Assembly: GCA_026991225.1 (NCBI GenBank)
Contig: JALXCB010000083.1
Location: 1-62,191, forward strand
From: Anaerolineae bacterium
GTDB taxonomy: Bacteria; Chloroflexota; Anaerolineae; J102
Length of the DNA: 62,191 nucleotides
Reading direction: 5' to 3'
How positions within the stretch are numbered: the stretch's first letter is position 1; each line of letters begins with the position of its first letter. Positions 1 to 62,191 of the stretch are shown here, in pieces. Below the pieces are notes generated by a model. It was not told the origin of the DNA, ran no database searches, and saw only the letters and a list, made by a program, of their open reading frames with translations. The position numbers and the translations under genes were made by a program.

Positions 1-33
1 GATGTTTTCTGTGGTTGGTGCCATACTCTTCAT
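1..33 (-). CDS. Start of a gene running off the left edge (partial)
   Basis: On the minus strand an ATG at position 33 opens a frame reading MKSMAPTTENI to the window edge. An AGGAG box lies 8 nt upstream (about positions 42-46). Only 11 codons are visible, so no function can be given. The good SD spacing is the main reason to call it. Confidence 0.4.
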   Translation of the reverse strand, partial: MKSMAPTTENI

Positions 34-117
34 AAGCTCTGCTCCTTTGTGGCGTCTTTTTCACCTATTTGATGCATAACGGGAGCAGAGCGTTTTCATT
101 TTTATCAAGTTATGGGT

Positions 118-290
118 AATCACCGCCATCGTCTGTCTTGAAAATGACGTTGGCGTTGGTTTGCAAAAATGACTTGGAGCCTCCGTTGGGCGAGTCTGCC
201 ACGAACGTAAAACGTGAAACGTCATGTCCTTACGCATCACGTTTCACTCGTCACGTCATCGGCTTCCCGCACCCATGCGGCCTTCCGGGA
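118..290. repeat. Dispersed modular repeat, centre A (GTAATGCG/GTGAAACG palindrome)
   Basis: This segment holds the recurring motifs of a repeat family seen also near 9352, 11268, 20500, 46672, 51290 and 54345: TTGGGCGAGTCTGC, a palindrome of ACGTGAAACG/CGTTTCAC type, and CGGCTTCCCGC. It lies downstream of the metallophosphoesterase gene and upstream of the left-edge gene. No coding is visible between 34 and 307. Confidence 0.7.
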
Positions 291-307
291 TGAAAACGGA
301 ATGCCAC

Positions 308-976
308 CTATCTGTCGAAGGTCAGATCCAGAATCTTCCAGGGATAGACGTTGATGATCTCGGTCTGGGCGTAGAGGGAGCGGGTCACCTCGGTCTGGCG
401 ATAGACGTGCTGGTGGCCGTGGATGAGATAGCGGGGCTTGAACCAGCGCATGAAGGCCAGAAACGCCTTGAATCCGATATGCGGGCGGTCGGCTGCGTCG
501 TGGATGCCGAAAGGCGGGGAATGGGTGACCAGGATATCGAGATGGCGACCGTAGAGGAGACGGTTCGTGACCAGACGCGGGGCCATCTTCAAGATGATGC
601 TCCACATTTCGGCCTGAGTGTACTGGTATCTGGGATTGCGGTTGTAGCGGTGCGACCCCTCCAGGCCCATCAGAATCAGACCGTGGGCGTAGATAAGACG
701 GGCGTGCAGGTTCGTTCCGCCTGGCGGTTCATGGACGACTTGTCGATTGGAACGATGCTCGGGCCGATCGTGGTTGCCGTGGACGTAGTAAAGCGGCTTG
801 TTGAGCATCGAGACGATGTATTCGAGATAGTAGTAGGGCAGGTCCCCACACCCCAGAATGAAATCCACATCCCCAACGACTTTCGTAATCGTCGGGCCAT
901 ACAGCCGGGGCTCGACCTTGTCGCTGACGGCCAGCACGCGGTAGCGCGGCGCGGGAATGTGCGTTCGGTAGGTCAA
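308..976 (-). CDS. Calcineurin-like metallophosphoesterase
   Basis: This 222-residue protein has the metallophosphoesterase signature in order: VSDK (residues 18-21), GCGDLPY (43-49), GNHD (67-70), VTHSPP (150-155) and HGHQH (186-190). These are the metal ligands of the calcineurin-like fold, which hydrolyses phosphomono- or diesters with two metal ions. The usual motif I is D-x-H; here D19 is followed by K and V, so one ligand may be missing or supplied elsewhere. There is no signal peptide, so it is probably cytoplasmic. It is the last gene of a minus-strand operon, 8 bp after the Lon-N-domain gene. The substrate cannot be told from sequence. Confidence 0.88.
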   Translation of the reverse strand: MTYRTHIPAPRYRVLAVSDKVEPRLYGPTITKVVGDVDFILGCGDLPYYYLEYIVSMLNKPLYYVHGNHDRPEHRSNRQVVHEPPGGTNLHARLIYAHGLILMGLEGSHRYNRNPRYQYTQAEMWSIILKMAPRLVTNRLLYGRHLDILVTHSPPFGIHDAADRPHIGFKAFLAFMRWFKPRYLIHGHQHVYRQTEVTRSLYAQTEIINVYPWKILDLTFDR

Positions 977-984
977 ATCGGATT

Positions 985-1680
985 TTAATTCAGAGAGATG
1001 ACGCCTTCGGGCCCATAGCCATCGAACAGGTTGTTGGCGGGCGATTCGATGGTATCGTTGATCCAGTCCATCAGGTCGATCTCGCTGACGAGATGCTGGA
1101 TCTCCCGCCGGAAGAGTTCGGGCAGGGTGGGAATGTTCAGCAGGGCCTGTTTCTGCTGATTGTTGATCTGCAGCACGGAGGCGGTGATATAGGCCAGTTG
1201 TTCGGGCGTCTCGGGGAGGTCGGGAAGCTGAAAGTCGTAGCCAGAGGCCTCGGTCAGCGCATCCAGATAGGATTCCAGCATCTCCCCCACCGCGTCGGTG
1301 AGGAGAAAGGCTTCTTCGCTGTCGGTTTGCGTCAGGGGGAAGCTGTTGATTTCGGCCTGCAGGAAGGAGAGGTTTTCGTAAAAATGCTGCACCTGGAAGC
1401 GCTCGCCACCGTAGATCTGGATATGATAGGTGTCGTCAGACTGGCGGGCGACCTGGAAGATATGGGCCATGACGCCCACGCGATGGGGCAGGGGCCGCGG
1501 GTCCCGCCGCGTGGGCGGACGGTTCAGCACGATGCCAAAGGGCGATCCCGTGTGGATGCACATCTGCAGGAGGTCCTTGTAGCGCGGCTCGAAGATGTGC
1601 AGCATTTTGACCTGGCCCGGGAAGAAGACCATGGAGAGGGGGAAGATGGGAATCAGATTGGTGCGATGATAGTCGTTCAC
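985..1680 (-). CDS. Lon N-terminal (substrate-binding) domain protein
   Basis: This 231-residue protein starts at a GTG. Residues 11-40 read IPIFPLSMVFFPGQ followed by LHIFEPRYKDLL, the hallmark of the PUA-like N-terminal domain of Lon. There is no AAA+ or protease part; stand-alone versions are common in bacteria and their role (possibly protein binding) is not settled. The GTG start overlaps the TGA stop of truD (GTGA at 1677-1680 on the minus strand), which indicates translational coupling. The metallophosphoesterase follows 8 bp later. Confidence 0.9.
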   Translation of the reverse strand: MNDYHRTNLIPIFPLSMVFFPGQVKMLHIFEPRYKDLLQMCIHTGSPFGIVLNRPPTRRDPRPLPHRVGVMAHIFQVARQSDDTYHIQIYGGERFQVQHFYENLSFLQAEINSFPLTQTDSEEAFLLTDAVGEMLESYLDALTEASGYDFQLPDLPETPEQLAYITASVLQINNQQKQALLNIPTLPELFRREIQHLVSEIDLMDWINDTIESPANNLFDGYGPEGVISLN

Positions 1681-2726
1681 GATGTCTCGAGTTGTGGGAG
1701 GGATGAGGCGGGCTTCATGACTTCCCGCAAGAGGATGGTGGCGTACGCGCCTTTGGGCAGATAAAAGGTTAGACGCAATCCCAGGGGGTGAGGTTTCACC
1801 TCGATGGGTTGGAGGAAAATGCGTCCGATGCGGCGGTTGCCATCGGTGCGGTGTTTACGCCACTGTTCGGGCGTGACCGGGGAACGGGCCAGGATTTCCG
1901 ATTCCAGGGCCAGGGCGTCAGCCTGAGGCTGCCTCATTTTATACCCAAACAGCGGTCCTGTAAAGGTTATCTCCCGCCGGTCGAAGCGGGCCTGATCCTC
2001 GGCCACATCCTCCACCACGAACATGCCTCCTGTGTCGGTCTTCTTGGCCAGGTCTCCCAACAATATCCTGTCGAACAGGCTCCGTTCCATGCGCAGGGCC
2101 AGATAGTCGTTGAAGAGTTGCGATTGGTAAGCGGAGATGAGCAGGCGGGTCAGCCATTTCTGCCGCGGGCGGCGTTTCTTGCCCGTGAGAATGGCCAGAC
2201 CTTGATCCGCATTGTCGCCATACTGCCCGAAGCGTTGTTCGCCAAAGAAATTGGGCAGTCCGCGCGCTTCCAGCGCCCGGGCGACGGCCTGGGCCCGGGC
2301 CAGCGCATCCGCCGCCTGGGGGTGGAGGATGGTGGTGGTGAAGCGGTTGCCCAGCAGATGGCCGGGCCGCAGCTTGCGATTGTGGGGGATGGCCCATTCG
2401 AATTCGTAGCCAAGGCTGCGGATGGCCTCCTCCGCCCGCTCTGGACTGACGCCCGGCAGGGAGAAGACCTGTGTCACCCGGGCGTGTTTATCCTTCAATC
2501 CGGCGTAGCCGATGCCTTCCGGACGGATGCCCAACGCCCGGGCCAGGTTTTTCACCACCTCGCGCGTGGTCTGGCCCTCGCGGGTGAAGCGCACGAAGAG
2601 GTGTTCGCCATCGCCCGTGGGCTCGTATAGAGGGACCTCCTCCACGATGAAGTGATCCGGCTCGGCTTTGATCTCGCCCCCCACGCCGGGCAGGTCGGGT
2701 GTGATGTAGGGAAGTTGTGTTGTCAT
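1677..2726 (-). CDS. truD: tRNA pseudouridine synthase D
   Basis: This 349-residue enzyme isomerises U13 of tRNA to pseudouridine. The TruD active-site motif GYAGLKDKHA is at residues 73-82, with D79 the likely catalytic aspartate, and NFFGEQRFG, another TruD hallmark, follows in the middle. The frame is open further upstream, but I chose ATG 2726 because homology begins just after it and because it overlaps the stop of the upstream PIN-domain gene (ATGA). The gene is therefore translated from a toxin-antitoxin-led operon. It also overlaps the downstream Lon-N gene by 4 bp. Confidence 0.93.
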   Translation of the reverse strand: MTTQLPYITPDLPGVGGEIKAEPDHFIVEEVPLYEPTGDGEHLFVRFTREGQTTREVVKNLARALGIRPEGIGYAGLKDKHARVTQVFSLPGVSPERAEEAIRSLGYEFEWAIPHNRKLRPGHLLGNRFTTTILHPQAADALARAQAVARALEARGLPNFFGEQRFGQYGDNADQGLAILTGKKRRPRQKWLTRLLISAYQSQLFNDYLALRMERSLFDRILLGDLAKKTDTGGMFVVEDVAEDQARFDRREITFTGPLFGYKMRQPQADALALESEILARSPVTPEQWRKHRTDGNRRIGRIFLQPIEVKPHPLGLRLTFYLPKGAYATILLREVMKPASSLPQLETS

Positions 2727-3133
2727 TGCGGAAACACCAGCAGTCCCATCTGACGGAAATGATGATCGAATGCGAAGGCCTGATGCACGTCCAGTTGTCG
2801 GGCCAAAGCCAGAGACGCGCAATCGGTGTAACTCCAGCCTTTGTCTGTATACCGACTGAACAAATGCCAGGTCGCCATCTCCTCCCGCTGTCCGAAGATG
2901 ACTATCTCGATATGGCGGCTGTTGCGCAGGCGAATGCCCAGTTGCAGCGCCACCGACACGCCCAGACGCGTTTTCACCAAGGTCATGGTCTCATCGAAGA
3001 CGTGGTTCGAAAGTAGAAAGACGCCCCGTTTGCCAAAGCTGCGCAGAAATTTCGCTGCCAGAAAATGGTTGGGATCGCGACGGTCGACCACAGCGTAAAG
3101 GGCGCTGGTGTCAATAATCATCCGTTCGTTCAT
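2723..3133 (-). CDS. PIN-domain protein, VapC-type toxin candidate
   Basis: The 136-residue protein has the PIN nuclease acidic set: D8 (IIDTSALYAVVD), E48 (DETMTL), D104 (YTDC) and D123 (FDHHF). VapC toxins of this fold are ribonucleases, often cutting tRNA or rRNA. The gene overlaps the 3' end of the ribbon-helix-helix gene upstream by 23 bp with the MNER start, or 11 bp if M5 is used. Its stop overlaps the start of truD. All metal ligands are present, so it should be active. It could also be a housekeeping PIN nuclease, but its pairing with a small DNA-binding protein favours a toxin. Confidence 0.85.
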   Translation of the reverse strand: MNERMIIDTSALYAVVDRRDPNHFLAAKFLRSFGKRGVFLLSNHVFDETMTLVKTRLGVSVALQLGIRLRNSRHIEIVIFGQREEMATWHLFSRYTDKGWSYTDCASLALARQLDVHQAFAFDHHFRQMGLLVFPQ

Positions 3134-3395
3134 CGGCGAGTTTCACGTCGGCATAGGTGGGGATGGTGTAGATGGCCTGATCGAGATTCTCGCTGGTGAT
3201 CCCGTCATCCGGGCCTTCGGCCAGGCCGATGATGCCCCATAGCGGATCGTCGTTCAGGGTTTGCGTTTGGCGCGCTTCGATGGCCTGGCTGAGAAGCTCG
3301 CGCAGCAGGGCGGACATGCTCACCCCCTCTCGTTTCGCTTCCTCGGCCAGCCATTCATGCTGCCAATCTTCCAGAATCATTTGTACGCGTTTCAT
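3111..3395 (-). CDS. Ribbon-helix-helix antitoxin candidate (VapB/CopG-like)
   Basis: This 94-residue protein begins MKRVQMILEDWQHEWLAEEA, then REGVSMSALLRELLSQAIE: a beta strand plus two helices, as in the ribbon-helix-helix fold. The C-terminal half is acidic and low in hydrophobics, as expected for the toxin-binding tail. An AGGAAG box lies upstream. The gene is first in the operon, downstream of a near-consensus promoter with a palindrome over its -10 region, so autoregulation is likely. Confidence 0.83.
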   Translation of the reverse strand: MKRVQMILEDWQHEWLAEEAKREGVSMSALLRELLSQAIEARQTQTLNDDPLWGIIGLAEGPDDGITSENLDQAIYTIPTYADVKLADERTDDY

Positions 3396-3421
3396 GTCGC
3401 TTCTTCCTTGCTAAGTGGATA

Positions 3422-3440
3422 TGTGTAATAATCATACACA
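3422..3440. promoter_or_regulatory. Palindromic operator candidate for the VapBC-type operon
   Basis: TGTGTA (3422-3427) and TACACA (3435-3440) form a perfect 6-bp inverted repeat with a 7-bp spacer. It covers the -10 box (3431-3436). Ribbon-helix-helix antitoxins typically bind such sites to repress their own operon. The binding is inferred. Confidence 0.55.
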
Positions 3441-3459
3441 GCACTTTGAGTCTTGTCAA
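3431..3459 (-). promoter_or_regulatory. Sigma-70-type promoter of the toxin-antitoxin/truD operon
   Basis: On the minus strand a -35 TTGACA (3454-3459) is followed after exactly 17 bp by a -10 TATGAT (3431-3436). This is the best promoter match in the window. It sits 36 bp upstream of the antitoxin ATG and is the only clear promoter for the five-gene operon. Confidence 0.8.
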
Positions 3460-3469
3460 GTGCGCGGGC

Positions 3470-4030
3470 TTTGCCCCCACACCTGGCGCTGAAGCGCCGG
3501 GCTACAAAACAACGCCGGGTGAACCCGGCTTTTGGCACGCTCCAGCCTGAAAACCCCCTTAAGGGGGCGTCGCTTCTAGTCCGGAGTTCACCTCCGGGGC
3601 GCCTGGCGCAACGCGTCAATAATTTGGGACATACCCCAATGTGCAAGTTTCCGCGGCCGCCCTGAGCTGAAGCGATACGGTTGGCTTACTTCGGTGCGTC
3701 GAGGATGCCCCCTCCCCGACCCTCCCCCGTAGGTCGCCTACGCGCCTCTGCGGGGGAGGGAGGTCTTTCTTCCCATTTTTCCTGGTTTTTGGCCCTGATT
3801 TCGGATACAGCGTTGTCCTGGAGGCGGAAAATCAGGGCCTGAGACCACGCTCTGAAGAGGATGGCCTCCCCCCGAGCGCAGTTCGGGGGGAGGTTGGAAT
3901 ATGATTGGGTGCGTAAAACCCGTAGACCAGGAAAGCAGAAAACCTGGTACCTTCGCGCACACTCCCGGTCTACCGGTCCACCGGTCTTCCGGTTTTCTGG
4001 CTTACAGGTTTCCTGTTCAGATTTCGGACG
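3470..4030. repeat. Gene-free stretch filled with short inverted repeats
   Basis: No credible gene lies here. The stretch holds GC-rich hairpin units: CGCCGGGTGAACCCGGC near 3512, CCCCTTAAGGGGGCG near 3556, and TCCGGAGTTCACCTCCGGG near 3580. The segment around 3668-3712 (GTGCGTCGAGGATGCCCCCT) recurs near 36912-36957. A palindromic block around 3907-4015 (GTAGACCAGGAAAGC and its complement) resembles blocks near 14118 and 45318. Confidence 0.7.
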
Positions 4031-4032
4031 CG

Positions 4033-4059
4033 AAAAAGGCCGCCTCTCGCGAAGCGGCC
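4033..4059 (-). terminator. Intrinsic terminator of the S1 gene
   Basis: Read on the minus strand, a GGCCGC...GCGGCC hairpin (4038-4059) is followed by TTTTT (4033-4037). It lies about 40 bp after the stop of the S1 gene. Confidence 0.75.
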
Positions 4060-4096
4060 CGATTTTCATTTTGTGCGTGATGCGATGGCGGGGAGA

Positions 4097-5557
4097 TCAG
4101 GCTTCGACTTCTTCAGCCGCCCCTTCCGTCATCTCCTCGGCCTCGGCTTCTTCGACCTTCTCTTCGACGATCTCATCCATCAGCGCCTGAGTCGCCGCTT
4201 CCTGGACTTCTTCCACGACCTCTTCCGTAGCCATTTCCGCGGCGATCTCTTCAGCAACCTCACTGCTCACGGCCTCGCCGATGGTGGCTGCTTCCGCCTC
4301 GTCGTCAGGCGCCCAATCGATCTCAGCGTATTCCTCTTCGGGCACGCGTTTCAGGCTGAGGCCCATGCGCCGTTTCTCAGGCTCGATCTTGATGATGCGG
4401 AGGGTGACGCGTTGTCCTTCCTTCACCACTTCTTTGGGATGCGCAATGCGGTGGTCGGAAAGCTCGCTGATGTGGATGAGCCCCTCGATGGTGTCATCGA
4501 TGCGGGCGAATGCGCCGAAGCTGGTGAGCCGGGTGATGACGCCTTCCACGAGCTGGCCAATGGCGTAGTTCTCGTGGATCACGCTCCAGGGCTCGGGCTG
4601 AAGCTGGCGCAGACTAAGCCCGATGCGCCGTCGCTCCCGATCCACGCTGATGATCTTGACCTCGACCTCGTCGCCAATGCTAACCACTTCGGCGGGGTTC
4701 TGGACGCGTCGCCAGGAGAGTTCGGTGAGATGGATGAGGCCGTCCGCGCCGCCCAGATCCACGAACGCGCCGAAGGGGGCCATGCTGCTGATGACGCCCT
4801 TGCGCACTTCGCCCACCTGAAGCTCGTTGAGCAGCTTCTCCTTCTGCATGCGGCGATACTCGCGCATGGCCTGCCGTTCCGACAGGATGAGGCGGTTGCG
4901 GCTGCGGTCCATCTCGATGACCTTGAGCATGAGCTTCTTGCCCACCAGGTCCTTGAACCGATCATCGCTGTTCTCTTGCTTCTTGCCTTCGTCGCTGACA
5001 AGCTGGGACGCGGGCACGAAGCCCCGGGCCTTGCCCAGGTAAACGATGACCCCGCCGCGATTATAGCCGCTGACCTCGCCCTCGAACACTTCCTGAGATT
5101 CCAGCAGCTCTTGTGCGCGCTGCCAGTCGTATTCGGCCAGGGCGCGTGAAAGGGAAAGGATGGCGTTGCCCTCGCGGCTGGTAGGACGCACCACCTGCAC
5201 GAAGATTTTTTCCCCGGGCTTGAGATTCTGGCGAATCTCCTCATCCACGCGGTCCAAATCTCGGGAGGGGATCACGCCCTCGGACTTGGCGTTGATATCC
5301 ACCAACACCTCACCATTGTCGGAAATGCCGACAATGACGCCTTCGATGATTTCCCCGACTTCCAACTCCCGCAGATCATAAGCGGAATCCTGCAGCAGTT
5401 GTTCCATAGGATGGACTTCCTGCTGGGGCTCGGATTCAGGCTCTTCTTCGGTTGCCTCGACGGTTGCTTGGGGTTCTGCCAGGATGGATTCAGTGGGGAT
5501 GGTTTCCGGAGTCACCTCCTCAGCAGATGATTCGGAAATAGGGTTTAGGTTGTTCAT
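4097..5557 (-). CDS. rpsA: 30S ribosomal protein S1-like, four S1 domains
   Basis: The 486-residue protein has an acidic N-terminal extension (1-55), then four S1 RNA-binding folds at about 66-138, 154-232, 253-325 and 340-412. The last two carry the textbook pattern [20 protein letters not shown] and [20 protein letters not shown]. The tail (about 420-486) is strongly acidic and alanine-rich. S1 recruits mRNA to the 30S subunit. The frame is open much further upstream, but that part runs into the divergent dehydrogenase gene and looks non-coding; I chose ATG 5557, with GGAGGAG upstream. Four domains rather than six is usual outside Proteobacteria. Confidence 0.9.
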
Positions 5558-5596
5558 TTGGATGAAGCCTTCTCCTCCAGGATAAATGATGCGGCA

Positions 5597-5625
5597 AGTA
5601 TACCCCATGCCCTGAAAATGCGCAA
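5597..5625 (-). promoter_or_regulatory. Promoter of the S1 gene
   Basis: On the minus strand TTGCGC (5620-5625), a 17-bp spacer and TATACT (5597-5602) lie about 40 bp before the chosen ATG. This supports the downstream start choice. Confidence 0.7.
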
Positions 5626-5684
5626 AAATGATCGTGCGTAAAATGAAAAGGAGATTAAATTTTCCCCTCTGGATCGGGAGGATT

Positions 5685-5714
5685 TTGCCCGAAAGCGAGA
5701 GGAGATGCGATAAT
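5685..5714 (+). promoter_or_regulatory. Possible promoter of the zinc alcohol dehydrogenase gene
   Basis: TTGCCC (5685-5690), an 18-bp gap and GATAAT (5709-5714) precede ATG 5735. An AGGAA box lies 7 nt before the ATG. The -35 box is weak. Confidence 0.45.
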
Positions 5715-5734
5715 AGCGTCACAGGAATCCAATC

Positions 5735-6946
5735 ATGCGCGCTATCTACGTCGATAAAGACATTCCCCGCATGTTGCTGGTGAAGGCGCTGAAGCCCGTC
5801 TGGCCCGGCGTCGTCTATTCGCGGCTGTCGTCCGCCCGCTTCGCGGACGTGGGCGAACCCGACCTGCCCGGACCCCGCTGGGTGCGGGTCAGCAATCGCA
5901 TGTGCGGCATCTGCGGCAGCGATCTGGCTCTGTTGCAAGTGGAGGCCGATCCCAAGATCGCGCCCGCGGCGCTGCCCGGCAACCAGCGATTTTATCTGGG
6001 CCACGAAGTCGTCAGCGTTGTCACCGAAGTGGGGCCGGGCGTCACCCGGTTCCAGGTGGGCGACCGGGTGATCATGGATGGCCGGTTTCAGGGCGCGAAC
6101 TGCCTTAGCCAGGAGATCGTTCCCCCCTGTCGTCACTGCGAAGAGGGAAATTATCAGCTTTGCGAGAACGCGTCGGCCGGCGTCGGCCCGCGCGGCGTGG
6201 GTGGCGGTTGGGGCGATGGCTACACTGCGCACGAGACTGAACTCTATCCCGTCCCGCCCGATCTCAGTGACGAGCAGGCCATGATGGTCGAGCCGCTGGC
6301 TGTGGGCGTGCGCGCAGTGCTGCGCCGTCCGCCCGAACCGGAGGGCAAGGTCCTCGTTCTGGGCGCGGGCATCATCGGTTTGACGGTGGTGCAGGGGGTG
6401 CGGGCCCTGGCCCCCGACGCCCATATCTCGGTCATCGCCCGCTATCCCCACCAGGCGGAGATGGCCACTCGATTGGGGGCGGATCGCATCATCGGACGGA
6501 ATGAAGACCCCTATGAAGCCGCCGCAGCCATCACCGGAGCGAAACTCTATGAAGGCATGTTCGGGAACAGGATGCTGCTGGGCGGCTTCGACGTCATCTA
6601 CGATTGCGTGGGGTCAGCCAAGACGACGACCGACAGCCTGCGCATGGCCCGGGCCGGAGGCGCGGTGGTCATGGTGGGCATCAAATTCGCGCCCATGAAG
6701 GTCGATCTCACTCCAGTCTGGTATCAGGAAGTGGACCTGGTGGGCACGTATGCTCACGGCATGGAAATTTGGGAAGGTCGGCCCGTCCACACCTACGATC
6801 TCACCATCGACCTGCTGCGCCAGGGCAAGCTGGAGGCCGAAGCCCTCATCACCCATCGTTTTCCTCTGGAACGGTGGGAGGAAGCCATCCGTACCGCACA
6901 GGACAAACGTTCGGGCGCCATCAAAGTCGCATTTGATTATCGTTAG
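5735..6946 (+). CDS. Zinc-dependent alcohol dehydrogenase (MDR family)
   Basis: This 403-residue medium-chain dehydrogenase has catalytic-zinc residues C57 or C60 (CGICGSD) and H90-E91 (GHEV). The structural-zinc cysteines lie at 123, 132, 135 and 143 ([12 protein letters not shown]). A Rossmann motif [12 protein letters not shown] follows near residue 207. It should oxidise an alcohol or polyol with NAD(P). The long insert between the zinc lobes and the substrate loop match no subfamily I can name. The gene is divergent from rpsA and alone on its strand. The intergenic 6947-7028 carries only a short untranslated stretch. Confidence 0.87.
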
Positions 6947-7028
6947 ACAGGGAGTTCCATCATGAAGAAAGTGCGTTGGATAACGCTTTGAGGCGAGTTC
7001 TCTCTCTTTACCCAAGAGGATTCTCACT

Positions 7029-7853
7029 ATGACCAGGAAACGAAAGAAAAAGCTCTCTTCCCGCAAAAGCGGGCGAAAACCAAAAGTGAGCAGCGCCTAT
7101 ACTCTGGCGCGCCTTCATGACGAAATGATAGTGAATTTTGAAAGAAAACGCTATGAGCAGGCGCTTTCTGCGGCTCGAAAATTGATTCAGGTTGCGCCGC
7201 GGCGAAGTGATGAACGTTTCGATGCCTTTTCCATCGCCGGCGTTTGTTTGATGGAACTGCGTCGTTTTGATGAAGCCTATGAAGTTTTATCCAAGGCAGT
7301 GAAAGCATTCCCTGACGACAGCGCTTTGCGATCGAATCTGGCGGGAGCCGCGTTATTCACCTCCCGCATGGGCATGGCCTTGCAAGAGCTGCGCGTGGCC
7401 GCAGAGTTGGAACCGAAGGGCACACGTCTTCGCAAAATCATTGACAGGCAAATGCGAGATATTGAGCCGCTGGTGATGGCCGAAATCCAGGATCGCGGAC
7501 CCGATTTCACGCTTGAACAGCTCATTGAGCAGCAGGAGCTGTATCAGAAAGGGCTCAAACTCATGAACAAGCAACGGTGGAGGGAAGCGGAACAGACTTT
7601 CCGCGAGGTCATCTCTATGGCGGATGTACTCCCTCAGCCCTGGAACAGTCTCGGAAACGCCTTGCTGATGCAGAGACGGGTCGATGAGGCCAGGGAAGCC
7701 TTTCAACGAGCTCTGGAGCTAGACCTAGATTATGAGCTGGCGAAAAAGAATCTCGAAGTCATCGAGCATGTGGATGAAGATTTCCAGCCCATGTTGCTCG
7801 TGAATAAACCCTTTATCGATGCCAAGATCGATATCGTCAGCGACACGGACTGA
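7029..7853 (+). CDS. Tetratricopeptide-repeat protein
   Basis: The 274-residue protein starts with a very basic segment (KRKKKLSSRKSGRKPK). Helix pairs of TPR type follow at about 38-71 (ERKRYEQALSAARKLIQVAP), 75-105 (RRFDEAYEVLSKAVKAFPDD) and 178-245 (RWREAEQTFREVI; PWNSLGNALLMQRRVDEARE). TPRs mediate protein contacts. The basic tail suggests nucleic-acid or ribosome association, but this is inference. The start follows an AAGAGGA box. The gene converges on fetB with no gap at all: the stops are adjacent at 7853/7854. Confidence 0.8.
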   Translation: MTRKRKKKLSSRKSGRKPKVSSAYTLARLHDEMIVNFERKRYEQALSAARKLIQVAPRRSDERFDAFSIAGVCLMELRRFDEAYEVLSKAVKAFPDDSALRSNLAGAALFTSRMGMALQELRVAAELEPKGTRLRKIIDRQMRDIEPLVMAEIQDRGPDFTLEQLIEQQELYQKGLKLMNKQRWREAEQTFREVISMADVLPQPWNSLGNALLMQRRVDEAREAFQRALELDLDYELAKKNLEVIEHVDEDFQPMLLVNKPFIDAKIDIVSDTD

Positions 7854-8645
7854 TCAGGAATCGCCCCGCCCCAAGGCCAGTTGATCGGCGGGAGTGAAGA
7901 TCTGCCCCGCCATGAGCAGCGCGCTCACCAACGAGGCCAGGCCCGAGATGGTGAGGATCACGGCCATGATCACGAACTGGTAAAGCGCGGCCTGAAGGGG
8001 CTGACTGCCGCCCAGCAACATGCCGGTCATCACGCCCGGAATCCAGACGATGCCCAGGGAGCGGAGGGAGTCGATGCGAGGGATGAGGCCGGCCTTGATC
8101 GCAGCCTGGGTGTAGGGCCGCACCGCGGTTTTGGGCTCCGCGCCCAGAGCCAGCGCCGTCTCGATATGCCCCACGTGGGATTTGATCTCGCTTTCGAAGC
8201 GGTCCAGCGCCAGCCCCACCGAATTCATGCTGTTGGCCACGATCATGCTGCCGATGGGGATGAGCGCCGTCAGTTTCGTGTCGATGACGCCTGCCAGCAC
8301 CATGAGGATGATTACCGATCCCGCACCGATGAAGATGCCCCAAAATGCGACCCGGAACGCACCCGGCAGATCGCCCGCTCGTTTCTCCGCGGTCTTGGCC
8401 GCCAGCAGCATCATCCCCGCCAGGATGAGGAAGCCCAGCGCGATGGGGCCATCGAAGATGAGCAGCAGCACGGAGCCCACCGCCACAATCTGCACCAGCC
8501 CGCGCAGCAGGGCAATGACGATCTCTTTCTCCAGATGGATGCCATACCAGGCCGCGATGACCATCATGATCAACGCCAGGCCGCCCGCCACCAGGGCCTG
8601 GGCCGCGGTCAGTTGGATGGGATCGTGAATGAATTGGCTAAGCAT
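7854..8645 (-). CDS. fetB: ABC transporter permease, FetB/UPF0014 family
   Basis: The 263-residue protein has about seven hydrophobic segments and the family features ALLRGLVQIVAVGSVLLLIF in the first third and GSMIVANSMNSVGLALDR in the middle. E. coli FetB with FetA is implicated in iron export and oxidative-stress resistance. The start overlaps the 3' end of fetA by 8 bp, so the two are co-translated. The substrate in this organism is inferred from the family. Confidence 0.88.
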   Translation of the reverse strand: MLSQFIHDPIQLTAAQALVAGGLALIMMVIAAWYGIHLEKEIVIALLRGLVQIVAVGSVLLLIFDGPIALGFLILAGMMLLAAKTAEKRAGDLPGAFRVAFWGIFIGAGSVIILMVLAGVIDTKLTALIPIGSMIVANSMNSVGLALDRFESEIKSHVGHIETALALGAEPKTAVRPYTQAAIKAGLIPRIDSLRSLGIVWIPGVMTGMLLGGSQPLQAALYQFVIMAVILTISGLASLVSALLMAGQIFTPADQLALGRGDS

Positions 8646-9339
8646 GAAGCGCCTCCTCGGGCGTTCCCGTACGGATGAGCCTGCCCGCCTCCATGACGCC
8701 CACGCGGTCGGCCATGCGCGCAGCTTGTTGCAGATCGTGAGTCACCCAAATGCAGGTCAGACATTCTTCCCGGATGATCTCTTGCAACAGGTTCTCCACT
8801 GCGTCTTTGGCGTCCTGGTCCAGAGCGGAGGTGGGCTCATCCAGCAGGATGACTTCGGGTTCGTTGGCCAGCACCCGGGCCAAGGCCACGCGTTGCGCCT
8901 CGCCGCCCGACAGCCGGGCCACATCCCGATCGCTGAATCCGGCAAGGCCGACCCGGGCCAGCAGGCGCTCGATGGTTTCGTCGGGCAATTCGACGCCGCG
9001 TTGCCGCGGGCCGAAGCGAATGTTATCAGCCACCGTGCCCGGGAAGAGATAGGCCATCTGCATCATCATCCCCACGCGCCTTCGCAACTCCAGCGGGGGC
9101 AGCTCCCGATAGTCCCGCCCATCCAGATAGACCGTGCCCGCGGTGGGCTCATCCAGGCGGTTGATGAGCCGCAGCAGGGAGGACTTGCCCGACCCGCTGG
9201 GCCCCACCACCATCATCACCTCTCCCGTCAGCACGTCCATGGTCACGCCGTCGACGATGACTTTCTCGCTCACCACGCGCGTCAGGTTTTCCGTGCGCAG
9301 TTTGGGGGGAGGGGACGATGATTCACGCATGGAAATCAT
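8638..9339 (-). CDS. fetA: ABC transporter ATP-binding protein, FetA-like
   Basis: The 233-residue ATPase shows Walker A GPSGSGKSS (near residue 50), signature LSGGEAQRVALARVL, Walker B VILLDEPTSALD and the H-loop VTHDLQQA. It pairs with the FetB-type permease that overlaps its 3' end. Two starts (9339 and 9330) are possible; neither has a clear SD. A repeat element lies immediately upstream, so the promoter may be inside it. Confidence 0.87.
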   Translation of the reverse strand: MISMRESSSPPPKLRTENLTRVVSEKVIVDGVTMDVLTGEVMMVVGPSGSGKSSLLRLINRLDEPTAGTVYLDGRDYRELPPLELRRRVGMMMQMAYLFPGTVADNIRFGPRQRGVELPDETIERLLARVGLAGFSDRDVARLSGGEAQRVALARVLANEPEVILLDEPTSALDQDAKDAVENLLQEIIREECLTCIWVTHDLQQAARMADRVGVMEAGRLIRTGTPEEALHA

Positions 9340-9351
9340 GAAAAATACCCA

Positions 9352-9506
9352 CCAGCCAGGTTGGCGCGGGAAGCCGAGTTCGTAATGCGTAATGCGTGAT
9401 GCGTAACGACCTCACGGATTACGCATTACGCATCACGCCAGTTGCAGACTCGCCCAACGTGGGCTGCGAGTTGCTTTTGCAGACAAGCGCAAAGCTATTT
9501 TCAAAG
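9352..9506. repeat. Dispersed modular repeat, centre A
   Basis: GGCGCGGGAAGCC, the palindrome GTAATGCGTGATGCGTAACG / CGGATTACGCATTACGCATC, ACTCGCCCAACG and the terminal CTATTTTCAAAGC occur in this order, as in the other copies. The right end runs into the 3' end of the alanine dehydrogenase gene and supplies its TGA stop (9501-9503). Confidence 0.8.
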
Positions 9507-10610
9507 CAATTCTTCCAGGGGCGTCCAATCCATGCCAAAGGCCTCGGCCACTGCGGGGTAGGTGATATGCCCCTTGAACGCGTTCACCCCTTTGGCCAGC
9601 GCCCCATCCCGCTTAATGGCCTCGATGGGCCCGAGATTGGCCAGCTTCACCATGTAGGGCAGGGTGGCGTTGTTCAGACCGTAGGTGCTGGTGCGGGGCA
9701 CGGCGCCGGGCATGTTCGACACGCAATAATGCACCACGCCATCCACCAGAAAGGTGGGATTGGAGTGGGTGGTGGGGTGGGTGGTCTCGATGCATCCGCC
9801 CTGATCCACGGCCACATCCACGACGACGCTGCCCGGATTCATGGTGCGGATCATCGGCCGGGTGACCAGCTTGGGCGCGCGGGCGCCCTTCACCAACACC
9901 GCGCCTATGAGCAGATCGGCCCGTTTTACCGCTTCGGCGATATTGACGGGATTCGAGGCCATGGTGGCCAGACGCCCGCCCAGCACGTCATCCAGATAGC
10001 GCAGCCGATCCAGATTGATATCGATGATCACCACGTTCGCGCCCATCCCCAGCGCGATCTTGGCCGCGTTCGTGCCCACGGTGCCGCCGCCGATGATGAC
10101 GACATCGGCCGGGCGCACGCCGGGGATGCCCGACAACAGCTTGCCCCGACCGCCGTTCATCTTTTCCAGATAATACGCGCCGATCTGCACCGACATGCGG
10201 CCCGCCACCTCGCTCATGGGCTGGAGCAGGGGCAGATGCCCGTCGGGCAGCTCCACCGTCTCATAGGCGATCCCCAGCACGCCGCTGGCGACCATCGCCC
10301 TGGTCAACTCCTCGTCCGCGGCCAGGTGCAGGTAGGTGAACAGGGTCAGGTCCGGGCGCAGAAACGCGTATTCCGAGGGCTGCGGCTCCTTCACCTTGAC
10401 TACCATGTTCGCGGACCATGCGTCCGCGGCCGTGGGCACGATTTTGGCGCCAGCCTGTTCATACACCTCATCCGAAAAACCGCTGCCTTCCCCGGCCCCT
10501 TGCTGCACCCAGACTTCGTGTCCCTCATGCACCAACTGCTTGACGCCGCCCGGCGTCATGGCGACGCGGTACTCATTGTCTTTGATCTCCTTGGGCACGC
10601 CGATGATCAT
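9501..10610 (-). CDS. ald: Alanine dehydrogenase
   Basis: This 369-residue enzyme interconverts L-alanine and pyruvate plus ammonia with NAD. Family residues are in place: R15 (EYRVAMTP), K74 (VKVKEPQ), H95 (YLHLAAD), the nucleotide loop [11 protein letters not shown] and VDVAVDQGG with the catalytic Asp. I chose ATG 10610 ([10 protein letters not shown]) because GGAGG lies 7 nt upstream and the upstream extension is not conserved. Length is normal. The stop codon TGA is part of a dispersed repeat end. Confidence 0.95.
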
Positions 10611-10631
10611 CGTTGATCCTCCGTAATGGAA

Positions 10632-10673
10632 AAATAAAAGATTGGCGTTATTCACGCCAGGGACAGGCCCTGG
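10632..10673 (-). promoter_or_regulatory. Leader with two mutually exclusive hairpins (attenuator-like)
   Basis: In the ald leader (minus strand) CCAGGG/CCCTGG (10657-10673) and TGGCG/CGCCA (10643-10659) share three bases, so they cannot form together. The second is followed by ATCTTTTATTTT and then the SD. This resembles an anti-terminator/terminator pair, though its 5-bp stem is short. Confidence 0.35.
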
Positions 10674-10687
10674 TTATCGATAAGGCA

Positions 10688-10716
10688 AGTGTAACCAAAG
10701 GAGCTCGAATTCGCAA
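10688..10716 (-). promoter_or_regulatory. Promoter of ald
   Basis: On the minus strand TTGCGA (10711-10716), 17 bp, and TACACT (10688-10693). Transcription would start near 10681, giving a leader of about 70 nt. Confidence 0.6.
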
Positions 10717-10725
10717 ATCGGACGC

Positions 10726-10762
10726 CAAAAAGCATGTTCCCGACCAGAAAATGGCCGGGAAC
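10726..10762 (-). terminator. Intrinsic terminator between the unknown gene and ald
   Basis: On the minus strand the hairpin GTTCCCG...CGGGAAC with an inner CC/GG pair (10736-10762) is followed by ATGC and TTTTT. It lies 20 bp after the stop of the 119-residue protein. Confidence 0.75.
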
Positions 10763-10782
10763 GCAGGGGGAAACATATTCGG

Positions 10783-11142
10783 TTAAGGGATTGTTTCGTC
10801 GAATTCAATGGAGACGGGCCCGACTTCTTTGGTGAGGGCGTGCACGATGACCTGATGCCTGCCCGGAGGAAGCTGTTCGTCGGGGATGGAGATAGACACC
10901 ACTTTCCCCATGCTCAGAAACAGGGGAGCGCCTTCTCGAATGGCGTTGGCGGGGCGGGGGCGACTGGCGTGCACCATGATCTGATCCGGCGCAAACAAAT
11001 CGCCATCCACCTCGATGGGGCCGAGAGCGAGGATGGTGGTGGGAGCGATATGATTCGCCAACTTGAACTCGATGCCATCATCCTTGTTCTGCAGGCTTTG
11101 CCCAACGTAGAAACGACGCAACAGAGCTGTAGGAATTGCCAA
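10783..11142 (-). CDS. Conserved-looking hypothetical protein, probable TTG start
   Basis: The open frame extends to 11253, but AAGGAGG lies 7 nt before a TTG at 11142, giving a 119-residue protein that starts (M)AIPTALLRRFYVGQSL. It is rich in beta-prone segments (FKLANHIAPTTILALG; MGKVVSISIPDEQLP; RHQVIVHALT) and has no signal peptide or membrane segment. I recognise no known domain. It may be a small all-beta protein. It is followed by an intrinsic terminator and so is probably monocistronic. Confidence 0.7.
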   Translation of the reverse strand: MAIPTALLRRFYVGQSLQNKDDGIEFKLANHIAPTTILALGPIEVDGDLFAPDQIMVHASRPRPANAIREGAPLFLSMGKVVSISIPDEQLPPGRHQVIVHALTKEVGPVSIEFDETIP

Positions 11143-11267
11143 AGCAATACCTCCTTGATATGAGATTGTGTTTCCTTGTGAACGTCGTTGGTCAGAAAGG
11201 GGCCGCGCAAGCGGGACCTTTAGCAGCATACATGACGGAAAGAGCATGCGCAAAGACGCGTCGCGTC

Positions 11268-11466
11268 ATAGACGGCGCAAGGCATCGCGCGCCGATACCG
11301 ATGAAAACGCCTCGCGGCCAGGGCGGCGCGGGAAGCCAGGCACGTAATGCGTGATGCGTAATGACCTCACAGATTACGGATTACGCATTACGCCCGTTGC
11401 CCTCGCCCAACTCTGGCTTTGCGAACCTTCAGCAACCAGCGATCATTCTATTTTCATAGCAACATT
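11268..11466. repeat. Dispersed modular repeat, centre A, both ends present
   Basis: CGCCGATACCGATGAAAACG (left module) starts near 11290, followed by GGCGCGGGAAGCC, the GTAATGCGTGATGCG palindrome, CTCGCCCAACTC, and the right end TTCTATTTTCATAGC (about 11449-11463). It lies just upstream of the ribD promoter. Confidence 0.8.
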
Positions 11467-11467
11467 T

Positions 11468-11496
11468 TTGCAGATGCCCCACGGTTGCGCCACAAT
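11468..11496 (+). promoter_or_regulatory. Promoter of ribD, nearly leaderless
   Basis: TTGCAG (11468-11473), 17 bp, CACAAT (11491-11496), then only 8 nt to ATG 11505. There is no SD. The transcript would begin at or within 2 nt of the start codon. Confidence 0.5.
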
Positions 11497-11504
11497 AGGG
11501 CATC

Positions 11505-12713
11505 ATGAGCGACGCACGTAATCCCGAAGAAGCCCGATCGCGGTTCATGGCCCGGGCGCTGGAACTGGCTCGCGCGCACCTGGGCGAGACCAGCCCCAAC
11601 CCGACGGTGGGCGCAATCATTGTCAAGAATGGCCGCATCATCGCCGAGGGCTGGCACCGCGGGCCCGGGCAGCCTCACGCCGAGGCGATGGCCCTGGCCG
11701 AGGCCGGGGAAGCCGCCCGCGGCGCGGACCTGTACGTCACCCTGGAGCCATGCGACCATTACGGACGCACGCCGCCCTGCTCTCTGGCCATCATCCGGGC
11801 GGGCGTCGCCCGAGTCTTCTACGCCACGCCCGATCCGAACCCGGTGGCGGGCGGGGGCGCGGCTCGGATGCAGGCCGCAGGCGTGGAGGTGCATCGGGGG
11901 TTGGGCGAGGAGGCCGCCCGGGAGATCAATCGCTTCTTCTTTCACTATGTCCGCACCCGTCGGCCCTATGTCATCGCCAAATTCGCGGCCAGCCTGGATG
12001 GGAAGATCGCCACCCGCACGGGGGACAGCCAGTGGATCACAGGGCCGGAGGCGCGGGCACGCGGGCATGACCTCCGCCGTCAGGTGGACGCCATCCTGGT
12101 GGGCGCGGGTACGGCGCTGGCGGATGATCCGCAATTGACGGCCCGAGATAGCGCAGGCCGTCCCTATCCCCGCCAACCCCTGCGCATCGTGCTGGACTCG
12201 ACCGGCCGCGCGCCCCTGACCGCGCGACTTTTCCAGTCCGACCTGCCGGGCCGCACCCTGGTCGCGACCACCGCGGCCATGCCCGCGACTCATCGGGCGG
12301 CGCTGAAGGACCTGGGCGTGGAGGTGGTGACGCTGCCCGCGGATGACCAGGGCCGGGTGGCGCTGCCCCACCTGCTGGCGCATCTCGGGCGACGGCAGAT
12401 CACCAGCCTGATGGTGGAAGGGGGCGGCGAGGTGTTGGGGAGTTTCTTCGAGGCGGGCTTGGTGCAGGAAGTGTGGGCCTTTCTGGCGCCGCTTATCATC
12501 GGCGGGGAGGATGCGCCGGGCCCGGTGCGGGGTCTGGGGCCCGAACGTCTGGCTCAGGCCACCCGCCTCGTCTCCCTCACTCTGGAACAGGTGGGAAAGG
12601 ATTGGCTGTTGAGGGGAAAGGTGGAAACGTCGGGCGGGCCTTTCGCATCTAACTCAAGTGACAAGCCCATCCTGAATAACTCCCAATCTTTCTCTGGAGG
12701 CGAAAACCCATGA
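11505..12713 (+). CDS. ribD: Bifunctional riboflavin biosynthesis deaminase/reductase
   Basis: The 402-residue protein has an N-terminal cytidine-deaminase-like domain with zinc motif HAEAM and LEPCDHYGRTPPC, and a C-terminal reductase domain (from about 160: KFAASLDGKIATRTGDSQWI; LMVEGGGEVLGSF). It converts the pyrimidine product of RibA through deamination and side-chain reduction. No other rib genes are nearby. The C-terminus carries about 25 non-conserved residues. Its stop overlaps the next ATG (ATGA), coupling it to a universal stress protein. Confidence 0.95.
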   Translation: MSDARNPEEARSRFMARALELARAHLGETSPNPTVGAIIVKNGRIIAEGWHRGPGQPHAEAMALAEAGEAARGADLYVTLEPCDHYGRTPPCSLAIIRAGVARVFYATPDPNPVAGGGAARMQAAGVEVHRGLGEEAAREINRFFFHYVRTRRPYVIAKFAASLDGKIATRTGDSQWITGPEARARGHDLRRQVDAILVGAGTALADDPQLTARDSAGRPYPRQPLRIVLDSTGRAPLTARLFQSDLPGRTLVATTAAMPATHRAALKDLGVEVVTLPADDQGRVALPHLLAHLGRRQITSLMVEGGGEVLGSFFEAGLVQEVWAFLAPLIIGGEDAPGPVRGLGPERLAQATRLVSLTLEQVGKDWLLRGKVETSGGPFASNSSDKPILNNSQSFSGGENP

Positions 12714-13219
12714 AATTGTTCCAGCGCATTCTCGTTCCTCTGGATGGTTCGCCCAAGGCGGAACGCGCGATCCCGACGGCCATCAAGCTGGCCAAAAGCC
12801 TCGGCAGTCAGATCACCCTGCTGCGCGTGGTGGAGATCCCCGAACCTTCCGTCGAAAACCCGCCCGAGCCCATGAAGCAATGGATCGAGGAGGCCACCAG
12901 GCAGGCCATGGCCGAGGCGGAAGGCTATCTCGAGGGCCTGGCGAGCTGGTTCCGGGCCAATGATATCGACGTGAACACGGTAGTCCGGACCATGAGGCCC
13001 GACCAGGATATCCTGGAGGTCATGGATTTGGACGCCATCGATCTGATCCTGATGTCGCCCCATGGCCGCGGCTATCAGGACTTCGGGCATGAGTGCCTGA
13101 GCTACGGGCATGTGGCCGATAAGGTGCTGCGTCGCAGTCCTGTGCCCGTGCTGCTGGTGCGCGGCGAGCCGCATCGCATCCCCGATCTGGACGGCGTCGT
13201 GCGGCCGGAGCAGGGATAA
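12710..13219 (+). CDS. Universal stress protein (UspA family)
   Basis: The 169-residue protein starts FQRILVPLDGSPKAERAI and ends with DLILMSPHGRGY, then a long loop and VADKVLRRSPVPVLLVRG. These are the two ends of the Usp nucleotide-binding fold. The usual G-x2-G-x9-G(S/T) ATP motif is disrupted by the insert, so ATP binding is uncertain. It overlaps ribD by 4 bp and has a GGAGG box upstream inside ribD. The role is stress-related by family only. Confidence 0.9.
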   Translation: MKLFQRILVPLDGSPKAERAIPTAIKLAKSLGSQITLLRVVEIPEPSVENPPEPMKQWIEEATRQAMAEAEGYLEGLASWFRANDIDVNTVVRTMRPDQDILEVMDLDAIDLILMSPHGRGYQDFGHECLSYGHVADKVLRRSPVPVLLVRGEPHRIPDLDGVVRPEQG

Positions 13220-13238
13220 CGGCTCGCTTTGGAAATCG

Positions 13239-13392
13239 TTCTCACGCCAAGTCGCCAAGACGCGAAGGGAAAAAGAAGCGTTTGCAGGCGGCAAGTCGCA
13301 AGTGGCAAGTCAGCTTGCGTAGCTCGACTTGCTACATGCCACCTGCTACTTGCAAACTTGTCTTGGCGATTTTGTGACTACGCGTGAGCTTT
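13239..13392. repeat. Long imperfect palindrome
   Basis: CTCACGCCAAGTCGCCAAGA on the left is matched by TCTTGGCGATTTTGTG and GCGTGAG on the right. An inner pair GGCAAGTCGCAAGTGGCAAG and CTTGCTACATGCCACCTG nests inside. A similar inner unit occurs near 28183-28265. The element lies between usp and the convergent oxidoreductase gene and could form one long hairpin. Confidence 0.7.
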
Positions 13393-13412
13393 TCCTCCGT
13401 ATCGGCGCGGGC

Positions 13413-13910
13413 TCATTCCTGGCCGACCACTTCCAGCGCTACGAAGGGGATATATTCCCGCCCTGCCGTGCGCCACTCTTCTTCGTCATCCGGGTTGTCC
13501 AGCTCCAGTCCCATGAGTTTTGACAGCTCCATGGCCGCGCGAGGATGGGCCCGCGCGTAGCGCACCGCCTCTTTTGCAGACTCTTCAGGCGAAAGCAAGC
13601 GGGCGTGCGCCCGCATTTTTTTGTTTCCCACCTGGATCGTGACGTGGGGATGGGCCTGGAGGTTGCGATACCAGTCGGATTTCTTGCCGAAGCCCGAGGC
13701 CACATAGTAGACGTTGGCTTCGGGGTCATAGCGTGCGATTTCGACAACCGCCTGACGGGGCAGACCGGTCTTGCGGCCAATGTGATTCAGCAGTAGAAAG
13801 CGCTTCCCCATGAGCGGGCCCAGGCCCACGCGGTAGAGATGGATGGGCGCGCGCCAAAGATATCTGCGCCAGCCTGAGGGAGGGAGTTTGGGTTCGCCTT
13901 TCTTCACCAT
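13413..13910 (-). CDS. Deazaflavin-dependent nitroreductase-family protein (DUF385)
   Basis: The 165-residue protein matches the Ddn-like split-barrel family: RVGLGPLMGKRFLLLNHIGR, KTGLPRQAVVEI, YYVASGFGKKSDWYRNLQAH and VGNKKMRAHARLL. Members bind F420 or flavins and reduce varied substrates. No F420 biosynthesis gene is visible in this window. It starts at ATG 13910. The stop-proximal side faces the palindrome that separates it from usp. Confidence 0.85.
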   Translation of the reverse strand: MVKKGEPKLPPSGWRRYLWRAPIHLYRVGLGPLMGKRFLLLNHIGRKTGLPRQAVVEIARYDPEANVYYVASGFGKKSDWYRNLQAHPHVTIQVGNKKMRAHARLLSPEESAKEAVRYARAHPRAAMELSKLMGLELDNPDDEEEWRTAGREYIPFVALEVVGQE

Positions 13911-13944
13911 GGTGTTGTTCCGAGTAGGGAGCGACGCGGATGAT

Positions 13945-14230
13945 CACAAATGGCTTTGAAAATAGTGTTGGCTTTCCTGAAAAAACTCATTTCACCGCAG
14001 AGTGTGCAGAGAAAATCATCAGGTTTCGCTGAGAAAATACCTCTGAACCCAGGCTTTTCACTCTGCGTCCTCTGCGTTCTCCGCGGTGAGCAACTTTTTG
14101 CAGTGCATCCAGCGTTTGGTAGACCGGGAGGAGGAGCGACGCGGCCTGGTTTCCAGGGTTTTCTGGTTTATCGGTGTACGGGGCCATGCACCCCGCCATT
14201 TTCATCGGTGCGGGGCTTGCTTGCACCCCG
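13945..14230. repeat. Modular repeat with two other centres
   Basis: The right-end motif CTTTGAAAATAG is at about 13954, the left-end motif CATTTTCATCGGTGCGGGGC at about 14199. Inside are a palindrome TTCACCGCAGAG (near 13991) / CTCCGCGGTGA (near 14079) and a block GTAGACCGGGAGG / GGTTTATCGGTGTACGG. No gene lies between 13911 and 14461. Confidence 0.65.
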
Positions 14231-14279
14231 TTTGATTGCTAGAATACCACAGATTTCATGGCGTTATCAATCATTCATT

Positions 14280-14427
14280 GTAACTACTAAGGTTGTCACC
14301 CGAAAACCACTAAGAACACGAAGACACAAAGGCGCAAAGGGAAATTGATACATTTTTTCTTCGTATTCTTAGCGCCTTTGCGCCCTTTCCCTTTGTGGTT
14401 TGTTAACCGGGGTACGTCAACAGTTAC
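14280..14427. mobile_element. MITE-like element with 8-bp target duplication
   Basis: It starts GTAACTACTAAGG and ends CAGTTAC, so the ends are inverted GTAACT repeats. The interior is a long palindrome (ACCACTAAGAACACGAAGACA / TTCTTAGCGCC... type). Flanking octamers are CATTCATT (14272-14279) and CATCCATT (14428-14435), 7 of 8 identical. No coding capacity. It sits 20 bp upstream of the ctaA SD. Confidence 0.72.
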
Positions 14428-14461
14428 CATCCATTTCGGATTTTTACCCAAGGAGAACGTT

Positions 14462-15409
14462 ATGCGATCCACCAAGCATTTTTCTGCTTTCGCCTGGGCG
14501 ACGCTCGTCGTCAATGTGTTCGTCGTGCTGTGGGGGGCGGTGGTGCGGGCCACAGGCTCGGGCGCGGGATGCGGCGCGCATTGGCCCACCTGTGACGGCG
14601 AGATCGTGCCGGGCCTGCAAAGCTCCGCCCAATGGATTGAATATACCCATCGGTTGAGCAGTGGGCTGGCGTTGTTGATGGTCATCATCATGCTGGTGTG
14701 GGCGTTTCTCGCGTATGAGGGCGGGAATCCCGTGCGCAAGGGAGCGGTGGCCTCCATGTTTTTCATGATTCTGGAATCGCTGGTGGGCGCAGCCCTGGTG
14801 CTGTTCGGCTGGGTGGAAGCGGATGATTCCATGGCGCGGGTGTATATCATGGGCGTCCATCTCACCAACACCCTGCTGCTGCTGGGATCGTTGTTCCTGA
14901 CGGCGTACTGGGCCTCGGGCGGCAAGCCGTTCACCTTCCACGGGCAGGGCGCGCTGGGTTGGCTTTATGGCGCGGGCATTCTGGCGGCGCTGTTATTGGT
15001 GGTCACAGGTGCGATCATCGCCCTGGGCGACAGTCTCTTCCTTCAGATCGGTCTCACGCCCGATCAATCCCCGGTGTTGGCGGGCATCCTCACCCTGCGC
15101 ATTTATCATCCCATCACCTCGATCGTCGTCGGCCTTTACTGGATGCTTATCGCCCGTTATGCGGCGGTGGCGCGGCCTTCGGCGACAGTGCAAAAGGCGT
15201 CGGTCACCCTGATCGTGATTATTCTGCTCTCGTGGGCCGCGGGCTTCATCAACAACTGGCTGCACGCGCCCGTGACCATGCAGGTGATCCACTTGTTGCT
15301 GGCGGATCTGTTCTGGCTGGGCATCGTATGGCTGAGCGCGCTGGCGCTGGCCGTAGACGCGCCGCGCGCCCGGCAGGTGACGTGGTCTCAAGTTTTCAGC
15401 GGACGTTGA
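14462..15409 (+). CDS. ctaA: Heme A synthase (CtaA/Cox15)
   Basis: The 315-residue integral membrane protein has about eight hydrophobic segments. CtaA hallmarks: GSGAGCGAHWPTCDGEIVP (the paired cysteines of the first outer loop), EYTHRLSSG (heme ligand), GVHLTNTLL, YHPITSIVVG and TMQVIHLLLADLFW. It hydroxylates heme O to heme A for cytochrome oxidase, which implies aerobic respiration. I chose ATG 14462 because AAGGAGA lies 6 nt upstream; the longer frame runs through a MITE. No ctaB is adjacent. Confidence 0.92.
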   Translation: MRSTKHFSAFAWATLVVNVFVVLWGAVVRATGSGAGCGAHWPTCDGEIVPGLQSSAQWIEYTHRLSSGLALLMVIIMLVWAFLAYEGGNPVRKGAVASMFFMILESLVGAALVLFGWVEADDSMARVYIMGVHLTNTLLLLGSLFLTAYWASGGKPFTFHGQGALGWLYGAGILAALLLVVTGAIIALGDSLFLQIGLTPDQSPVLAGILTLRIYHPITSIVVGLYWMLIARYAAVARPSATVQKASVTLIVIILLSWAAGFINNWLHAPVTMQVIHLLLADLFWLGIVWLSALALAVDAPRARQVTWSQVFSGR

Positions 15410-15416
15410 CGTCAGA

Positions 15417-15450
15417 GAGGTGCGACGCGGCGAGGAAGGCGTCGCACCTC
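15417..15450. terminator. Strong hairpin between convergent ctaA and RRM genes
   Basis: GAGGTGCGACGC (15417-15428) and GCGTCGCACCTC (15439-15450) pair perfectly over 12 bp with a 10-nt loop. There is no T-run on either side, so it may act as a bidirectional but non-classical terminator. Confidence 0.55.
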
Positions 15451-15459
15451 CCATCATCT

Positions 15460-15738
15460 TCAATACCAATCGTCGTTGCGTCGTCGGGGGCGCTGCGTGC
15501 GAGGGCGGGCCATGTTGACGCGCAGGTTGCGACCGTTAAAGAGATACCCATCCAGTTCGGCGATGGCGGTTTCCCCTTCCCGCTGATTCGCCATTTCGAC
15601 GAAGCCAAAGCCTTTGGACCTGCCAGTGTAGTGATCCATGATGATCACAGCAGAGACCACTTCACCGTAGTTTGCAAAGAGATTTCTCAATTCTGTTTCC
15701 GTGGTGGAATAGGGCAGATTGCCCACATAGATGTTCAT
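15460..15738 (-). CDS. RNA-binding protein with one RRM domain
   Basis: The 92-residue protein is one RNA-recognition motif: RNP2 IYVGNL (residues 3-8) and RNP1 KGFGFVEM (about 43-50), followed by a basic tail RPRTQRPRRRNDDWY. Such single-RRM proteins in bacteria are often cold- or stress-induced and bind RNA non-specifically. The frame continues upstream, but homology starts at M 15738. Confidence 0.92.
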   Translation of the reverse strand: MNIYVGNLPYSTTETELRNLFANYGEVVSAVIIMDHYTGRSKGFGFVEMANQREGETAIAELDGYLFNGRNLRVNMARPRTQRPRRRNDDWY

Positions 15739-15869
15739 CAGGCGCACCAATCCTTTATTGCTTTGCCATTTGGCGAGAGAGCACCAGCCAGCGACCAATG
15801 GCAACTAAATCGCGGGCCAATGAGCTGTTCCCAGCTTGAATGGATCTATCATAACATCAAATCGCCTCG

Positions 15870-16100
15870 CTTACAAACTGTTCTGAAAATAGAAAATAGG
15901 GGTGCGTCCCAGAATTTGGCGTCATTCAGCCGACTGAAGTCGAACTCTTCGGGCCTGCGGCTAGCCCCCCTCTTCATCTCCCCTGCAAGCAGGGGAGAAT
16001 AGCGGAAGGGAATAAGATGACAGCCTACGGCGTCCAATCTTCCGAACGACGCAGGTCAACCGCTGGCGCGAAGCGCCTAAAGGGGGTGTAGACCTTGGAT
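15870..16100. repeat. Repeat block shared with 56850-56965
   Basis: CGACTGAAGTCG, GGCCTGCGGCTAG, CCCCTCTTCATCTCCCCTGC and TCAAT... segments here match the 56850-56965 block with few changes, including GCGGAAGGGAATAAGATGAC. A TGAAAATAG motif sits at about 15882. The rest of 15739-16202 holds no gene. Confidence 0.65.
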
Positions 16101-16202
16101 GTCTCGCAGATCTCCAAGGTCTCTGTGAACCGCGCCAAAACTGTCAGAATATGGATCGCTGTCGACGGCCCGCGCAGATTAGGCGACGTTCCCGCCTTGG
16201 CC

Positions 16203-16208
16203 TATAAT
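16203..16208 (+). promoter_or_regulatory. -10 box of the GT4 gene, 8 nt before its ATG
   Basis: A perfect TATAAT ends 8 nt before ATG 16217. No SD precedes the ATG. The -35 region is weak (TTAGGC near 16179). A near-leaderless transcript is predicted. Confidence 0.5.
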
Positions 16209-16216
16209 TGGCGATT

Positions 16217-17335
16217 ATGATTATCGGCATCGACGCATCCCGGGCCCTGGTCGCCCGCCGTACGGGCACCGAGCGCTACAGCCTGGAACTCATCAACGCC
16301 CTGCTCGATCTGAGCAGCGAGCACGCCATCCGCCTCTACGTCCCCCGCAGGCCCCCCATCGATCTCTTCCGCGACAATGCCGAGATCGTGATCCTGCCGG
16401 GCAAGCGGCTGTGGACCCACATGAAATTGGGGCCCTACACCCGACGTCACCCGCCCGACGTCCTCTTCGTGCCCTCCCACGTGCTGCCCATCGTCGGCCC
16501 CAAACGCACCGTGGTCACCGTGCATGATTTGGGCTACGAATACTTCCCCGACGCCCACCCCGCCAACGAACTGCGCTACCTGCGCTGGAGCACGAAACGC
16601 CACGCCCGCGTCGCCACCCGCATCATCGCCGACTCTCACGCCACGAAAGAGGATCTGATGCGGCTCTATGGCGCGGACCCCGACCGCATCCGCGTCGTCT
16701 ATCTGGCTCCCGACCCCGAGCTGAAGCCCGTGCGGGACAAGATCAAACTGTCGCTGACCCTGGCCCAGTTCGGCATCCCCGGCTACGCCAAATATCTCCT
16801 GCATGTGGGGGCCATGCGCCCGCGCAAGAACCTGGACCGCCTCATCGAGGCCTTCGCCATCGTGCGGGAGCGCCGCCCCGAACAGAAGCTGCATCTCATG
16901 CTGGCGGGCGATCTGGCCTCGGAGGGGCATCGGCTGCGGGAGAAAGTGAAAGCCATGGGCATCCTGGAATTCGTCCGCTTCCCCGGCTTCATCCTGCCCC
17001 ATCAGATCGCGACGGTCTATTCGGGCGCGACTGCATATGTGCTGCCTTCCCTGTTCGAAGGCTTCGGTCTGCCCGCGCTGGAGGCCCAGGCCTGCGAGAC
17101 GCCCCTGGTCTGCTCCAATAGCTCCTCCCTGCCCGAGATCGCGGGCGAAGGCGCGGTCTATTTCGATCCCCTCAGCGTGGAGGAGATGGCGGATGTCATC
17201 GAGCGGGCGCTGGTGGACAAAGACCTGCGGGCGGAGCTCATCGCCAAAGGCCGGGAGAACCTGACGCGGTTCTCGTGGGAGCGATCCGCGCGGGAGACAC
17301 TGGCGGTGTTGGAGGAGGCCGCGCAGACAGCCTAA
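16217..17335 (+). CDS. Glycosyltransferase family 4
   Basis: The 372-residue GT-B enzyme starts MIIGIDASRALVARRTGTE and carries the C-terminal nucleotide-sugar domain: LHVGAMRPRKNLDRLIEAF, VRFPGFILP, ATAYVLPSLFEGFGLPALEA (E-x7-E motif) and SNSSSLPEIAGEGAVYFDP. It should transfer a sugar from a nucleotide donor, retaining configuration. It stands alone; the related GT2/sugar-transferase pair is 4 kb away. I preferred ATG 16217 over an in-frame TTG at 16208. Confidence 0.93.
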   Translation: MIIGIDASRALVARRTGTERYSLELINALLDLSSEHAIRLYVPRRPPIDLFRDNAEIVILPGKRLWTHMKLGPYTRRHPPDVLFVPSHVLPIVGPKRTVVTVHDLGYEYFPDAHPANELRYLRWSTKRHARVATRIIADSHATKEDLMRLYGADPDRIRVVYLAPDPELKPVRDKIKLSLTLAQFGIPGYAKYLLHVGAMRPRKNLDRLIEAFAIVRERRPEQKLHLMLAGDLASEGHRLREKVKAMGILEFVRFPGFILPHQIATVYSGATAYVLPSLFEGFGLPALEAQACETPLVCSNSSSLPEIAGEGAVYFDPLSVEEMADVIERALVDKDLRAELIAKGRENLTRFSWERSARETLAVLEEAAQTA

Positions 17336-17349
17336 CCTCTTGTTCACTT

Positions 17350-17460
17350 TGCAAGACGTTTTTACCACTACGGCACAAAGTCACAAAGACACGAAGAAAA
17401 TTCTTATCTTTCCCTTTGCGCCTTGGTGTCCTTAGTGTCCTTAGTGGTTTTTGCCTTGCT
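17350..17460. repeat. Palindromic repeat related to the MITE core
   Basis: ACCACTACGGCACAAAGTCA and CACGAAGAAAA are mirrored by CTTTGCGCC and CCTTAGTGGTTTTT. The core resembles the GTAACT-ended elements at 14280 and 52578, but those ends are not present here. Confidence 0.6.
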
Positions 17461-17553
17461 ATGAGAGGGTACGTGTGATAGTTACTTTACTTCTTACTTC
17501 CAACTGGCTTCGGCAACGTTGCCGCCGGAGCTGGTTCCCAAGTGACGCCAAAG

Positions 17554-17970
17554 CTATGCCCGAAACAGATCGTCGATGACCTTGGGCAGGCGGGCGGGCT
17601 GGCCTTCGTGGGTGATGCAGACATGTTTCGTGCAGGCCAGCGCCAGGCGCTTGCCCTCCTGGTTGCGGATATCGTAGCCCAGGGTCACGGCCCGGCTGCG
17701 CACTTCCTCCACCCAGGTGGTGATGGTGACCAACTCGTCATAAACCGCGGGATGGTAATAGCGGGCGCAGACCTCGGTGACGGTGAGATAGTAGCCCATC
17801 TTTTCGAATTCGCTGTAGGGCAGGCCCGCCTCCCGCATCCAGTCGGAGCGGCCCAGTTCGAACCAGGGAATGTAGCTGCTGTGGTGCACGATGCCCATGG
17901 CGTCGGTCTCCGCGTAGCGCACGCGGATGGTGGTTTTGGAGATGCGTCCTTTGGGTGAGATGCGTTGCAT
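17554..17970 (-). CDS. Acyl-CoA thioesterase, 4HBT/YbgC type
   Basis: The 138-residue hotdog-fold protein has VRYAETDAMGIVHHSSYIPW, where the Asp is the catalytic residue of the 4-hydroxybenzoyl-CoA thioesterase family, and FELGRSDWMREAG. It hydrolyses an acyl-CoA; the acyl group is unknown. It follows ppk1 by 6 bp on the same strand, so they are likely co-transcribed. Confidence 0.92.
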   Translation of the reverse strand: MQRISPKGRISKTTIRVRYAETDAMGIVHHSSYIPWFELGRSDWMREAGLPYSEFEKMGYYLTVTEVCARYYHPAVYDELVTITTWVEEVRSRAVTLGYDIRNQEGKRLALACTKHVCITHEGQPARLPKVIDDLFRA

Positions 17971-17976
17971 GGCGCA

Positions 17977-20235
17977 CTATTCCTTTCTGTGCCAGAAGCC
18001 CCGATTTTCCACCATCCACGCCTGCGCGTTGATGCGCGCTTCGCCAGGCTTCGGCTCGACGCGGCGATAGGAGCCGTCGGACAGCATCTCCCGAGCCTTG
18101 ACGTTGTCGCTGAGGTGGATATCGAGGATTTTCTTGAGCGCGGTTTTGAGGAAGGGGTCCTCCACCGGGAAAAGCTGCTCCACCCGGCGGTCCAGATTGC
18201 GAGGCATGAGGTCGGCGGAGCCCACCAGCATCTCCTCCTGGCCGCCGTTGTAGAAGTAGTACACCCGGGCGTGTTCCAGGAACCGGCCCACGATGGAGGT
18301 GACGCGGATATGCTCGCTGACGCCTTCCACGCCCGGACGCAGGCAGCAGATGCCCCGCACCTGCAAATCCACCTTCACGCCCGCCTGCGAGGCCCGATAC
18401 AGAGCCTGGATGCAGCGCTTGTCCACGAGCTGGTTCATCTTCATGATGATATGCCCGTCGTGATGCGTTTTGTGGCGCTCGATCTCCCGGTCGATGCGGC
18501 GGCAGATCTCCTCCCGCATCCGGCCCGGGGCCACCAGCAGCTTGCGATACGTATCCTTGCGGGAATAGCCCGTGAGCGCGTTGAACAGGTCGGCCACGTC
18601 CGCGCCCAGGTCCGCATCCGCGGTGAAGTAGCCGATGTCGGTGTAGACTTTGGCGGTGGATGCGTTGTAGTTGCCCGTGCTCATGTGCAGATAGCGGCGG
18701 ATACGGTCGCTTTCCCGCCGCACCACCATGAGCAGCTTGGCGTGGGTCTTCAGGCCGATGAGGCCATAGACCACATGGACGCCCGCCCGCTCCAGGGCCT
18801 TGGCCCACACGATGTTATTCTCCTCGTCGAAGCGGGCCTTGAGCTCCACCAGCGCGGCCACCTGCTTGCCGAACTCCCGGGCTTTCATCAACTCCTTGAC
18901 CACCGGAGCGTTCTTGCCCACCCGATAGAGGGTTTGCTTGATGGCCAGCACGTTGGGGTCCTCGGCCGCGGCGTCGAGAAAGTCGAGCACGGGCGCGAAG
19001 CTGTCGTAGGGCAGATAAAGCATGATGTCCTGGCGGCGGATCACCGAGAAGATGCTCTCGCCCGTGTTGAGCGCCGGGGGAACCGAGGGTGTGAAGGGCT
19101 TGTATTTCAGGTCGGGGCGATCCACGTCCATCAGCTCCCACAGGCTGGCCATGCCCACGGGTCCATCCAGGGCGTAGACCTGATAGGGTTGCAGACCGAG
19201 GTTTTCCACCAGGATGTCGCGAATGCGCTTGGGCATGGCCTTGTCCACTTCCAGGCGCACCACCTTGCCAAAGAAGCGGGATTCCACCCCCTGTTCGATG
19301 GCGGCCAGCAGGTCCGCGGCCTCGTCCTCCTCGATCTCGATGTCCGCGTCCCGGGTGACGCGGAAGGGATAGGCGGCCTTCACCTCCAGGCCCGGGAAGA
19401 GATCGTCCAGGTTGTTCTTGATGACTTCCTCGATCCAGACGAAGTTGTCGGCCTTGACGTCGCTGAGGGGCAGGCCCTCGAAGATGTCGGCCCGCTCTTC
19501 GCTGGGGATGCGCAGCAGGCGGGGGAAGAAGCCGGGCACTTTCACCCGGGCGAAGCGCTCGCCATGCTCCGGATCGTCGACGACCACGGCCAGGTTCAGG
19601 CTGAGGTTGGAGATATGAGGGAAGGGGTGGCCGGGGTCGAAGGCCAGGGGCGTGAGGGTGGGGAAGATCTCGTTGCGGAAGTATTTGTTCAGCAGCCGGC
19701 GCTGTTTCTTCTTGAGTTTGTCGTAGGGGATGATGTGGATGTCTTCCGCGTCCAGCTTGGGCAGCAGGTCTTCTTGCCAGGTGCGGAGGTGTTCCGCCAG
19801 CATGGGCTCCAGCGTGCGGCGGATGGCCGCGAGCTGTTCGGCCGGCGTCATGCCGTCGTCGGAAGTCTTCAGGATGCCCGATTCCAATTGCTCGCGCAGA
19901 CCCGACACGCGGATCATAAAGAATTCATCCAGGTTGTTGGAGAAGATGGCCAGGAATTTGACCCGCTCCAGCAGGGGATGGCTCTCATCCTGCGCCTCTT
20001 CCAGCACCCGGCGGTTGAATTCCAGCCAGCTCAGCTCCCGGTTGATGAACAGGGCCGGGTCATCCAGGTCGGATTGTTCGCTGATCTGCTGGCGGGAGGA
20101 TGGGAGGATGGGCGTGTGGCGGTAGGGCGTTTCCTCCATGGGGGAGACGACGTCCCTTTCTTCCACCGCGCGTTTGGGCGCGACGCCGATTTTCACCTGG
20201 GCGTCCGGGGCGTTGAGGGAGGCGGGGTCGGGCAT
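17977..20235 (-). CDS. ppk: Polyphosphate kinase 1
   Basis: This 752-residue enzyme makes polyphosphate from ATP. It has the PPK1 N-terminal helical part (NRELSWLEFNRRVLEEA), the phosphorylated His in GLKTHAKLLMVVRRE, YLHMSTGNYN, and DIGYFTADADLGADVADLFN. Length is typical of PPK1. ATG 20235 was chosen; a TTG two codons upstream is possible. The thioesterase follows 6 bp downstream. The first 45 residues are non-conserved. A Ppx/GppA homologue lies at 57337, so synthesis and degradation genes are both in this window. Confidence 0.95.
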   Translation of the reverse strand: MPDPASLNAPDAQVKIGVAPKRAVEERDVVSPMEETPYRHTPILPSSRQQISEQSDLDDPALFINRELSWLEFNRRVLEEAQDESHPLLERVKFLAIFSNNLDEFFMIRVSGLREQLESGILKTSDDGMTPAEQLAAIRRTLEPMLAEHLRTWQEDLLPKLDAEDIHIIPYDKLKKKQRRLLNKYFRNEIFPTLTPLAFDPGHPFPHISNLSLNLAVVVDDPEHGERFARVKVPGFFPRLLRIPSEERADIFEGLPLSDVKADNFVWIEEVIKNNLDDLFPGLEVKAAYPFRVTRDADIEIEEDEAADLLAAIEQGVESRFFGKVVRLEVDKAMPKRIRDILVENLGLQPYQVYALDGPVGMASLWELMDVDRPDLKYKPFTPSVPPALNTGESIFSVIRRQDIMLYLPYDSFAPVLDFLDAAAEDPNVLAIKQTLYRVGKNAPVVKELMKAREFGKQVAALVELKARFDEENNIVWAKALERAGVHVVYGLIGLKTHAKLLMVVRRESDRIRRYLHMSTGNYNASTAKVYTDIGYFTADADLGADVADLFNALTGYSRKDTYRKLLVAPGRMREEICRRIDREIERHKTHHDGHIIMKMNQLVDKRCIQALYRASQAGVKVDLQVRGICCLRPGVEGVSEHIRVTSIVGRFLEHARVYYFYNGGQEEMLVGSADLMPRNLDRRVEQLFPVEDPFLKTALKKILDIHLSDNVKAREMLSDGSYRRVEPKPGEARINAQAWMVENRGFWHRKE

Positions 20236-20342
20236 GATCAAAGATTGAAGATTGAGGATTGAAAGCGGTCGCCAACGATTCTTTTTATCACAATTCCGGG
20301 CTTTGCGCCAATGCTTGCCAAACCCGCCCTCACCGGCTAAAC

Positions 20343-20665
20343 TGTTCCGAAAAAAGGATTAGGGAACGCAGATGACGCAGATTGAAACGGATGAACGCAG
20401 ATGAAAAGAAAAAATCTGTGAAAATCATCTGCGAAAATCTGCGATGCGAAGCATCCGTGTCATCTGTGTTCTCATTTTCGTCCGTATCGGCGAGCTATCG
20501 CTATTTCGAAAATAACGTTGCGTTCGTCTGAAAGAGCGCCTCGAAGCCCGCGTTGGGCGAGTCTGCAACGGACGTGATGCGTGAAACGTGAAACGTGAGC
20601 ATCTTACGCATCACGTTTCACGCGTCACGCCTTCGGCTTCCCGCACCATCTCGGCCTTTCCGACT
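20343..20665. repeat. Two modular repeats back to back (centre B then centre A)
   Basis: The first (about 20343-20495) has GATTAGGGAACGCAGATGAC and ends CTCATTTTCGTCCGTATCGGCGAG split as centre B plus left module. The second begins at the right-end motif CTATTTCGAAAATAAC (about 20501) and runs in the opposite sense through ACGTGAAACG and CTTCGGCTTCCCGC. They fill the gap between ppk and prsW. Confidence 0.7.
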
Positions 20666-20720
20666 GAACACTGACCCTCTCGCCCATTCGCCCTCTCGCC
20701 CATTCGCCCCCTCGCCCCTC

Positions 20721-21683
20721 ATGATCACCGCTTCCCTCCTGGGCGCGATCCTGCCCACCCTCTTCCTGGTCTGGCTCATCTGGTGGGCCGACCGCTATGA
20801 ACGCGAGCCGGTCAGGATGCTGGCCGCGGCCTTTCTGTGGGGCGCGCTGCCCGCCATCCTCCTCGCCCTCATCACCGAACTCATCCTCACGCTGCCGCTG
20901 CCCCAAACCGCGCTGTGGGGGCAATTCGCGAGCATGGCCCTGGTTGCGCCCGTGGTGGAAGAGTCGGTGAAAGGGCTGGCGCTGATGGGGCTGCTGTGGT
21001 TTATGCGCCCGGAGATCGACGGCGTGTTGGATGGCATCGTGTATGGGGCGCTGGTGGGCGCGGGCTTCGCCATGACCGAGAATGTCTTCTATTTTCTGGG
21101 CGCGGATGGCGGCGGCGAGCTATCCGCCCTGATCTTTCTGCGGGCGGGGGTGTTCGGCCTGAATCATATCTTCTACACCGCGGTGTTCGGAGCCAGCGTG
21201 GGCGCGGCCGCGCGCATGGACCACCGCGGGGCACAGGCGCTGACGCTGACCCTGGGCATGGCGGGCGCCATCGGCCTGCACATGCTGCACAACGCGGCCA
21301 CGGTGTTGTCGCAGCTGAGCCTGGGCTTCATCCTCCTCAGCACGCTGCTGCTGTGGAGCGGCCTGGTCGTTTTTCTGCTGCTGGTGATCCTGCTGCTGGC
21401 CCGGGAGCGGCGCATCATCCGAGAATATCTCGCCCGGGAGGACGCGCCCGCCATCTCCGAGGTGGAGCGGGCGCGGCTCATGGCCTCGCTCCCGCCCCTG
21501 GAGCGCTTTTTCCCGAGCTTTCTGCTGCCCGAACCCGCCAAAAAGCGGGCCGAGGTGTATCAGCACGTGGCGGAGCTGGCCTTCCGGCGGCAGCGGCTGG
21601 CGCGGGCGCAGGGGCAGCGGGCGGAGGATCTGGCGCGGGAAATGGCGGTCTTGCGCGAGGAACTGGATGGTTTGTTGGGATGA
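20721..21683 (+). CDS. PrsW-family intramembrane metalloprotease
   Basis: The 320-residue membrane protein has about seven hydrophobic segments and the PrsW motifs VVEESVKGLA (EExxK), GFAMTENVFYF, NHIFYTAVFGASVG and GLHMLHNAA. PrsW cleaves anti-sigma factors in Bacillus; the target here is unknown. The C-terminal 100 residues are cytoplasmic, charged and helical. I chose ATG 20721; the sequence just before it is a short repeat (TCGCCCATTCGCCC) with no SD. Confidence 0.87.
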   Translation: MITASLLGAILPTLFLVWLIWWADRYEREPVRMLAAAFLWGALPAILLALITELILTLPLPQTALWGQFASMALVAPVVEESVKGLALMGLLWFMRPEIDGVLDGIVYGALVGAGFAMTENVFYFLGADGGGELSALIFLRAGVFGLNHIFYTAVFGASVGAAARMDHRGAQALTLTLGMAGAIGLHMLHNAATVLSQLSLGFILLSTLLLWSGLVVFLLLVILLLARERRIIREYLAREDAPAISEVERARLMASLPPLERFFPSFLLPEPAKKRAEVYQHVAELAFRRQRLARAQGQRAEDLAREMAVLREELDGLLG

Positions 21684-21738
21684 CGGGCGATCATGGTAAA
21701 ATAGGCCCGGCCACCCCCTCCCTTCCCAACGAGTCGCC

Positions 21739-22650
21739 ATGCTAGACCTGGCTATTGTCATTGTCAATTACAACACGAAAGACCTGCTACGCGCCTGCCT
21801 TCGCTCGGTATACGCCAGCGAGGGCGATTTTTCGTATCATGTCACCGTGGTGGACAATGCCAGCCAGGATGGAAGCATCGACATGGTGCGGGAGGCCTTT
21901 CCGCAGGCCCGGGCCATCGCCGCGCCCGTCAATGGCGGCTTCGCCTACGCCAACAATATCGGCCTGCGGGCCTATGGCTTCGGCCAGGGCAAATCCCTGG
22001 AAACCCTGCCCCGTTACGCGCTGCTGCTCAATCCCGACACCGAAGTCCCTCCCACGGCGCTGGCGGAGATGCTGGCGTTGATGGACGCCCGGCCCGAGCT
22101 GGGCGCGGCCGGCCCCCGCCTGATCCTGCCCGATGGCAGCCTGGACAAAGCCTGCCGCCGGGCCTTTCCCTCGCCCATGTCCTTCGTCTATCGGGGGCTG
22201 GGGCTGAGCAAGCTCTTTCCCACGCATCCCCGCTTCGGCCAATACAACCTCACCTACCTGCCCGAGGATGAAGAAACCGAGGTGGATAGCGTCGTGGGCG
22301 CGTTCATGATGGTGCGGCGGGAGGCGTTGGAGGCCGTGGGGCTGCTGGATGAGTCCTTCTTCATGTATGGCGAAGACCTGGATTGGGCGTTTCGTATCAA
22401 GCAGGCGGGCTGGAAGATCTGGTACTATCCCAAAGTCATCGTCTATCATCACAAGGGCGCGGCCTCCAAGGGGAATGTGAAGGCGCGGCGGGCGTTCTAC
22501 GAGGCCATGGCCGTGTTCGTGCGCAAGCATTACAAACAGCAGACGAACCCCCTGCTCTACGGCGCCATCCTGGCGGGCATCGCGGTCAAAGGCGGCCTGG
22601 ACGTGGGCGTGACCTGGCTGCGTCGTCAGCGCATGGAGGTGAGCGGATGA
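21739..22650 (+). CDS. Glycosyltransferase family 2 (rhamnosyltransferase-like)
   Basis: The 303-residue GT-A enzyme has LAIVIVNYNTKDLLRACL, VVDNASQDGSIDMV, LLLNPDTEVPPTAL (DxD-type) and FFMYGEDLDWAFRIKQAGW (ED..W), typical of WbbL-like transferases. It should add a sugar to a lipid-linked glycan. Its stop overlaps the start of the next gene (ATGA). A TAAAAT box lies 40 bp upstream and there is no SD. Confidence 0.93.
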   Translation: MLDLAIVIVNYNTKDLLRACLRSVYASEGDFSYHVTVVDNASQDGSIDMVREAFPQARAIAAPVNGGFAYANNIGLRAYGFGQGKSLETLPRYALLLNPDTEVPPTALAEMLALMDARPELGAAGPRLILPDGSLDKACRRAFPSPMSFVYRGLGLSKLFPTHPRFGQYNLTYLPEDEETEVDSVVGAFMMVRREALEAVGLLDESFFMYGEDLDWAFRIKQAGWKIWYYPKVIVYHHKGAASKGNVKARRAFYEAMAVFVRKHYKQQTNPLLYGAILAGIAVKGGLDVGVTWLRRQRMEVSG

Positions 22651-24050
22651 AGGGGCGCTGGCGCTGGCTGTTCACCCTGCTGCAAGTGCTGCTGGACCTG
22701 TTCGCCATCGGCGCGGCCGTGTTCGCGGCGCATCGCGTTCAGCGCTATATCAAGCCCGGTTCGGTGGACCGATTCCTGCACTATGCGCCCTATGCGCTGC
22801 TCTTCGCCCTGGTGGTCGTGCTAGTCTCCTACCTGCGCCGGGGCTATCACTGGCAGCGCCCGTCCAGCTTTCTCGATATCTTCTCCAAGGCGATGGGGAC
22901 GGTCACCCTCGCTTTCCTGGTGGCCCTGGCCGCGGTGGTCTTCCTCCTGCCCGATAGGATCAATCCGGGCGTGGCGCCCTTCCCCCGCGGCTTCCTGCTG
23001 GCGAGCTGGGGATTGGGCGTCGCTTTCCTCACCCTGGGACGCTGGGGCTTCAACATGCTCGTCCATTTTTTGCAGCGTCGCGGGGTGGGGCGTCAGAAGG
23101 TGTTGGTGGTGGGCAGCGGCGACATTGGGCGGATGCTCATCCAGAAATTGCAGGGCGCGCACGATGCCGGGCATGAGGTGGTGGGCTATATCGAGGCCAA
23201 CGGCGAGGAGATTCGCGTGGCGGATGCGCCGCGCCTGGGACTGCCCTCCGATATCCCCGAAGTCATCGAAAAGTACGGGATCGACGAGGTGGTCATCGGC
23301 CTGCCCGAGGCGTCCCATCGCGAACTGGTGCGCATCATCTCCCTGTGCGAACGGGAGAAGGTGAGCATCAAGGTCTTCCCGGACGTGTTTCAGATCATGG
23401 CCACCGAGGTCACGGTCAGCGACCTGGCGGGGCTGCCCTTGCTGTCGGTGCGCGATGTGGCCCTGCGCGGGTGGCGGCTTTCGCTGAAACGGGCCTATGA
23501 CCTGGCCATCGCCGTCCCCGCCCTGATCTTCCTCTCCCCCTTCATGCTGCTCATCGCCCTGCTTATCAAGCTGGAATCCCCCGGCCCGGTGTTCTACATT
23601 CAGGAGCGCATGGGCCTGGACGCCCGCCCCTTCCCCATGATCAAATTTCGCTCCATGCGCACCGACGCGGAGTCGCGCGGGCCGGGCTGGACCACCCCTG
23701 ACGACCCCCGCAAGACCCGTCTGGGCGCTATCCTGCGCAAGCTCTCGGTGGACGAGCTGCCGCAACTCATCAACGTCATCCGCGGGGATATGAGCGTGGT
23801 CGGGCCCCGGCCCGAGCGCCCGGTGTATGTGGAGCAGTTCCGCCAGTACATTCCCCGCTACATGGAGCGGCACCGCGAGAAGGCGGGCATGACCGGTTGG
23901 GCGCAGATCAACGGCCTGCGGGGCGACACCAGCATCGTCGAGCGCACGAAATACGACCTGTGGTATATCGAAAACTGGTCCCTGTGGCTCGATTTCAAGA
24001 TCACCCTCCTCACCTTCGTCCGCATCTTCACCGACAGGAACGCTTACTGA
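22647..24050 (+). CDS. Polyprenyl-phosphate sugar-1-phosphate transferase (WcaJ/PssY-like)
   Basis: The 467-residue protein has four N-terminal membrane segments, a CoA-binding-like Rossmann middle (VLVVGSGDIGRMLIQKL), a fifth hydrophobic segment and the bacterial sugar-transferase catalytic domain: KRAYDLAIAVPAL, PVFYIQERMG, KFRSMRTDAE, LRKLSVDELPQLINVIRGDM and SVVGPRPERPVYVEQF. It loads the first sugar phosphate on undecaprenyl phosphate for exopolysaccharide. It overlaps the GT2 gene by 4 bp and precedes the next ORF by 2 bp, so the three form an operon. Confidence 0.94.
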   Translation: MKGRWRWLFTLLQVLLDLFAIGAAVFAAHRVQRYIKPGSVDRFLHYAPYALLFALVVVLVSYLRRGYHWQRPSSFLDIFSKAMGTVTLAFLVALAAVVFLLPDRINPGVAPFPRGFLLASWGLGVAFLTLGRWGFNMLVHFLQRRGVGRQKVLVVGSGDIGRMLIQKLQGAHDAGHEVVGYIEANGEEIRVADAPRLGLPSDIPEVIEKYGIDEVVIGLPEASHRELVRIISLCEREKVSIKVFPDVFQIMATEVTVSDLAGLPLLSVRDVALRGWRLSLKRAYDLAIAVPALIFLSPFMLLIALLIKLESPGPVFYIQERMGLDARPFPMIKFRSMRTDAESRGPGWTTPDDPRKTRLGAILRKLSVDELPQLINVIRGDMSVVGPRPERPVYVEQFRQYIPRYMERHREKAGMTGWAQINGLRGDTSIVERTKYDLWYIENWSLWLDFKITLLTFVRIFTDRNAY

Positions 24051-24052
24051 TC

Positions 24053-24784
24053 ATGGCAAAGAAAAAGAAGAAAAAATCCACAACCGGCAGGAAACTGAAG
24101 AAGCAACAGAAACATGCGGTCAAACGCAAGCAAAAGCGCAAGCAGTTGGCCCGATTACGGGACGCGCTTCTGCACCCCTCGCTCTCCAAAGCGGCATCGT
24201 GGCCCCTGCACGAGGTGCTGATCTCGAAGACCTGGCGGGACCCCATGCAGCTTACGCAGATCATGGTGGTGCGGCGCGGGCCCGCGGGATGGTATGCGAT
24301 GGGCTCCGCCTTGGTGGATCAGGCCTGTCTGGGGGTGAAGTCGGCCTTTGGGCGGGTTGTGGATGAATTGGGGTATCGCAAACACCGCTCGCACATGATG
24401 GAGACGCAGGAACTCATCCCCGCGGATATCAACCTGGTCGCGAAGATCATCCGCGAGGCCATCGCGTACGCCCGCAGCTTTGGCATCGAGCCCGATCCCG
24501 ACGTCCGAGAGACGCTGATCCTGCTTGGGGACGCCGATCCAGACGCCTGTGAGGAGGAGATTCCCTTGGGCGGGCCAGACGGCAAACCCTTCTTCTTCGC
24601 CGGCCCCTATGACAACGTCCCCAAAATCCTGAAGACGCTGGAGAAGCATCTGGGGCCCGATGGCTTCACCTATGTCGTTCCCATCGAGCTTTCTGATTTT
24701 GAAGGGGATGATGATATCGAAATTATCCCCGTGGAGGAATGGGATGAATGGGATGAAGATGACACGGGCCTGGATATGGATTGA
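24053..24784 (+). CDS. Unrecognised protein with basic head and acidic tail
   Basis: This 243-residue protein starts with a lysine run (AKKKKKKSTTGRKLKKQQKH) and ends in a very acidic segment. The middle (about 55-215) looks globular, with LISKTWRDPMQLTQIMVVRR, VDQACLGVKSAF and ADINLVAKIIREAIAYARSFG. I cannot assign a domain. The start lies 2 bp after the sugar-transferase stop, so it is in that operon. The charged ends suggest nucleic-acid or ribosome contact, but nothing proves it. Confidence 0.75.
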   Translation: MAKKKKKKSTTGRKLKKQQKHAVKRKQKRKQLARLRDALLHPSLSKAASWPLHEVLISKTWRDPMQLTQIMVVRRGPAGWYAMGSALVDQACLGVKSAFGRVVDELGYRKHRSHMMETQELIPADINLVAKIIREAIAYARSFGIEPDPDVRETLILLGDADPDACEEEIPLGGPDGKPFFFAGPYDNVPKILKTLEKHLGPDGFTYVVPIELSDFEGDDDIEIIPVEEWDEWDEDDTGLDMD

Positions 24785-24794
24785 CTCTTTTGAC

Positions 24795-24947
24795 GCAACT
24801 ACTAAGGTCGCGTCACCACTTTTTGCCACGAAGATACGAAGAGGACGAAGGTGCGAAGCCTTTTCCCCTATTTTTTCTTTGTGTCTTCGTAAAACTTCGA
24901 GCCTTCGTGGCTTTTGGTGGTCTAAAGTCAAGTACGTTAGCAGTTAC
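24795..24947. mobile_element. MITE-like element
   Basis: Starts GCAACTACTAAGG and ends GTTAGCAGTTAC; the interior is a palindrome with GCCACGAAGATACGAAG and CTTCGAGCCTTCGTGGC. It fills the gap between two convergent genes. No clear target duplication is visible. Confidence 0.65.
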
Positions 24948-24949
24948 GG

Positions 24950-26401
24950 TCAATCCTCGGGCGGCTCCGTGAACCCCTCCACCAGATTCAGCACCAGCTC
25001 TTTGAGGTCGCCCCGGTTGGGAAGCGTCCCCATGATGCCGTACATGGGGGCGGAACGCTGGGGCAGGCCCGATCCCCCGCCCAGAAAACGCGACGCCCCC
25101 TGCGTGAGCCTGCTCAGCCAGCGCTCGGGCAGGACCGCGGTCAGGATGCGGATCAGGCCCATGAGCAGGGCGTAGAGCAAGCGGCGGGGGGTGGGACGGC
25201 GCTCGGCCGCGACGCTGGCCTGCAGGTCCTGCAGGAAATCATTCACCACGCCCACATGCCCGTAGTGCAGGGTCATGTGCAGGCTGGGGGGGAATTGTTG
25301 GCGGTCGAGCTGCCAGCCCCGCACGCTCATCTCATCCGCCACCCGGTACACGTCCAACCCGTCGGAGCCGATGGCCATGACGCTGATGTCGGGCTCGCTG
25401 AGGATTTTCAGACCGGGGATGGCGTTCACGCCCGCCATGATGGCGTCGCGGGTCTCCATCACCGCCTTGGCAATGCGAAGATAGCCCTCCTCGCCCAGAT
25501 AATTCATCACCGCCCAGGCCGCGGCGATGACCCCGCCCGGCCGCGTGCCCGCCATCGTGGGGGACGCATAGATGCCCCCCGACCAGTCGGTGGTGGCGAA
25601 AAGCTGATAGCGGCGCAGGGCCTTGTTGCGATAGAGGATGACCGACGCTCCCTTGGCCGCGTAGCCGTATTTGTGCAGGTCCACCGAGATGGAGGTGACG
25701 CCCGGCATGCGGAAATCCCAGGCGGGGATGGGGTAGCCCAGGCGCTCGACAAAGGGCAGCATCATGCCCCCCACGCACGCGTCCACATGGCAGAGCAGGC
25801 CGCGGCTTTGGGCCAGGGCCGCGATGTCGGCGATGGGATCGACGACGCCCTGGGGATAGGAGGGCGCGGAGCCCACCAGCATGATCGTGTTGCGCGTAAT
25901 GGCCCGGGCCATGGCCTCCACGTCCGCCCGAAAGTCCTCCCGCACGGGCGTGCGCACCAGCTTCATGCCGAAGTAGTGCGCGGCCTTGTCGAAGGCGGGG
26001 TGGGCGGTGGCGGGCAAGACAACTTCGGGAGTTTGAATCTGCGGACGGTTGGCTCGGGCCCATTCCCGGGCCGTGAACATGCTCATCAGCAGGCTCTCGG
26101 TCCCGCCCGAGGTCATATTCCCCACGACGTGCGCATCCCCGCCCAGCAGGCCCGCAACCATGGCCACCACCTCGCTTTCGAATTTGCGCAGGCTGGGAAA
26201 GGCGGTGGGGTTCAGCGCGTTCTCGGAGAAGAAGCGGGCGTAGGCCTTCTCAGCTACCCGGTGCACATCCTCGCCCGCATAGAACACCAGGCTGAAGACC
26301 CGACCCTCGCGCCAGCGCACGTCGTGGGCGCGGGCCGCCTCCATCTGGCGAAACAGGTCGGATTCGGGGACGCCGCGGGGCGGCAACGGGCGCGTGGGCA
26401 T
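24950..26401 (-). CDS. PLP-dependent lyase of the sphingosine-1-phosphate lyase type
   Basis: The 483-residue enzyme belongs to the group II decarboxylase fold. Key stretches: NPTAFPSLRKFESEVVAMVA, GNMTSGGTESLLMSM, AHPAFDKAAHYFGM, VDACVGGMMLPFVE, VTSISVDLHKYGYAAKG (PLP lysine), DWSGGIYASPTMAGTRPGG. The order and spelling closely follow eukaryotic sphingosine-1-phosphate lyase (as I recall the family), without its N-terminal membrane segment. It may cleave a phosphorylated long-chain base or a related amine, or act as an amino-acid decarboxylase. Confidence 0.85.
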   Translation of the reverse strand: MPTRPLPPRGVPESDLFRQMEAARAHDVRWREGRVFSLVFYAGEDVHRVAEKAYARFFSENALNPTAFPSLRKFESEVVAMVAGLLGGDAHVVGNMTSGGTESLLMSMFTAREWARANRPQIQTPEVVLPATAHPAFDKAAHYFGMKLVRTPVREDFRADVEAMARAITRNTIMLVGSAPSYPQGVVDPIADIAALAQSRGLLCHVDACVGGMMLPFVERLGYPIPAWDFRMPGVTSISVDLHKYGYAAKGASVILYRNKALRRYQLFATTDWSGGIYASPTMAGTRPGGVIAAAWAVMNYLGEEGYLRIAKAVMETRDAIMAGVNAIPGLKILSEPDISVMAIGSDGLDVYRVADEMSVRGWQLDRQQFPPSLHMTLHYGHVGVVNDFLQDLQASVAAERRPTPRRLLYALLMGLIRILTAVLPERWLSRLTQGASRFLGGGSGLPQRSAPMYGIMGTLPNRGDLKELVLNLVEGFTEPPED

Positions 26402-26479
26402 GGGAAGGAATGAAGAAGGAAGAAGGAAAAATGAAGAAGGGAAGCGGGAGGAAAAGCAAAAACCGTGGTTGCAATCTGC

Positions 26480-26660
26480 CTGCTTTGAAAATAGATTTGG
26501 AGGACGCAGATGACGCAGATTGAAACGGATGAACGCAGATAAAAAGAAAAAAATCTGTAAAAATCATCTGCGGAAATCTGCGATGCGAAGCATCCATGTC
26601 ATCTGCGTTCTCATTTTCGTCCGTATCGGCGAGCTTTCGCTCGTGACGCCTGCTCTTGGG
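26480..26660. repeat. Modular repeat, centre B, both ends
   Basis: Right end GCTTTGAAAATAG (26481-26494), centre ACGCAGATGACGCAGATTG with its mirror, left module CGTATCGGCGAGC (about 26623-26635) then CGTGACGCCTGC. It overlaps the 3' end of the next gene, encoding the last residues and stop of that protein. Confidence 0.8.
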
Positions 26661-27615
26661 CGTAGGCGATCCAGGCGGCGTAGTCGGGCTGGTTCCACTT
26701 GGGCGCTTTGACGATGGCCGCTAGTTCCTCTTCGCTCATGGCGGCCAGCTTTTCGAAGGTGCACACGCCCGCGTCGTATAGCCGGGCCTCGTAGGTCTTG
26801 CCGATGCCGGGCAGGCTCTCGAAATCATCGGGCTCCTGACCGCTCCACACATGCCCGACCGTGCCCGTCTCTTCGGCCAGCCGCCGGGCGTCCGTCTTGA
26901 TCGCGTCCAGGTCCACGGCCTGGAAGTCCTTGAGATCGAAGATCTCGGCCAGCTTTTCGTTGGGCGCAGTGGCCACCTGCCAGAATGTGCCGATGCCGGC
27001 GCGATAGAGTTTGTCTTCATACACCCGCCCGATGCCGTGGATCCGGGCCAGCTTCTGCGGACAGTGGCTGACGGTGGTTTCCGATTCCGATTCCGGTTGG
27101 GCTTCGGCCGTGGCCGCCGCGGGCGGCGTTTCCTTCGCCTCGCTCGCCTCTGCTTCTGCCGCGATGGCCGCGAGTCGGGCGGCGGGCGCTGCTTCCACCG
27201 CTGCGGGTAGCGTTTCTTCTGGCCCTGGCGCCACTTCCGCTTCCCCGGCGGCTTCTTCGACGCCTTCAGCAGATCGCTCTGCCCCCGCTTCTTCGGCGGG
27301 AGCGGAGGCTACCGCTTCTTCGAGTTCAGCCTCGACCGCCGCCTCCTCGGCGACTGCTTCGACGGCAGCGATCGGCTGTTCTGGGGTCGTTTCGGCGGCG
27401 GGAGCGGGAGGTTCGGGCGCAGATTCCAATGCCTCATGGAGATCATCGATTTTCCCTTCGATGGCCCCCAACTCCGCCTTGCGGGCCTGAAGCTCCGCGG
27501 TCATTTTTGCCAACTGATCCCGGCAGGATTCGTAATTTTTGCGGCCCATGAAGAGTCCAATCAGGCCGCCTATGATGAGTCCTCCAAAAAATGAAAGCCA
27601 GGGCGAAATTGACAT
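26611..27615 (-). CDS. Membrane-anchored protein with two helix-hairpin-helix (H3TH-like) domains
   Basis: The 334-residue protein has an N-terminal membrane helix (WLSFFGGLIIGGLIGLFMG), a coiled coil (RDQLAKMTAELQARKAEL), a low-complexity Ala/Glu/Pro linker (about 68-180), and two C-terminal HhH-type domains: LARIHGIGRVYEDKLYRAG and LPGIGKTYEARLYDAG. This tail resembles the H3TH proteins annotated as flap-endonuclease-like. It could tether DNA or RNA to the membrane. The last 12 codons and the TGA are part of a dispersed repeat. [10 protein letters not shown] precedes ATG 27615. Confidence 0.8.
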   Translation of the reverse strand: MSISPWLSFFGGLIIGGLIGLFMGRKNYESCRDQLAKMTAELQARKAELGAIEGKIDDLHEALESAPEPPAPAAETTPEQPIAAVEAVAEEAAVEAELEEAVASAPAEEAGAERSAEGVEEAAGEAEVAPGPEETLPAAVEAAPAARLAAIAAEAEASEAKETPPAAATAEAQPESESETTVSHCPQKLARIHGIGRVYEDKLYRAGIGTFWQVATAPNEKLAEIFDLKDFQAVDLDAIKTDARRLAEETGTVGHVWSGQEPDDFESLPGIGKTYEARLYDAGVCTFEKLAAMSEEELAAIVKAPKWNQPDYAAWIAYAQEQASRAKARRYGRK

Positions 27616-27665
27616 AGCTCCTCCTCCGTCTGTGACGCGTAGGTGAAAAAAGAAATGATGGGGTT

Positions 27666-27694
27666 ATTGTATCAATTTGGGATTGAAAAAACAA
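27666..27694 (-). promoter_or_regulatory. Promoter of the HhH-domain gene
   Basis: On the minus strand TTGTTT (27689-27694), 17 bp, TACAAT (27666-27671). It overlaps the T-run of the upstream terminator. Confidence 0.55.
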
Positions 27695-27731
27695 ACGCCA
27701 GCAACGAGGGGTCATGCCTGGCTGCTGGCGT
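27684..27731 (-). terminator. Intrinsic terminator after the 67-residue membrane protein
   Basis: On the minus strand ACGCCAGCA (27723-27731 complement) pairs with TGCTGGCGT (27695-27703 complement), then TTTGTTTTTT. It lies 25 bp after the stop. Confidence 0.7.
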
Positions 27732-27756
27732 CGTGGATTGCCGTGTGGCGAGCGGC

Positions 27757-27960
27757 TTACACTGGCTGTTTTTCCGCGATCTGATCTTCCAGATCGGCGA
27801 TCTCCTGCTGAGCGGACTGCAACTGGGCGTCCTGCGCCATCAGCTCCTGTTTCATCCGCTCGATCTGTTTGCGGCAGGTTTCATAATTCTGTCGGGCGAT
27901 GAGCACGCCCACGATCCAGCCAATGACCAGGCCGATGAATAAGGCGAGCCAGGGGGACAT
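27757..27960 (-). CDS. Small membrane/coiled-coil protein, paralogue of the HhH protein N-terminus
   Basis: The 67-residue protein has a membrane helix (WLALFIGLVIGWIVGVLIA) and a coiled coil (KQIERMKQELMAQDAQLQSA). It matches the first 60 residues of the next protein downstream: SPWL..F, GLxIG, RxNYExCR, then a coiled coil. SD GAGGAGG lies 6 nt before ATG 27960 and a TATAAT (28042-28047, minus strand) about 80 bp upstream. It probably inserts in the same membrane and may pair with the larger protein. Confidence 0.85.
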   Translation of the reverse strand: MSPWLALFIGLVIGWIVGVLIARQNYETCRKQIERMKQELMAQDAQLQSAQQEIADLEDQIAEKQPV

Positions 27961-28079
27961 TATTCACCTCCTCGAATGAAAGAGAAAAGCGTGGTGCGGT
28001 GGGTAAGTGTGGTGGATGAGGAATGTGGACCGTCTTACAAAATTATAGCACAAACTCCCCGTTGGCCGAAGTTGCAGTA

Positions 28080-28270
28080 AGAGGGGGCGTCCCCAGTTAT
28101 TGGCGCGTTGCGCCTGGCGCCCCGGAGGTGAATTCCGGGCTAGAAACGCCGCCCTCTCAGAGGATGAAGACCATGCGGGTTTGCAAATTTGCAGGTCGCA
28201 AGTGGCAAGTCTTTTTGGCTGCGAGGTTTTTTCCCGCTACTTGCCGCTCGCCACCTGCCGCTTTTTCCCC
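28080..28270. repeat. Hairpin repeats in a gene-free stretch
   Basis: GGCGCGTTGCGCCTGGCGCC and GGAGGTGAATTCCGGGCTAG recall the 3560-3615 block. GGTCGCAAGTGGCAAGTC (28193) and TACTTGCCGCTCGCCACCTG (28239) form a palindrome like that at 13239. No gene lies in 27961-28427. Confidence 0.6.
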
Positions 28271-28392
28271 TTCGTGTTTGCGCGCTTTTGCCTGATTCTT
28301 TTTCGTGAAATCCATGTCCATTCGTGTCAAGATCAAAAAACGCCGGTGTCCAGATGCATAGTTACCAGAGCGAATCCGTTTTTGGGGGAAAC

Positions 28393-28421
28393 TTGACGCG
28401 AACGCGTCTTTCCTCGACAAT
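28393..28421 (+). promoter_or_regulatory. Promoter of coaX, leaderless
   Basis: TTGACG (28393-28398), exactly 17 bp, GACAAT (28416-28421), then GTGTCC and ATG 28428. The 6-nt gap puts the start of transcription at the A of ATG. Confidence 0.6.
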
Positions 28422-28427
28422 GTGTCC

Positions 28428-29198
28428 ATGATCCTCACCATCGACGTTGGCAACACGAATATCGTCTTTGGGCTGTTTCAGGACGATGCACTGCTCTATC
28501 ACTGGCGCATGGCCTCGCGGTTGGATGCAACCGCGGATGAACTGGGGGTGTTTCTGCACGCGGCCGCCCGTCATGCGGGTCTGTCCCTGCCCGATGGCCT
28601 GAATGGCGTCATCATTGGCTCGGTGGCTCCGCCTCTGACCGGGGCCCTGGTGCGGATGAGCCGGGCGTGGCTGGGCCTGGAGCCCGTGATCATGCAGGTT
28701 GGGCTGCTGGCGGATATGCCTGTGCGGGTGAAGGAGCCGGATCGAGTGGGCGTGGATCGGCTGCTCAATGCCTATGCGGCCCGGGCCCGCTTTGACGCGC
28801 CGGTCATCAGTCTGGATTTCGGCACGGCCACGAAATTCGATGTGGTCGGGCCCGAGGGCGACTTTTTGGGCGGAGCCATCGCGCCCGGCTTTCGCACGGC
28901 CAGCGACGCCCTCGTGAGCCATACGGCCCTGCTGCCCCGCATCGATCTGACCGCGCCCCCTGCGCCCATCGGTGACGATACGGTCAGCGCCATGCAATCG
29001 GGCATTGTGCTGGGGTATGTGAGCCTGGTGGAGGGCATGTTGGCCCGTATCAGGTCCGTGCTTGCGCCCCATCAGCCGCCCGTCATCGCCACGGGCGGCC
29101 TGGCCGACGCCATCCTGCCCCACACCCGCGCCATCGACTATCACGATCCTCATCTCACCCTGCATGGTCTGAGGCTGGTGTATGAACGACATGGCTGA
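28428..29198 (+). CDS. coaX: Type III pantothenate kinase
   Basis: The 256-residue ASKHA-fold kinase has ILTIDVGNTNIVFGLF (phosphate 1), VKEPDRVGVDRLLNAYAA, ISLDFGTATKFDVV (phosphate 2) and LGGAIAPGF. It phosphorylates pantothenate, the first step to CoA, and needs a monovalent cation. ATG 28428 is favoured over the in-frame GTG 28422 because of the -10 position. coaBC lies 370 bp downstream, with a small gene between. Confidence 0.94.
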   Translation: MILTIDVGNTNIVFGLFQDDALLYHWRMASRLDATADELGVFLHAAARHAGLSLPDGLNGVIIGSVAPPLTGALVRMSRAWLGLEPVIMQVGLLADMPVRVKEPDRVGVDRLLNAYAARARFDAPVISLDFGTATKFDVVGPEGDFLGGAIAPGFRTASDALVSHTALLPRIDLTAPPAPIGDDTVSAMQSGIVLGYVSLVEGMLARIRSVLAPHQPPVIATGGLADAILPHTRAIDYHDPHLTLHGLRLVYERHG

Positions 29199-29213
29199 GT
29201 TCATCCAAAATTC

Positions 29214-29243
29214 CTGAAAGCGGGCGTCAATCCATGCTATAAT
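29214..29243 (+). promoter_or_regulatory. Promoter upstream of the 76-residue protein
   Basis: CTGAAA (29214-29219), 18 bp, and a perfect TATAAT (29238-29243), about 80 bp before ATG 29327. Confidence 0.55.
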
Positions 29244-29326
29244 GAATCGCCAGGACAGTCCGTGCTGGTTACAGCTTATCGACCTGACCCCGAACGTTGG
29301 AATGAAAGTTTTACGGAGCGACGACG

Positions 29327-29557
29327 ATGACTCTATCGACTCGAAAGAAGACCAAATTTATCCATGAAGGCCCCTACGTCGCCGAAGTCGACGTTGAGGT
29401 CATTGTTGAAGAGAATGAATGGGCGCCTTATCTTTCTCTTGAGGATGCCTATAAATTGGACGACATGCGAGAGGCTTTACGGCGAGGGGATTTGCAGACG
29501 GCCATGAAGCACGCTCGCGTTTATGTGTTGCAACCTGTTGATCTGAGCGCGTCTTAG
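29327..29557 (+). CDS. Small unrecognised protein
   Basis: The 76-residue protein (residues 12-31: IHEGPYVAEVDVEVIVEENE, then WAPYLSLEDAYKLDDMREAL and RRGDLQTAMKHARVYVL) has a two-strand plus helical appearance. GGAG precedes the ATG by 9 nt. Similar short proteins in bacteria are often found next to toxin genes, but the next gene is coaBC, 12 bp downstream, so no toxin partner is visible. Function unknown. Confidence 0.75.
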   Translation: MTLSTRKKTKFIHEGPYVAEVDVEVIVEENEWAPYLSLEDAYKLDDMREALRRGDLQTAMKHARVYVLQPVDLSAS

Positions 29558-29569
29558 GGAAGATTGTTC

Positions 29570-30826
29570 ATGAACATCCTGGCCGAAAAACGCATCCTCC
29601 TCGGCGTCACCGGCGGCATCGCCGTGTACAAGGCGGTGGAGATCGTCTCCCGCCTGGTAAAATCCAAGGCCAACGTTACTGTGCTCATGACCGACGCCGC
29701 CCAGAAGTTCGTCTCGCCTCTCACTTTCGGGGCCATGAGCGGTCGCCAGCCGGTCACCAACCTGTGGCAGCTCTACCAGGGCGAGAAGATCGGGCATGTG
29801 ACCCTGGCCCATGAAGCCGATCTCTTCATCATCGCCCCCCTCACGGCCCACACCCTCGCCCGTCTGGCTCAGGGCATGGCTAATGATCCCATCACCGCCA
29901 CCGCGCTCAGCACCCGCGCGCCCATGCTTCTGGCCCCGGCCATGGAGACGAACATGTGGGAGCATCCCGCCACTCAGGCCAACCTGCACACCCTGACGGA
30001 CTGGGGCGCGCAGGTCGTCGGGCCCGAGGCGGGGCGGCTGGCTTCGGGCGCGATGGGCATGGGCCGCATGGCCGAGCCCGAGACCATCGTCGAGCACGCC
30101 CGCATCATCCTGGGCCGGGCACAGGGACCGCTCTCGGGCCTGCGCATCACTATCACCGCGGGCGGCACCCGCGAATGGGTGGACCCGGTGCGCTTCATGG
30201 GAAATCGGGCCAGCGGCAAGATGGGCGTGGCTCTGGCCCGGATGGCCCGCGACCTGGGCGCGCAGGTCAACCTGGTCTATGCAGCCATGACCGTCGATCC
30301 CCCCATCGGCGTGAACCAGATCCACGCAGAGCGGGCCGAGGACATGCTGCGCGAGGTGCTGCATCTGCTGCCCAAGACCGACGTCCTCATCTCCGCCGCG
30401 GCCATCGCCGATTTTCGCCCCGTCACCACACACAAGCAGAAGCTGAAAAAGGGCGTGGGGGAGGATATCCGGCTGGAGCGCACGCCCGACGTGCTGAAGG
30501 CGGTAGGGGAGAAGCGCAAGGCCCTGGGCATGCCGAAACTGGTGGTGGGCTTTGCCGCCGAAACCACCGACCTCATCGCCAATGCTCAGGCCAAGATGCG
30601 CAAGAAGAACCTGGACATGATCGTGGTCAACGACGTGACCGCGCCCGATGCGGGCTTCGGCGTGGATACGAACCGGGTCACCATTCTTACCAGAGATGGC
30701 GCCGTCACCCCGCTGCCGTTGATGAGCAAAGAAGACGTGGCCTATAACATCCTGCATCGCATCCGCGGCCTGCTGGGCGCACCCAGCATCGGCTGGGACC
30801 CGGGCGTGGGCAGTGTTTTGTCGTAA
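29570..30826 (+). CDS. coaBC: Phosphopantothenoylcysteine decarboxylase / synthetase
   Basis: The 418-residue bifunctional enzyme couples cysteine to 4'-phosphopantothenate and decarboxylates the product. The CoaC part has the FMN-binding head (RILLGVTGGIAVYKAVEI), GHVTLAHEAD with the active-site His, MANDPIT and PAMETNMW. CoaB starts near 185 (RITITAGGTREWVDPVRF). The flexible-loop motif usually reads ACG..G.GRM; here it is ASGAMGMGRM, so the cysteine seen in E. coli is a serine. I chose ATG 29570. Confidence 0.94.
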   Translation: MNILAEKRILLGVTGGIAVYKAVEIVSRLVKSKANVTVLMTDAAQKFVSPLTFGAMSGRQPVTNLWQLYQGEKIGHVTLAHEADLFIIAPLTAHTLARLAQGMANDPITATALSTRAPMLLAPAMETNMWEHPATQANLHTLTDWGAQVVGPEAGRLASGAMGMGRMAEPETIVEHARIILGRAQGPLSGLRITITAGGTREWVDPVRFMGNRASGKMGVALARMARDLGAQVNLVYAAMTVDPPIGVNQIHAERAEDMLREVLHLLPKTDVLISAAAIADFRPVTTHKQKLKKGVGEDIRLERTPDVLKAVGEKRKALGMPKLVVGFAAETTDLIANAQAKMRKKNLDMIVVNDVTAPDAGFGVDTNRVTILTRDGAVTPLPLMSKEDVAYNILHRIRGLLGAPSIGWDPGVGSVLS

Positions 30827-30861
30827 AAGAACTTGGCGTCCTCTTCTGTCGATGACTCATC

Positions 30862-30962
30862 ATAAAAGTATTCAGTGATCAGTATTCAGTCATCAGTGGC
30901 GCGCAGGTCGCGACTTTACCCCGCCTTGGCTGTTTACTAATCACTGATGACTGATGACTTGA
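30862..30962. repeat. CAGTGATCAGT-type palindrome upstream of fabD
   Basis: TATTCAGTGATCAGTATTCA on the left and CTAATCACTGATGACTGATG on the right form a hairpin with a GC-rich loop. The unit (centre C) recurs at 31953, 36568, 57225 and 58873. Confidence 0.65.
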
Positions 30963-30998
30963 AAACCGATTATCCTCTCGCCATCGGAGACTTCCATC

Positions 30999-31946
30999 AT
31001 GATGCAACCCGTCCTACTCTTCCCCGGTCAGGGGTCGCAGGAAGTGGGCATGGGCGCAGATATCGTCGCTCACTCGCCCGCGGCCGCGGCCATTTTCGAT
31101 CAGGCCGACGCCATCCTGGGCTTCCCCCTCTCCCGACTCTGCTTCGAAGGCCCGGAAGACGTCCTTACCGACACCATCAACGTCCAACCTGCGTTGCTGA
31201 CCGCCAGCATCGCCGCGCTACGCGCGGTGGAGGAGCAGCTTGGGCGGCCCATCGATGCGGCTGCGGCCGCAGGACATAGTCTGGGCGAGTACAGCGCCCT
31301 GGTGGCCGCGGGCGCGCTCACATTCGAGGATGCACTGCGGCTGGTGCGGGAACGCGGTCGGTTGATGAAGCTGGCGGGCGAACGCGCGCCCGGCGGCATG
31401 GCCGCGATCATCGCCCTGGATACGGAGAAGATCGAAAGCATCTGTCAGCAGGCCAGCAGCGAGGGGGATGGCGTCGTGGTCATCGCCAACGACAATTGTC
31501 CGGGTCAGGTGGTCATTTCGGGCGATGAAGGGCCCCTCAATCGGGCCATGGCCCTGGCTCAGGAGGCGGGCGCGCGCAAGGTGGTGCGATTGGCCGTCTC
31601 CATCGCCGCGCACAGTCCCCTCATGGGCGCGGTGCAGGAAGAGTTCGCGGCCGCGGTGGCTCAGGCCCATATCCAACGCCCGATCTTCCCCGTCATCGCC
31701 AACATTACGGCCCAGCCCCTCACCGACGTGGACGCCATCCGCCAGGAGCTGGTGGGACAGCTTCAACATTCCGTGCAATGGACCAGGTCCATGCAATATC
31801 TCATCGATCAGGGCCATGAGACCTTCATCGAATTCGGGCCGGGCAAGGTGCTGGCGGGCCTGATGAAACGCATCGACCGCCGTTTCCGCAAAATGCCCGC
31901 GGTCGTGACCTGGGAAGACGTGCAGGCCGTGGCGGAGCTGCTATGA
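30999..31946 (+). CDS. fabD: Malonyl-CoA:ACP transacylase
   Basis: The 315-residue enzyme loads malonate on acyl carrier protein. It has LLFPGQGSQEVGMG, the serine nucleophile S94 in GHSLGEYSAL, the arginine loop RGRLMK, and AAHSPLM with the catalytic His. Either ATG at 30999 or 31002 may start it; CGGAGA precedes by 8 nt. Its last codons CTA TGA AAA TAA come from the end motif of a dispersed repeat, so the stop is repeat-derived. fabG follows after a repeat-filled gap. Confidence 0.94.
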   Translation: MMQPVLLFPGQGSQEVGMGADIVAHSPAAAAIFDQADAILGFPLSRLCFEGPEDVLTDTINVQPALLTASIAALRAVEEQLGRPIDAAAAAGHSLGEYSALVAAGALTFEDALRLVRERGRLMKLAGERAPGGMAAIIALDTEKIESICQQASSEGDGVVVIANDNCPGQVVISGDEGPLNRAMALAQEAGARKVVRLAVSIAAHSPLMGAVQEEFAAAVAQAHIQRPIFPVIANITAQPLTDVDAIRQELVGQLQHSVQWTRSMQYLIDQGHETFIEFGPGKVLAGLMKRIDRRFRKMPAVVTWEDVQAVAELL

Positions 31947-32062
31947 AAATAAAGTAATCAGTGATCAGTTATCAGTAATCAGTGGAAATCTGCGAAGCAT
32001 CTGCGAAAATCTGCGTTCTCATTTTCATCGGTATCCGCGAGCCGTGGCTCGTGTCGCCTGCT
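31937..32062. repeat. Modular repeat, centre C plus part of B
   Basis: Right end CTGCTATGAAAATAAAGT (31938-31955), then ATCAGTTATCAGTAATCAG, AAATCTGCG repeats, TCATTTTCATCGGTATCCGC and CGTGTCGCCTG. The same right end occurs at 36550, showing the element is a family member. Confidence 0.75.
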
Positions 32063-32345
32063 ATGAAAGGATTAGGGAACGCAGATGACGCAGATTGAAA
32101 AGGATGGACGCAGATGAAAAGAAAAAATCCGTAACTGCTAACGTACTTGACTTTAGGCCGCCAAAAGCCACGAAGGCTCGAAGTTTTTCGAAGATACGAA
32201 GGAAACATAAAGAAAAATACGTCGTGCCTTCGCTTTTCTTCGTGTCTTCGTGGCAAAAAGTGGCGGCGACACCTTAGTAGTTACGTCATCTGCGAAAATC
32301 TGCGTTGCATCCGCGTTATCAGCGTTCCCATTTTCGTTCATCCAT
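32061..32345. repeat. Modular repeat, centre B, interrupted by a MITE
   Basis: The left arm GATTAGGGAACGCAGATGAC (32070) and right arm TCATCTGCGAAAATCTGCG (32286) match the intact copies at 20355 and 26500. In between sits the 154-bp MITE-like element. Confidence 0.75.
32131..32284. mobile_element. MITE-like element nested in another repeat
   Basis: Starts GTAACTGCTAACGTAC and ends CCTTAGTAGTTAC. Its interior is nearly the reverse complement of the 24795-24947 copy. Compared with intact host repeats, about seven host bases at the junction are missing and no target duplication is seen. Confidence 0.72.
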
Positions 32346-32379
32346 TCGTTCTCATCTCAATCAAGGAGCTCTTTTTTCC

Positions 32380-33132
32380 ATGTTCGACCTCACCGATAAA
32401 GTCGCGCTGGTCACCGGCGCTTCACGCGGCATCGGCGCGGAGATCGCCCGTCAATTGGCCGCGGCCGGCGCCACCGTCATCGTCAACTACCACAGCAGCC
32501 AGGAGGCGGCTCAGCAGGTCGTGGCCGATATCGAGGCCGCGGGCAGCAAAGCCGTGGCCATGCAGGCCGATGTCAGCGATTTTCAGCAGGCCGGGGATAT
32601 GATCAAGGCCATCAAAAAGGAGTTCGGGCGGCTGGATATCCTGGTGAATAATGCAGGCACGACCCGAGATAACGTCATCGCCCTGATGAAGGAGGAGGAT
32701 TGGGATGTAGTCATTCGCACGAACCTGAAGAGCGCGTGGAATTGCTCCAAGGCCGCGGCTCGGCTGATGATGCGTCAGCGCTGGGGTCGCATCATCAATA
32801 TCTCCAGCGTGGCCGGGATCACCGGCAACGCGGGGCAGAGCAATTACGCCGCGTCCAAAGCGGGCATGATCGGACTGGCCAAGAGTCTGGCCAAGGAACT
32901 GGGCCCGCGCAATATCACGGTGAACGCGGTCGCGCCCGGCTTCGTGCCCACGGACCTCACCAACTATCTGTTGGAAGATGAGGAGATGAAGAAAACCATC
33001 ATCGACCACACTTCGGTGCGCCGCCTGGGCAAGCCCGAGGATGTGGCCGCATTGGTCGTCTATCTGGCTTCGGATGAGGCGAGCTTCGTTACCGGTCAGG
33101 TGATTGCTGTGGATGGCGGTTTGGCGCTTTAA
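32380..33132 (+). CDS. fabG: 3-oxoacyl-ACP reductase
   Basis: The 250-residue short-chain dehydrogenase reduces 3-oxoacyl-ACP with NADPH. TGASRGIG is at 12-19, NNAG at 90-93, N115, S143 (NISSVAG), Y156 and K160 (YAASK): the full catalytic tetrad. The C-terminus FVTGQVIAVDGGLAL is typical of FabG. AAGGAGC lies 9 nt before ATG 32380; the longer frame runs through repeats. fabD precedes and nusB follows. Confidence 0.94.
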   Translation: MFDLTDKVALVTGASRGIGAEIARQLAAAGATVIVNYHSSQEAAQQVVADIEAAGSKAVAMQADVSDFQQAGDMIKAIKKEFGRLDILVNNAGTTRDNVIALMKEEDWDVVIRTNLKSAWNCSKAAARLMMRQRWGRIINISSVAGITGNAGQSNYAASKAGMIGLAKSLAKELGPRNITVNAVAPGFVPTDLTNYLLEDEEMKKTIIDHTSVRRLGKPEDVAALVVYLASDEASFVTGQVIAVDGGLAL

Positions 33133-33149
33133 TCATCGCGGGGTATACT
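33121..33149 (+). promoter_or_regulatory. Promoter of nusB-tatA-tatC
   Basis: TTGGCG (33121-33126, inside the last codons of fabG), 17 bp, TATACT (33144-33149). It lies about 100 bp before ATG 33253. Confidence 0.6.
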
Positions 33150-33252
33150 TTGGCGCGAGCGTTGATCATTCTAGACCAACTTTTCTCCTCGCATCCATCC
33201 AGGGCATGCAGGTCGCCCGCGTCGATGTCACCATCGGAGACGGTGCTTTCTC

Positions 33253-33708
33253 ATGAAGTCCCAACGACACCGAGCACGCCAGATTGCGCTTCAAGCCCTC
33301 TACGAAATCGATCTGACGAATCATCCACCGGGCCAGGTGCTGCAACGCCACATGGAGGCGATCGATCCGCCCCTGCCCAAAGGCGCAGCCCACCTGCTGC
33401 AAGACCTGGTCGTCGGCGTGATGGCCCGCCGGGATGACCTGGATCGGGTGATCGCCTACTTCGCACCCGAATGGCCCGTCTCCCAGATCGCGGCCATCGA
33501 CCGCAATATCCTGCGCATGGCTCTGTGGGAAATGAACTTCAACGACACGCCCATCAAGGTCGCCATCAACGAAGCCGTGGAACTGGCCAAAGAATTCGGC
33601 GCAGAGACCAGCTCTCGCTTTGTCAATGGCGTCCTGGGGGCCGCCACTCGTAAACAAGGCGAGATGGAAGCCATCCTGTCGGGGGCGGGCGCCTCTGTCG
33701 ACAGGTAA
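33253..33708 (+). CDS. nusB: Transcription antitermination factor NusB
   Basis: The 151-residue helical protein has RHRARQIALQALYEIDLTN (N-terminal helix), AAIDRNILRMALWEM, NDTPIKVAINEAVELAKEFG and SSRFVNGVLGAA, the NusB hallmarks. With NusE (S10) it binds boxA of rRNA transcripts. tatA follows by 12 bp. Confidence 0.95.
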   Translation: MKSQRHRARQIALQALYEIDLTNHPPGQVLQRHMEAIDPPLPKGAAHLLQDLVVGVMARRDDLDRVIAYFAPEWPVSQIAAIDRNILRMALWEMNFNDTPIKVAINEAVELAKEFGAETSSRFVNGVLGAATRKQGEMEAILSGAGASVDR

Positions 33709-33720
33709 TTCGTTCGCATT

Positions 33721-34209
33721 ATGTTCAACATTGGCCTGGGAGAACTCCTTTTCATTGCCATTTTGGTGCTGGTCGTGGTCGGGCCCGAGCGCCTGCCCAA
33801 GGTCATGCGCGAATTCGGGCGCATCGTTCGCGAGATTCGACTGATCGTCAATGAAATGACCAGTCAGTTTGCGGATGAATTGCAGCCTTTTCAGGAACTG
33901 CAACAGCCGCTTGAGGAGCTTCGACAACTGGCCGATGATATCAATCCAGTGAAACAGGTGACCAAAATCTCCCTGGACCTGGACGCGAAGGCCACGGGGA
34001 AGCAGGCGGCCAGGCCGCCGCGCGTCAGCGCCGCGGGCGATAATACGTCCGCCAGCGCGAATATCGTCATGCCGCCAAAGAAGGTGAAACCCACGGCGGC
34101 GTTTCAGGCCCGATCCTCCGCACCCGCGGCCAACCCCGTCAAGATCATCGCTCAGGCGAAGAAACGCGCCCCGAACACCGAATCCTCCCCCGATCGCACT
34201 GATTCATGA
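33721..34209 (+). CDS. Twin-arginine translocase TatA/TatB-type subunit
   Basis: The 162-residue protein has a single N-terminal helix (LGELLFIAILVLVVVGPERL), the TatA/B hinge GPERLPKV, an amphipathic helix (FGRIVREIRLIVNEMTS) and a long basic tail. The GPERLP form and acidic E residues in the helix suit TatB as well as TatA; I leave it as TatA/B. It overlaps tatC by 4 bp (ATGA), so both are one unit. Confidence 0.9.
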   Translation: MFNIGLGELLFIAILVLVVVGPERLPKVMREFGRIVREIRLIVNEMTSQFADELQPFQELQQPLEELRQLADDINPVKQVTKISLDLDAKATGKQAARPPRVSAAGDNTSASANIVMPPKKVKPTAAFQARSSAPAANPVKIIAQAKKRAPNTESSPDRTDS

Positions 34210-35075
34210 CCGCCGAGTCCGGACAAAATCCGCAAGCGAGCGCGCCTGCGTCCGCGCCGGAAACTGCTTCCCCGGCGCCGCCCTCGCCTCCGAGCGCGAC
34301 CTCGCTGCCTCCCGAGCCCGAGGAGCCCGCACAACCCATCATCGAACACCTGCGGGAGCTGCGCGATCGCCTGTTGAAATCCATCCTGGCCCTGGTCATT
34401 GGCGTTGTGGTTGGGCTGTTCTTCGCCAAGCCCTTCCTCGAGGTGTTGATTTCACCCTTGCAGGGCGCCAGCGAATTGCAATTGCTGAAACCCACCGAGT
34501 CCATCTTCATCTACCTGAAGGCCGGGCTGATCCTGGGGCTGATCATCGCCAGCCCCTTCATCCTCTACCAGATTTTTGCATTCATCGTGCCGGGGTTGAC
34601 CAAAAATGAGCGGAGGGGGCTTTATCTTGTGCTGCCGCTGGCTGCAGGGTTATTCGCGTTGGGGATCGCCTTCGCCTCTTTCATCGTGCTGCCCTTCACC
34701 CTGCGCTATCTCACGACCTTCCTCTCCGACCTGGCCCTCAGCCAGTATTCCTTCGGGGAATACATGAACTTTGTGCTCAGCTTTCTGTTCTGGCTGGGCC
34801 TGGCTTTCGAACTGCCCCTGTTCATCGCCATCCTGGCCCGATTGGGCATCGTCACCCCCCAGCAATTGCAGGGCACCTGGCGTTACGCGATCATCATCAT
34901 CGCCGTTCTTGCCGCGGTGATCACCCCCACGCCTGACCCCTTCACCATGTCGCTGGTGATGCTGCCTCTGCTGGGCCTGTACGTGCTGGGCATCATCATG
35001 GCCCGCGTGGCCTACAAACCGCGAGGGGGCGGCTCGCGATTTGCAACCAGTGAGGAGAACAAACATGATGATTGA
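34206..35075 (+). CDS. tatC: Twin-arginine translocase TatC
   Basis: The 289-residue protein has six membrane helices. HLRELRDRLLKSI (48-60) is the TatC signal-binding motif, with the conserved Glu at 51. F..P.L...E..G..Y is present around LTKNERRGLYLVLPLAAGLF. An unusual 45-residue head rich in Pro, Ala, Ser and Glu precedes it. It recognises twin-arginine signals and docks with TatA/B. Confidence 0.95.
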   Translation: MTAESGQNPQASAPASAPETASPAPPSPPSATSLPPEPEEPAQPIIEHLRELRDRLLKSILALVIGVVVGLFFAKPFLEVLISPLQGASELQLLKPTESIFIYLKAGLILGLIIASPFILYQIFAFIVPGLTKNERRGLYLVLPLAAGLFALGIAFASFIVLPFTLRYLTTFLSDLALSQYSFGEYMNFVLSFLFWLGLAFELPLFIAILARLGIVTPQQLQGTWRYAIIIIAVLAAVITPTPDPFTMSLVMLPLLGLYVLGIIMARVAYKPRGGGSRFATSEENKHDD

Positions 35076-35217
35076 TGCCGTCAAGGAGGATCATGAGCGG
35101 CTCCGTCACGCATCATTCATCACGCTTCACGCCATTTCAAGATGAACGGATTTTTGAATCCGAGGCGCTGATGTAACAATTTCAAACGTTTCTCACTCAT
35201 CACAAGGAGGTTCTTCA

Positions 35218-36540
<1,323 letters not shown>

Positions 36541-36549
36541 GGGCGAATG

Positions 36550-36660
36550 CTGCTATGAAAATAAAGTGATCAATGATCAGTTATCAGTAATCAGTGGAAA
36601 TCTGCGTTCTCATTTTCATCGGTATCGGCGCATCACCGCGCGTGGCGCCTTCGGGGCTCA
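36550..36660. repeat. Modular repeat, centre C short form
   Basis: GCTGCTATGAAAATAAAGTG (36550-36569), ATCAGTTATCAGTAATCAG, CTGCGTTCTCATTTTCATCG and GGTATCGGCG follow one another. It is a shorter version of the 31937 element. Confidence 0.7.
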
Positions 36661-36701
36661 CATGGCCAGCCCGCAGGGCTTCGCATTCGTAGCTTGGAGG
36701 T

Positions 36702-37154
36702 TTAGGATACTGTCGGCATACCCCCAAGCAGGCTACAAAACAAACCGGCAGAGGCGGCGATTCGCCAACGCCGCCCCCACCCCGCGCCCTTCTCCCGATA
36801 CTCGCTGTGCTCGTGTTCGGGGAGGGGGGCGCCCGAAGCCGGTCGGTTTTCAAGAACTAAACTGAAGTCATTTTGAAACTCGGTATTTTATGGGGCCACG
36901 CCCGCCCGGCGCTGAAGCGATACTGTTGGTTTGCTGCGGTGCGTCGAGGATGCCCCCTCTCGGCTTCTCTCGCGAGTACGCCGAATGAATTCAGGTCTGA
37001 GGGCGTTCCGCCGCATATCCCCCTGCGGGGACATGTTTTCGCCCGGTTGGACCTGTCTGCGCAGGCAGACAGGCGGCCCCCTAGCCCCGACTTCAAGTCG
37101 GCGGGGGCAAGGCCCCCATGCAACTGGCTTGGGGTTTGCCAACAGTATCCTGAA
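36702..37154. repeat. Cassette bounded by a 28-bp inverted repeat
   Basis: TTAGGATACTGTCGGCAT (36702-36719) plus ACCCCCAAGC is matched, inverted, by GCTTGGGGTTTGCCAACAGT (37127-37146) plus ATCCTGAA. The inside holds hairpins (TTCAAGTCGGCGGGGGC; CAGGCAGACAGG) and the 36912-36957 block also found near 3668. No coding is visible in 36541-37165. Confidence 0.55.
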
Positions 37155-37165
37155 GCCGCCGTGCA

Positions 37166-37288
37166 ACGAAACGACGCCGAGTGAACCCGGCTTGATTGCG
37201 GCTACGGCAGAAAGGCCCCATTCATGGGGCGTCGTTCTTGGCCCGTAGGAGAACCTGCGGGTGGCCGCATGGCCTTTAGAACAGCTTA
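37166..37288. repeat. Direct repeat unit, copy 1
   Basis: A 123-bp unit beginning ACGAAACGACGCC and ending GAACAGCTTA. It matches the second copy (37353-37475) with about two differences (GAGTGAACCC versus GGGTGAACCC; AAAGGCC versus AAAGACC). Short hairpins such as CCCCATTCATGGGG lie inside. Confidence 0.75.
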
Positions 37289-37352
37289 AACTAAACGCAT
37301 TTTGAAATCAGGTGTTTTCGGCCTCGGCCACCCGGAGCTGAAGCTCCGGGCT

Positions 37353-37475
37353 ACGAAACGACGCCGGGTGAACCCGGCTTGATTGCGGCTACGGCAGAAA
37401 GACCCCATTCATGGGGCGTCGTTCTTGGCCCGTAGGAGAACCTGCGGGTGGCCGCATGGCCTTTAGAACAGCTTA
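37353..37475. repeat. Direct repeat unit, copy 2
   Basis: Second copy of the 123-bp unit; its last bases TTA (37473-37475) are the TAA stop of the large surface protein on the minus strand. Confidence 0.75.
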
Positions 37476-40400
37476 GTTCCCAATTTGCATCTTCGGCAGG
37501 AATAGAGAAGCGCCGTCAATAAAAGCGTATGCGTCGCACTGATTGTTCCCCGGACGTAAGTCGCTTTCCGATGCGCTGATAGCGAGTCCGCCCTTGATGA
37601 CGTCGCCCGGATGCGATGAGGGCGCGGTTAGGGTGAGGCGGATGCGTTCCTGAGTTCCGGTCGCCAGGGACGCTCTATCCCACCATATCTCTCCGCCCGA
37701 CTGCCCGGTGGGCGGCGGCTCCGCGCTTTGGAAGGCGGCTCCGGGGGGCAAGGTGTAGGTGATGCGGACGTTGTGGGCCGGGTCGGGGCCTGCGTTGCCA
37801 TAGTGCAGGTCGAAAGCGATCTCGCTGGCGGATACGGGCGGGGTCTGGGCGGCGACGGCAACCCAGCCATCCGCGTACGCACCTGACCCCAGGCTGATGT
37901 CATCGATGGCGCCCCAACGCAAGGGCTCCCCCTGATTTTGGGTAAGATTGACCGTCAGGGTGATGGTTTGACCCCGCCAACGCGTCATGTCAATCCAGTA
38001 GTGGCGCCAGTCGCTGAACTCCGTCAGGCTGAGAAGAGGGGCGCTTGTTCTCGCGGCGTCCTGGACGCTGATCTGCAAGGGCGTGGAAGCGCCAGGTGCG
38101 CCGCTGGTGCGGGCGTAGAGGGAGAGGGTGGGGGCGGGCATGTCCGCGGGGATGGTGACTTGCTGACTGAGGATGGTTTCCTCATCTTGCGAGACCAGGC
38201 TGCTGGCGTAAAAGAGATCACAATGAGGCGATTGGCCTGTCCATAGCAACTGCATGACGTCTCTGCTGTCGAGGATGATTTGGGGCGCGATCTCCCAGGC
38301 ATAGTATTTGCTGACGGTGCAGGAACGTCCGCCAAAAGGCCGCCAGAAGCGCCACTCGCCTTCGGCTTCTCGAATTGCGACATGGACGCCGTCCTCGAAC
38401 ACGTGGGATTGTCCCATTGCCGCGGCATAGATTCGTCCCTGGCTATCCGCGGCAAACTGGAAACTTCCAGGTTCCCAAATGTCTTGAGCGATGGGTTGGG
38501 GCACCGCTTGCTGTTCCTCGACGCGAATCTGTCCGTCTGGTGCAATTTGCAGATAATGGAGCGTCAGTCTGCCATATTGCCCGGTGGCGCCAACGATGTG
38601 CATGATGTCGTGCTGGCCTGGAATGAGGAAGAAGTATCCGGAGTGGGAGGCTTTGATGGGCTTCACCTGGACGCGACCATCCGATTGCCATCGCGCGTAA
38701 ATGGCTACCGCGTTCTTGGAGGAAATCTGTGGCATGAGAAAGTGGATATTGCTTTGGCTATCGACCTGAATCTGAACGAGCGGATTGCCAGCGAAAAGCG
38801 GGTCATAGCTTGCAGGGAACCGGTAGATGGACGTCCATTGGCCTTCGGCATAGCGAATGCGGAAGTAGAAGTAGGAAGGTGTGTTGGGATATGGTATCGA
38901 GCCCTCGGTAAACCAGGTGAAATAGGCGTCTCCCGTTGGGGTGACGGTCATGTTTTGGTTAAGAAAATCGTTGTAGTTCCCCACGTCCTCCGGGGGTGTG
39001 CATACGCCTGCTGGGGTGCATTGCATATAATCGCCGTTGCGGAAGTAAAGATGCAGGGTGTTCCCGGCGTCGGTCGCGGCCACGACCCCGGTTCCTCGTT
39101 CTTCCAGACGTTGGGGCTGAGACCAGTCGCCGTTGGGGGCGCGGTGCACCAAGGTGTAACGGTAATCCAGGTCGGGGGAGATCCATAAGATGTATACATG
39201 ACCATCGGCGCTGACGGCCATGGCGCGGGAGCCGCCATAGGCGCCAAGTTCCCGTTTTTCGACTAGGGAGCCGTCGGGTCGAATGCGGGCGTACATGAGC
39301 GTATAGTCCGAGAAGTCGCGACGGTCGTCCCATAGCAGATGCAAGTTGTCGCTGGCGTCCCTTTGCACTATCAGATGGTAGGCGTCGTTAGGAGTGTGGA
39401 TGCGCAGGTCGGGACGGGGGCGTGAGCCGAAAGCCATGGCCTTGTGGCCTGTGTAGCGTTCGTCGGTGATCTGAGGTGGATGCGAGCCGTCCAGACGCCA
39501 ACCTTGCTCTCCCTGCTCGAAGTCGCCGTTTTGCAGAAGGTCATCGATAGGGGGTAAAGTGACGTCCTGGTGCGCGTCGCCGAAACGGAGGGGATAGGTG
39601 GTGGGCGGCACGCTGTTCAGGGCGGGATGACGCCAGGAGATGGTGTATTTTTCTGACCAATCGTTGACGTAAAGGGCGTATTGCCCGTGATCATCGGAGG
39701 GGATGGTCAGCCAGGGTTGGGGATGGCTGTTTACAGTTACTTCAGGGACGGGCTGGCCGCGATTAGCGAAGGCTTTTCCAAACGCACCCCACTGATATCC
39801 GGTGATAGGGCCCTGACCTTGCTCATCCCAGGGCTCTTCGTTGCCAGCCCGGTCAATGGCTCGCACCCGGACGTAGTAGTCATGTCCGGGCCACATAGAG
39901 CTCACCTGCACCGAGGTGTCTGCGGAGCCTTTGAACAGATACTGCCAGTTCATGGTGCCAGCTTCTCGATATTGCACCTGGAATTCGCGGATGCCTGATC
40001 CGCCGGGGTCTTCACCGCGCCAGGTCAGCACGCCGCTTTGGGAGCTGATATAACGGGGAAGGTTGACGAATTCACTGTGGGGCGGCAGGGTTTCGATGGT
40101 AGTGACCGCGGCGTCTGGGGGCGTCCAGTCGCTATGATTTCCCGCGTTGTCCCATGCCCGTACGCGAAAAGCGTAGCGGCGGCCTTTCTCGCCGTCGTAC
40201 AGCTTCTCGGTGTCCGTCGTTCGGGTTTGCCAGGTGGTCCAGGCGCCGTCATCGATGCGCACCTGGACGTCAAAGGAGTGAATGCCCGCCCGTCCGGCGT
40301 CTTTGCCCGACCAGCGCAGATGGATGGGATTGGGGGAGATGGCGGGCAGGGGCTCGATGGAGGCGGTGGGCGGCTCATGGTCGATGCCCAGCCGCCAGTC

Positions 40401-41462
40401 GGGAAGCATGTCCAAACCACTGCCTGGGATGGGCGTGCGCTGACCAAGCCAATGAGCCTGGACACGGCCTAATTCCGCTCTGGCGATATAAAGCTGGTTG
40501 TCCTGCACAACGTATTGCACCTGCGTGTAGAGCAGCTTCTTGGAATCAGGGGACCAACTGCCCGCCCACAGGTCCACCATGGGGCCAGGCGCATAGGCAA
40601 TGTGTGTGGTCAGGCCGCGGTTTACATCCGTCATGACGAGATCGTTCCAGTGATCGTTGTTGACGTCCATATCAAAGGCCAGGTATTTGCCGTCGGGCGA
40701 CCAGAGGACATGCTGGACATAACGCCGATTGGCCAGGAAAACGCGTTGCTTTCCGTCACCAAGATGCATGATCATGATATCGCCGTAACCGCCCGACTTG
40801 CGACGAATCCACGCGATTTGGCTCCCATCGGGCGACCAGACGGCTTCGATGTCATGGCCGTCGCTGGGGTTGGTCAATCGCCGCTCTCCTGTGCCGTCCG
40901 CATTCATCATGAACAAAGCCCAGTGTTCGTTCCTGTATCGGGAGAAGATGATGCGCTTGCCATCGGGCGACCAGGCAGGATACGTTTCCTTCCAATAGGG
41001 TGGGCCCAACTGGACGGGATCGCTGCCGTCATATTTTATGCGATAAATATGAGATTGGTCTCCTGATTTGGACACGTAGAGGATGGATTCCAGGTTGGGA
41101 TGCAGCCGCGGATACATATCGGGGGTATCGTTGTGGGTGAGGCGGCGGGGATGGCTGCCGTCCGGGTTGATCATATAGATTTCCCAGTTGCCATCACGGT
41201 AGGACTGAAAAACGACTTGGTTCCAAGGGGGCTGATCCGCAGCAGTCGCGGTTTGGGCCGCTGATGGTGGCGTCAACGCGATGTCAGACAGAAGCGGGGG
41301 CGGAGCTTCAGACGGCTGCTCCCACAGCTTGATCTTCCATGTTTCTGGGGGATCGTGTTTTTCCTGGGAATGGACTGTTTGTCCGGCAGACAACATGGCC
41401 ATGCCGACCAGCGCCGTCAGCAGAAGCGCCATCAATCGGGGGTAAAATTTATGGGTGTACAT
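37473..41462 (-). CDS. Large secreted protein: WD40-like propeller, FN3-like and DUF11-like domains
   Basis: The 1329-residue protein has a signal peptide (1-32, LMALLLTALVGMAMLSAGQ). Residues about 80-330 are TolB/PD40 propeller blades: GNWEIYMINPDGSHPRRLTH, YPAWSPDGKRIIFSR, EAVWSPDGSQIAWI. Two FN3-like modules follow (about 365-560: RRYAFRVRAWDNAGNHSDW; HDYYVRVRAIDRAGNEEPW). A second WD-like or propeller part (about 690-1080) and a carbohydrate-binding-like segment come next, then a DUF11-like domain (VRITYTLPPGAAF). It ends LFLPKMQIGN, like the YLPxV ends of Chloroflexota surface proteins. Function unknown; likely a cell-surface protein. Confidence 0.82.
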   Translation of the reverse strand: MYTHKFYPRLMALLLTALVGMAMLSAGQTVHSQEKHDPPETWKIKLWEQPSEAPPPLLSDIALTPPSAAQTATAADQPPWNQVVFQSYRDGNWEIYMINPDGSHPRRLTHNDTPDMYPRLHPNLESILYVSKSGDQSHIYRIKYDGSDPVQLGPPYWKETYPAWSPDGKRIIFSRYRNEHWALFMMNADGTGERRLTNPSDGHDIEAVWSPDGSQIAWIRRKSGGYGDIMIMHLGDGKQRVFLANRRYVQHVLWSPDGKYLAFDMDVNNDHWNDLVMTDVNRGLTTHIAYAPGPMVDLWAGSWSPDSKKLLYTQVQYVVQDNQLYIARAELGRVQAHWLGQRTPIPGSGLDMLPDWRLGIDHEPPTASIEPLPAISPNPIHLRWSGKDAGRAGIHSFDVQVRIDDGAWTTWQTRTTDTEKLYDGEKGRRYAFRVRAWDNAGNHSDWTPPDAAVTTIETLPPHSEFVNLPRYISSQSGVLTWRGEDPGGSGIREFQVQYREAGTMNWQYLFKGSADTSVQVSSMWPGHDYYVRVRAIDRAGNEEPWDEQGQGPITGYQWGAFGKAFANRGQPVPEVTVNSHPQPWLTIPSDDHGQYALYVNDWSEKYTISWRHPALNSVPPTTYPLRFGDAHQDVTLPPIDDLLQNGDFEQGEQGWRLDGSHPPQITDERYTGHKAMAFGSRPRPDLRIHTPNDAYHLIVQRDASDNLHLLWDDRRDFSDYTLMYARIRPDGSLVEKRELGAYGGSRAMAVSADGHVYILWISPDLDYRYTLVHRAPNGDWSQPQRLEERGTGVVAATDAGNTLHLYFRNGDYMQCTPAGVCTPPEDVGNYNDFLNQNMTVTPTGDAYFTWFTEGSIPYPNTPSYFYFRIRYAEGQWTSIYRFPASYDPLFAGNPLVQIQVDSQSNIHFLMPQISSKNAVAIYARWQSDGRVQVKPIKASHSGYFFLIPGQHDIMHIVGATGQYGRLTLHYLQIAPDGQIRVEEQQAVPQPIAQDIWEPGSFQFAADSQGRIYAAAMGQSHVFEDGVHVAIREAEGEWRFWRPFGGRSCTVSKYYAWEIAPQIILDSRDVMQLLWTGQSPHCDLFYASSLVSQDEETILSQQVTIPADMPAPTLSLYARTSGAPGASTPLQISVQDAARTSAPLLSLTEFSDWRHYWIDMTRWRGQTITLTVNLTQNQGEPLRWGAIDDISLGSGAYADGWVAVAAQTPPVSASEIAFDLHYGNAGPDPAHNVRITYTLPPGAAFQSAEPPPTGQSGGEIWWDRASLATGTQERIRLTLTAPSSHPGDVIKGGLAISASESDLRPGNNQCDAYAFIDGASLFLPKMQIGN

Positions 41463-41507
41463 GGCGGGACTCCTTTCGGGCTTACGGTTTACTGGAGACG
41501 TGATTGC

Positions 41508-41513
41508 ATTGTA
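41508..41513 (-). promoter_or_regulatory. -10 box of the surface-protein gene
   Basis: TACAAT on the minus strand; AAAGGAG is 7 nt before ATG 41462. The -35 is a T-run and weak. Confidence 0.4.
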
Positions 41514-41571
41514 GCACGTTCCTCACCACGAAAAAAGCGTTCCAAAAACGTGTTTTTCTTCCCTTCCCAGT

Positions 41572-41601
41572 TTGACAGATGTCCCCTAAAGGCGATAAGA
41601 T
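41572..41601 (+). promoter_or_regulatory. Promoter of the two-S1-domain gene
   Basis: A perfect TTGACA (41572-41577), 18 bp, TAAGAT (41596-41601); about 100 nt of leader before the GTG start. Confidence 0.65.
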
Positions 41602-41708
41602 TATTGCTTGCAATCATCTCGCCGAGTGGCCTGGCGCGTTCAATTTCGAACGGTGTGTGGGCGCTCCGCGAAGGAACTCGAAAATGTCCAATCGAAGGAG
41701 TTAATCAC

Positions 41709-42491
41709 GTGACTGATCAACAAAATCAAACTCAAGACGAGCCTCAAATCAAGGTCCTGCCCAAGAAACGCATTGTGCGCAAGCTGGCGGTGGGCCAGGA
41801 AGTGCAGGGGCGCGTCAAGCGCCTGACGGATTTCGGCGCATTCATTGATATCGGCGTGGGAACGGATGCTCTGATGCATGTCTCCGAAATGAGCCAGCGT
41901 CGGATCAAGTCCCCCAAAGAGGTGCTGAAGGTGGGCCAGGAGGTGACGGCCTGGATCAAGGCGTTGGACAAGGCGCACAATCGCATCAGCCTGACCATGC
42001 TGCCGCCCGGCACGCGCACTATCCGCGACCTGGAGGTGGGCGAAGTGCTCACTGGCACGGTCACGCGCATCACGAACTATGGCGCATTCGTGGACATTGG
42101 CGTGGGCTATGACGGCATGGTGCACGTCAAGGAAATGGCCCATGGCTATGTGAAGCATCCCAGTGATATCGTGCAGGAAGGTCAGGAAGTGCAGGTGGAA
42201 GTGATCAAGATCAACCGCCGCCGCGGGCAGATCGATCTTTCCATGAAGAACCTGTTGCCCGAACCGGAGCCGGAGGAATCGGACGAGGCGGAGATTGCTG
42301 AGGTCGATATGGTCCAGGATGAAGCTGAAGAGGAAGAGGACGTCCTCTCTCCCTTCGAGCTGGCTTTGATGAAGGCTCAGCAGAAGAAGTCAAAGCGCAA
42401 GGAAAAGAAACGCAAGAAGAAGGCCTGGTACGAGGAGGACGAAGAGGACGAAATCATCCGCCGCACCCTGGAGCTGGCGGAAGGCGATTGA
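41709..42491 (+). CDS. S1 RNA-binding protein with two S1 domains
   Basis: This 260-residue protein starts at GTG 41709, set by GAAGGAG 8 nt upstream. Two S1 folds (about 28-100 and 112-185) share RLTDFGAFIDIGVGTDALMH and RITNYGAFVDIGVGYDGMVH. The tail is acidic (186-228), then strongly basic with lysine runs (KKSKRKEKKRKKK) and acidic again. It is shorter than the four-S1 rpsA product at 4097. It may be a second RNA-binding or translation factor. Its strong promoter suggests steady expression. Confidence 0.87.
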   Translation: MTDQQNQTQDEPQIKVLPKKRIVRKLAVGQEVQGRVKRLTDFGAFIDIGVGTDALMHVSEMSQRRIKSPKEVLKVGQEVTAWIKALDKAHNRISLTMLPPGTRTIRDLEVGEVLTGTVTRITNYGAFVDIGVGYDGMVHVKEMAHGYVKHPSDIVQEGQEVQVEVIKINRRRGQIDLSMKNLLPEPEPEESDEAEIAEVDMVQDEAEEEEDVLSPFELALMKAQQKKSKRKEKKRKKKAWYEEDEEDEIIRRTLELAEGD

Positions 42492-42500
42492 CCTCGCGCT

Positions 42501-42530
42501 TGTGATTAACTCCTGATATCGTGTATGCTG
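42501..42530 (+). promoter_or_regulatory. Possible promoter of the lipoprotein hydrolase gene
   Basis: TTGTGA (42501-42506), 18 bp, TATGCT (42525-42530), about 60 nt before ATG 42592. Both boxes deviate from consensus. Confidence 0.4.
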
Positions 42531-42591
42531 ATGCCTGGCGGCTTCCTCCGTCGGGCATTTTTTCATCCCCAATGGGTCACTGCAACTGAAC

Positions 42592-43434
42592 ATGCTCCCC
42601 CGTCATCTCCCCCGATTTTCCATCCTAATCCTAATCCTAATCCTAATCCTGATCCCTCTCCTGACCGGCTGCGCGGTTACGCCCAACTACCTCGCGCTTA
42701 CCGGCCCGCGCTATGTCGGCGCATACGCGCAAACAGCGCCACAGGACGATGGCGCATTCCGGGCCGTCACCTGGAATATCAAATACTCGCGCCATATCCA
42801 TGAAGCCCTACGCGTCCTCCAGGAAACGCCCGAACTTCAGCATCCCGACGCGATTCTCCTGCAGGAGATGGATGAGGAGGGGGTGGAAGCTGTCGCCCGG
42901 GCGTTGGGGATGAATTACGTGTACTATCCCGCGTCCATCCACGCCCGGCATGGCCGCGACTTTGGCGAAGCCATCCTCAGCCCCTGGCCCCTCACCGATG
43001 ACCGCAAGCTGCTTTTGCCCCATTACAGCCCGCGCAATGGCCAGACCCGCATCGCCATCCGGGCGTGGGTGCAGACGCCCGACCGTCCTGTGCTGGTCTA
43101 CAACACGCACACCGAGACCTCGCTGATGTTGCCCGCGCAACGGCTGGATCAGGTGGAGGCCATCCTGACGGATGTGGGCGCGAACGCGTCGCCGGTCATC
43201 ATCGGCGGCGATTTCAACACGATCACGCCCTGGGAGCAAAGCGCCTTGGTGACGGTGATGGAGCGAGCGGGGTTCGTTTGGGCCACGAAGGACGCGGGAT
43301 CGACGGTGATGGAGATGGGCGCGGGCGTGACCATGGATTACCTCTTCGCCCGCGGCATGGAGCCTGTGCGAGCGGGCGTGGTTTCCGACGTGGACGCCAG
43401 CGACCATCGGCCCCTGTGGGCGGCATTGTGGTGA
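42592..43434 (+). CDS. Endonuclease/exonuclease/phosphatase-family lipoprotein
   Basis: The 280-residue protein has a lipobox LTGC after a hydrophobic stretch made of alternating Ile-Leu. The EEP fold follows: VTWNIKYS, LLQEMDEEG, VYNTHTE, IGGDFNT and ASDHRPLWAAL, which supply the metal and catalytic His/Asp residues. It could be a phosphodiesterase or nuclease anchored outside. The Ile-Leu stretch is encoded by repeated TCCTAA hexamers (42625-42656), a site prone to length change in steps of two codons. Confidence 0.85.
   Translation: MLPRHLPRFSILILILILILIPLLTGCAVTPNYLALTGPRYVGAYAQTAPQDDGAFRAVTWNIKYSRHIHEALRVLQETPELQHPDAILLQEMDEEGVEAVARALGMNYVYYPASIHARHGRDFGEAILSPWPLTDDRKLLLPHYSPRNGQTRIAIRAWVQTPDRPVLVYNTHTETSLMLPAQRLDQVEAILTDVGANASPVIIGGDFNTITPWEQSALVTVMERAGFVWATKDAGSTVMEMGAGVTMDYLFARGMEPVRAGVVSDVDASDHRPLWAALW
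42622..42658 (+). repeat. Hexanucleotide tandem repeat in the signal peptide
   Basis: Four near-perfect ATCCTA units (CCATCCTAATCCTAATCCTA and two more degenerate) code for alternating Ile and Leu. The unit is in frame, so expansion keeps the reading frame. Confidence 0.8.
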
Positions 43435-43543
43435 AAGGCGTCAACCTGACAGGTTCCCGAGCGCGAGGCGCTCAACCGGGCGTCGATGCGCCCGTCGGCG
43501 CCGTGGCCGCGTCCAGGAAAAATTGTGAAAGGAACCTGTCAGG

Positions 43544-45298
43544 TTAGCGGGTGAGCCGCCACGCCAGGACGTTGAGGGCCGCCAGGGCTAGCAGGATGCC
43601 CGCAACGAGCCATCCTCGCCGCGAGCGCGGCGTCATCACTTCCCAACCCAGGGTCAGCAGGATGGCAAGGGGCAACAAACCGGGGAAAAAATAGCGACCC
43701 TGGGGCTGCCACGCCTGCCCCAGCATCGGCGCGAACGCCTGAACGCTTATCAACCCCACCGCCGCCGCGGCCAACCCCTGAACACTGAACACTGAGCACT
43801 GATGACTGAATACGAACCTTCTCCAAGTTCCCATCATCGCCGCCGCAGTTGCCACGCCTAGCAGCCCATACACCCACCACGGATACGGAATCGTCAGCCA
43901 GCCGAACCATCCCCAGAAGCTGGCCCAGGCGAAGATCGCGTACGCAGCGTAACGCATCAGCGAGGGAACGTCCCACACCTGGCCGTAGAGCGCCCGGCTG
44001 AAGTAGCCCGCGGGCAGGGGCAGACGCCTCTCCAACCAGGTGAGGAGGGGATCGCCCAGGGGCGCGGGGTAAGCGCCATCCCCGTTGAGGAGCAGAGACC
44101 AGCCCGCCGCGTCCCTCAGCGTCACGCGGGCCCGAGCCTCGCCCCCGGGCAAGATGAGATGCACGCCGACATGATGGGCCCGGGGCGACAGCGTGCGGGT
44201 GAGCTGACAGATTCGGGGCTGCGGGGAAAGCGGGCAGTGGATTTCAGAACGCCCCGCTTCATCGCTCAGTCGCAAGACCAGATCGCCCCCTGCGCCCGAG
44301 GCCTCCGCCTCCAGCGTCAGCGGCTGTCCCTGGCGTTGGACGATGAGCAGGCCGCTGAGAGTCTGGCTGAGGCGGGCGGGAGCTTTCTCGGCCTGGAGAA
44401 AGAGCTGGCCATCAGCCCGGCTGCGGTCGAGCCCCTGCCGCCGCCAGCCCGCGGCCCAGCGGGGATTTGGTAGCAGGATCAGGATTGGGATCAGGACCAG
44501 GGTTGGGAATAGGACAATGCCTTTACCTCCTTTGTGCAATCGGGGGATCCTCTGTATTCCCACTCCCAGCGCCAAAGGCCACAGAAACAGTAACCCCACG
44601 TCCACCAGCAGCGGCCCCAGTCCGATCCAGAGCAGGATAAAGGCCCAGGCCGGGCGCGACCGGGCCAGGAGGAGGGCGGCAAATCCCACTGTGCCCCACA
44701 GCATGGTCAGCGCATCATTATTCACGCTGGTTCCGATGAATCCCACCATGGGTAACAGCCCCACCAGCAGCCCCACGCTCAAGGCCCGGTCGGGCGCGTC
44801 GGGCCACAAGCGCCACGCCAGGCCCAGAGCGACGGCGGTGGTCAGCAGATGCAGGGCCAGAGAAAGGCGCCGCAGCCAGAGGAGCTGCGTCGCCGGGGAC
44901 TGCGTTTGCCAATGGGGGAGCAGGCGCAGCCAGAACGCGGCCAGCGCGTAATAGCCGGGCGGCTTCTGCCCGATTTGCGACCCGCTGGCCAGCAGGGTGG
45001 GGTCCTGGGCCAGCGCACCTTCGCCGCCGTCGGGATGCACGACCGCCTGCCAGTCGTGAGCCTCCATGCTGGCGAGAGTGCGTTGCCAATGCTCGGGCGC
45101 GACATCTTGCGGGCGGGGGGGACGCCCCAGTTGTGCAAATAACTGCACATAAAGAAAGTGTCCGGGCTCATCGGGCGCAGCCCAGGGCGGCGTCGTTTGC
45201 AACCAAATGACGCCCTGGAGGAGCGTCAGTCCCAGAACCAGAGTCCAAATGCCCCATCGCTGTCTCGAAAAGAGGGCTGCGAAGGCGTGAAGGAACAT
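43544..45298 (-). CDS. Polytopic membrane protein, DUF2142-like
   Basis: The 584-residue protein has about ten to twelve hydrophobic segments and the start WTLVLGLTLLQGVIWLQTTP followed by WAAPDEPGHFLYVQLFAQL, typical of DUF2142 and GT39-like envelope proteins. A soluble insert spans about 290-420. It may act in cell-surface glycan assembly, consistent with the Wzz-like gene upstream. Residues near 500 (SHQCSVFSVQG) are encoded by a CAGTGTTCAGTG repeat unit and break the pattern of the neighbouring helices. The start lies in a repeat-like segment and is uncertain. Confidence 0.75.
   Translation of the reverse strand: MFLHAFAALFSRQRWGIWTLVLGLTLLQGVIWLQTTPPWAAPDEPGHFLYVQLFAQLGRPPRPQDVAPEHWQRTLASMEAHDWQAVVHPDGGEGALAQDPTLLASGSQIGQKPPGYYALAAFWLRLLPHWQTQSPATQLLWLRRLSLALHLLTTAVALGLAWRLWPDAPDRALSVGLLVGLLPMVGFIGTSVNNDALTMLWGTVGFAALLLARSRPAWAFILLWIGLGPLLVDVGLLFLWPLALGVGIQRIPRLHKGGKGIVLFPTLVLIPILILLPNPRWAAGWRRQGLDRSRADGQLFLQAEKAPARLSQTLSGLLIVQRQGQPLTLEAEASGAGGDLVLRLSDEAGRSEIHCPLSPQPRICQLTRTLSPRAHHVGVHLILPGGEARARVTLRDAAGWSLLLNGDGAYPAPLGDPLLTWLERRLPLPAGYFSRALYGQVWDVPSLMRYAAYAIFAWASFWGWFGWLTIPYPWWVYGLLGVATAAAMMGTWRRFVFSHQCSVFSVQGLAAAAVGLISVQAFAPMLGQAWQPQGRYFFPGLLPLAILLTLGWEVMTPRSRRGWLVAGILLALAALNVLAWRLTR
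43775..43815 (-). repeat. CAGTGTTCAGTG repeat inside a gene
   Basis: CTGAACACTGAACACTGAGC (43781-43800) then ACTGATGACTGAATAC on the plus strand resembles centre C repeats (30862, 31953). It lies in frame in the membrane-protein gene. Confidence 0.7.
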
Positions 45299-45309
45299 AA
45301 AGGCGCGAA

Positions 45310-45450
45310 GAAAAATGGGTAGGCCAGGAAACCGGGAAACCAGTGGGGCCGGACGGGGGAGCGAATCGGCCCGGTTTCCCTGGTCTACCGGTCTACGGGG
45401 CTACCGGTTTCCATGTGCATCCGTATCGGGGGGATGGCAGGTTCCCGCCA
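45310..45450. repeat. Palindromic repeat between the DUF2142 and Wzz-like genes
   Basis: CCAGGAAACCGGGAAACCAG (45323) is mirrored by CCGGTTTCCCTGGTCTACCG (45371). It belongs with the blocks near 3907 and 14118. A CATCCGTATCGGGG module follows (45418). Confidence 0.65.
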
Positions 45451-45453
45451 GCC

Positions 45454-46641
45454 TCAGTCCCTGCCCGGATCGTCACCTTCGAAATAGACGGCGAGGACGG
45501 CCAGGAAGAAGCCGCCCAGCAGCCCGGCCACCACCGCCAGGGTCAGATTCAGAGGCCAGTTGGGCTGAGAGGGATGGGCGGGTGGTTGCGCTTCTCCCAC
45601 CTGATGCACCCGCTGACCTTCCACAATCCGCTTGACATTCAGCTCCACCATCTTGTTCTCCAGCGCTTTCACCGAATCGTACCATACGTTGCGTGTGCGC
45701 TGGATATTTTCCCGCTCGGTGATGATGGTGGCCACCTGGTCCTGCAAGGTCAGAAGGTCGGCGTTGGCCGCATCCAGGTCGGCCTGCACCTGGGCTTGTA
45801 AGGCTTCCAATGCGGCTTGCAGCGCATCGGGCGAGAGCGCTTGCAGTTCCTCGAAGGTCAGGCCATAGCGCGTCAGCATAGGCGAGTCCAGCAGCGCCAT
45901 GTGCGAAGCCTCGCCACTTCCCTCCTTCAGGCCCGACAACGCCAGCGTCACCTTGTCCAAAAACACACTCAGATCGGCCACTTCGGAGCTCTTGATGGTC
46001 AATTCCTGCTTGATGGCGGCCTGATTGCCGAAAAGTTGATCCTCCCCCACGCCCGTGATATCCCCGGTGAACCCCAGTCCGATGCCATACTGCGCCCGAA
46101 ACGCCCGCCAGCGGTCATCCCATTCGCTGTATTTTTGATCCACCTCAGCCTTGGCCTGCGCAAACGCATCTATGCTGCCTGCGTAGATATCGGCGATGAC
46201 CTCGGGCAGGGCCTGGGCCATGGCGTTGGCCAGCAAGGCAGCGTCGTTGGGATCCGACGCCTTGACGCGGATGGTGAAGGTCGAGCCCGCGCCCGCCTTC
46301 ACCGAGGTGGCGTCCAGCACGTCCTGAGGCGTGTACTCGCGGCTCAACTGGTCGCCGACCTGTTCCAGGGCCAGCTCCGCGGTCTTGGGCGTTTTCACCA
46401 GAGGCATGACTTCCGACCGCCAGTCGAAGCGGAGGTCCACCACGTCGTACACCTTGTTATCCCAGCGCCACACCAGTTGGGGCTTGGGCGCGACCATGAT
46501 GCTGGCGGCGGTGTAGGCCACCGGCATCAGCAGGGAAAACAGAATGGCGATGAGCAACGCGAGGATTGGGGGCAGAAGGATGAACTTCCACTTCCGGCCC
46601 AGGCGTTTCAGGTAGAGGGAAAAACGAAAAGGTTGGTCCAT
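45454..46641 (-). CDS. Chain-length-determinant (Wzz-like) protein
   Basis: The 395-residue protein has two membrane helices, near 20-42 (ILLPPILALLIAILFSLL) and near 365-385 (LNLTLAVVAGLLGGFFLAVL). The long periplasmic part has coiled-coil stretches (AALEALQAQVQADLDAANAD). This is the Wzz/PCP architecture that sets polysaccharide chain length, but without a tyrosine-kinase domain. I chose ATG 46641 over a GTG at 46677 that touches a repeat. The gene precedes the DUF2142 gene on the same strand. Confidence 0.82.
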   Translation of the reverse strand: MDQPFRFSLYLKRLGRKWKFILLPPILALLIAILFSLLMPVAYTAASIMVAPKPQLVWRWDNKVYDVVDLRFDWRSEVMPLVKTPKTAELALEQVGDQLSREYTPQDVLDATSVKAGAGSTFTIRVKASDPNDAALLANAMAQALPEVIADIYAGSIDAFAQAKAEVDQKYSEWDDRWRAFRAQYGIGLGFTGDITGVGEDQLFGNQAAIKQELTIKSSEVADLSVFLDKVTLALSGLKEGSGEASHMALLDSPMLTRYGLTFEELQALSPDALQAALEALQAQVQADLDAANADLLTLQDQVATIITERENIQRTRNVWYDSVKALENKMVELNVKRIVEGQRVHQVGEAQPPAHPSQPNWPLNLTLAVVAGLLGGFFLAVLAVYFEGDDPGRD

Positions 46642-46671
46642 AGATGGCCTTGCGTGAGATTGATTGGCTGG

Positions 46672-46852
46672 CGTCACGAGCGGCAGCTCGCCGATACAGA
46701 TGAAAACGGCTCGCGGCCAGGGCGGGCGCGGGAAGCCGATTTCGTAATCCGTAATGACCTCACGGATTACGGATTACGCATCACGTCAGTTGCAGGCTCG
46801 CCCAACCTTGGCTTTGCGAACTTTTCGCAACCGACGATCATTCTATTTTCAA
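46672..46852. repeat. Modular repeat, centre A, both ends
   Basis: CGTCACGAGCGGCAGCTCGC (46672), CGCCGATACAGATGAAAACG, GGCGCGGGAAGCC, GTAATCCGTAATGACCTC palindrome, CTCGCCCAACC, and the right end TTCTATTTTCAAAAC (46841-46855). It supplies the stop of the next gene. Confidence 0.85.
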
Positions 46853-47376
46853 AACAGCGTGGCATTCATCGCCAGGATGACGAGGATGCTGGCAAGGGCT
46901 CCGATGATCCAGCCGACGATGACATCGCCCAGATAGTGGACGCCCAGCGCCACTCGGGCCCAGATGCAGATGAGGGAGATGAACCAGAATAACAGCGCGA
47001 ACTGGGGGAAAATCCAGGCTCCGAAGATGGGAAGCGTGCCCATGCGGGTGGCGTGGCCGCTGGGAAAAGCGTGGCGGTCGTAGCCCTTGCTGTAAAAGCC
47101 GTCGATCTCCTGCGGACGCGGGCGTTTGAGGGTGAATTTGATGGCGTAAGTGACCACAGCCGCCAGGATGGAAGCAATCACCCAGCCCAGAATCTGCCAG
47201 CGGATGGGCGGGCCGAAAACGATCATGCCCGCGGCCCATAATACGAGCCACAGCGGCCCATCGCCCAAATGCGCCGCTACCGTGGCAATGGCCTTGCCCG
47301 TGCGATGATCATCCACCCGCAGCGCCTGACTCCACCGCTGGTCGACCGCCTCCAAACGCGCCACCCAGGAACTCAT
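46849..47376 (-). CDS. PAP2-family membrane phosphatase
   Basis: The 175-residue protein has about five membrane helices and the PAP2 motifs KFTLKRPRP, FPSGHATRMG and ARVALGVHYLGDV. Such enzymes remove phosphate from lipid phosphates such as undecaprenyl diphosphate. Its start overlaps the stop of the nucleotidyltransferase gene (ATGA). The stop TGA (46849-46851) is part of a dispersed repeat end. Confidence 0.93.
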   Translation of the reverse strand: MSSWVARLEAVDQRWSQALRVDDHRTGKAIATVAAHLGDGPLWLVLWAAGMIVFGPPIRWQILGWVIASILAAVVTYAIKFTLKRPRPQEIDGFYSKGYDRHAFPSGHATRMGTLPIFGAWIFPQFALLFWFISLICIWARVALGVHYLGDVIVGWIIGALASILVILAMNATLF

Positions 47377-48167
47377 GCCGTCTTCGCCTCCCCACGCTCC
47401 TCCAGCACAGCTCGCACCAGTTCAAGCTGGTGAGGCTTGTCCACATCCATGCCCAGGTCCGCATAGGGCGAGATGACCACCTTGCCCCTGGCCTGGAGCA
47501 AGCGTTCGCTCAGGTCCTCCGCGTCCTTCACCGAAAGGCGACGGAAAAGGAATTTGATGATGACTCTGAAGCCCAGAAGGCGGGCCTGTTGAAACACGCT
47601 CTTGCGGCGGGCCAACAATTCCCGCACCAGATCCTGGTTGTTATGGGCGATGGCGATGCGCACGAAGAAGAGATCGCCGCCGCAGAATTTGCCCTCTTTG
47701 ACGGGCACATAAGACCGCCTGGAGTCGGGGAAGGCGGCTTCCATGACATCTTTCTCCACCACCGAGTAGAAGAAATCCCCGTCCATGTTCTCGCAGGTCT
47801 CCACGAACCAGTTCACGGTCTCGCTGTGCAGCGCCGGGATATCGCCCGAAGCGAACAACATGAACTCCGCGTCCGGCTGATGAGCCTGCACCGCGTCCAC
47901 GCCCGCCATCACATTCTCGAAATGGGCGTTCTGATTGGGCACATAGATGATGTCCGTGCCGAAATCCACATTATCCTTCTCGCTCATTCCCACGATATAG
48001 ATTTGGTCGATGCGCGAACTCTCCCGAAGCGCCTTGACCACCCAATACACCATGGGTTTTCCGGCGATGGGGATCAGCGTTTTGCGATCCATGCCCATCG
48101 CCGCAGCCAAAGGATCCGGTTTTTCGGTGGAGTAGCCAGCGAGAACGACGGCGGGATAGGTCTTCAT
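47373..48167 (-). CDS. Nucleotidyltransferase-like protein (MobA/GT-A fold)
   Basis: The 264-residue protein starts YPAVVLAGYSTEKPD, then TLIPIAGKPMVYWVVKAL, as in nucleotidyltransferases, but the usual glycine-rich loop (AGGxGxRM) is replaced by AGYSTEKP, so catalysis is uncertain. LFASGDIPALHSETV and DLGMDVDKPHQLELV are typical of MobA-like proteins. It overlaps the PAP2 gene and may make an activated sugar or polyol for envelope synthesis. The 5' region 48168-48294 holds no gene. Confidence 0.78.
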   Translation of the reverse strand: MKTYPAVVLAGYSTEKPDPLAAAMGMDRKTLIPIAGKPMVYWVVKALRESSRIDQIYIVGMSEKDNVDFGTDIIYVPNQNAHFENVMAGVDAVQAHQPDAEFMLFASGDIPALHSETVNWFVETCENMDGDFFYSVVEKDVMEAAFPDSRRSYVPVKEGKFCGGDLFFVRIAIAHNNQDLVRELLARRKSVFQQARLLGFRVIIKFLFRRLSVKDAEDLSERLLQARGKVVISPYADLGMDVDKPHQLELVRAVLEERGEAKTA

Positions 48168-48258
48168 CGTTGTGTCTCCGGTTCGGGAAGGGAATGCGAG
48201 ATGGCGGTGCTACTGGATTGATTATAGCTCAGAATCGGGGGAAGGGTGAAAAATGGAC

Positions 48259-48288
48259 TTGATAGGCTTATGCGAAGGGTGCTAAAAT
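48259..48288 (+). promoter_or_regulatory. Promoter of uvsE, leaderless
   Basis: TTGATA (48259-48264), 18 bp, TAAAAT (48283-48288), then GCGGCC and ATG 48295. The 6-nt gap predicts transcription starting at the A of ATG; no SD is present. Confidence 0.65.
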
Positions 48289-48294
48289 GCGGCC

Positions 48295-49218
48295 ATGAAA
48301 CTTGGTTTTCCTCAGCATATTCTGGGCCGGGCGGGGTTGCGCAGTCACGATGGGCGACGCTGGCAGAACAACCCCCATCTCTCCGTCAGCCTGGCCTATC
48401 TGCGGGATATCCTGCTCTATCTCGACAGCCGGGATATCCGCATGTATCGCATGGCCGCGGACCTGGCGCCCTACCTCACTCATCCCGATCACCCTCGATT
48501 TCACAATCAGATTGAGGAATGTGCGGCGGAGCTGGCCGCGGTGGGGGATTTGGCCCGGCGGTTGGGGATGCGGCTCAGCTTTCATGCGCCCGCACACGTG
48601 CTGCTGAACGCGCCCGACCCCGAGCGGCTGGAGGCGTCCAGACGCACGCTGGATGGGTTGGCCGCCATCCTCGACGGCATGGGATTGGGCCCGGAAGCGG
48701 TGATCGTCATCCATGTGGGCGGGCATTATCAGGATCATGATGGGGCGATGGCCGCGTTCGTGCGGGGATGGGAAGGGTTGCTCGAGCGCACGCGCGATCG
48801 ATTGGCGTTGGAGCATGATGATCGGCGATTCGACGTGGCCGACGCTCTGTGGGTGCATCAGCGCACGGGCGTGCGGCTGATCTTCGACATGCTCCATCAC
48901 CGGCTCCACAATCCTCGCGGCATTCCTGCGCCCGAGGCCCTGGCCATCTGTCTGTCCACCTGGCCGCTCCATCAGACGCCCAAAATCCACTTTGCCACCC
49001 CCACCACCGAGATGGTGCGCGACCGCAAGGGCCAGCCCCACCCGCCTCGACTCAACCGCCACAGCCATTACATCAACCCCTTCGCCTTCATCGACTTCCT
49101 GCGCTCCCTGCCTCCCATGCGGGATTTCGACGTCATGCTCGAAGCCCGCGCCCGGGATCTGGCCTTATTGCAATTGCGTCGCCATCTGGCCCGCTTCGCC
49201 CCCGATCTGGTACAATGA
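48295..49218 (+). CDS. uvsE: UV damage endonuclease (UvdE/UvsE)
   Basis: This 307-residue TIM-barrel enzyme nicks DNA 5' of UV photoproducts. Family features: MKLGFPQHILG, MYRMAADLAP, LGMRLSFHAPAHVLLNA, VIVIHVGGHYQD, RLALEHDDRRFDVADAL and GVRLIFDMLHHRLHN, which carry the metal-binding His, Glu and Asp residues. It may be a stand-alone alternative excision pathway. It lies between the envelope block and a secreted protein and has its own leaderless promoter. Confidence 0.92.
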   Translation: MKLGFPQHILGRAGLRSHDGRRWQNNPHLSVSLAYLRDILLYLDSRDIRMYRMAADLAPYLTHPDHPRFHNQIEECAAELAAVGDLARRLGMRLSFHAPAHVLLNAPDPERLEASRRTLDGLAAILDGMGLGPEAVIVIHVGGHYQDHDGAMAAFVRGWEGLLERTRDRLALEHDDRRFDVADALWVHQRTGVRLIFDMLHHRLHNPRGIPAPEALAICLSTWPLHQTPKIHFATPTTEMVRDRKGQPHPPRLNRHSHYINPFAFIDFLRSLPPMRDFDVMLEARARDLALLQLRRHLARFAPDLVQ

Positions 49219-49254
49219 CGCCCACGTCATCCTCTCGCCGCCGAAATCGTCCAC

Positions 49255-50163
49255 ATGTCACGACGCCGTTTGCTCTCCCTGCTCTTGCTCTGCCTGATGG
49301 CGCTGGGGTTTGCCCCCGCCCTCGTCCGGGCGCAGGAGGCCCCGCCCGCAGGCTGCATCTATGTGGAGACCGATCCCGGTTTCGAGACCGATGACGCCTG
49401 GACATTCACCGAGACGGCCAGCCCTGGCTTTTTCGATGCGACCGTGGCGTATGCGGGCGAACGCGCCGCGTTCGTGGGCATTCCTGAGGATGCCGAGAAC
49501 CAGGAAGTGGATTCCACCGTGTGGCAGCGGATGCGACTTCCAGTGGCCGGGCAGATTACCATGTCTGCACAACTGCGGTCTCAGGAGGGGGATGGCGATG
49601 ACGCCCGCTATATCGTCGTGTGGGATTTGACCACGGATGAATCCACCATCCTGCTGTATGAGCAAGTTTTCGAGCTGGATTGGCAGCCAACCACCGTCGA
49701 TCTGACCGCATTCGCCGGGAAGGACGTGCTGCTGGTTTTTGGCGTGCATAATGACGGTCGGGGCAAGAAGGCCGCCATGTGGGTGGACGAAGCGCGGGTG
49801 CTGGCGTGTGATCTGCAATCCACAACGGCATCGCCTATCGACGCCCCCACGGTGGCCCCTTTCCCTTCCCCGACGGCCACCGCGACGTCCACCCCTCTCC
49901 CCTCGCCCACGCCCACGCCATTGCCTACCGACACTCCCACCCCGACGGCCACGCCCACGGCAACGGCCACCCCGCCGCCCACCTCGACGCCGACGCCCAC
50001 CTCTTCACCCTCTCCGACCCCTACTCCCACGCTCGAACTGCGGCTTACGCCCCGCTCCGCCCGCGGCAGCCTGCCCGACAACAACGCTCTTCCCCTGGCG
50101 GCAGCGATCATGCTCAGCGGGATGGTCGCCCTGGTTGTGGTCGTCATCAGCCTGCGTCGGTAA
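49255..50163 (+). CDS. Secreted Thr/Pro-rich surface protein
   Basis: The 302-residue protein has a signal peptide (1-26, [20 protein letters not shown]), a beta-rich extracellular domain (about 30-185; two Cys, [20 protein letters not shown], like a carbohydrate-binding jelly roll), a Thr/Pro/Ser spacer (about 190-255, TPTPTATPT type) and a C-terminal membrane helix ([20 protein letters not shown]) ending LRR. It is likely a wall- or membrane-anchored surface protein. Its start lies 36 bp after uvsE; no function is known. Confidence 0.82.
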
Positions 50164-50220
50164 ATCGGCGGGTTTTTCGACCGAAATGCTGTCAAAACCG
50201 CCCAAAAAACAAAGGGCGGC

Positions 50221-50249
50221 TTGCATCTTGTCCCCGAAGGTGATAGGAT
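50221..50249 (+). promoter_or_regulatory. Promoter of the DUF1385 gene
   Basis: TTGCAT (50221-50226), 17 bp, TAGGAT (50244-50249); leader about 60 nt. Confidence 0.5.
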
Positions 50250-50314
50250 CGGAGAGAAATCATGTGTGACTTTCTGGCAACAGCGTCACACCATTCCCAG
50301 GTAATTCGAGACTT

Positions 50315-51265
50315 ATGAGTGAATTTTACTACGGCGGACAAGCCGTCATCGAAGGCGTGATGATGCGCGGGCAGCGACGCGTCGCTGTGGCCGTGCGCAA
50401 TCCCGAAGGGGAGATCATCGTGCACGAGGAGCCGTTGCCCGAACGCATTTATCGCAGTCGCTGGAGTCGATTGCCCTTCCTGCGCGGGCTCGTTCTGTTG
50501 TGGGATGCGCTGGTGCTGGGCACGAAGGCGTTGATGTGGTCGGCCGACGTGGCCCTGGGCGAGGAAGAGGAGGACGCCCAGGGATTCAGCGGGCCGGTGG
50601 CCTGGGGCACGGTGGCGTTGTCCCTCATCCTCGGCGTCGCCCTGTTCTTTCTCCTGCCCACGGGCGTGGCCCATCTCAGCGAAAGCGTGTTGGGACTTTC
50701 CAAGTACGCCAGCGCGGTGCTGGAGGGCTTTTTCCGCCTGTTCCTGTTCATCGCCTATCTGGTCATCATCGCCCGCAGCGAGGAGATCAAGCGGGTGTTC
50801 ATGTATCACGGCGCGGAGCACAAGACCATCAACGCCTACGAGGCAGGCGAGATCATGACGCCCGAAAATGTGGCGACATACTCTACCCGGCACACCCGCT
50901 GCGGCACGAGCTTTCTTCTCTTCGTTGTGCTCATCAGCATCATCCTCTTCATCCCTCTGCAATTCGATACCTGGTGGGTGCGGCTGCTCTCCCGCCTGAT
51001 CCTGATTCCCGTTGTCGCGGGCATCTCCTACGAGGTGCTGCGCATCAGCACCCGTTATCAGGATCACGCCCTGATGAAGCTCATCATCTGGCCGGGGCTG
51101 GCCATGCAGAAACTGACCACCCGCGAGCCCACGCTGGATATGCTGGAAGTGGCGATCCAGGCCCTGGCGCCTGTCCTGGCCGCGGATGGTCTGGAACTGC
51201 CCGCGCCTGCGGAGGAGTCCGCCGGGCTGTCTGCGCCGCAGCCGGAGCTTGTTCCCACCACGTGA
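50315..51265 (+). CDS. DUF1385 membrane protein (YqhQ-like)
   Basis: The 316-residue protein starts YYGGQAVIEGVMMRGQRRVA and has SRWSRLPFLRGLVLLWDALV, MYHGAEHKTINAYEAGE and TRHTRCGTSFLLFVVLISI, the conserved blocks of DUF1385. It has about four membrane helices. The role is unknown; homologues are widespread in Firmicutes and Chloroflexota (as I recall). The C-terminal tail is poorly conserved. Confidence 0.92.
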   Translation: MSEFYYGGQAVIEGVMMRGQRRVAVAVRNPEGEIIVHEEPLPERIYRSRWSRLPFLRGLVLLWDALVLGTKALMWSADVALGEEEEDAQGFSGPVAWGTVALSLILGVALFFLLPTGVAHLSESVLGLSKYASAVLEGFFRLFLFIAYLVIIARSEEIKRVFMYHGAEHKTINAYEAGEIMTPENVATYSTRHTRCGTSFLLFVVLISIILFIPLQFDTWWVRLLSRLILIPVVAGISYEVLRISTRYQDHALMKLIIWPGLAMQKLTTREPTLDMLEVAIQALAPVLAADGLELPAPAEESAGLSAPQPELVPTT

Positions 51266-51289
51266 CGCTGCTTAAAAGCGCCTGTACAC

Positions 51290-51412
51290 ATGCCCCTCGC
51301 GCCGGATTGGCGCGGGAAGCCGCCAGTTGCAGACCCGCCCAACCCTGGCCTGGCGAACCTTCAGCAACCCAGATTGTGCAAACAAACGCTGGTCATCCAG
51401 CGCTTTGTCTAA
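51290..51412. repeat. Shortened modular repeat, centre A lost
   Basis: GGCGCGGGAAGCCGCCAGTT (51310) joins directly to GCAGACCCGCCCAACCC, skipping the palindromic centre found in other copies. It is a partly deleted family member upstream of mdh. Confidence 0.65.
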
Positions 51413-51454
51413 AAATCAAGCAATCCCCTCACTTCACGCAACGGAGCGTAGAAA

Positions 51455-52447
51455 ATGGCAAACGAACCCCTTGTTGTTACCGTCACTGGTGCAGCCGGTC
51501 AAATCGGCTACAGCTTGCTTTTCCGTATCGCCAATGGTGATGTCTTCGGGCCCAAACAACCCATCATTCTCAAACTGCTGGAGATCACCCCGGCCATGAA
51601 GGCGCTGGAAGGCACGCTCATGGAGCTGGAAGACTGCGCCTTCCCCCTCCTGTATGACATGGTCCCCACAGATGATCCCAGGGTGGCGTTTGATGGCGCG
51701 AACTGGGCGTTCCTGGTCGGGGCCTTCCCTCGCAAGGCGGGCATGGAACGGGCCGACCTCATCGACAAAAATGGCCCCATCTTCGTGGAGCAGGGCAAGG
51801 CCATCAACGCGGTGGCCGCGGATGATTTCCGCGCCCTGATCGTGGGCAATCCTGCCAACACGAATGCGCTCATCTGCGCCTCCAACGCCCCCGACGTGCC
51901 CAAAGATCGCTTCGCGGCCATGACCCGACTGGATCACAATCGGGCCAAGAATCAGCTTGCGAAGAAGGTGGGCGTCAATGTGAGCGAAGTCAAGCGCATG
52001 ATCATCTGGGGCAACCACTCCAAGACCATGGTCCCCGACATCTATCATGCCCGCATCGGTCGCAAGAAGGCCATCAACGCGGTGGGCAAGCGCTGGTACA
52101 AGAAGGAATTCATCCCCACTGTGGCCACTCGCGGCAGCGCCATCATCCAGGCCCGGGGCGCCTCCTCGGCCGCATCCGCGGCCAACGCCGCCATCAACGC
52201 GGTGCACGACTGGGCCCTGGGCACCCCCAAGGGCGACTGGGTCTCCCTGGCCGTGTACAGCGACGGCTCCCACTACGGCATCCCCGAAGGCGTCATGTAC
52301 TCTGTACCCGTGACCCATCCCGGCGATGGCACGTGGCAGATCGTCGAAGGTCTGGAGATCAACGACGAGATCAAGGAAAAGATGCGCATCACGGGCGAAG
52401 AGCTGCTGCGCGAGCGGGCTGTAGTCGAGCACCTGCTTAAAGGCTGA
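51455..52447 (+). CDS. mdh: Malate dehydrogenase
   Basis: The 330-residue enzyme interconverts malate and oxaloacetate with [24 protein letters not shown] is the nucleotide site, then [46 protein letters not shown] (catalytic region) and [11 protein letters not shown] (catalytic His). This is the type 2 (cytosolic-like) form. A hairpin terminator follows. Confidence 0.96.
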
Positions 52448-52477
52448 TCGCCAGTGACCAAACCAATCAGAATCCTG

Positions 52478-52512
52478 CAACCGCGCCAGCCCCTTGGCGC
52501 GGTTGTTCTTTT
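52478..52512 (+). terminator. Intrinsic terminator of mdh
   Basis: CAACCGCGCC (52478-52487) and GGCGCGGTTG (52496-52505) form a 10-bp stem; TTCTTTT follows. About 30 bp after the mdh stop. Confidence 0.85.
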
Positions 52513-52577
52513 GAGATTTGTGCGCGATGCTTTTTCTGATAGAATGACGGCATGTTGTTGTCTCGTCCTCTTCATTC

Positions 52578-52719
52578 GGAACTGCTAACGCACCCCGGTT
52601 AACAAACCACAAAGGGCACAAAGGCACTAAGTGCACGAAGAAAAAATGTATCAATTTCCCTTTGTGCCTTTGTGTCTTCGTGTTCTTAGTGGTTTTCGGG
52701 TGACGACCTTAGTAGTTGC
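52578..52719. mobile_element. MITE-like element with perfect 8-bp target duplication
   Basis: Starts GGAACTGCTAACG and ends CTTAGTAGTTGC (inverted ends GGAACTGCTAACG / GCAACTACTAAGG). It is flanked by CTTCATTC at 52570-52577 and again at 52720-52727, a perfect duplication. The interior is a long palindrome ending in TTAGTGGTTTTCGGG. It lies directly before the SD of the next gene. Confidence 0.78.
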
Positions 52720-52743
52720 CTTCATTCTCTCAAGGAGTGACCT

Positions 52744-53112
52744 ATGTTGCGAGCGCTGCTAATTCGCTGGGGCGTCATTGCCGCGGCCGTTTGGATTACC
52801 TCGTCGATCATGCCGGGCATGACCATCCGGGAAGGCGTCATTGGCATCCTGCTGGTCTCTTTGGTTTTCGGCTTGGTCAACGCCATCATCAAACCCATCG
52901 TCAAACTGCTTACCTGCCCGCTCATCATCCTGACGCTGGGGCTGTTCACCCTGGTCATCAACACGCTGATGCTCATGCTCACAGCCGTCTTTTTGCCCCA
53001 ATATCTGGAAATAAAGGGCGCGCTGGATGGATTTTTCACGGCATTCATCGCCGCCATTATCATCTCTATCGTCACCACGGTGATCGGTTTCATCATTCCT
53101 GACGACGATTGA
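52744..53112 (+). CDS. Small membrane protein of the phage-holin-like (4-TM) family
   Basis: The 122-residue protein has four hydrophobic segments, with VFGLVNAIIKPIVKLLTCP and IILTLGLFTLVINTLMLMLT, typical of the mycobacterial-type four-TM family that databases call phage holin. It is usually a stand-alone membrane protein, not a lysis holin. AAGGAG lies 7 nt before ATG 52744. The MITE target site is 16 bp upstream. Confidence 0.9.
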   Translation: MLRALLIRWGVIAAAVWITSSIMPGMTIREGVIGILLVSLVFGLVNAIIKPIVKLLTCPLIILTLGLFTLVINTLMLMLTAVFLPQYLEIKGALDGFFTAFIAAIIISIVTTVIGFIIPDDD

Positions 53113-53160
53113 GGCCGTTTGCCAGGGGCTTCGACAGGATGAGCATTTGCGAATCGGGCG

Positions 53161-53191
53161 TTACGTTTTTCCGTCCGATTCGTGTTATACT
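53161..53191 (+). promoter_or_regulatory. Possible promoter of tdh
   Basis: TATACT (53186-53191) with TTACGT (53161-53166) at a 19-bp distance; about 70 nt leader to ATG 53260. The -35 is weak. Confidence 0.45.
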
Positions 53192-53259
53192 TTTGGAAGA
53201 AATCCCACATTTGAATGCGTTGATATCGAATACGCTCAGAACTCAATGGAGAGCTTCAA

Positions 53260-54327
53260 ATGAGCATTCCCAAGACCATGCGCGCCATTGTGAAACCGGA
53301 GGAGTCGCCGGGATTGGTGATGCGGGAGATGCCTGTGCCCCAGCCTGGGCCGCGAGAGGTGTTGGTGAAGGTCAAGGCCACCTCGATCTGCGGCACCGAT
53401 CTCCATATCTTTCGTTGGGACCCCTGGGCCCGAAGCCGCATCAAGCCCCCCATCATCGTAGGCCACGAGTTCAGCGGCGTGGTGGTGGAGAAGGGGAAAA
53501 TGGTGCATGAGGTGAAGGAGGGGGATTTCGTATCAGCTGAAAGCCACATCATTTGCCACGTGTGTCAGGAATGTCGCACAGGCAAGGGGCATCTGTGTCA
53601 GAACACCAAGATCATCGGCGTGGATCGGGATGGATGCTGGGCGGATTATATCGTCATGCCCGCGGAGAATATGTGGCTGAATCCGCCCGACATGGCCTAC
53701 GAGGTGGCCAGCCTGCAGGAGAATTTCGGCAACGCGGTGCATACGGCCTTCTCCACCGATCTTACGGCCAGGCGCGTGCTGGTGACGGGATGCGGGCCTG
53801 TGGGGCTGATGACCATCATGGTGGCCAAGGCCGCGGGAGCGCATACGATTTACGCCACCGATATTTCCAACTATCGTCTGGAGATGGCGCGCAGGCTGGG
53901 CGCGGATTTCGCCATCAATGTGACGCAAGAGAACGCCTATGAGATCATCATGGCCGATTCGGAAGGGGAGGGCGTTGATGTGCTGCTGGAGATGTCGGGC
54001 GCGCCCCAGGCCGCGGACCTGGGTTTCAAGGCCCTCAAGCCCGGCGGCGAAGCCTCCCTCCTGGGCCTCTATCCCTCCGACATTCCCTTCGACATGAACG
54101 ACGGCGTCATCTTCAAAGGCGCGACCGTGCGCGGCGTCATCGGACGGGAGATCTGGGGCACCTGGTATCGCATGAAAGGGCTGCTCTCCCGCGGGCTCGT
54201 GGACCTCTCCCAAATCATCACCCATCGTTTCGCTCTTGAGGACTTCGAGCAGGCTATTCAGGTGATGCAGAGCGGTCGCAGCGGCAAAGTCGTCATGTTC
54301 CCGGATGGTCTGCCCGAGCAGCAATGA
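53260..54327 (+). CDS. tdh: L-threonine 3-dehydrogenase
   Basis: The 355-residue zinc MDR enzyme oxidises threonine to 2-amino-3-oxobutyrate with NAD. C44 (SICGTDLHIFRWD), H69-E70 (GHEFSG), structural cysteines C99, C102, C105 and C113, and VTGCGPVGLMTIMVAKAAGA (nucleotide site) are all present. The pairing with kbl, 230 bp downstream past a repeat, supports Tdh rather than another alcohol dehydrogenase. Confidence 0.94.
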   Translation: MSIPKTMRAIVKPEESPGLVMREMPVPQPGPREVLVKVKATSICGTDLHIFRWDPWARSRIKPPIIVGHEFSGVVVEKGKMVHEVKEGDFVSAESHIICHVCQECRTGKGHLCQNTKIIGVDRDGCWADYIVMPAENMWLNPPDMAYEVASLQENFGNAVHTAFSTDLTARRVLVTGCGPVGLMTIMVAKAAGAHTIYATDISNYRLEMARRLGADFAINVTQENAYEIIMADSEGEGVDVLLEMSGAPQAADLGFKALKPGGEASLLGLYPSDIPFDMNDGVIFKGATVRGVIGREIWGTWYRMKGLLSRGLVDLSQIITHRFALEDFEQAIQVMQSGRSGKVVMFPDGLPEQQ

Positions 54328-54344
54328 AAACGCACGTAAAAGGC

Positions 54345-54548
54345 GCAAAAGCCGCCACGAGCGAAAGCTGGCTCATGCGGGTGAAAACGCCTCGCGGCCA
54401 CGTCGGCGCAGGAAGCCAATCCCGTAATACGTAATGCGTGATGCGTAATGACCTCACGGATTACGGATTACGCATCACGTCCGTAGCAGACTCGCCCAAC
54501 GCGGGCTTCGAGTTGATTTTGCAAACCAACGCAACGCTATTTTCGGAA
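54345..54548. repeat. Modular repeat, centre A, between tdh and kbl
   Basis: CCACGAGCGAAAGCTGGCTC (54356), GTGAAAACGCCTCGCGG, GTAATGCGTGATGCG palindrome, ACTCGCCCAACG and the right end CGCTATTTTCGGAAC (54534-54548), which touches the kbl SD (GGAG). Confidence 0.8.
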
Positions 54549-54561
54549 CAGGAGTATGATC

Positions 54562-55746
54562 ATGGCTGATAAACTTGATTTCATCGTTGAAGAGCTGGAA
54601 CGGCTCAAGGCCGAGCACCTGTTCATCAACATCCGCACCATCGAATCCCCGGCCGACGGTTGGATGATCGTGGATGGGAAGAAGGTGCTCAATTTCTGTA
54701 CGAACAACTATTTGGGCCTGGCCAATCATCCACGGCTAAAGGAGGCCGCCAAGAAAGCAGTGGATGCGTGGGGCGTGGGCCCGGCCGCGGTGCGCACCAT
54801 CGCTGGCACGACTCGGCTGCATCTGGAGCTGGAAAAACGTCTGGCTGCGTTCAAAGGCGTGGAGGACGCGCTTTTCGTGCAGAGCGGCTTCAATGCCAAT
54901 CAGGCTGCGATCCCGCCCCTGGTGGGCAAGGGCGACGTCATCTTTTCCGATCGCCTCAACCACGCCTCCATCATCGATGGCGCCCGGCTCTCTCGGGCCA
55001 AGATCGTCGTCTATGAACACTGCGATCCCGAGGACCTGGAGGCAAAAGTGCAGGAGCATCTGCCTCAGTATCGTCGAGGTCTGGTGGTCACCGATGGCGT
55101 CTTCAGCATGGATGGCGACATCGCGCCTCTGGACAAAATCTACGCCGTGGCGGAGAAATATGGCCTGATGACCATGGTGGACGACGCCCACGGCGAGGGC
55201 GTGCTGGGCCGCGGCGGCCGCGGCATCGTCGATCATTTCGGTTTGCACGGCAAATTCGACGTGGAGATCGGCACGCTATCCAAAGCTTTCGGCGTCGTCG
55301 GCGGCGTTATCGCCGGCAAGAAGCTCATCGTGGATTACATCCGGCAGAAGGCCCGGCCCTTCCTCTTCTCCAGCGCGCCCACGCCCGCGGACACGGCCGC
55401 CTGTCTGGCCGCAGTAGACATCCTGGAGGAGAGCGAGGAGCTGGTGGAGCGCCTGTGGGAGAACGCCCGGTATCTGAAAGCGGGCATGGATGAGCTGGGC
55501 TTCGATACGGGCCACAGCCAGACGCCCATCCTGCCCATCATGCTGGGCGACGCCGGGCTGGCCAAGGAGTTCAGCCGCAAGTTATTCGAAAATGGCGTCT
55601 TCGCCATGGGCATCGGCTATCCCACCGTTCCCAAGGGTCAGGCTCGCATCCGCGTGATGAACACCGCCGCTCACACCAAAGCGGACCTGGACTTCGGTCT
55701 GGAAGTCTTCGCCAAAGTCGGCCGCGAGCTGGGCGTGATCCAGTGA
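54562..55746 (+). CDS. kbl: Glycine C-acetyltransferase (2-amino-3-ketobutyrate CoA ligase)
   Basis: The 394-residue PLP enzyme splits 2-amino-3-oxobutyrate with CoA into glycine and acetyl-CoA. It has [58 protein letters not shown] with the PLP lysine, and [15 protein letters not shown] 54562 is set by GGAG (54551-54554) 7 nt upstream; an in-frame ATG 6 nt earlier exists. Together with tdh it converts threonine to glycine. Confidence 0.95.
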
Positions 55747-55823
55747 AAATCAAAGATTAAGGATTAAAGATTCACGCAGCACATTTCTTTCCCATCATTG
55801 ATTTCTCCAAGGAGCTTTCTCTA

Positions 55824-56816
55824 ATGGCCAAAAAAGTGCTTCCCGACCGGAATCTCGCCTTTGACCTCGCCCGCGTCACCGAAGCCGCGGCGCTGGCCGC
55901 AGGTCGTTGGGTGGGGCGTGGCGACAAAGAAGCCGCGGATCAGGCCGCGGTGGACGCCATGCGCCTCGTATTGAACAACATCGATATGGACGGCATCGTC
56001 GTCATCGGCGAGGGAGAGAAGGATGAAGCGCCCATGTTGTTCAACGGCGAAAAGTTGGGCACGGGCGTGCCGCCCGAGGTGGATATCGCTGTCGATCCCA
56101 TCGACGGCACCACCCTCACCGCCAAAGGGCTTCCCGGTGCCCTGAGCGTGGTGGCTCTGGCCGAACGCGGCACCATGTACAATCCCTCCCATCTCGTCTA
56201 CATGAATAAGATCGCGGTGGGACCAGAAGCCAGGGACATGATCGACATCAACGCCCCTGTCGCGGTGAACATCCGCCGCGTGGCCCGAGCCTTGCGCAAG
56301 GAGCCCCGCGATATCACGGTTATGGTGCTGGATCGACCTCGACACGCCCAACTGATCTCCGAAATTCGCTCCACGGGTGCCCGCATCCTGCTCATCTCCG
56401 ATGGTGACGTGGCTGCGGCCATCGCCACCGCGCAGGAGGATTCGGGCGTAGACATGATGATGGGTATTGGCGGTTCGCCCGAGGCCGTCATTTCCGCCGC
56501 GGCGCTCAAGTGCATGGGCGGCGATATGCAATGCAAGCTGTGGCCGCGCAATGACCAGGAGCGCCAATTGGCCATCGAGGAAGGCATGGACCTGGACAGG
56601 GTGCTGACCATCGACGATCTGGTTCAGGGGGACAACGTTTTCTTCGCGGCCACGGGCATCACCTCGGGCGCGTTGCTGCGCGGCGTGCGCTACTTCGGCG
56701 GCGGAGCCACCACCCAGAGCCTGGTCATGCGATCCCGATCGGGGACCATTCGGATGATCAACTCCCGCCATCGCCTGGAGAAGTTGCGCCGTTTCAGCGC
56801 CATCGATTACAGTTAG
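55824..56816 (+). CDS. glpX: Class II fructose-1,6-bisphosphatase
   Basis: The 330-residue enzyme dephosphorylates fructose-1,6-bisphosphate in gluconeogenesis. It has [57 protein letters not shown] and [18 protein letters not shown], the GlpX metal and substrate sites. CAAGGAGC lies 15 nt before ATG 55824. It may also act on sedoheptulose bisphosphate, but no Calvin gene is nearby. Confidence 0.95.
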
Positions 56817-56849
56817 TGCACGTCCAGAAATTAGTTCCCGTTTTTGTGC

Positions 56850-56965
56850 TCACCGACTCAAGTCGTGCGCTTCAGGCCTGCGGCCAGACCCCCTCTTCAT
56901 CTCCCCCGCAAGCGGGAGAGAACAGCGGAAGGGGATCAGATGACGGCCTCCGCCGTCCAAAACGA
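56850..56965. repeat. Repeat block shared with 15925-16040
   Basis: CGACTCAAGTCG, GGCCTGCGGCCAG, CCCCTCTTCATCTCCCCCGC, AGCGGAAGGGGATCAGATGA and CGCCGTCCAAA match the earlier block in order. Together with the elements to 57250, it fills a 520-bp gap with no gene. Confidence 0.65.
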
Positions 56966-57159
56966 TGACAAACAAAAAGGTCGCCGAAGGGCGACCACCG
57001 GCACCATCGAATCCTCCTTCCTTATTTCCTCCCCCGCCCGTCTCGAAGCGGGGGAGGAAGCAAAGGAGGGGGCTTGCGCCTAAAGAGCCCGAGTTCACTC
57101 GGCCAGTGTCGCGGCGAAAAAGGGAAGTTATTTTTAGACGCTCACTTAGCAGACGGCCC

Positions 57160-57250
57160 GGGCGAAGGCTCGCCGATACGGATGAAAATGAGAACGCAGA
57201 TTTTCGCAGATGCTTCGCAGATTTCCACTGATTACTTTATTTTCACAGCA
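57160..57250. repeat. Modular repeat, minimal copy
   Basis: GGCTCGCCGATACGGATGAA (left end, 57166), GAGAACGCAGATTTTCGC, then TTTCCACTGATTACTTTATT and TTTTCACAGCAGG (right end). It is the shortest copy that has both ends. Confidence 0.75.
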
Positions 57251-57336
57251 GGACGGCTATAACGCGCCGACGCCGCAGAAAGCGTTGATAGCGACGCTTG
57301 CTGATGAAGCCGACGCGTTTTTACCTGTGACCATCC

Positions 57337-58872
57337 ATGCCCGAACACATTGCTATCATCGACCTGGGGTCCAACACGACCCGCATGGTCATCTATGAAT
57401 ACGAACGAGACCGCTATTTCCGGTTGTTGGATGAAATCCGGGAGGTGGTGCGTCTGCGCGAGGGCATGGGCCGCACCAATGTCTTGCGGGCCGCGGCGAT
57501 CCAGCGCGCCATCAACGCCATGCGTATGTTCAAAGAGCTGGTGGAGGATACCCATGTCGATGAGGTGATCGCCGTCGCCACCAGCGCCGTGCGGGATGCC
57601 GTGAATCGGGACACGTTTCTGGCCCGGATCCATGCGGAAACAGGCTGGGAGTTGCGGATGCTGTCGGGTGAGGAGGAGGGCTATTACGGCGCGTTGGGCG
57701 CGGTGAACGCCACCTGTCTGCGTTCGGGCTTCGTGCTGGATCTGGGCGGCGGCAGCGTTCAGATCACCGAGGTGCGAGAGGGCTTGCCGGGACGCACCAT
57801 CAGTCTGCCCCTGGGCGCATTGCGACTAACCGAGCTCTTCCTCAGCCCCGACCGCATCTCGCCCGAACAGACAGCCTCGCTTCGGGCTTTCATCCGCGAG
57901 CAACTGGCCGAGGTGGACTGGTTCAAGGCCCGACCGGGCGATACGCTGGTCGCCATCGGCGGAGCCATTCGCAATCTGGGCAAGATCGACCAGGTGCGGA
58001 AGCATTATCCTCTGGACAGCATCCACGGCTATCGTTTCGCAAGGGAGGATATCGCGGCCCTGGCCGACGAACTCTGGCGGTATTCCCTGAAGAAGCGACG
58101 AAATGTGCGCGGGCTGCGGGCGGATCGGGCGGATATCATGCCCGCAGCCGCCATCGCCTATGACGAACTCCTGCGTCACAGCGGTTTCGACGGGCTCATC
58201 ATCAGCCGACCGGGCCTGCGCGAAGGACTTTTCTTCGATCATTTTCTCTCCCACCTGCCCCAGCCCCTGTTCCCCGACCTGCGACAGTTCAGCATCCTCA
58301 GCCTGGCCCGCATCTTCGGTTACGACGATCCCCACAGCCATCATGTGGCCTTCCTGGCCGGGCGTCTGTTCGATGATCTCCAGTCCGTGCATGGTCTGGA
58401 CGCCTCCTACCGGGAGCTGCTGTGGGCCGCGGGCATCCTGCACGACGTTGGGGCCATCATCAATTATCCCTACCATCATCGCCATTCCTATTACATCATT
58501 CTCAACTACACCCTCTACGGCTACACCCCGCGAGAGCTGGCGCTCATCGCACTGATTGCCCGGTTTCATCGCAGCAAAGGCAATCCCAAACCGCGTGAAT
58601 TGGCTCCAATTTTGACCCGAGAGGACGTCCGGGCCCTGCCCATCCTCTGCGGCATGATCCGCCTGGCCGAGTATCTGGAACGGGGGCGGCGGCAGGTCAT
58701 TCGCGACCTGCGGTGTCATGTGGATGTGGACAACGGTTGGATGCAGATCGAGGCCCTGGCCGCGGGCAACGCGGCCATCGAGCTATGGGAAGCGGAGCGA
58801 AATCTGGAAGTGCTCAGCCGGGCGCTGGGCCTGGAAGTGGAGCTGGTGGAAGGCGTGTGGGTGGGGGAGTGA
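57337..58872 (+). CDS. Ppx/GppA phosphatase with C-terminal HD domain
   Basis: The 511-residue protein has ASKHA motifs: AIIDLGSNTTRMVIYEYE (phosphate 1), VLDLGGGSVQITEV (phosphate 2) and VAIGGAIRNLGKI (adenosine). About residues 315-490 are an HD-like domain (LLWAAGILHDVG). It should degrade polyphosphate or pppGpp. It faces away from ppk by 37 kb. No clear SD; the start is uncertain by a few codons. Confidence 0.92.
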   Translation: MPEHIAIIDLGSNTTRMVIYEYERDRYFRLLDEIREVVRLREGMGRTNVLRAAAIQRAINAMRMFKELVEDTHVDEVIAVATSAVRDAVNRDTFLARIHAETGWELRMLSGEEEGYYGALGAVNATCLRSGFVLDLGGGSVQITEVREGLPGRTISLPLGALRLTELFLSPDRISPEQTASLRAFIREQLAEVDWFKARPGDTLVAIGGAIRNLGKIDQVRKHYPLDSIHGYRFAREDIAALADELWRYSLKKRRNVRGLRADRADIMPAAAIAYDELLRHSGFDGLIISRPGLREGLFFDHFLSHLPQPLFPDLRQFSILSLARIFGYDDPHSHHVAFLAGRLFDDLQSVHGLDASYRELLWAAGILHDVGAIINYPYHHRHSYYIILNYTLYGYTPRELALIALIARFHRSKGNPKPRELAPILTREDVRALPILCGMIRLAEYLERGRRQVIRDLRCHVDVDNGWMQIEALAAGNAAIELWEAERNLEVLSRALGLEVELVEGVWVGE

Positions 58873-58905
58873 TCAGTAATCAGTGATCAGTGATCAGTAA
58901 GCAGT
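58873..58905. repeat. GATCAGTAATCAG repeat run
   Basis: Four tandem variants of GTGATCAGT separate the converging stops of the Ppx and SCP2 genes; the last ones lie inside the SCP2 frame. Same unit as centre C. Confidence 0.65.
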
Positions 58906-59294
58906 CCCTGGTCTTTGAACACGTCGGGATAGAGTTTCTCCGCCTGGCGGAAGAGGTCGGCCAGTTTCATGGCCTTGAAGATGGAGCCTTTGGTCTTGAT
59001 CTGGCCGCCGAAGTAGGCGTCGCGCAGGCGCACGGTTCCCAACAGGATGCCATGCAGTAGGTCGGCGTCCAGGCGGATGGCCAGGTCGGGCTTGACGCCG
59101 TCGGGCGAGAAGCTGAGTTTGACCGGTTTTTGTCGAGCATCGAGGCCCAGGAAGAGCTTGGGATCGTCGATGTAAAGGCTGACGATCATGTTGTTCTTGA
59201 CGAAGTCATCGGCCGCGCCGGGGGTGTTGTTCAGGCGGTCGAAAAGTTCCGCCATGACGGATTTCAGGGTTTTGGAATCAGGATAGACGGCCAT
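58887..59294 (-). CDS. SCP2 sterol-binding-domain protein
   Basis: The 135-residue protein matches SCP2-like proteins: FVKNNMIVSLYIDDPKLFL, LSFSPDGVKPDLAIRLDADL, LLHGILLGTVRLRDAYFGGQ and IKTKGSIFKAMKLADLFRQ. These bind lipids or acyl chains. It starts at ATG 59294 and stands alone between convergent Ppx and the epimerase gene. Ligand unknown. Confidence 0.88.
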   Translation of the reverse strand: MAVYPDSKTLKSVMAELFDRLNNTPGAADDFVKNNMIVSLYIDDPKLFLGLDARQKPVKLSFSPDGVKPDLAIRLDADLLHGILLGTVRLRDAYFGGQIKTKGSIFKAMKLADLFRQAEKLYPDVFKDQGLLTDH

Positions 59295-59373
59295 GGAAAT
59301 TCAGGAGTGAGATGGGGTTGGAAAGAGGGTGGGTGAATGACGTGCATTAGATGCCTTGAAAGGGGCGTTGGTT

Positions 59374-60399
59374 TCATGGGGCGGGTTTGCGGAGTGATGA
59401 GGAGAATGCGAGCAAGGCCTTTTTCCCCGCGGCGATGGCTTTGCTCAGCGCTTCGGGCAGCTCCTCCACCTCCAGATCGCGGGCGAAGTCTTCGAGGACG
59501 GCGTCGGCGTCGCGCTCGGGCGTAAAGCCCCACGTCTCGCGCATCCGGCGGGTGGAGACCGCCCAGGAGTAGCGCAGGTAGTCCCAGGGGATGGGCAGGG
59601 TGACCTGGCGGCGTGTGGAAAGGGCCGTCGTCAGGTTCTGGCCCGTCTGGAGGATGGCGTCGGGGAGGGGAACGGCGTGTCGCCCCGCCCGTTCGATGAC
59701 CTGAAGCAAGGTCAGGGGCGGAGGCGCAGCGACGTTGTACGCGCCATCATGGTCGGCTTCCAGGGCCTGGATCACGGCCCGCACCGCGTCATCGACATGA
59801 AGCACCTGGATCAGCGGGTCGGCGTTCTTGGGGATGGGGATGACAGGCAGGCTGAGGTAACGGGCCAGGGGGGAGCGATGACCGTGTCCCAGGAGGTTGG
59901 CGAAGCGCAGCACGGTGATGATCATTTCGGGGCGCTGCTGGCGGAAGCCGCGCAGGAAGGTTTCAATGTCGCGCAGGTCGCGGACGTAGCCGCAGGCGGA
60001 TGGCCCGCGAAAGGGCGCGTCTTCGGGGATGAGGTAGGGATGGTCGGGATGCGCGCCGTAGACGAATGTGCTGGAGGGGAAAACGATTTTCTTGACCCCG
60101 GCATCCGCAGCCGCCTCCAACAGCTTCGTGGTTCCCACCACGTTGTTCTCGAAGGTTTCGGGCGCGGGCCGCACCCGCCAGCGGAAGGCACTGTGGAAGA
60201 GGATGTCCACGCCTTCGGCCTTCATCCATTGGCCAATGAGGGGGTTGTTGACGTCGGCCTGGACGAATTCGACGCCCGCGAGAGCCCGGGGCGCGGGTTT
60301 TCTGTCCACGCCGATGACGCGATAGCCCAACGCCGCGGCCTGGCGGGCCACGCCTCGCCCCAACGCGCTGTGCACCCCTGTGACCAAGAGTGTGCTCAT
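59374..60399 (-). CDS. NAD-dependent epimerase/dehydratase
   Basis: The 341-residue extended SDR starts LLVTGVHSALGRGVARQAAA, with the nucleotide loop GVHSALG (normally GxxGxxG, here with S-A). VDILFHSAFRWRV, FPSSTFVYGAHPDHPY and AVIQALEADHDGAYNVAAPP follow; YxxxK is replaced by a different stretch around YGAHPDH, so catalysis may differ. It probably acts on a nucleotide sugar or is a sensor protein. The 5' neighbour is a repeat and the next gene. Confidence 0.83.
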   Translation of the reverse strand: MSTLLVTGVHSALGRGVARQAAALGYRVIGVDRKPAPRALAGVEFVQADVNNPLIGQWMKAEGVDILFHSAFRWRVRPAPETFENNVVGTTKLLEAAADAGVKKIVFPSSTFVYGAHPDHPYLIPEDAPFRGPSACGYVRDLRDIETFLRGFRQQRPEMIITVLRFANLLGHGHRSPLARYLSLPVIPIPKNADPLIQVLHVDDAVRAVIQALEADHDGAYNVAAPPPLTLLQVIERAGRHAVPLPDAILQTGQNLTTALSTRRQVTLPIPWDYLRYSWAVSTRRMRETWGFTPERDADAVLEDFARDLEVEELPEALSKAIAAGKKALLAFSSSLRKPAP

Positions 60400-60412
60400 A
60401 TCAAGAGACGTC

Positions 60413-60480
60413 GTAACGCCAGGTCACACCACCACTTTTTGCCACGAAGACACGAAGAGAATGAAGACACGAAGCTTTTA
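60413..60480. mobile_element. Half of a MITE-like element
   Basis: GTAACGCCAGGTCAC (60413), then ACCACTTTTTGCCACGAAGA and CACGAAGAGAATGAAGAC match the first half of the 24795 copy. The other half is absent; the next gene's stop (60478) abuts it. Confidence 0.6.
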
Positions 60481-60819
60481 CCTGAAGATTTCACGCGGCG
60501 GGGGTGAATCCACAGAGGCGATCAGAACGGGAAGCCGTCCAAAGCGTTGACGCACGCGAAGCGTGAGCGCTTTGAGGTCTTCATCGTGATCCACGGGTTC
60601 GCCCTGGTGGATGGCGACATATTGGCCAGGATAGATTTGACGCCATTCGTTCAACTTGTTCCAAAAGACCTCTGCGTCTCGTTGCAAGGAAGTGGCTTCC
60701 AGATCAGCGAGATAGGCTTCCACCGCGGCCTCGACCACGTCTTCAACAGACTGATGCGTGTGTTCGGCCCATTGGCCGACGTTTTCGGCCAGTTTGGATT
60801 TCTTGAGAACGATTTCCAT
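60478..60819 (-). CDS. DUF5678-like small protein
   Basis: The 113-residue protein has a helical head (VEDVVEAAVEAYLADLEA) like a ribbon-helix-helix or CopG helix pair, then IYPGQYVAIHQGEPVDHDED and RFGRLPVLIASVDSP, typical of DUF5678 tails. It may be an antitoxin without a partner here. Its 3' end lies against the half MITE. Confidence 0.75.
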   Translation of the reverse strand: MEIVLKKSKLAENVGQWAEHTHQSVEDVVEAAVEAYLADLEATSLQRDAEVFWNKLNEWRQIYPGQYVAIHQGEPVDHDEDLKALTLRVRQRFGRLPVLIASVDSPPPREIFR

Positions 60820-60904
60820 GGCTGAGAGAGGCGATGAGTAGGATGCTGTGATCGTTCGAGCGCAGGGGTATTGTACCAGAAATCGTCCTCATGCGCCATC
60901 GATT

Positions 60905-60990
60905 TTACGCCAGCGCCCGCAACAGGTCGGGCAGTTTCTCCTTCATGGCGTCTTGCCCCCGTTGGATATGGGTACGATGGGAAATCGGAA
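60905..60990 (-). pseudogene. Possible remnant of a protein C-terminus
   Basis: The minus-strand frame reads HIQRGQDAMKEKLPDLLRALA then stop, preceded within nine codons by an in-frame stop. It looks like a protein tail, but no longer frame is left. Confidence 0.25.
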
Positions 60991-61096
60991 GGGATCAAAC
61001 AACAGACATGGCCGATTCTCTTTCCACTACTCTCATAATTCTCTCACTGCGTATCATCAGTTGTCTCTTTTCTGTGTAAAGTTTCCGAAAAACACT

Positions 61097-61125
61097 TTGA
61101 CAAATCCCCCCTTTCGTTATAGAAG
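61097..61125 (+). promoter_or_regulatory. Possible promoter of the TPR protein
   Basis: Perfect TTGACA (61097-61102), 17 bp, TAGAAG (61120-61125). The -10 is poor; TATAGA two bases upstream is an alternative with 15-bp spacing. Confidence 0.45.
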
Positions 61126-61179
61126 TAAGTGCTGACGATCAGTATTTCCGGCATACATTTTAGCGTCAAGGAGGTTGAA

Positions 61180-61722
61180 ATGTTAAATCGCAAGACACTC
61201 GTCATTCTGTTGACCATTGCGATTCTTGTGGCTAGTGCTACCACTGTCATTGCCTCATCTGGTAGACGTAATCACAAGCTCCCACAAGCGAACGAACAAT
61301 GGGAGAAGCTTTATGAACAAGCAAGCGGTCTGGTTATTGAGGCGTTATATAGCCAGGACGAATTTACTCGTCAACAATTATTGCGACAGGCTATTCCTGT
61401 ATTTGAAGAAGCGTTAACATTAGCCCCGGATGAGGTGAATACATGGAACAATCTGGCTGCAACTCTCTACTTGGTCGGTGATAAAGATAATGCTCTAAAA
61501 GAGTATACGGCATTGATTCAGGCCCATCCTGAAGTTTCATCGGCATATTTAGGCAGAGGTCATATTTATGAAGAAAAAGGAGAGATACGAAAGGCGATTC
61601 AGGATTACAATATATATCTACACTTGATTGCTGATAGACCTGGCGATGTTGCGAATCAAAATAGAATGGAAACCCAGAAGCTGATCGATGATCTCAAGAA
61701 AGAGCTCATAAGGAGAAGATGA
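61180..61722 (+). CDS. Secreted TPR protein
   Basis: The 180-residue protein has a signal peptide (MLNRKTLVILLTIAILVASA) and TPR units (ARR; PVFEEALTLAPDEVNTWNNL; NALKEYTALIQAHPEVSSAY). AAGGAGG lies 6 nt before ATG 61180; the longer frame is not needed. It is AT-richer than its neighbours, hinting at a different origin. Function unknown; it may bind a partner in the envelope. Confidence 0.85.
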   Translation: MLNRKTLVILLTIAILVASATTVIASSGRRNHKLPQANEQWEKLYEQASGLVIEALYSQDEFTRQQLLRQAIPVFEEALTLAPDEVNTWNNLAATLYLVGDKDNALKEYTALIQAHPEVSSAYLGRGHIYEEKGEIRKAIQDYNIYLHLIADRPGDVANQNRMETQKLIDDLKKELIRRR

Positions 61723-61767
61723 GTTTTCAAAAGAATCCATTGGAGTAGATATGCCGGGTCGACTTAA

Positions 61768-62109
61768 ATTTCAGGAAAAGGTATTTCTCCTGATTATTGG
61801 GTCTGGGGTGATTGGTATGGTCAAGTGAAGGCACATAACGCAAAAATAGACGACATACAGTACGATAACCTTTCGGGTTGGAGTTGTGGACCAACAAGTT
61901 GGCCACACGAAACGGATGTTGAAAATATTGTCTATTTTTCGTTGCCGTCAACCACTGCCAGTCGAACAGCTTATAAGAAAGTCGCATGGTGGTGGGATGA
62001 GGTTGATTGGCTACATGAATATTGCTCGCAATCCGGTCGGACTTGTTGGCCAGGGGAAAACTACTTCGCTCATATTGGAGAAACCAACACGGAGGTTGAA
62101 TCGTCCTAG
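61768..62109 (+). pseudogene. Fragment of a tryptophan-rich protein
   Basis: A frame opens after an in-frame TAA (61765) and reads ISGKGISPDYWVWGDWYGQV, then VKAHNAKIDDIQY, WSCGPTSWPHE and the tail EYCSQSGRTCWPGENYF. There is no start codon before GTG 61825, and the coding look begins before it. An ATG in another frame at 61751 reads only 25 codons. This suggests a frameshift or loss of the 5' end; an intact gene starting at GTG 61825 is less likely. Confidence 0.4.
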
Positions 62110-62146
62110 ATCATGGAGAAACCATCCGAGGACAGGAGGTGACGCC

Positions 62147-62191
62147 ATGCAACCTCTGTGTCAGCAGCATAAGGAAAAGAGTTTTTATCGA
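62147..62191 (+). CDS. Start of a gene running off the right edge (partial)
   Basis: ATG 62147 opens MQPLCQQHKEKSFYR to the window end. AGGAGGTGA lies 5 nt upstream, a strong SD. No function can be given. Confidence 0.5.
   Translation, partial: MQPLCQQHKEKSFYR

Follow-up and report, generated by a model that had tools for sequence, protein, structure and literature searches.

The window, that is, the whole 62,191-nt stretch of DNA analyzed here, carries two neighboring genes, and all the features of the pair given below lie on its minus strand. The short gene (27757–27960) encodes a 67-aa protein with a glycine-zipper membrane helix, an RxNYExCR segment, and a coiled coil; it is anchor-only, as no HhH was found in it by the domain search. 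The long gene (26611–27615) encodes a 334-aa protein comprising the anchor, a coiled coil, a disordered linker, and a tandem HhH part. In the AlphaFold2 model of the long protein, residues 5–65 (27421–27603), which hold the membrane helix (GxxxGxxxG) and the coiled coil, formed one continuous helix, residues 70–177 were disordered (pLDDT < 50), and the HhH part was confident. The HhH part modeled alone by AlphaFold2 from a 17-row alignment reached a mean pLDDT of 90.7. The Ala/Glu/Pro-rich linker (27067–27420) was predicted to be disordered; E, A, and P accounted for 84 of the 121 residues of the spacer, whose length of 121 aa follows our own cut. HhH repeats 1 (residues 184–259; 26839–27066) and 2 (residues 260–326; 26638–26838) follow, and the long protein matched HHH_5 (PF14520) in two stretches at 41.2 bits, which passed the Pfam gathering cut-off of 27. 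The original prediction had placed the spacer and two HhH domains in the long protein only and the same N-terminal helix, RxNYExCR segment, and coiled coil in both proteins; the HHH_5 match and the spacer composition bore out the former, and sequence comparison the latter.

The long protein ends in a basic C-terminal tail (residue 327 onward and the stop; 26611–26637), which is absent from the six other proteins of the genus. The tail-encoding end of the gene lies inside a repeated sequence (26601–26654), of which a copy, 87% identical, is located at 32009–32062. This repeat adjoins a dispersed repeat of approximately 105 nt (26496–26600) with related copies at 20366–20461 and 32072–32127. For the 105-nt repeat, 40 matches (88–100% identical, 26496–26600 included) were scored in its own genome, with 173 first-look candidates. 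Inverted repeats of 104 and 52 nt, 86–88% complementary, at 24791–24949 and 32129–32288 flank the pair together with genes resembling coaX, coaBC, and fabD (names from the sequences).

A terminator-like hairpin (27694–27732) with a T-rich tract after it (27684–27732 in all) lies between the two genes, with a folding energy of −25.7 kcal/mol (z = −5.18). The remaining five pair genomes have 50–85 nt between the genes and showed no comparable hairpin (z = −1.4 to 0.1); the genes thus look co-transcribed there. The terminator that had been proposed is therefore present here, but it is a local feature of the window genome. Candidate −10 boxes were located upstream of the short gene (TATAAT, 28042–28047, with a weak −35) and of the long gene (TACAAT, 27666–27671, with a weak −35 of three matches in six). 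The exact TATAAT was found upstream of the short gene in all six pair genomes, where the −35 box matched at 2 to 5 of six positions. As a consensus promoter scan of the window called none on the minus strand and the −35 boxes were weak, the further proposal of a separate promoter for each gene is unproven.

Conservation in the genus and the shared anchor

The pair was adjacent, with its order and strand kept, in six of the nine genomes of the genus (G000, G001, G005, G006, G007, and G008). A contig end falls inside the long gene of G004, and the short-protein search at E ≤ 0.1 gave no match in G002 (72% complete) or G003 (93% complete). The short orthologues in the genus were 61–75 aa long, and their frame was intact in all six pair genomes. 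The HhH part of six proteins of the genus was 68–84% identical to that of the window, and the linker ranged from 39 to 217 aa across seven long proteins of the genus. Three gene settings surround the pair, which stays together in all of them: a decarboxylase-like gene (PF00282) is adjacent in G000 and G005, a gene of 620–621 aa is adjacent in G001 and G007, and a radical-SAM-like gene (our reading of the sequence) is nearby in G006 and G008. The G004 locus has genes of both the decarboxylase-like and the radical-SAM-like settings. Outside the genus, the short protein was matched best by an HhH protein of G049, through its anchor (E = 8.2e-8). With six of nine genomes of the genus and the 13 loci outside it that are described below, the check on conservation of the pair in Chloroflexota came out in favor of the original prediction, and the pair is not found only here. 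G007 has an extra lone copy of the short anchor (L065:8637–8864), on whose contig no HhH gene was found; it is followed by an integrase-like gene (by our reading), a relative of which sits after the pair in L068.

With the short protein as the query, the long protein was retrieved at E = 4.4e-14 within their own genome, and local alignment of the two anchors gave z = 28 against shuffles; this similarity is thus not due to chance. Five residues (G10, G14, G18, R23, and C29) were invariant in 14 anchors from seven genomes, and the three invariant glycines, spaced by four, constitute the glycine zipper. Among the seven long proteins of the genus, the invariant residues were G12, G16, G20, R25, and C31. 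A Trp and a Gln were fixed in all seven short copies, and other residues occupied these positions in all seven long copies. In the anchor tree, the short anchors formed one clade (support of 0.993, from a short alignment of ~65 columns), and the internal groupings of the short copies matched those of the long copies, as expected if a single duplication occurred and the two copies then descended together.

The class-wide HhH family and its neighboring genes

At E ≤ 1e-10, the di-domain profile matched 123 of the 298 class genomes, single-HhH proteins included, and by our count the best match reached 1e-30 or lower in 61 of the 298. We examined 57 loci drawn from 54 of these 61 genomes; G018, G206, G215, G267, G275, G283, and G291 fell outside this sample, and the second HhH gene of L074 was removed before counting. 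Of 201 genomes drawn from the phylum, five matched at 1e-25, including two from other classes. A named-genome search gave 27 loci, which by title came from MAGs of Anaerolineae, Caldilineae, and other Chloroflexota except for two Verrucomicrobia and one Planctomycetota. The family proteins have two to seven HhH repeats, and the best di-domain ended at most 15 residues from the C-terminus in 53 of the 57 proteins. Another HhH gene of the window genome, C91 (L003, 265 aa), was set aside because its HhH lies near the N-terminus, in a different layout.

Neighboring genes were linked by BLAST at 1e-8 among frames of at least 70 aa within 4 kb; the frames came from a simple longest-ORF script and the membrane helices from a hydropathy window. 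Because of this length limit, the genus anchors (61–75 aa) were counted separately, and very short partners may be missed. Outside the genus, 13 loci have an anchor-only coiled-coil gene upstream of the HhH gene, the same arrangement as in the window; they belong to families f1, f4, f20, and f30, of which f1 is the family of the window itself, represented by a different genus. These upstream proteins were mostly 247–284 aa long, with a membrane helix and a coiled coil and without HhH. The partner lay within 95 nt in 11 of the 13 loci; in L081 and L129 it was 422 and 1490 nt away, with broken-looking frames in between. In six of the 10 families of the 57 loci, an anchor partner was not recognized by the BLAST neighbor search. 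The anchors of the two partners were similar (z = 7.9–14.3) in five of the nine non-genus pairs compared (L078 and four of f4), and no clear similarity was observed in the other four (L074, L134, L136, and L141; z = −0.9 to 2.9). The anchors of other families weakly resembled those of the genus (17% identity over helix and coiled coil), and the hhalign probability of 97.3 should be discounted because helices and coiled coils inflate such scores.

In five loci, all of f20 (L134, L136, L138, L141, and L142), the partner has an N-terminal membrane helix that the HhH protein lacks. There the partner is the obvious anchor, which is the best argument for joint action and argues for a hetero-oligomeric tether. 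Four of these five HhH proteins are hydrophobic over an internal stretch near residues 535–571, so those four may touch the membrane themselves. The hetero-oligomeric tether put forward in the original prediction is consistent with the conserved pairing and with the f20 loci where the partner alone has the N-terminal helix, and the assembly of the two proteins is a step that we infer.

A co-directional membrane-protein gene was found downstream of the HhH gene in 21 of the 57 loci (20 genomes, eight families), only 3–4 nt from it in six of the 21. All 12 downstream proteins that were scanned matched Ig-like models, 10 of them above the curated cut-off; two also matched fasciclin and one also an FGE domain, and the remaining nine of the 21 were linked by BLAST alone. 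The Ig-like companion at L121:6404–7729 is the one with the FGE-sulfatase domain (E = 9.3e-61). The upstream anchor and the downstream membrane protein occurred together only in L074 (one of 57). The Ig-like downstream gene is absent at the window locus, and the Ig-like scan of the window genome gave one sub-threshold Big_13 match, inside a 1247-aa frame. In three loci, a glycine-rich protein with repeated LLGGxGG-like motifs is encoded downstream of the HhH gene, as the next co-directional frame in L113 and L114 and one gene further in L077 (L077:5297–6175); the L077 protein had no Pfam match at 1e-3.

Orientation, HhH relatives, and the predicted role of the pair

The side of the membrane on which the HhH arm lies was predicted from the charges flanking the helix. 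Counting the N side from the last Met before the helix and leaving out five proteins truncated by a contig end and 10 that lacked a clear helix, we found more K and R after the helix than before it in 41 of the 42 scorable HhH proteins, the window's included; this pattern predicts that the HhH part lies inside the cell, on the cytoplasmic side. With untrimmed N flanks, L113, L122, and L152 showed more K/R on the N side. The short protein has K/R only after its helix. This orientation bears on a role in DNA uptake, which had been suggested originally. ComEA has, in outline, a membrane helix, a linker, and HhH, a layout that the long protein shares, but the HhH of ComEA is of the HHH_3 type and lies outside the membrane. 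The list of nine families that the long protein matched at E ≤ 1 contained neither HHH_3 (PF12836) nor SLBB, and a ComEA-like protein with HHH_3 is encoded elsewhere in the window genome. Because the K/R pattern puts the HhH inside and the genome has its own ComEA-like protein, the uptake role was not borne out, and a ComEA-like receptor function of the long protein is highly improbable.

The HhH part alone was compared with NCBIfam models, among which L21, RadA, S2, and DNA polymerase IV scored above PhaH (NF045508), the seventh of the 18 families listed (E = 1.6e-7, profile positions 168–231); NuoE was also among the matches, and all of them were far under the cut-offs of those models. The first hairpin of each repeat in the window protein has GxG. 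As read from the alignment, the second motif of each repeat is degenerate with no glycine hairpin, so the two glycine hairpins per domain of (HhH)2 were not found in the window protein. In all 17 proteins compared, the HhH part carried a net negative charge (−1 to −13), and K or R preceded the leucine of the second hairpin helix in both repeats. The residue after the hairpin GxG was basic in the genus and mostly not elsewhere in the class. The acidic charge and the glycine-less motif are not decisive on DNA binding, because the HhH of the window genome's ComEA-like protein is also acidic (net charge of −1) and the K/R is kept in 17 of 17.

Structural searches gave the closest folds of the HhH part as NusA, RadA/Rad51, and Pol theta, all at middling scores. 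Foldseek returned no hit at E ≤ 0.001; its best hit was 8y5l_NA (492 aa), which we take to be NusA, at E = 7.5e-3 over 134 columns with an rmsd of 12.7, a poor superposition, and named NusA entries followed it in both the Foldseek and VIA lists. With VIA, NusA AR2 with SuhB (6ib8_C) reached Z = 7.8, RadA reached 8.7, and Pol theta was within 1 of AR2; because the VIA list re-examines hits that Foldseek had returned, a family missing from it may still be related. The only solved relative by sequence was protein-O of the Dinoroseobacter shibae RC-LH1 complex, with a weak whole-sequence match (E = 0.013).

From the computed features, namely, the shared anchor, the conserved pairing, and the predicted disordered linker, HhH fold, and C-terminus-inside charges, we propose that the pair would form a tether of two subunits at the cytoplasmic membrane, on its inner face. 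The same glycine-zipper helix would insert both proteins, which may assemble through it and through the coiled coil behind it. The short protein would be an anchor-only subunit, either stoichiometric or capping, and the long protein would bear the working arm. Owing to the disordered acidic linker of the long protein, variable in length, the tandem HhH would extend into the cytoplasm, where it would hold a large partner. Most likely, the pair serves to fasten DNA, or some other large component of the cell, to the membrane; the likeliest partner would be nucleoid DNA held in a sequence-independent way, like the DNA binding reported for PhaH, which sits on storage granules. A membrane tether made of both proteins is probable. 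DNA as its ligand, argued by analogy, is plausible at somewhat less than an even chance, and the full reading of a two-subunit inner-membrane tether with its arm most likely on nucleoid DNA is tentative, coming close to an even chance.

Several observations weigh against this proposed tether and its DNA ligand. The pair is missing from G003 (93% complete), and six of the 10 families have no recognized anchor partner. The L21, RadA, S2, and DNA polymerase IV models outscored PhaH, the HhH relatives on L21, S2, NuoE, and protein-O need not bind DNA, and the HhH part is acidic in 17 of 17 proteins, with a second motif that has no glycine hairpin. The tether could instead serve a protein complex, the HhH part recruiting a cytosolic protein as the acidic repeats of NusA do; the cargo might, for example, belong to the machinery for transcription or translation, or be the portion of a membrane partner that faces the cytoplasm. 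This is possible, although we consider it on the unlikely side. It agrees with the best Foldseek hit taken as NusA, the Z of 7.8 for AR2 with SuhB, the net acidic HhH parts, and the presence of the same HhH type on the L21, S2, and NuoE models and weakly on protein-O, and AR2 is itself a dual HhH described as binding SuhB (PMC6614801). It is weakened by the lack of any Foldseek hit at or below 0.001, the top rmsd of 12.7, the slightly higher Z of RadA (8.7), and the precedent of PhaH, for which DNA binding by this HhH type is described (PMC13052382).

The neighboring genes suggest a different arrangement, in which the HhH protein is the cytoplasmic part of an envelope system with an Ig-like/fasciclin part outside, and the window genus has a reduced form. 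The related downstream membrane gene in 21 of 57 loci, Ig-like in all 12 scanned, favors such a system, but no such gene lies at the window, its genome has just the sub-threshold Big_13 match, both neighbors occur together only in L074 (one of 57), and a physical interaction is putative; we regard it as rather unlikely. More speculatively, and doubtfully, a modular tether family of Anaerolineae, made of anchor, HhH array, and often an Ig-like/fasciclin subunit, might link the nucleoid to the cell surface, with the window pair as its minimal inner form and the two to seven HhH repeats setting the strength of the hold. The short gene could also be a functionless partial duplicate, with the long protein acting alone, given that it resembles the first part of the long gene, that G002 and G003 have neither gene at strength, and that an anchor partner was not recognized in six of 10 families. 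This is quite improbable, as one duplication was kept in six of nine genomes with matching groupings in both copies, the W and Q are fixed only in the short copies, the short frame is intact in six of six genomes, and a further lone short copy is kept in G007.

If the preferred reading of a membrane tether for nucleoid DNA is true, a duplicated-anchor tether with an HhH arm on one subunit would give a concrete handle on the organization of Chloroflexota nucleoids and their attachment to the envelope. The family would also provide a context for orphan membrane HhH proteins such as protein-O of RC-LH1 (PMC12079452).

Comparison with known systems

Our literature search, in which subscription journals were poorly covered, returned no description of this pair or family, and we found described neither a membrane anchor that is duplicated and bears an HhH arm nor the Ig-like companion present in relatives. 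The short protein is similar to the small anchors ZapG/YhcB and YtxH in having one membrane helix followed by a coiled coil. Its scores were under the curated cut-offs for ZapG (33.3 bits against 150 for NF008672 and 27.5 against 33.5 for PF06295) and for YtxH (PF12732; 28.7 against 37.5), and a reading of the short protein as a Z-ring factor was rejected on these scores.

NusA is a soluble transcription factor. Its AR1-AR2 repeats are tandem dual-HhH domains among the closest folds to the HhH part of the long protein, and they differ in having no membrane anchor and in their ligand, the protein SuhB, to which the dual-HhH AR2 is described as binding (PMC6614801). Protein-O (PDB 8yy9 chain O) is described as a protein in which a membrane part is accompanied by a long flexible loop and by a C-terminal domain not resolved in the structure (PMC12079452), an arrangement like that of the long protein with its N-terminal membrane part, flexible loop, and C-terminal domain. 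The C-terminal domain of protein-O weakly matched the second HhH repeat, with no single stretch passing alone. Protein-O differs in having two membrane helices and in being bound in a photosynthetic complex; its gene lies between nuoE and nuoF, and its discoverers assigned it no function (PMC12079452). A photosynthetic accessory role was rejected, as the window genome had no match to Photo_RC (PF00124), for which a control search was positive in Synechococcus elongatus.

The closest functional parallel to the HhH arm is PhaH, the helix-hairpin-helix phasin of Caulobacter crescentus, for which we know of no paired anchor protein. Its C-terminal HhH is of the same type as that of the long protein (E = 1.6e-7 for the HhH part alone). 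The whole-protein match covered residues 62–247 (E = 2e-10), and, as it includes the spacer, it may reflect composition. The equivalog cut-off of NF045508 (250 bits) was not reached by the whole protein (41.2) or by the HhH part (31.7). A phasin role of the long protein was rejected, as no PhaC_N (PF07167) match was found in the window genome (97.34% complete), and the control search was positive in Caulobacter vibrioides. According to a review, PhaH attaches to granules by its N-terminus and binds DNA non-specifically by its HhH C-terminus, thus tethering the granule to the nucleoid (PMC13052382). The HhH type and the tether principle are already known from PhaH, and the window pair differs in the attachment, which would be by a membrane helix where the N-terminus of PhaH attaches to PHB granules.

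Follow-up and report, generated by a model that had tools for sequence, protein, structure and literature searches.

A family of short palindromic repeats with CTG edges supplies stop codons to genes of a Chloroflexota bacterium

Overview

The repeats that close several genes in the window (one entire contig of 62,191 nucleotides from a 3.87-Mb draft genome, G000, hereafter the host, with Caldilineae/Anaerolineae MAGs of the Chloroflexota as its nearest named relatives) are probably mobile cassettes without genes of their own that insert at CTG. Their location at the 3' ends of genes is, on the same reading, the product of the target motif and of purifying selection. The observations behind this explanation concern the sequence motif, the ends of the elements, the empty sites, the arrays and a comparison of C-termini with orthologues.

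A preliminary description had proposed that five genes of the window take stop codons and C-termini from repeats and had treated the five as one phenomenon. Four of them do involve the same repeats, in two different ways: three are insertions by the left end of an element, and one gene reads into a right end. The fifth, which encodes a large surface protein, adjoins a repeat of another family.

The repeat family and its ends

The repeats at the PAP2, ald, fabD and helix-hairpin-helix (HhH) genes belong to a single family (the TGAAAATAG family), from which the surface-protein repeat is excluded. The coordinates of the elements and of the genes are listed in Table 1. The left end has the consensus [CT]TG-YTN-[TC]GA-AAA-TAG. 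The window contains six copies of its 15-mer form, YTGYTNYGAAAATAG (equivalent to [CT]TG[CT]TN[TC]GAAAATAG), whereas 100 shuffles of the window yielded none. The genome has 213 copies, and the reversed motif, used as control, does not occur there. Complete elements, bounded by consecutive junctions, mostly measure 110-300 bp and are arranged head to tail in arrays. Both of their ends are fixed, the left as (CTG)YTNYGAAAATAG and the right as GTATCGGCG-hairpin-CGC/GGA-CTG. In most of the right ends that were recognised, TTTTCATCSGTATCGGCG is followed by the hairpin, in three sequence versions, and then by CTG. In 20 hand-picked right ends the GTAT at the foot of this hairpin is near-invariant (G10, T11 and T13 invariant, A12 in at least 90%) and the stem sequence varies.

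Between the two ends lies a long, imperfectly palindromic body whose arms are interchangeable. Widely differing palindromic words follow the left end (CGTAATGCGTGATGCG, ACGCAGATGACGCAG, CACGAAGGCGCGAAGG, CCGGTAGACCGG, AGTAATCAGTGATCAG and CACGGATGAACAC). When the whole element is folded as single-stranded DNA, it is closed by TGAAAAT:ATTTTCA and carries a second hairpin at the 3' end. No gene-carrying full-length parent was recognised between left and right ends in the host sample, and Rfam gave no match within the window. After some right ends (L034, L061, L108 and L012) comes CTGTTATGAACTT(TGGCTTCGTC), which seems to represent another repeat family with the same CTG-YTA-TGAA start.

The copy number of the left-end motif is patchy within the genus, from 2 to 281 per genome, which suggests recent bursts or losses. 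Copy numbers are 2-6 in G001, G003 and G007, and 184-281 in G000, G002 and G005.

Table 1. Genes and repeat elements discussed in the text, with their positions in the window
Feature	Position	Strand	Details
PAP2-superfamily gene	46849..47376	-	last codons A-T-L-F, TGA in repeat left end; Pfam PAP2 4.6e-18
Element at PAP2 stop	46668..46857	-	left junction CTGTTTTGAAAATAG 46843-46857; right-end hairpin 46668-46706 (GTATCGGCGAGC..GCTCGTGACGCCAG)
Alanine dehydrogenase (ald) gene	9501..10655	-	ends ..E-E-L-L-TGA; Pfam AlaDh_PNT_C 4.4e-86
Element at ald stop	9342..9509	-	left junction TTGCTTTGAAAATAG 9495-9509; arm repeats 9387-9445; canonical right end absent
fabD-like acyltransferase gene	31002..31946	+	ends ..A-E-L-L-TGA; Pfam Acyl_transf_1 9e-42
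Element at fabD stop	31938..32060	+	left junction CTGCTATGAAAATAA 31938-31952; right end 32022-32060
Second, degenerate element of fabD array (CTGCTATGAAAGGAT)	32058..32330	+	split by a MITE at about 32131-32284
Element into whose right end the HhH gene runs	26480..26652	+	left junction 26480-26494; right end 26614-26652
Helix-hairpin-helix (HhH) protein gene	26611..27615	-	last 12 codons and TGA in element right end; Pfam HHH_5 2.3e-10
Element 9 bases past the TGA of gene 35218-36540	36550..36651	+	right end 36613-36651
Element facing the start of gene 54562-55746	54384..54551	-	left junction CTGTTCCGAAAATAG 54537-54551, at the edge of the gene's Shine-Dalgarno box (GGAACAGGAG)
Intergenic element	11269..11462	-	junction 11448-11462; right end 11269-11307
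Element	57150..57251	-	junction 57237-57251; right end 57150-57188
Left-end motif CTGTTCTGAAAATAG, no recognised right end	15878..15892	+	
130-bp repeat of a different family, second copy (CTGTTCTAAAGGCC..)	37346..37475	-	adjoins the surface-protein TAA, 37473-37475

The stop codons of three genes lie within the left end of an element, exactly where the preliminary description had placed them. The PAP2 gene ends in CTG TTT TGA AAA TAG, ald in TTG CTT TGA AAA TAG and fabD in CTG CTA TGA AAA TAA. The HhH gene likewise owes its last 12 codons (ASRAKARRYGRK) and its TGA to an element on the + strand, the right end of which it reads. The surface protein, whose TAA was also attributed to a repeat, is a different case. 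The 130-bp repeat that it adjoins has six copies in the host sample; both window copies carry the TAA, whereas four other sampled copies have TGACG and not TAAG before CTGTTCTAAAGG, so that the TAA is no fixed part of that repeat. At L198 and L204, CTCCGGGCTACG../GTGAACCCGGCT-like palindromes similar to these 130-bp repeats (window 37159-37475) flank IS200-type Y1 genes. Gene and repeat may possibly form a transposase-repeat pair.

Insertion at CTG

Filled and empty versions of the same site were compared between G006 and G008, sister genomes with about 96% identity in the stretches compared; all genomes used for comparison are draft MAGs. Two clean pairs were obtained, neither of them at a stop codon. 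In the first, G008 reads CATT-CTG-TTTCGATAATTC and G006 reads CATA-CTG-CTTTGAAAATAG..GGCGA-CTG-TTTCGATAATTTC, where CATA-CTG and CTG-TTTCGATAATTTC enclose an array of two elements. In the second, CCGT-CTG-TTCCATGTC of G008 corresponds to CCGC-CTG-CTTTGAAAATAG..GTTGGA-CTG-TTCCATGTC of G006, where a single element lies between CCGC-CTG and CTG-TTCCATGTC. CTG therefore stands at both edges of the element and once in the empty site. In the empty sites this CTG is followed by sequence (TTTCGATAAT, TTCCATG) similar to the left end of the element itself.

A longer target-site duplication was ruled out. The left and right hexamers of the same element do not co-vary and the longer flanks do not match. 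The CTG edges could reflect a 3-bp duplication of the target made by a different kind of transposase.

The resemblance between target and junction, together with the tandem head-to-tail arrays, also brings to mind an integron-like system. A circular cassette with the junction ..CTG-YTNYGAAAATAG would recombine with CTG-YTNYGA by means of a site-specific recombinase, and the newest cassette would lie beside the gene. At the TsaE site, G006 does carry extra cassettes relative to G008. On the other hand, cassette genes are lacking, no recombinase gene came to light and no attC-like RYYYAAC/GTTRRRY boxes were seen when the right ends were read. At a third site (L333/L337), the G006 and G008 elements share both ends and have entirely different palindromic arms. 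A deletion between the repeats of an ancestral two-element array, as we infer, is the simpler explanation. An integron-like origin is unlikely.

The first insertions and deletions found between G006 and G008 were due to other MITEs and not to the element family. One of these, GTAACTGCTAACGT..ACCTTAGTAGTTAC, is nested in the fabD array of the window (32131-32284) and has very many copies in the sister genomes, including a G006 copy (L187, 7781-7958) with a clean empty site in G008 (L185, about 6103). Another, GGTGCGTCC..GGACGCACCC, occupies L125 1168-1401 in G006 and is absent from L124 (about 263) in G008; the 10-base direct repeat TAATCATTTG stands at its flanks and is single in the empty site.

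Position relative to stop and start codons

Genes of the host sample (1.19 Mb at first, then 1.47 Mb) were called with a home-made hexamer-based script, and the gene list consists of these calls with no curated annotation, the stop positions being mechanical. When the junction that opens an array is preceded by a co-oriented gene, that gene stops at the TGA of the element in 12 cases, at its in-frame TAG in three and in another frame in one. Nine further genes stop 9-18 nt before the element TGA, that is, immediately 5' of the junction. In 11 of 20 fully delimited same-strand arrays nothing separates the gene from the left end (gap 0), and most of the gaps on the right are large (KS p=2.6e-8). 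Among the 1112 genes of the 1.47-Mb sample, part of which was picked because repeats are present there, 15 of the 19 that end in YTG-YTN-TGA carry an element and only four such ends are free. The sequence YTGYTNYGA in non-coding DNA is followed by AAAT in 97 of 174 instances.

Left ends also lie immediately upstream of start codons, against the Shine-Dalgarno box (Table 1, element facing a gene start), a position that the preliminary description had overlooked. Sites within 20 nt of start codons are enriched (p=0.0014) to a degree similar to that seen at gene tails, and CTCCTG is there the reversed Shine-Dalgarno sequence. These start-side left ends often lie 8-11 nt from the start of an opposite-strand gene and spare just its Shine-Dalgarno sequence (CAGGAG). 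An effect of the start-side elements on translation or on promoters is possible.

The proposal that insertion at stop codons is tolerated or even favoured thus holds in so far as left ends pile up exactly on stops and most YTG-YTN-TGA ends are occupied. A landing site just inside stop codons, as was also suggested, is too narrow: the real site is the motif CTG-YT(N-YGA), which is found in intergenic DNA and in Shine-Dalgarno boxes as well.

Whether stops as such are favoured is a separate matter. A hairpin or a tandem stop at the 3' end might benefit the gene through termination, protection of the mRNA 3' end or control of the ribosome, and the insertions would then be positively selected or aimed. 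In-frame tail sites are occupied about 3.7-fold more than sites 0-20 nt downstream (p=0.005), an excess that may mean more than tolerance, and the occupancy of matching gene ends given above points the same way. The PAP2 and TsaE positions hold different elements in different species, and in E. coli ribosome stalling has been reported for REPs located no more than 15 nt from a stop (PMC12306157). However, YTGYTN(T)GA coincides with a stop by nature, and the start-side edges are as strongly enriched as the stops. The frame of insertion is also less telling than it seems. The excess of in-frame insertions is significant against an expectation of one third, but not against the natural frame of the motif (p=0.08). 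Where a gene carries no element, 69 of the 90 YTGYT sites within the last nine codons are in frame (frames 69:15:6), because YTG is a Leu codon. This natural frame in gene tails rules out frame preference as proof of stop-codon targeting. In either of the two other frames, an insertion would lengthen the gene by a median of 17-22 codons. The natural frame of the motif and the cost of the other frames lead to the conclusion that motif plus selection accounts for most of the pattern. A moderate extra preference for the stop may exist; that stops are favoured because the gene benefits is possible but doubtful.

Comparison of C-termini with orthologues

Several genes end alike with and without an element. 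Orthologues of ald in G003 (..ESLL-TAA) and G005 (..EALL-TGA) have no element there and stop at the same residue. In three element-free relatives, UvrC (named from its sequence) terminates at the same position, with ELL, ELL and EML, and the G004 orthologue of a Thr-aldolase-like gene, also free of the element, ends in SLL-TGAACC at the same residue. The 982-aa gene of L024 has GGG-CTG-TTT-TGA at the left junction, and the displaced target, CGC-TTG-TTT-TGA-C, is still visible past the right end; its G004 orthologue lacks the element and ends in L-F-TGA. Orthologues of PAP2 end within about 1 residue, that of G002 with a different element at the same junction. The TsaE-like gene similarly has different elements at the same junction in G006 and G008.

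Small differences occur elsewhere. The nearest orthologue is 2-4 residues longer for fabD, L085, L298 and L302. Orthologues of fabD (..AALLAE/ASLSE) are at least 2 residues longer, and at L085 and L302 the protein of some relatives extends 2-7 residues further. Altogether, the C-termini of the stop-codon class differ by 0-4 residues in the nearest comparison. The HhH protein behaves otherwise: its orthologues end in ..AYAKEHLRS* or AYAKERLFA*, and its own end is ..AYAQEQASRAKARRYGRK*. No orthologue of the surface protein for an empty-site comparison was found among the loci compared.

The orthologues rule out a general replacement of C-termini by repeats. Judged from these alignments, the stop-codon cases involve no C-terminal replacement, and only the HhH tail is replaced and extended. 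The claim that repeats supply C-termini consequently survives for HhH alone. Several genes keep an identical C-terminus and stop without the repeat, the outcome that the preliminary description had named as refuting its reading, and in the stop-codon class relatives without an element end at the same residue or 1-4 residues later.

These comparisons also bear on the idea that insertions truncate genes and thereby make new Leu-Leu C-termini. The HhH tail, the longer relatives at L085 and L302 and the scarcity of free YTGYTN-TGA ends would agree with it, but Leu-Leu or Leu-Phe followed by a stop already stands at the aligned position, with no element, in ald, UvrC, the Thr-aldolase-like gene and the L024 gene. 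Truncation is hence very improbable as the general explanation.

Candidate mobilisers and known repeat systems

The elements resemble REP/BIME sequences, which would be mobilised by a Y1 transposase (RAYT, or TnpAREP) of the host. A tetranucleotide foot (GTAT) precedes the terminal hairpin, CT(G) lies beside it in the manner of the CT at which TnpAREP cuts REP (PMC8266576), and the host genome holds four IS200-type and one RAYT-like Y1 genes. Nonetheless, none of these five loci, inspected in the incomplete draft of G000, is flanked by the element family, other palindromes being present there. The number of Y1 genes bears no relation to copy number either: G002 (184 copies) and G012 (40) have no Y1 gene, and G001 (2) has four. 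Y1/RAYT was therefore set aside as the mobiliser, being unlinked to the elements and uncorrelated with their number. The foot is moreover GTAT and not GTAG or GTGG, the elements are 110-300 bp long with variable arms, and no orientation bias relative to GC skew was found (18 concordant and 27 discordant pairs, the skew of 20-kb pieces being a weak proxy). That these are true REP/BIME elements is rather unlikely. The likeness is one of architecture (hairpin, tetranucleotide foot and adjoining CT) and does not extend to the membership features compared.

IS110 was set aside as well, with no match to PF01548 in G005 (281 copies), G012, G008 and G004. An IS91/Helitron-like Y2 transposase gave no match in 11 genomes, a search in which the controls likewise gave none.

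PATE-type miniatures of IS200/IS605 presumably resemble the element, with subterminal hairpins, no inverted repeats and insertion 3' of a short fixed sequence. Here, however, CTG is present on both edges, no orientation bias like that of classical IS200/IS605 was seen with the GC-skew proxy and no cognate transposase was found.

Termini of GTAG REPs often give the stop codon (TAG) of flanking ORFs, also in Chloroflexi (PMC3733652). They share with the present family a high copy number, the intergenic palindromes, a conserved tetranucleotide foot and the donation of stops. The present elements differ by the GTAT foot, by their composite structure of 110-300 bp with variable arms and by the donation of TGA, or of TAG two codons on, from the left end, opposite the foot, where the Leu-stop frame is fixed. 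The CTG at both edges, known from the empty sites, further sets them apart. With the RAYT-associated BIMEs and REPINs they have in common mosaic arrays of intergenic palindromes, a patchy distribution among close relatives and CT beside the hairpin, but the units are head to tail and not inverted, no RAYT gene is flanked and no correlation with Y1 genes exists.

The MITEs ERIC, RU-1, NEMIS and RPE are also short and non-autonomous, have a stable fold and sometimes provide in-frame C-termini (PMC2229807, PMC2759123); MITEs fused in frame to genes have been reviewed (PMC2229807). In contrast, the present elements lack terminal inverted repeats at their tips and show no duplication of TA, their edge is the three-base CTG and their target overlaps gene ends. 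A DDE-type MITE would have terminal inverted repeats and a 2-10 bp duplication; the tips here lack the former, and the CTG at both edges may be a 3-bp duplication.

Proposed mechanism

The elements would be non-autonomous, gene-less mobile cassettes of about 110-300 bp. Insertion at CTG leaves CTG on both edges, as in the two filled/empty pairs, and, as the target CTG-YT-N-YGA resembles the left end of the element, every insertion would re-create the target motif and lead to head-to-tail arrays of cassettes. A gene that ends in YTG-YTN-TGA (Leu-Leu or Leu-Phe and a stop) spells this target. Insertion past the Leu codon would swap the last codon and the stop for the element's own YTN-TGA-AAA-TAG. 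The protein would then end as before, or 0-4 residues shorter, with a tandem stop behind it. Insertions in other frames, with about 17-22 added codons, are rarely seen, and purifying selection probably acts as the filter. The Shine-Dalgarno boxes (CAGGAG read backwards) would be a second tolerated edge. The mobiliser may be a single-strand enzyme of the HUH type, similar to those of REP/BIME.

Biological significance

The donation of stops by repeats is already known. Within the literature searched, the family, its CTG empty sites and its left end in Leu-stop frame appear to be new, and a search with words of the repeat returned no relevant paper. We would tentatively entertain the view that the elements belong to an undescribed cassette system of Caldilineae-like Chloroflexota. 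An enzyme would insert these palindromic cassettes, with their exchangeable arms and constant ends, at CTG-YTNYGA, their ends would read Leu-stop-Lys-stop in the frame set by the CTG codon of the target, and the 3' ends of genes would serve as safe, reusable docking sites.

The findings have three uses. They give a testable rule for why repeats sit on stops and Shine-Dalgarno boxes, namely that gene edges spell the target motif and that the end of the element restores the stop. They are a warning for annotation, as gene ends reading TGA-AAA-TAG and the intergenic words near them would be mobile DNA. The ends of the cassettes, finally, offer a handle for finding the missing enzyme.
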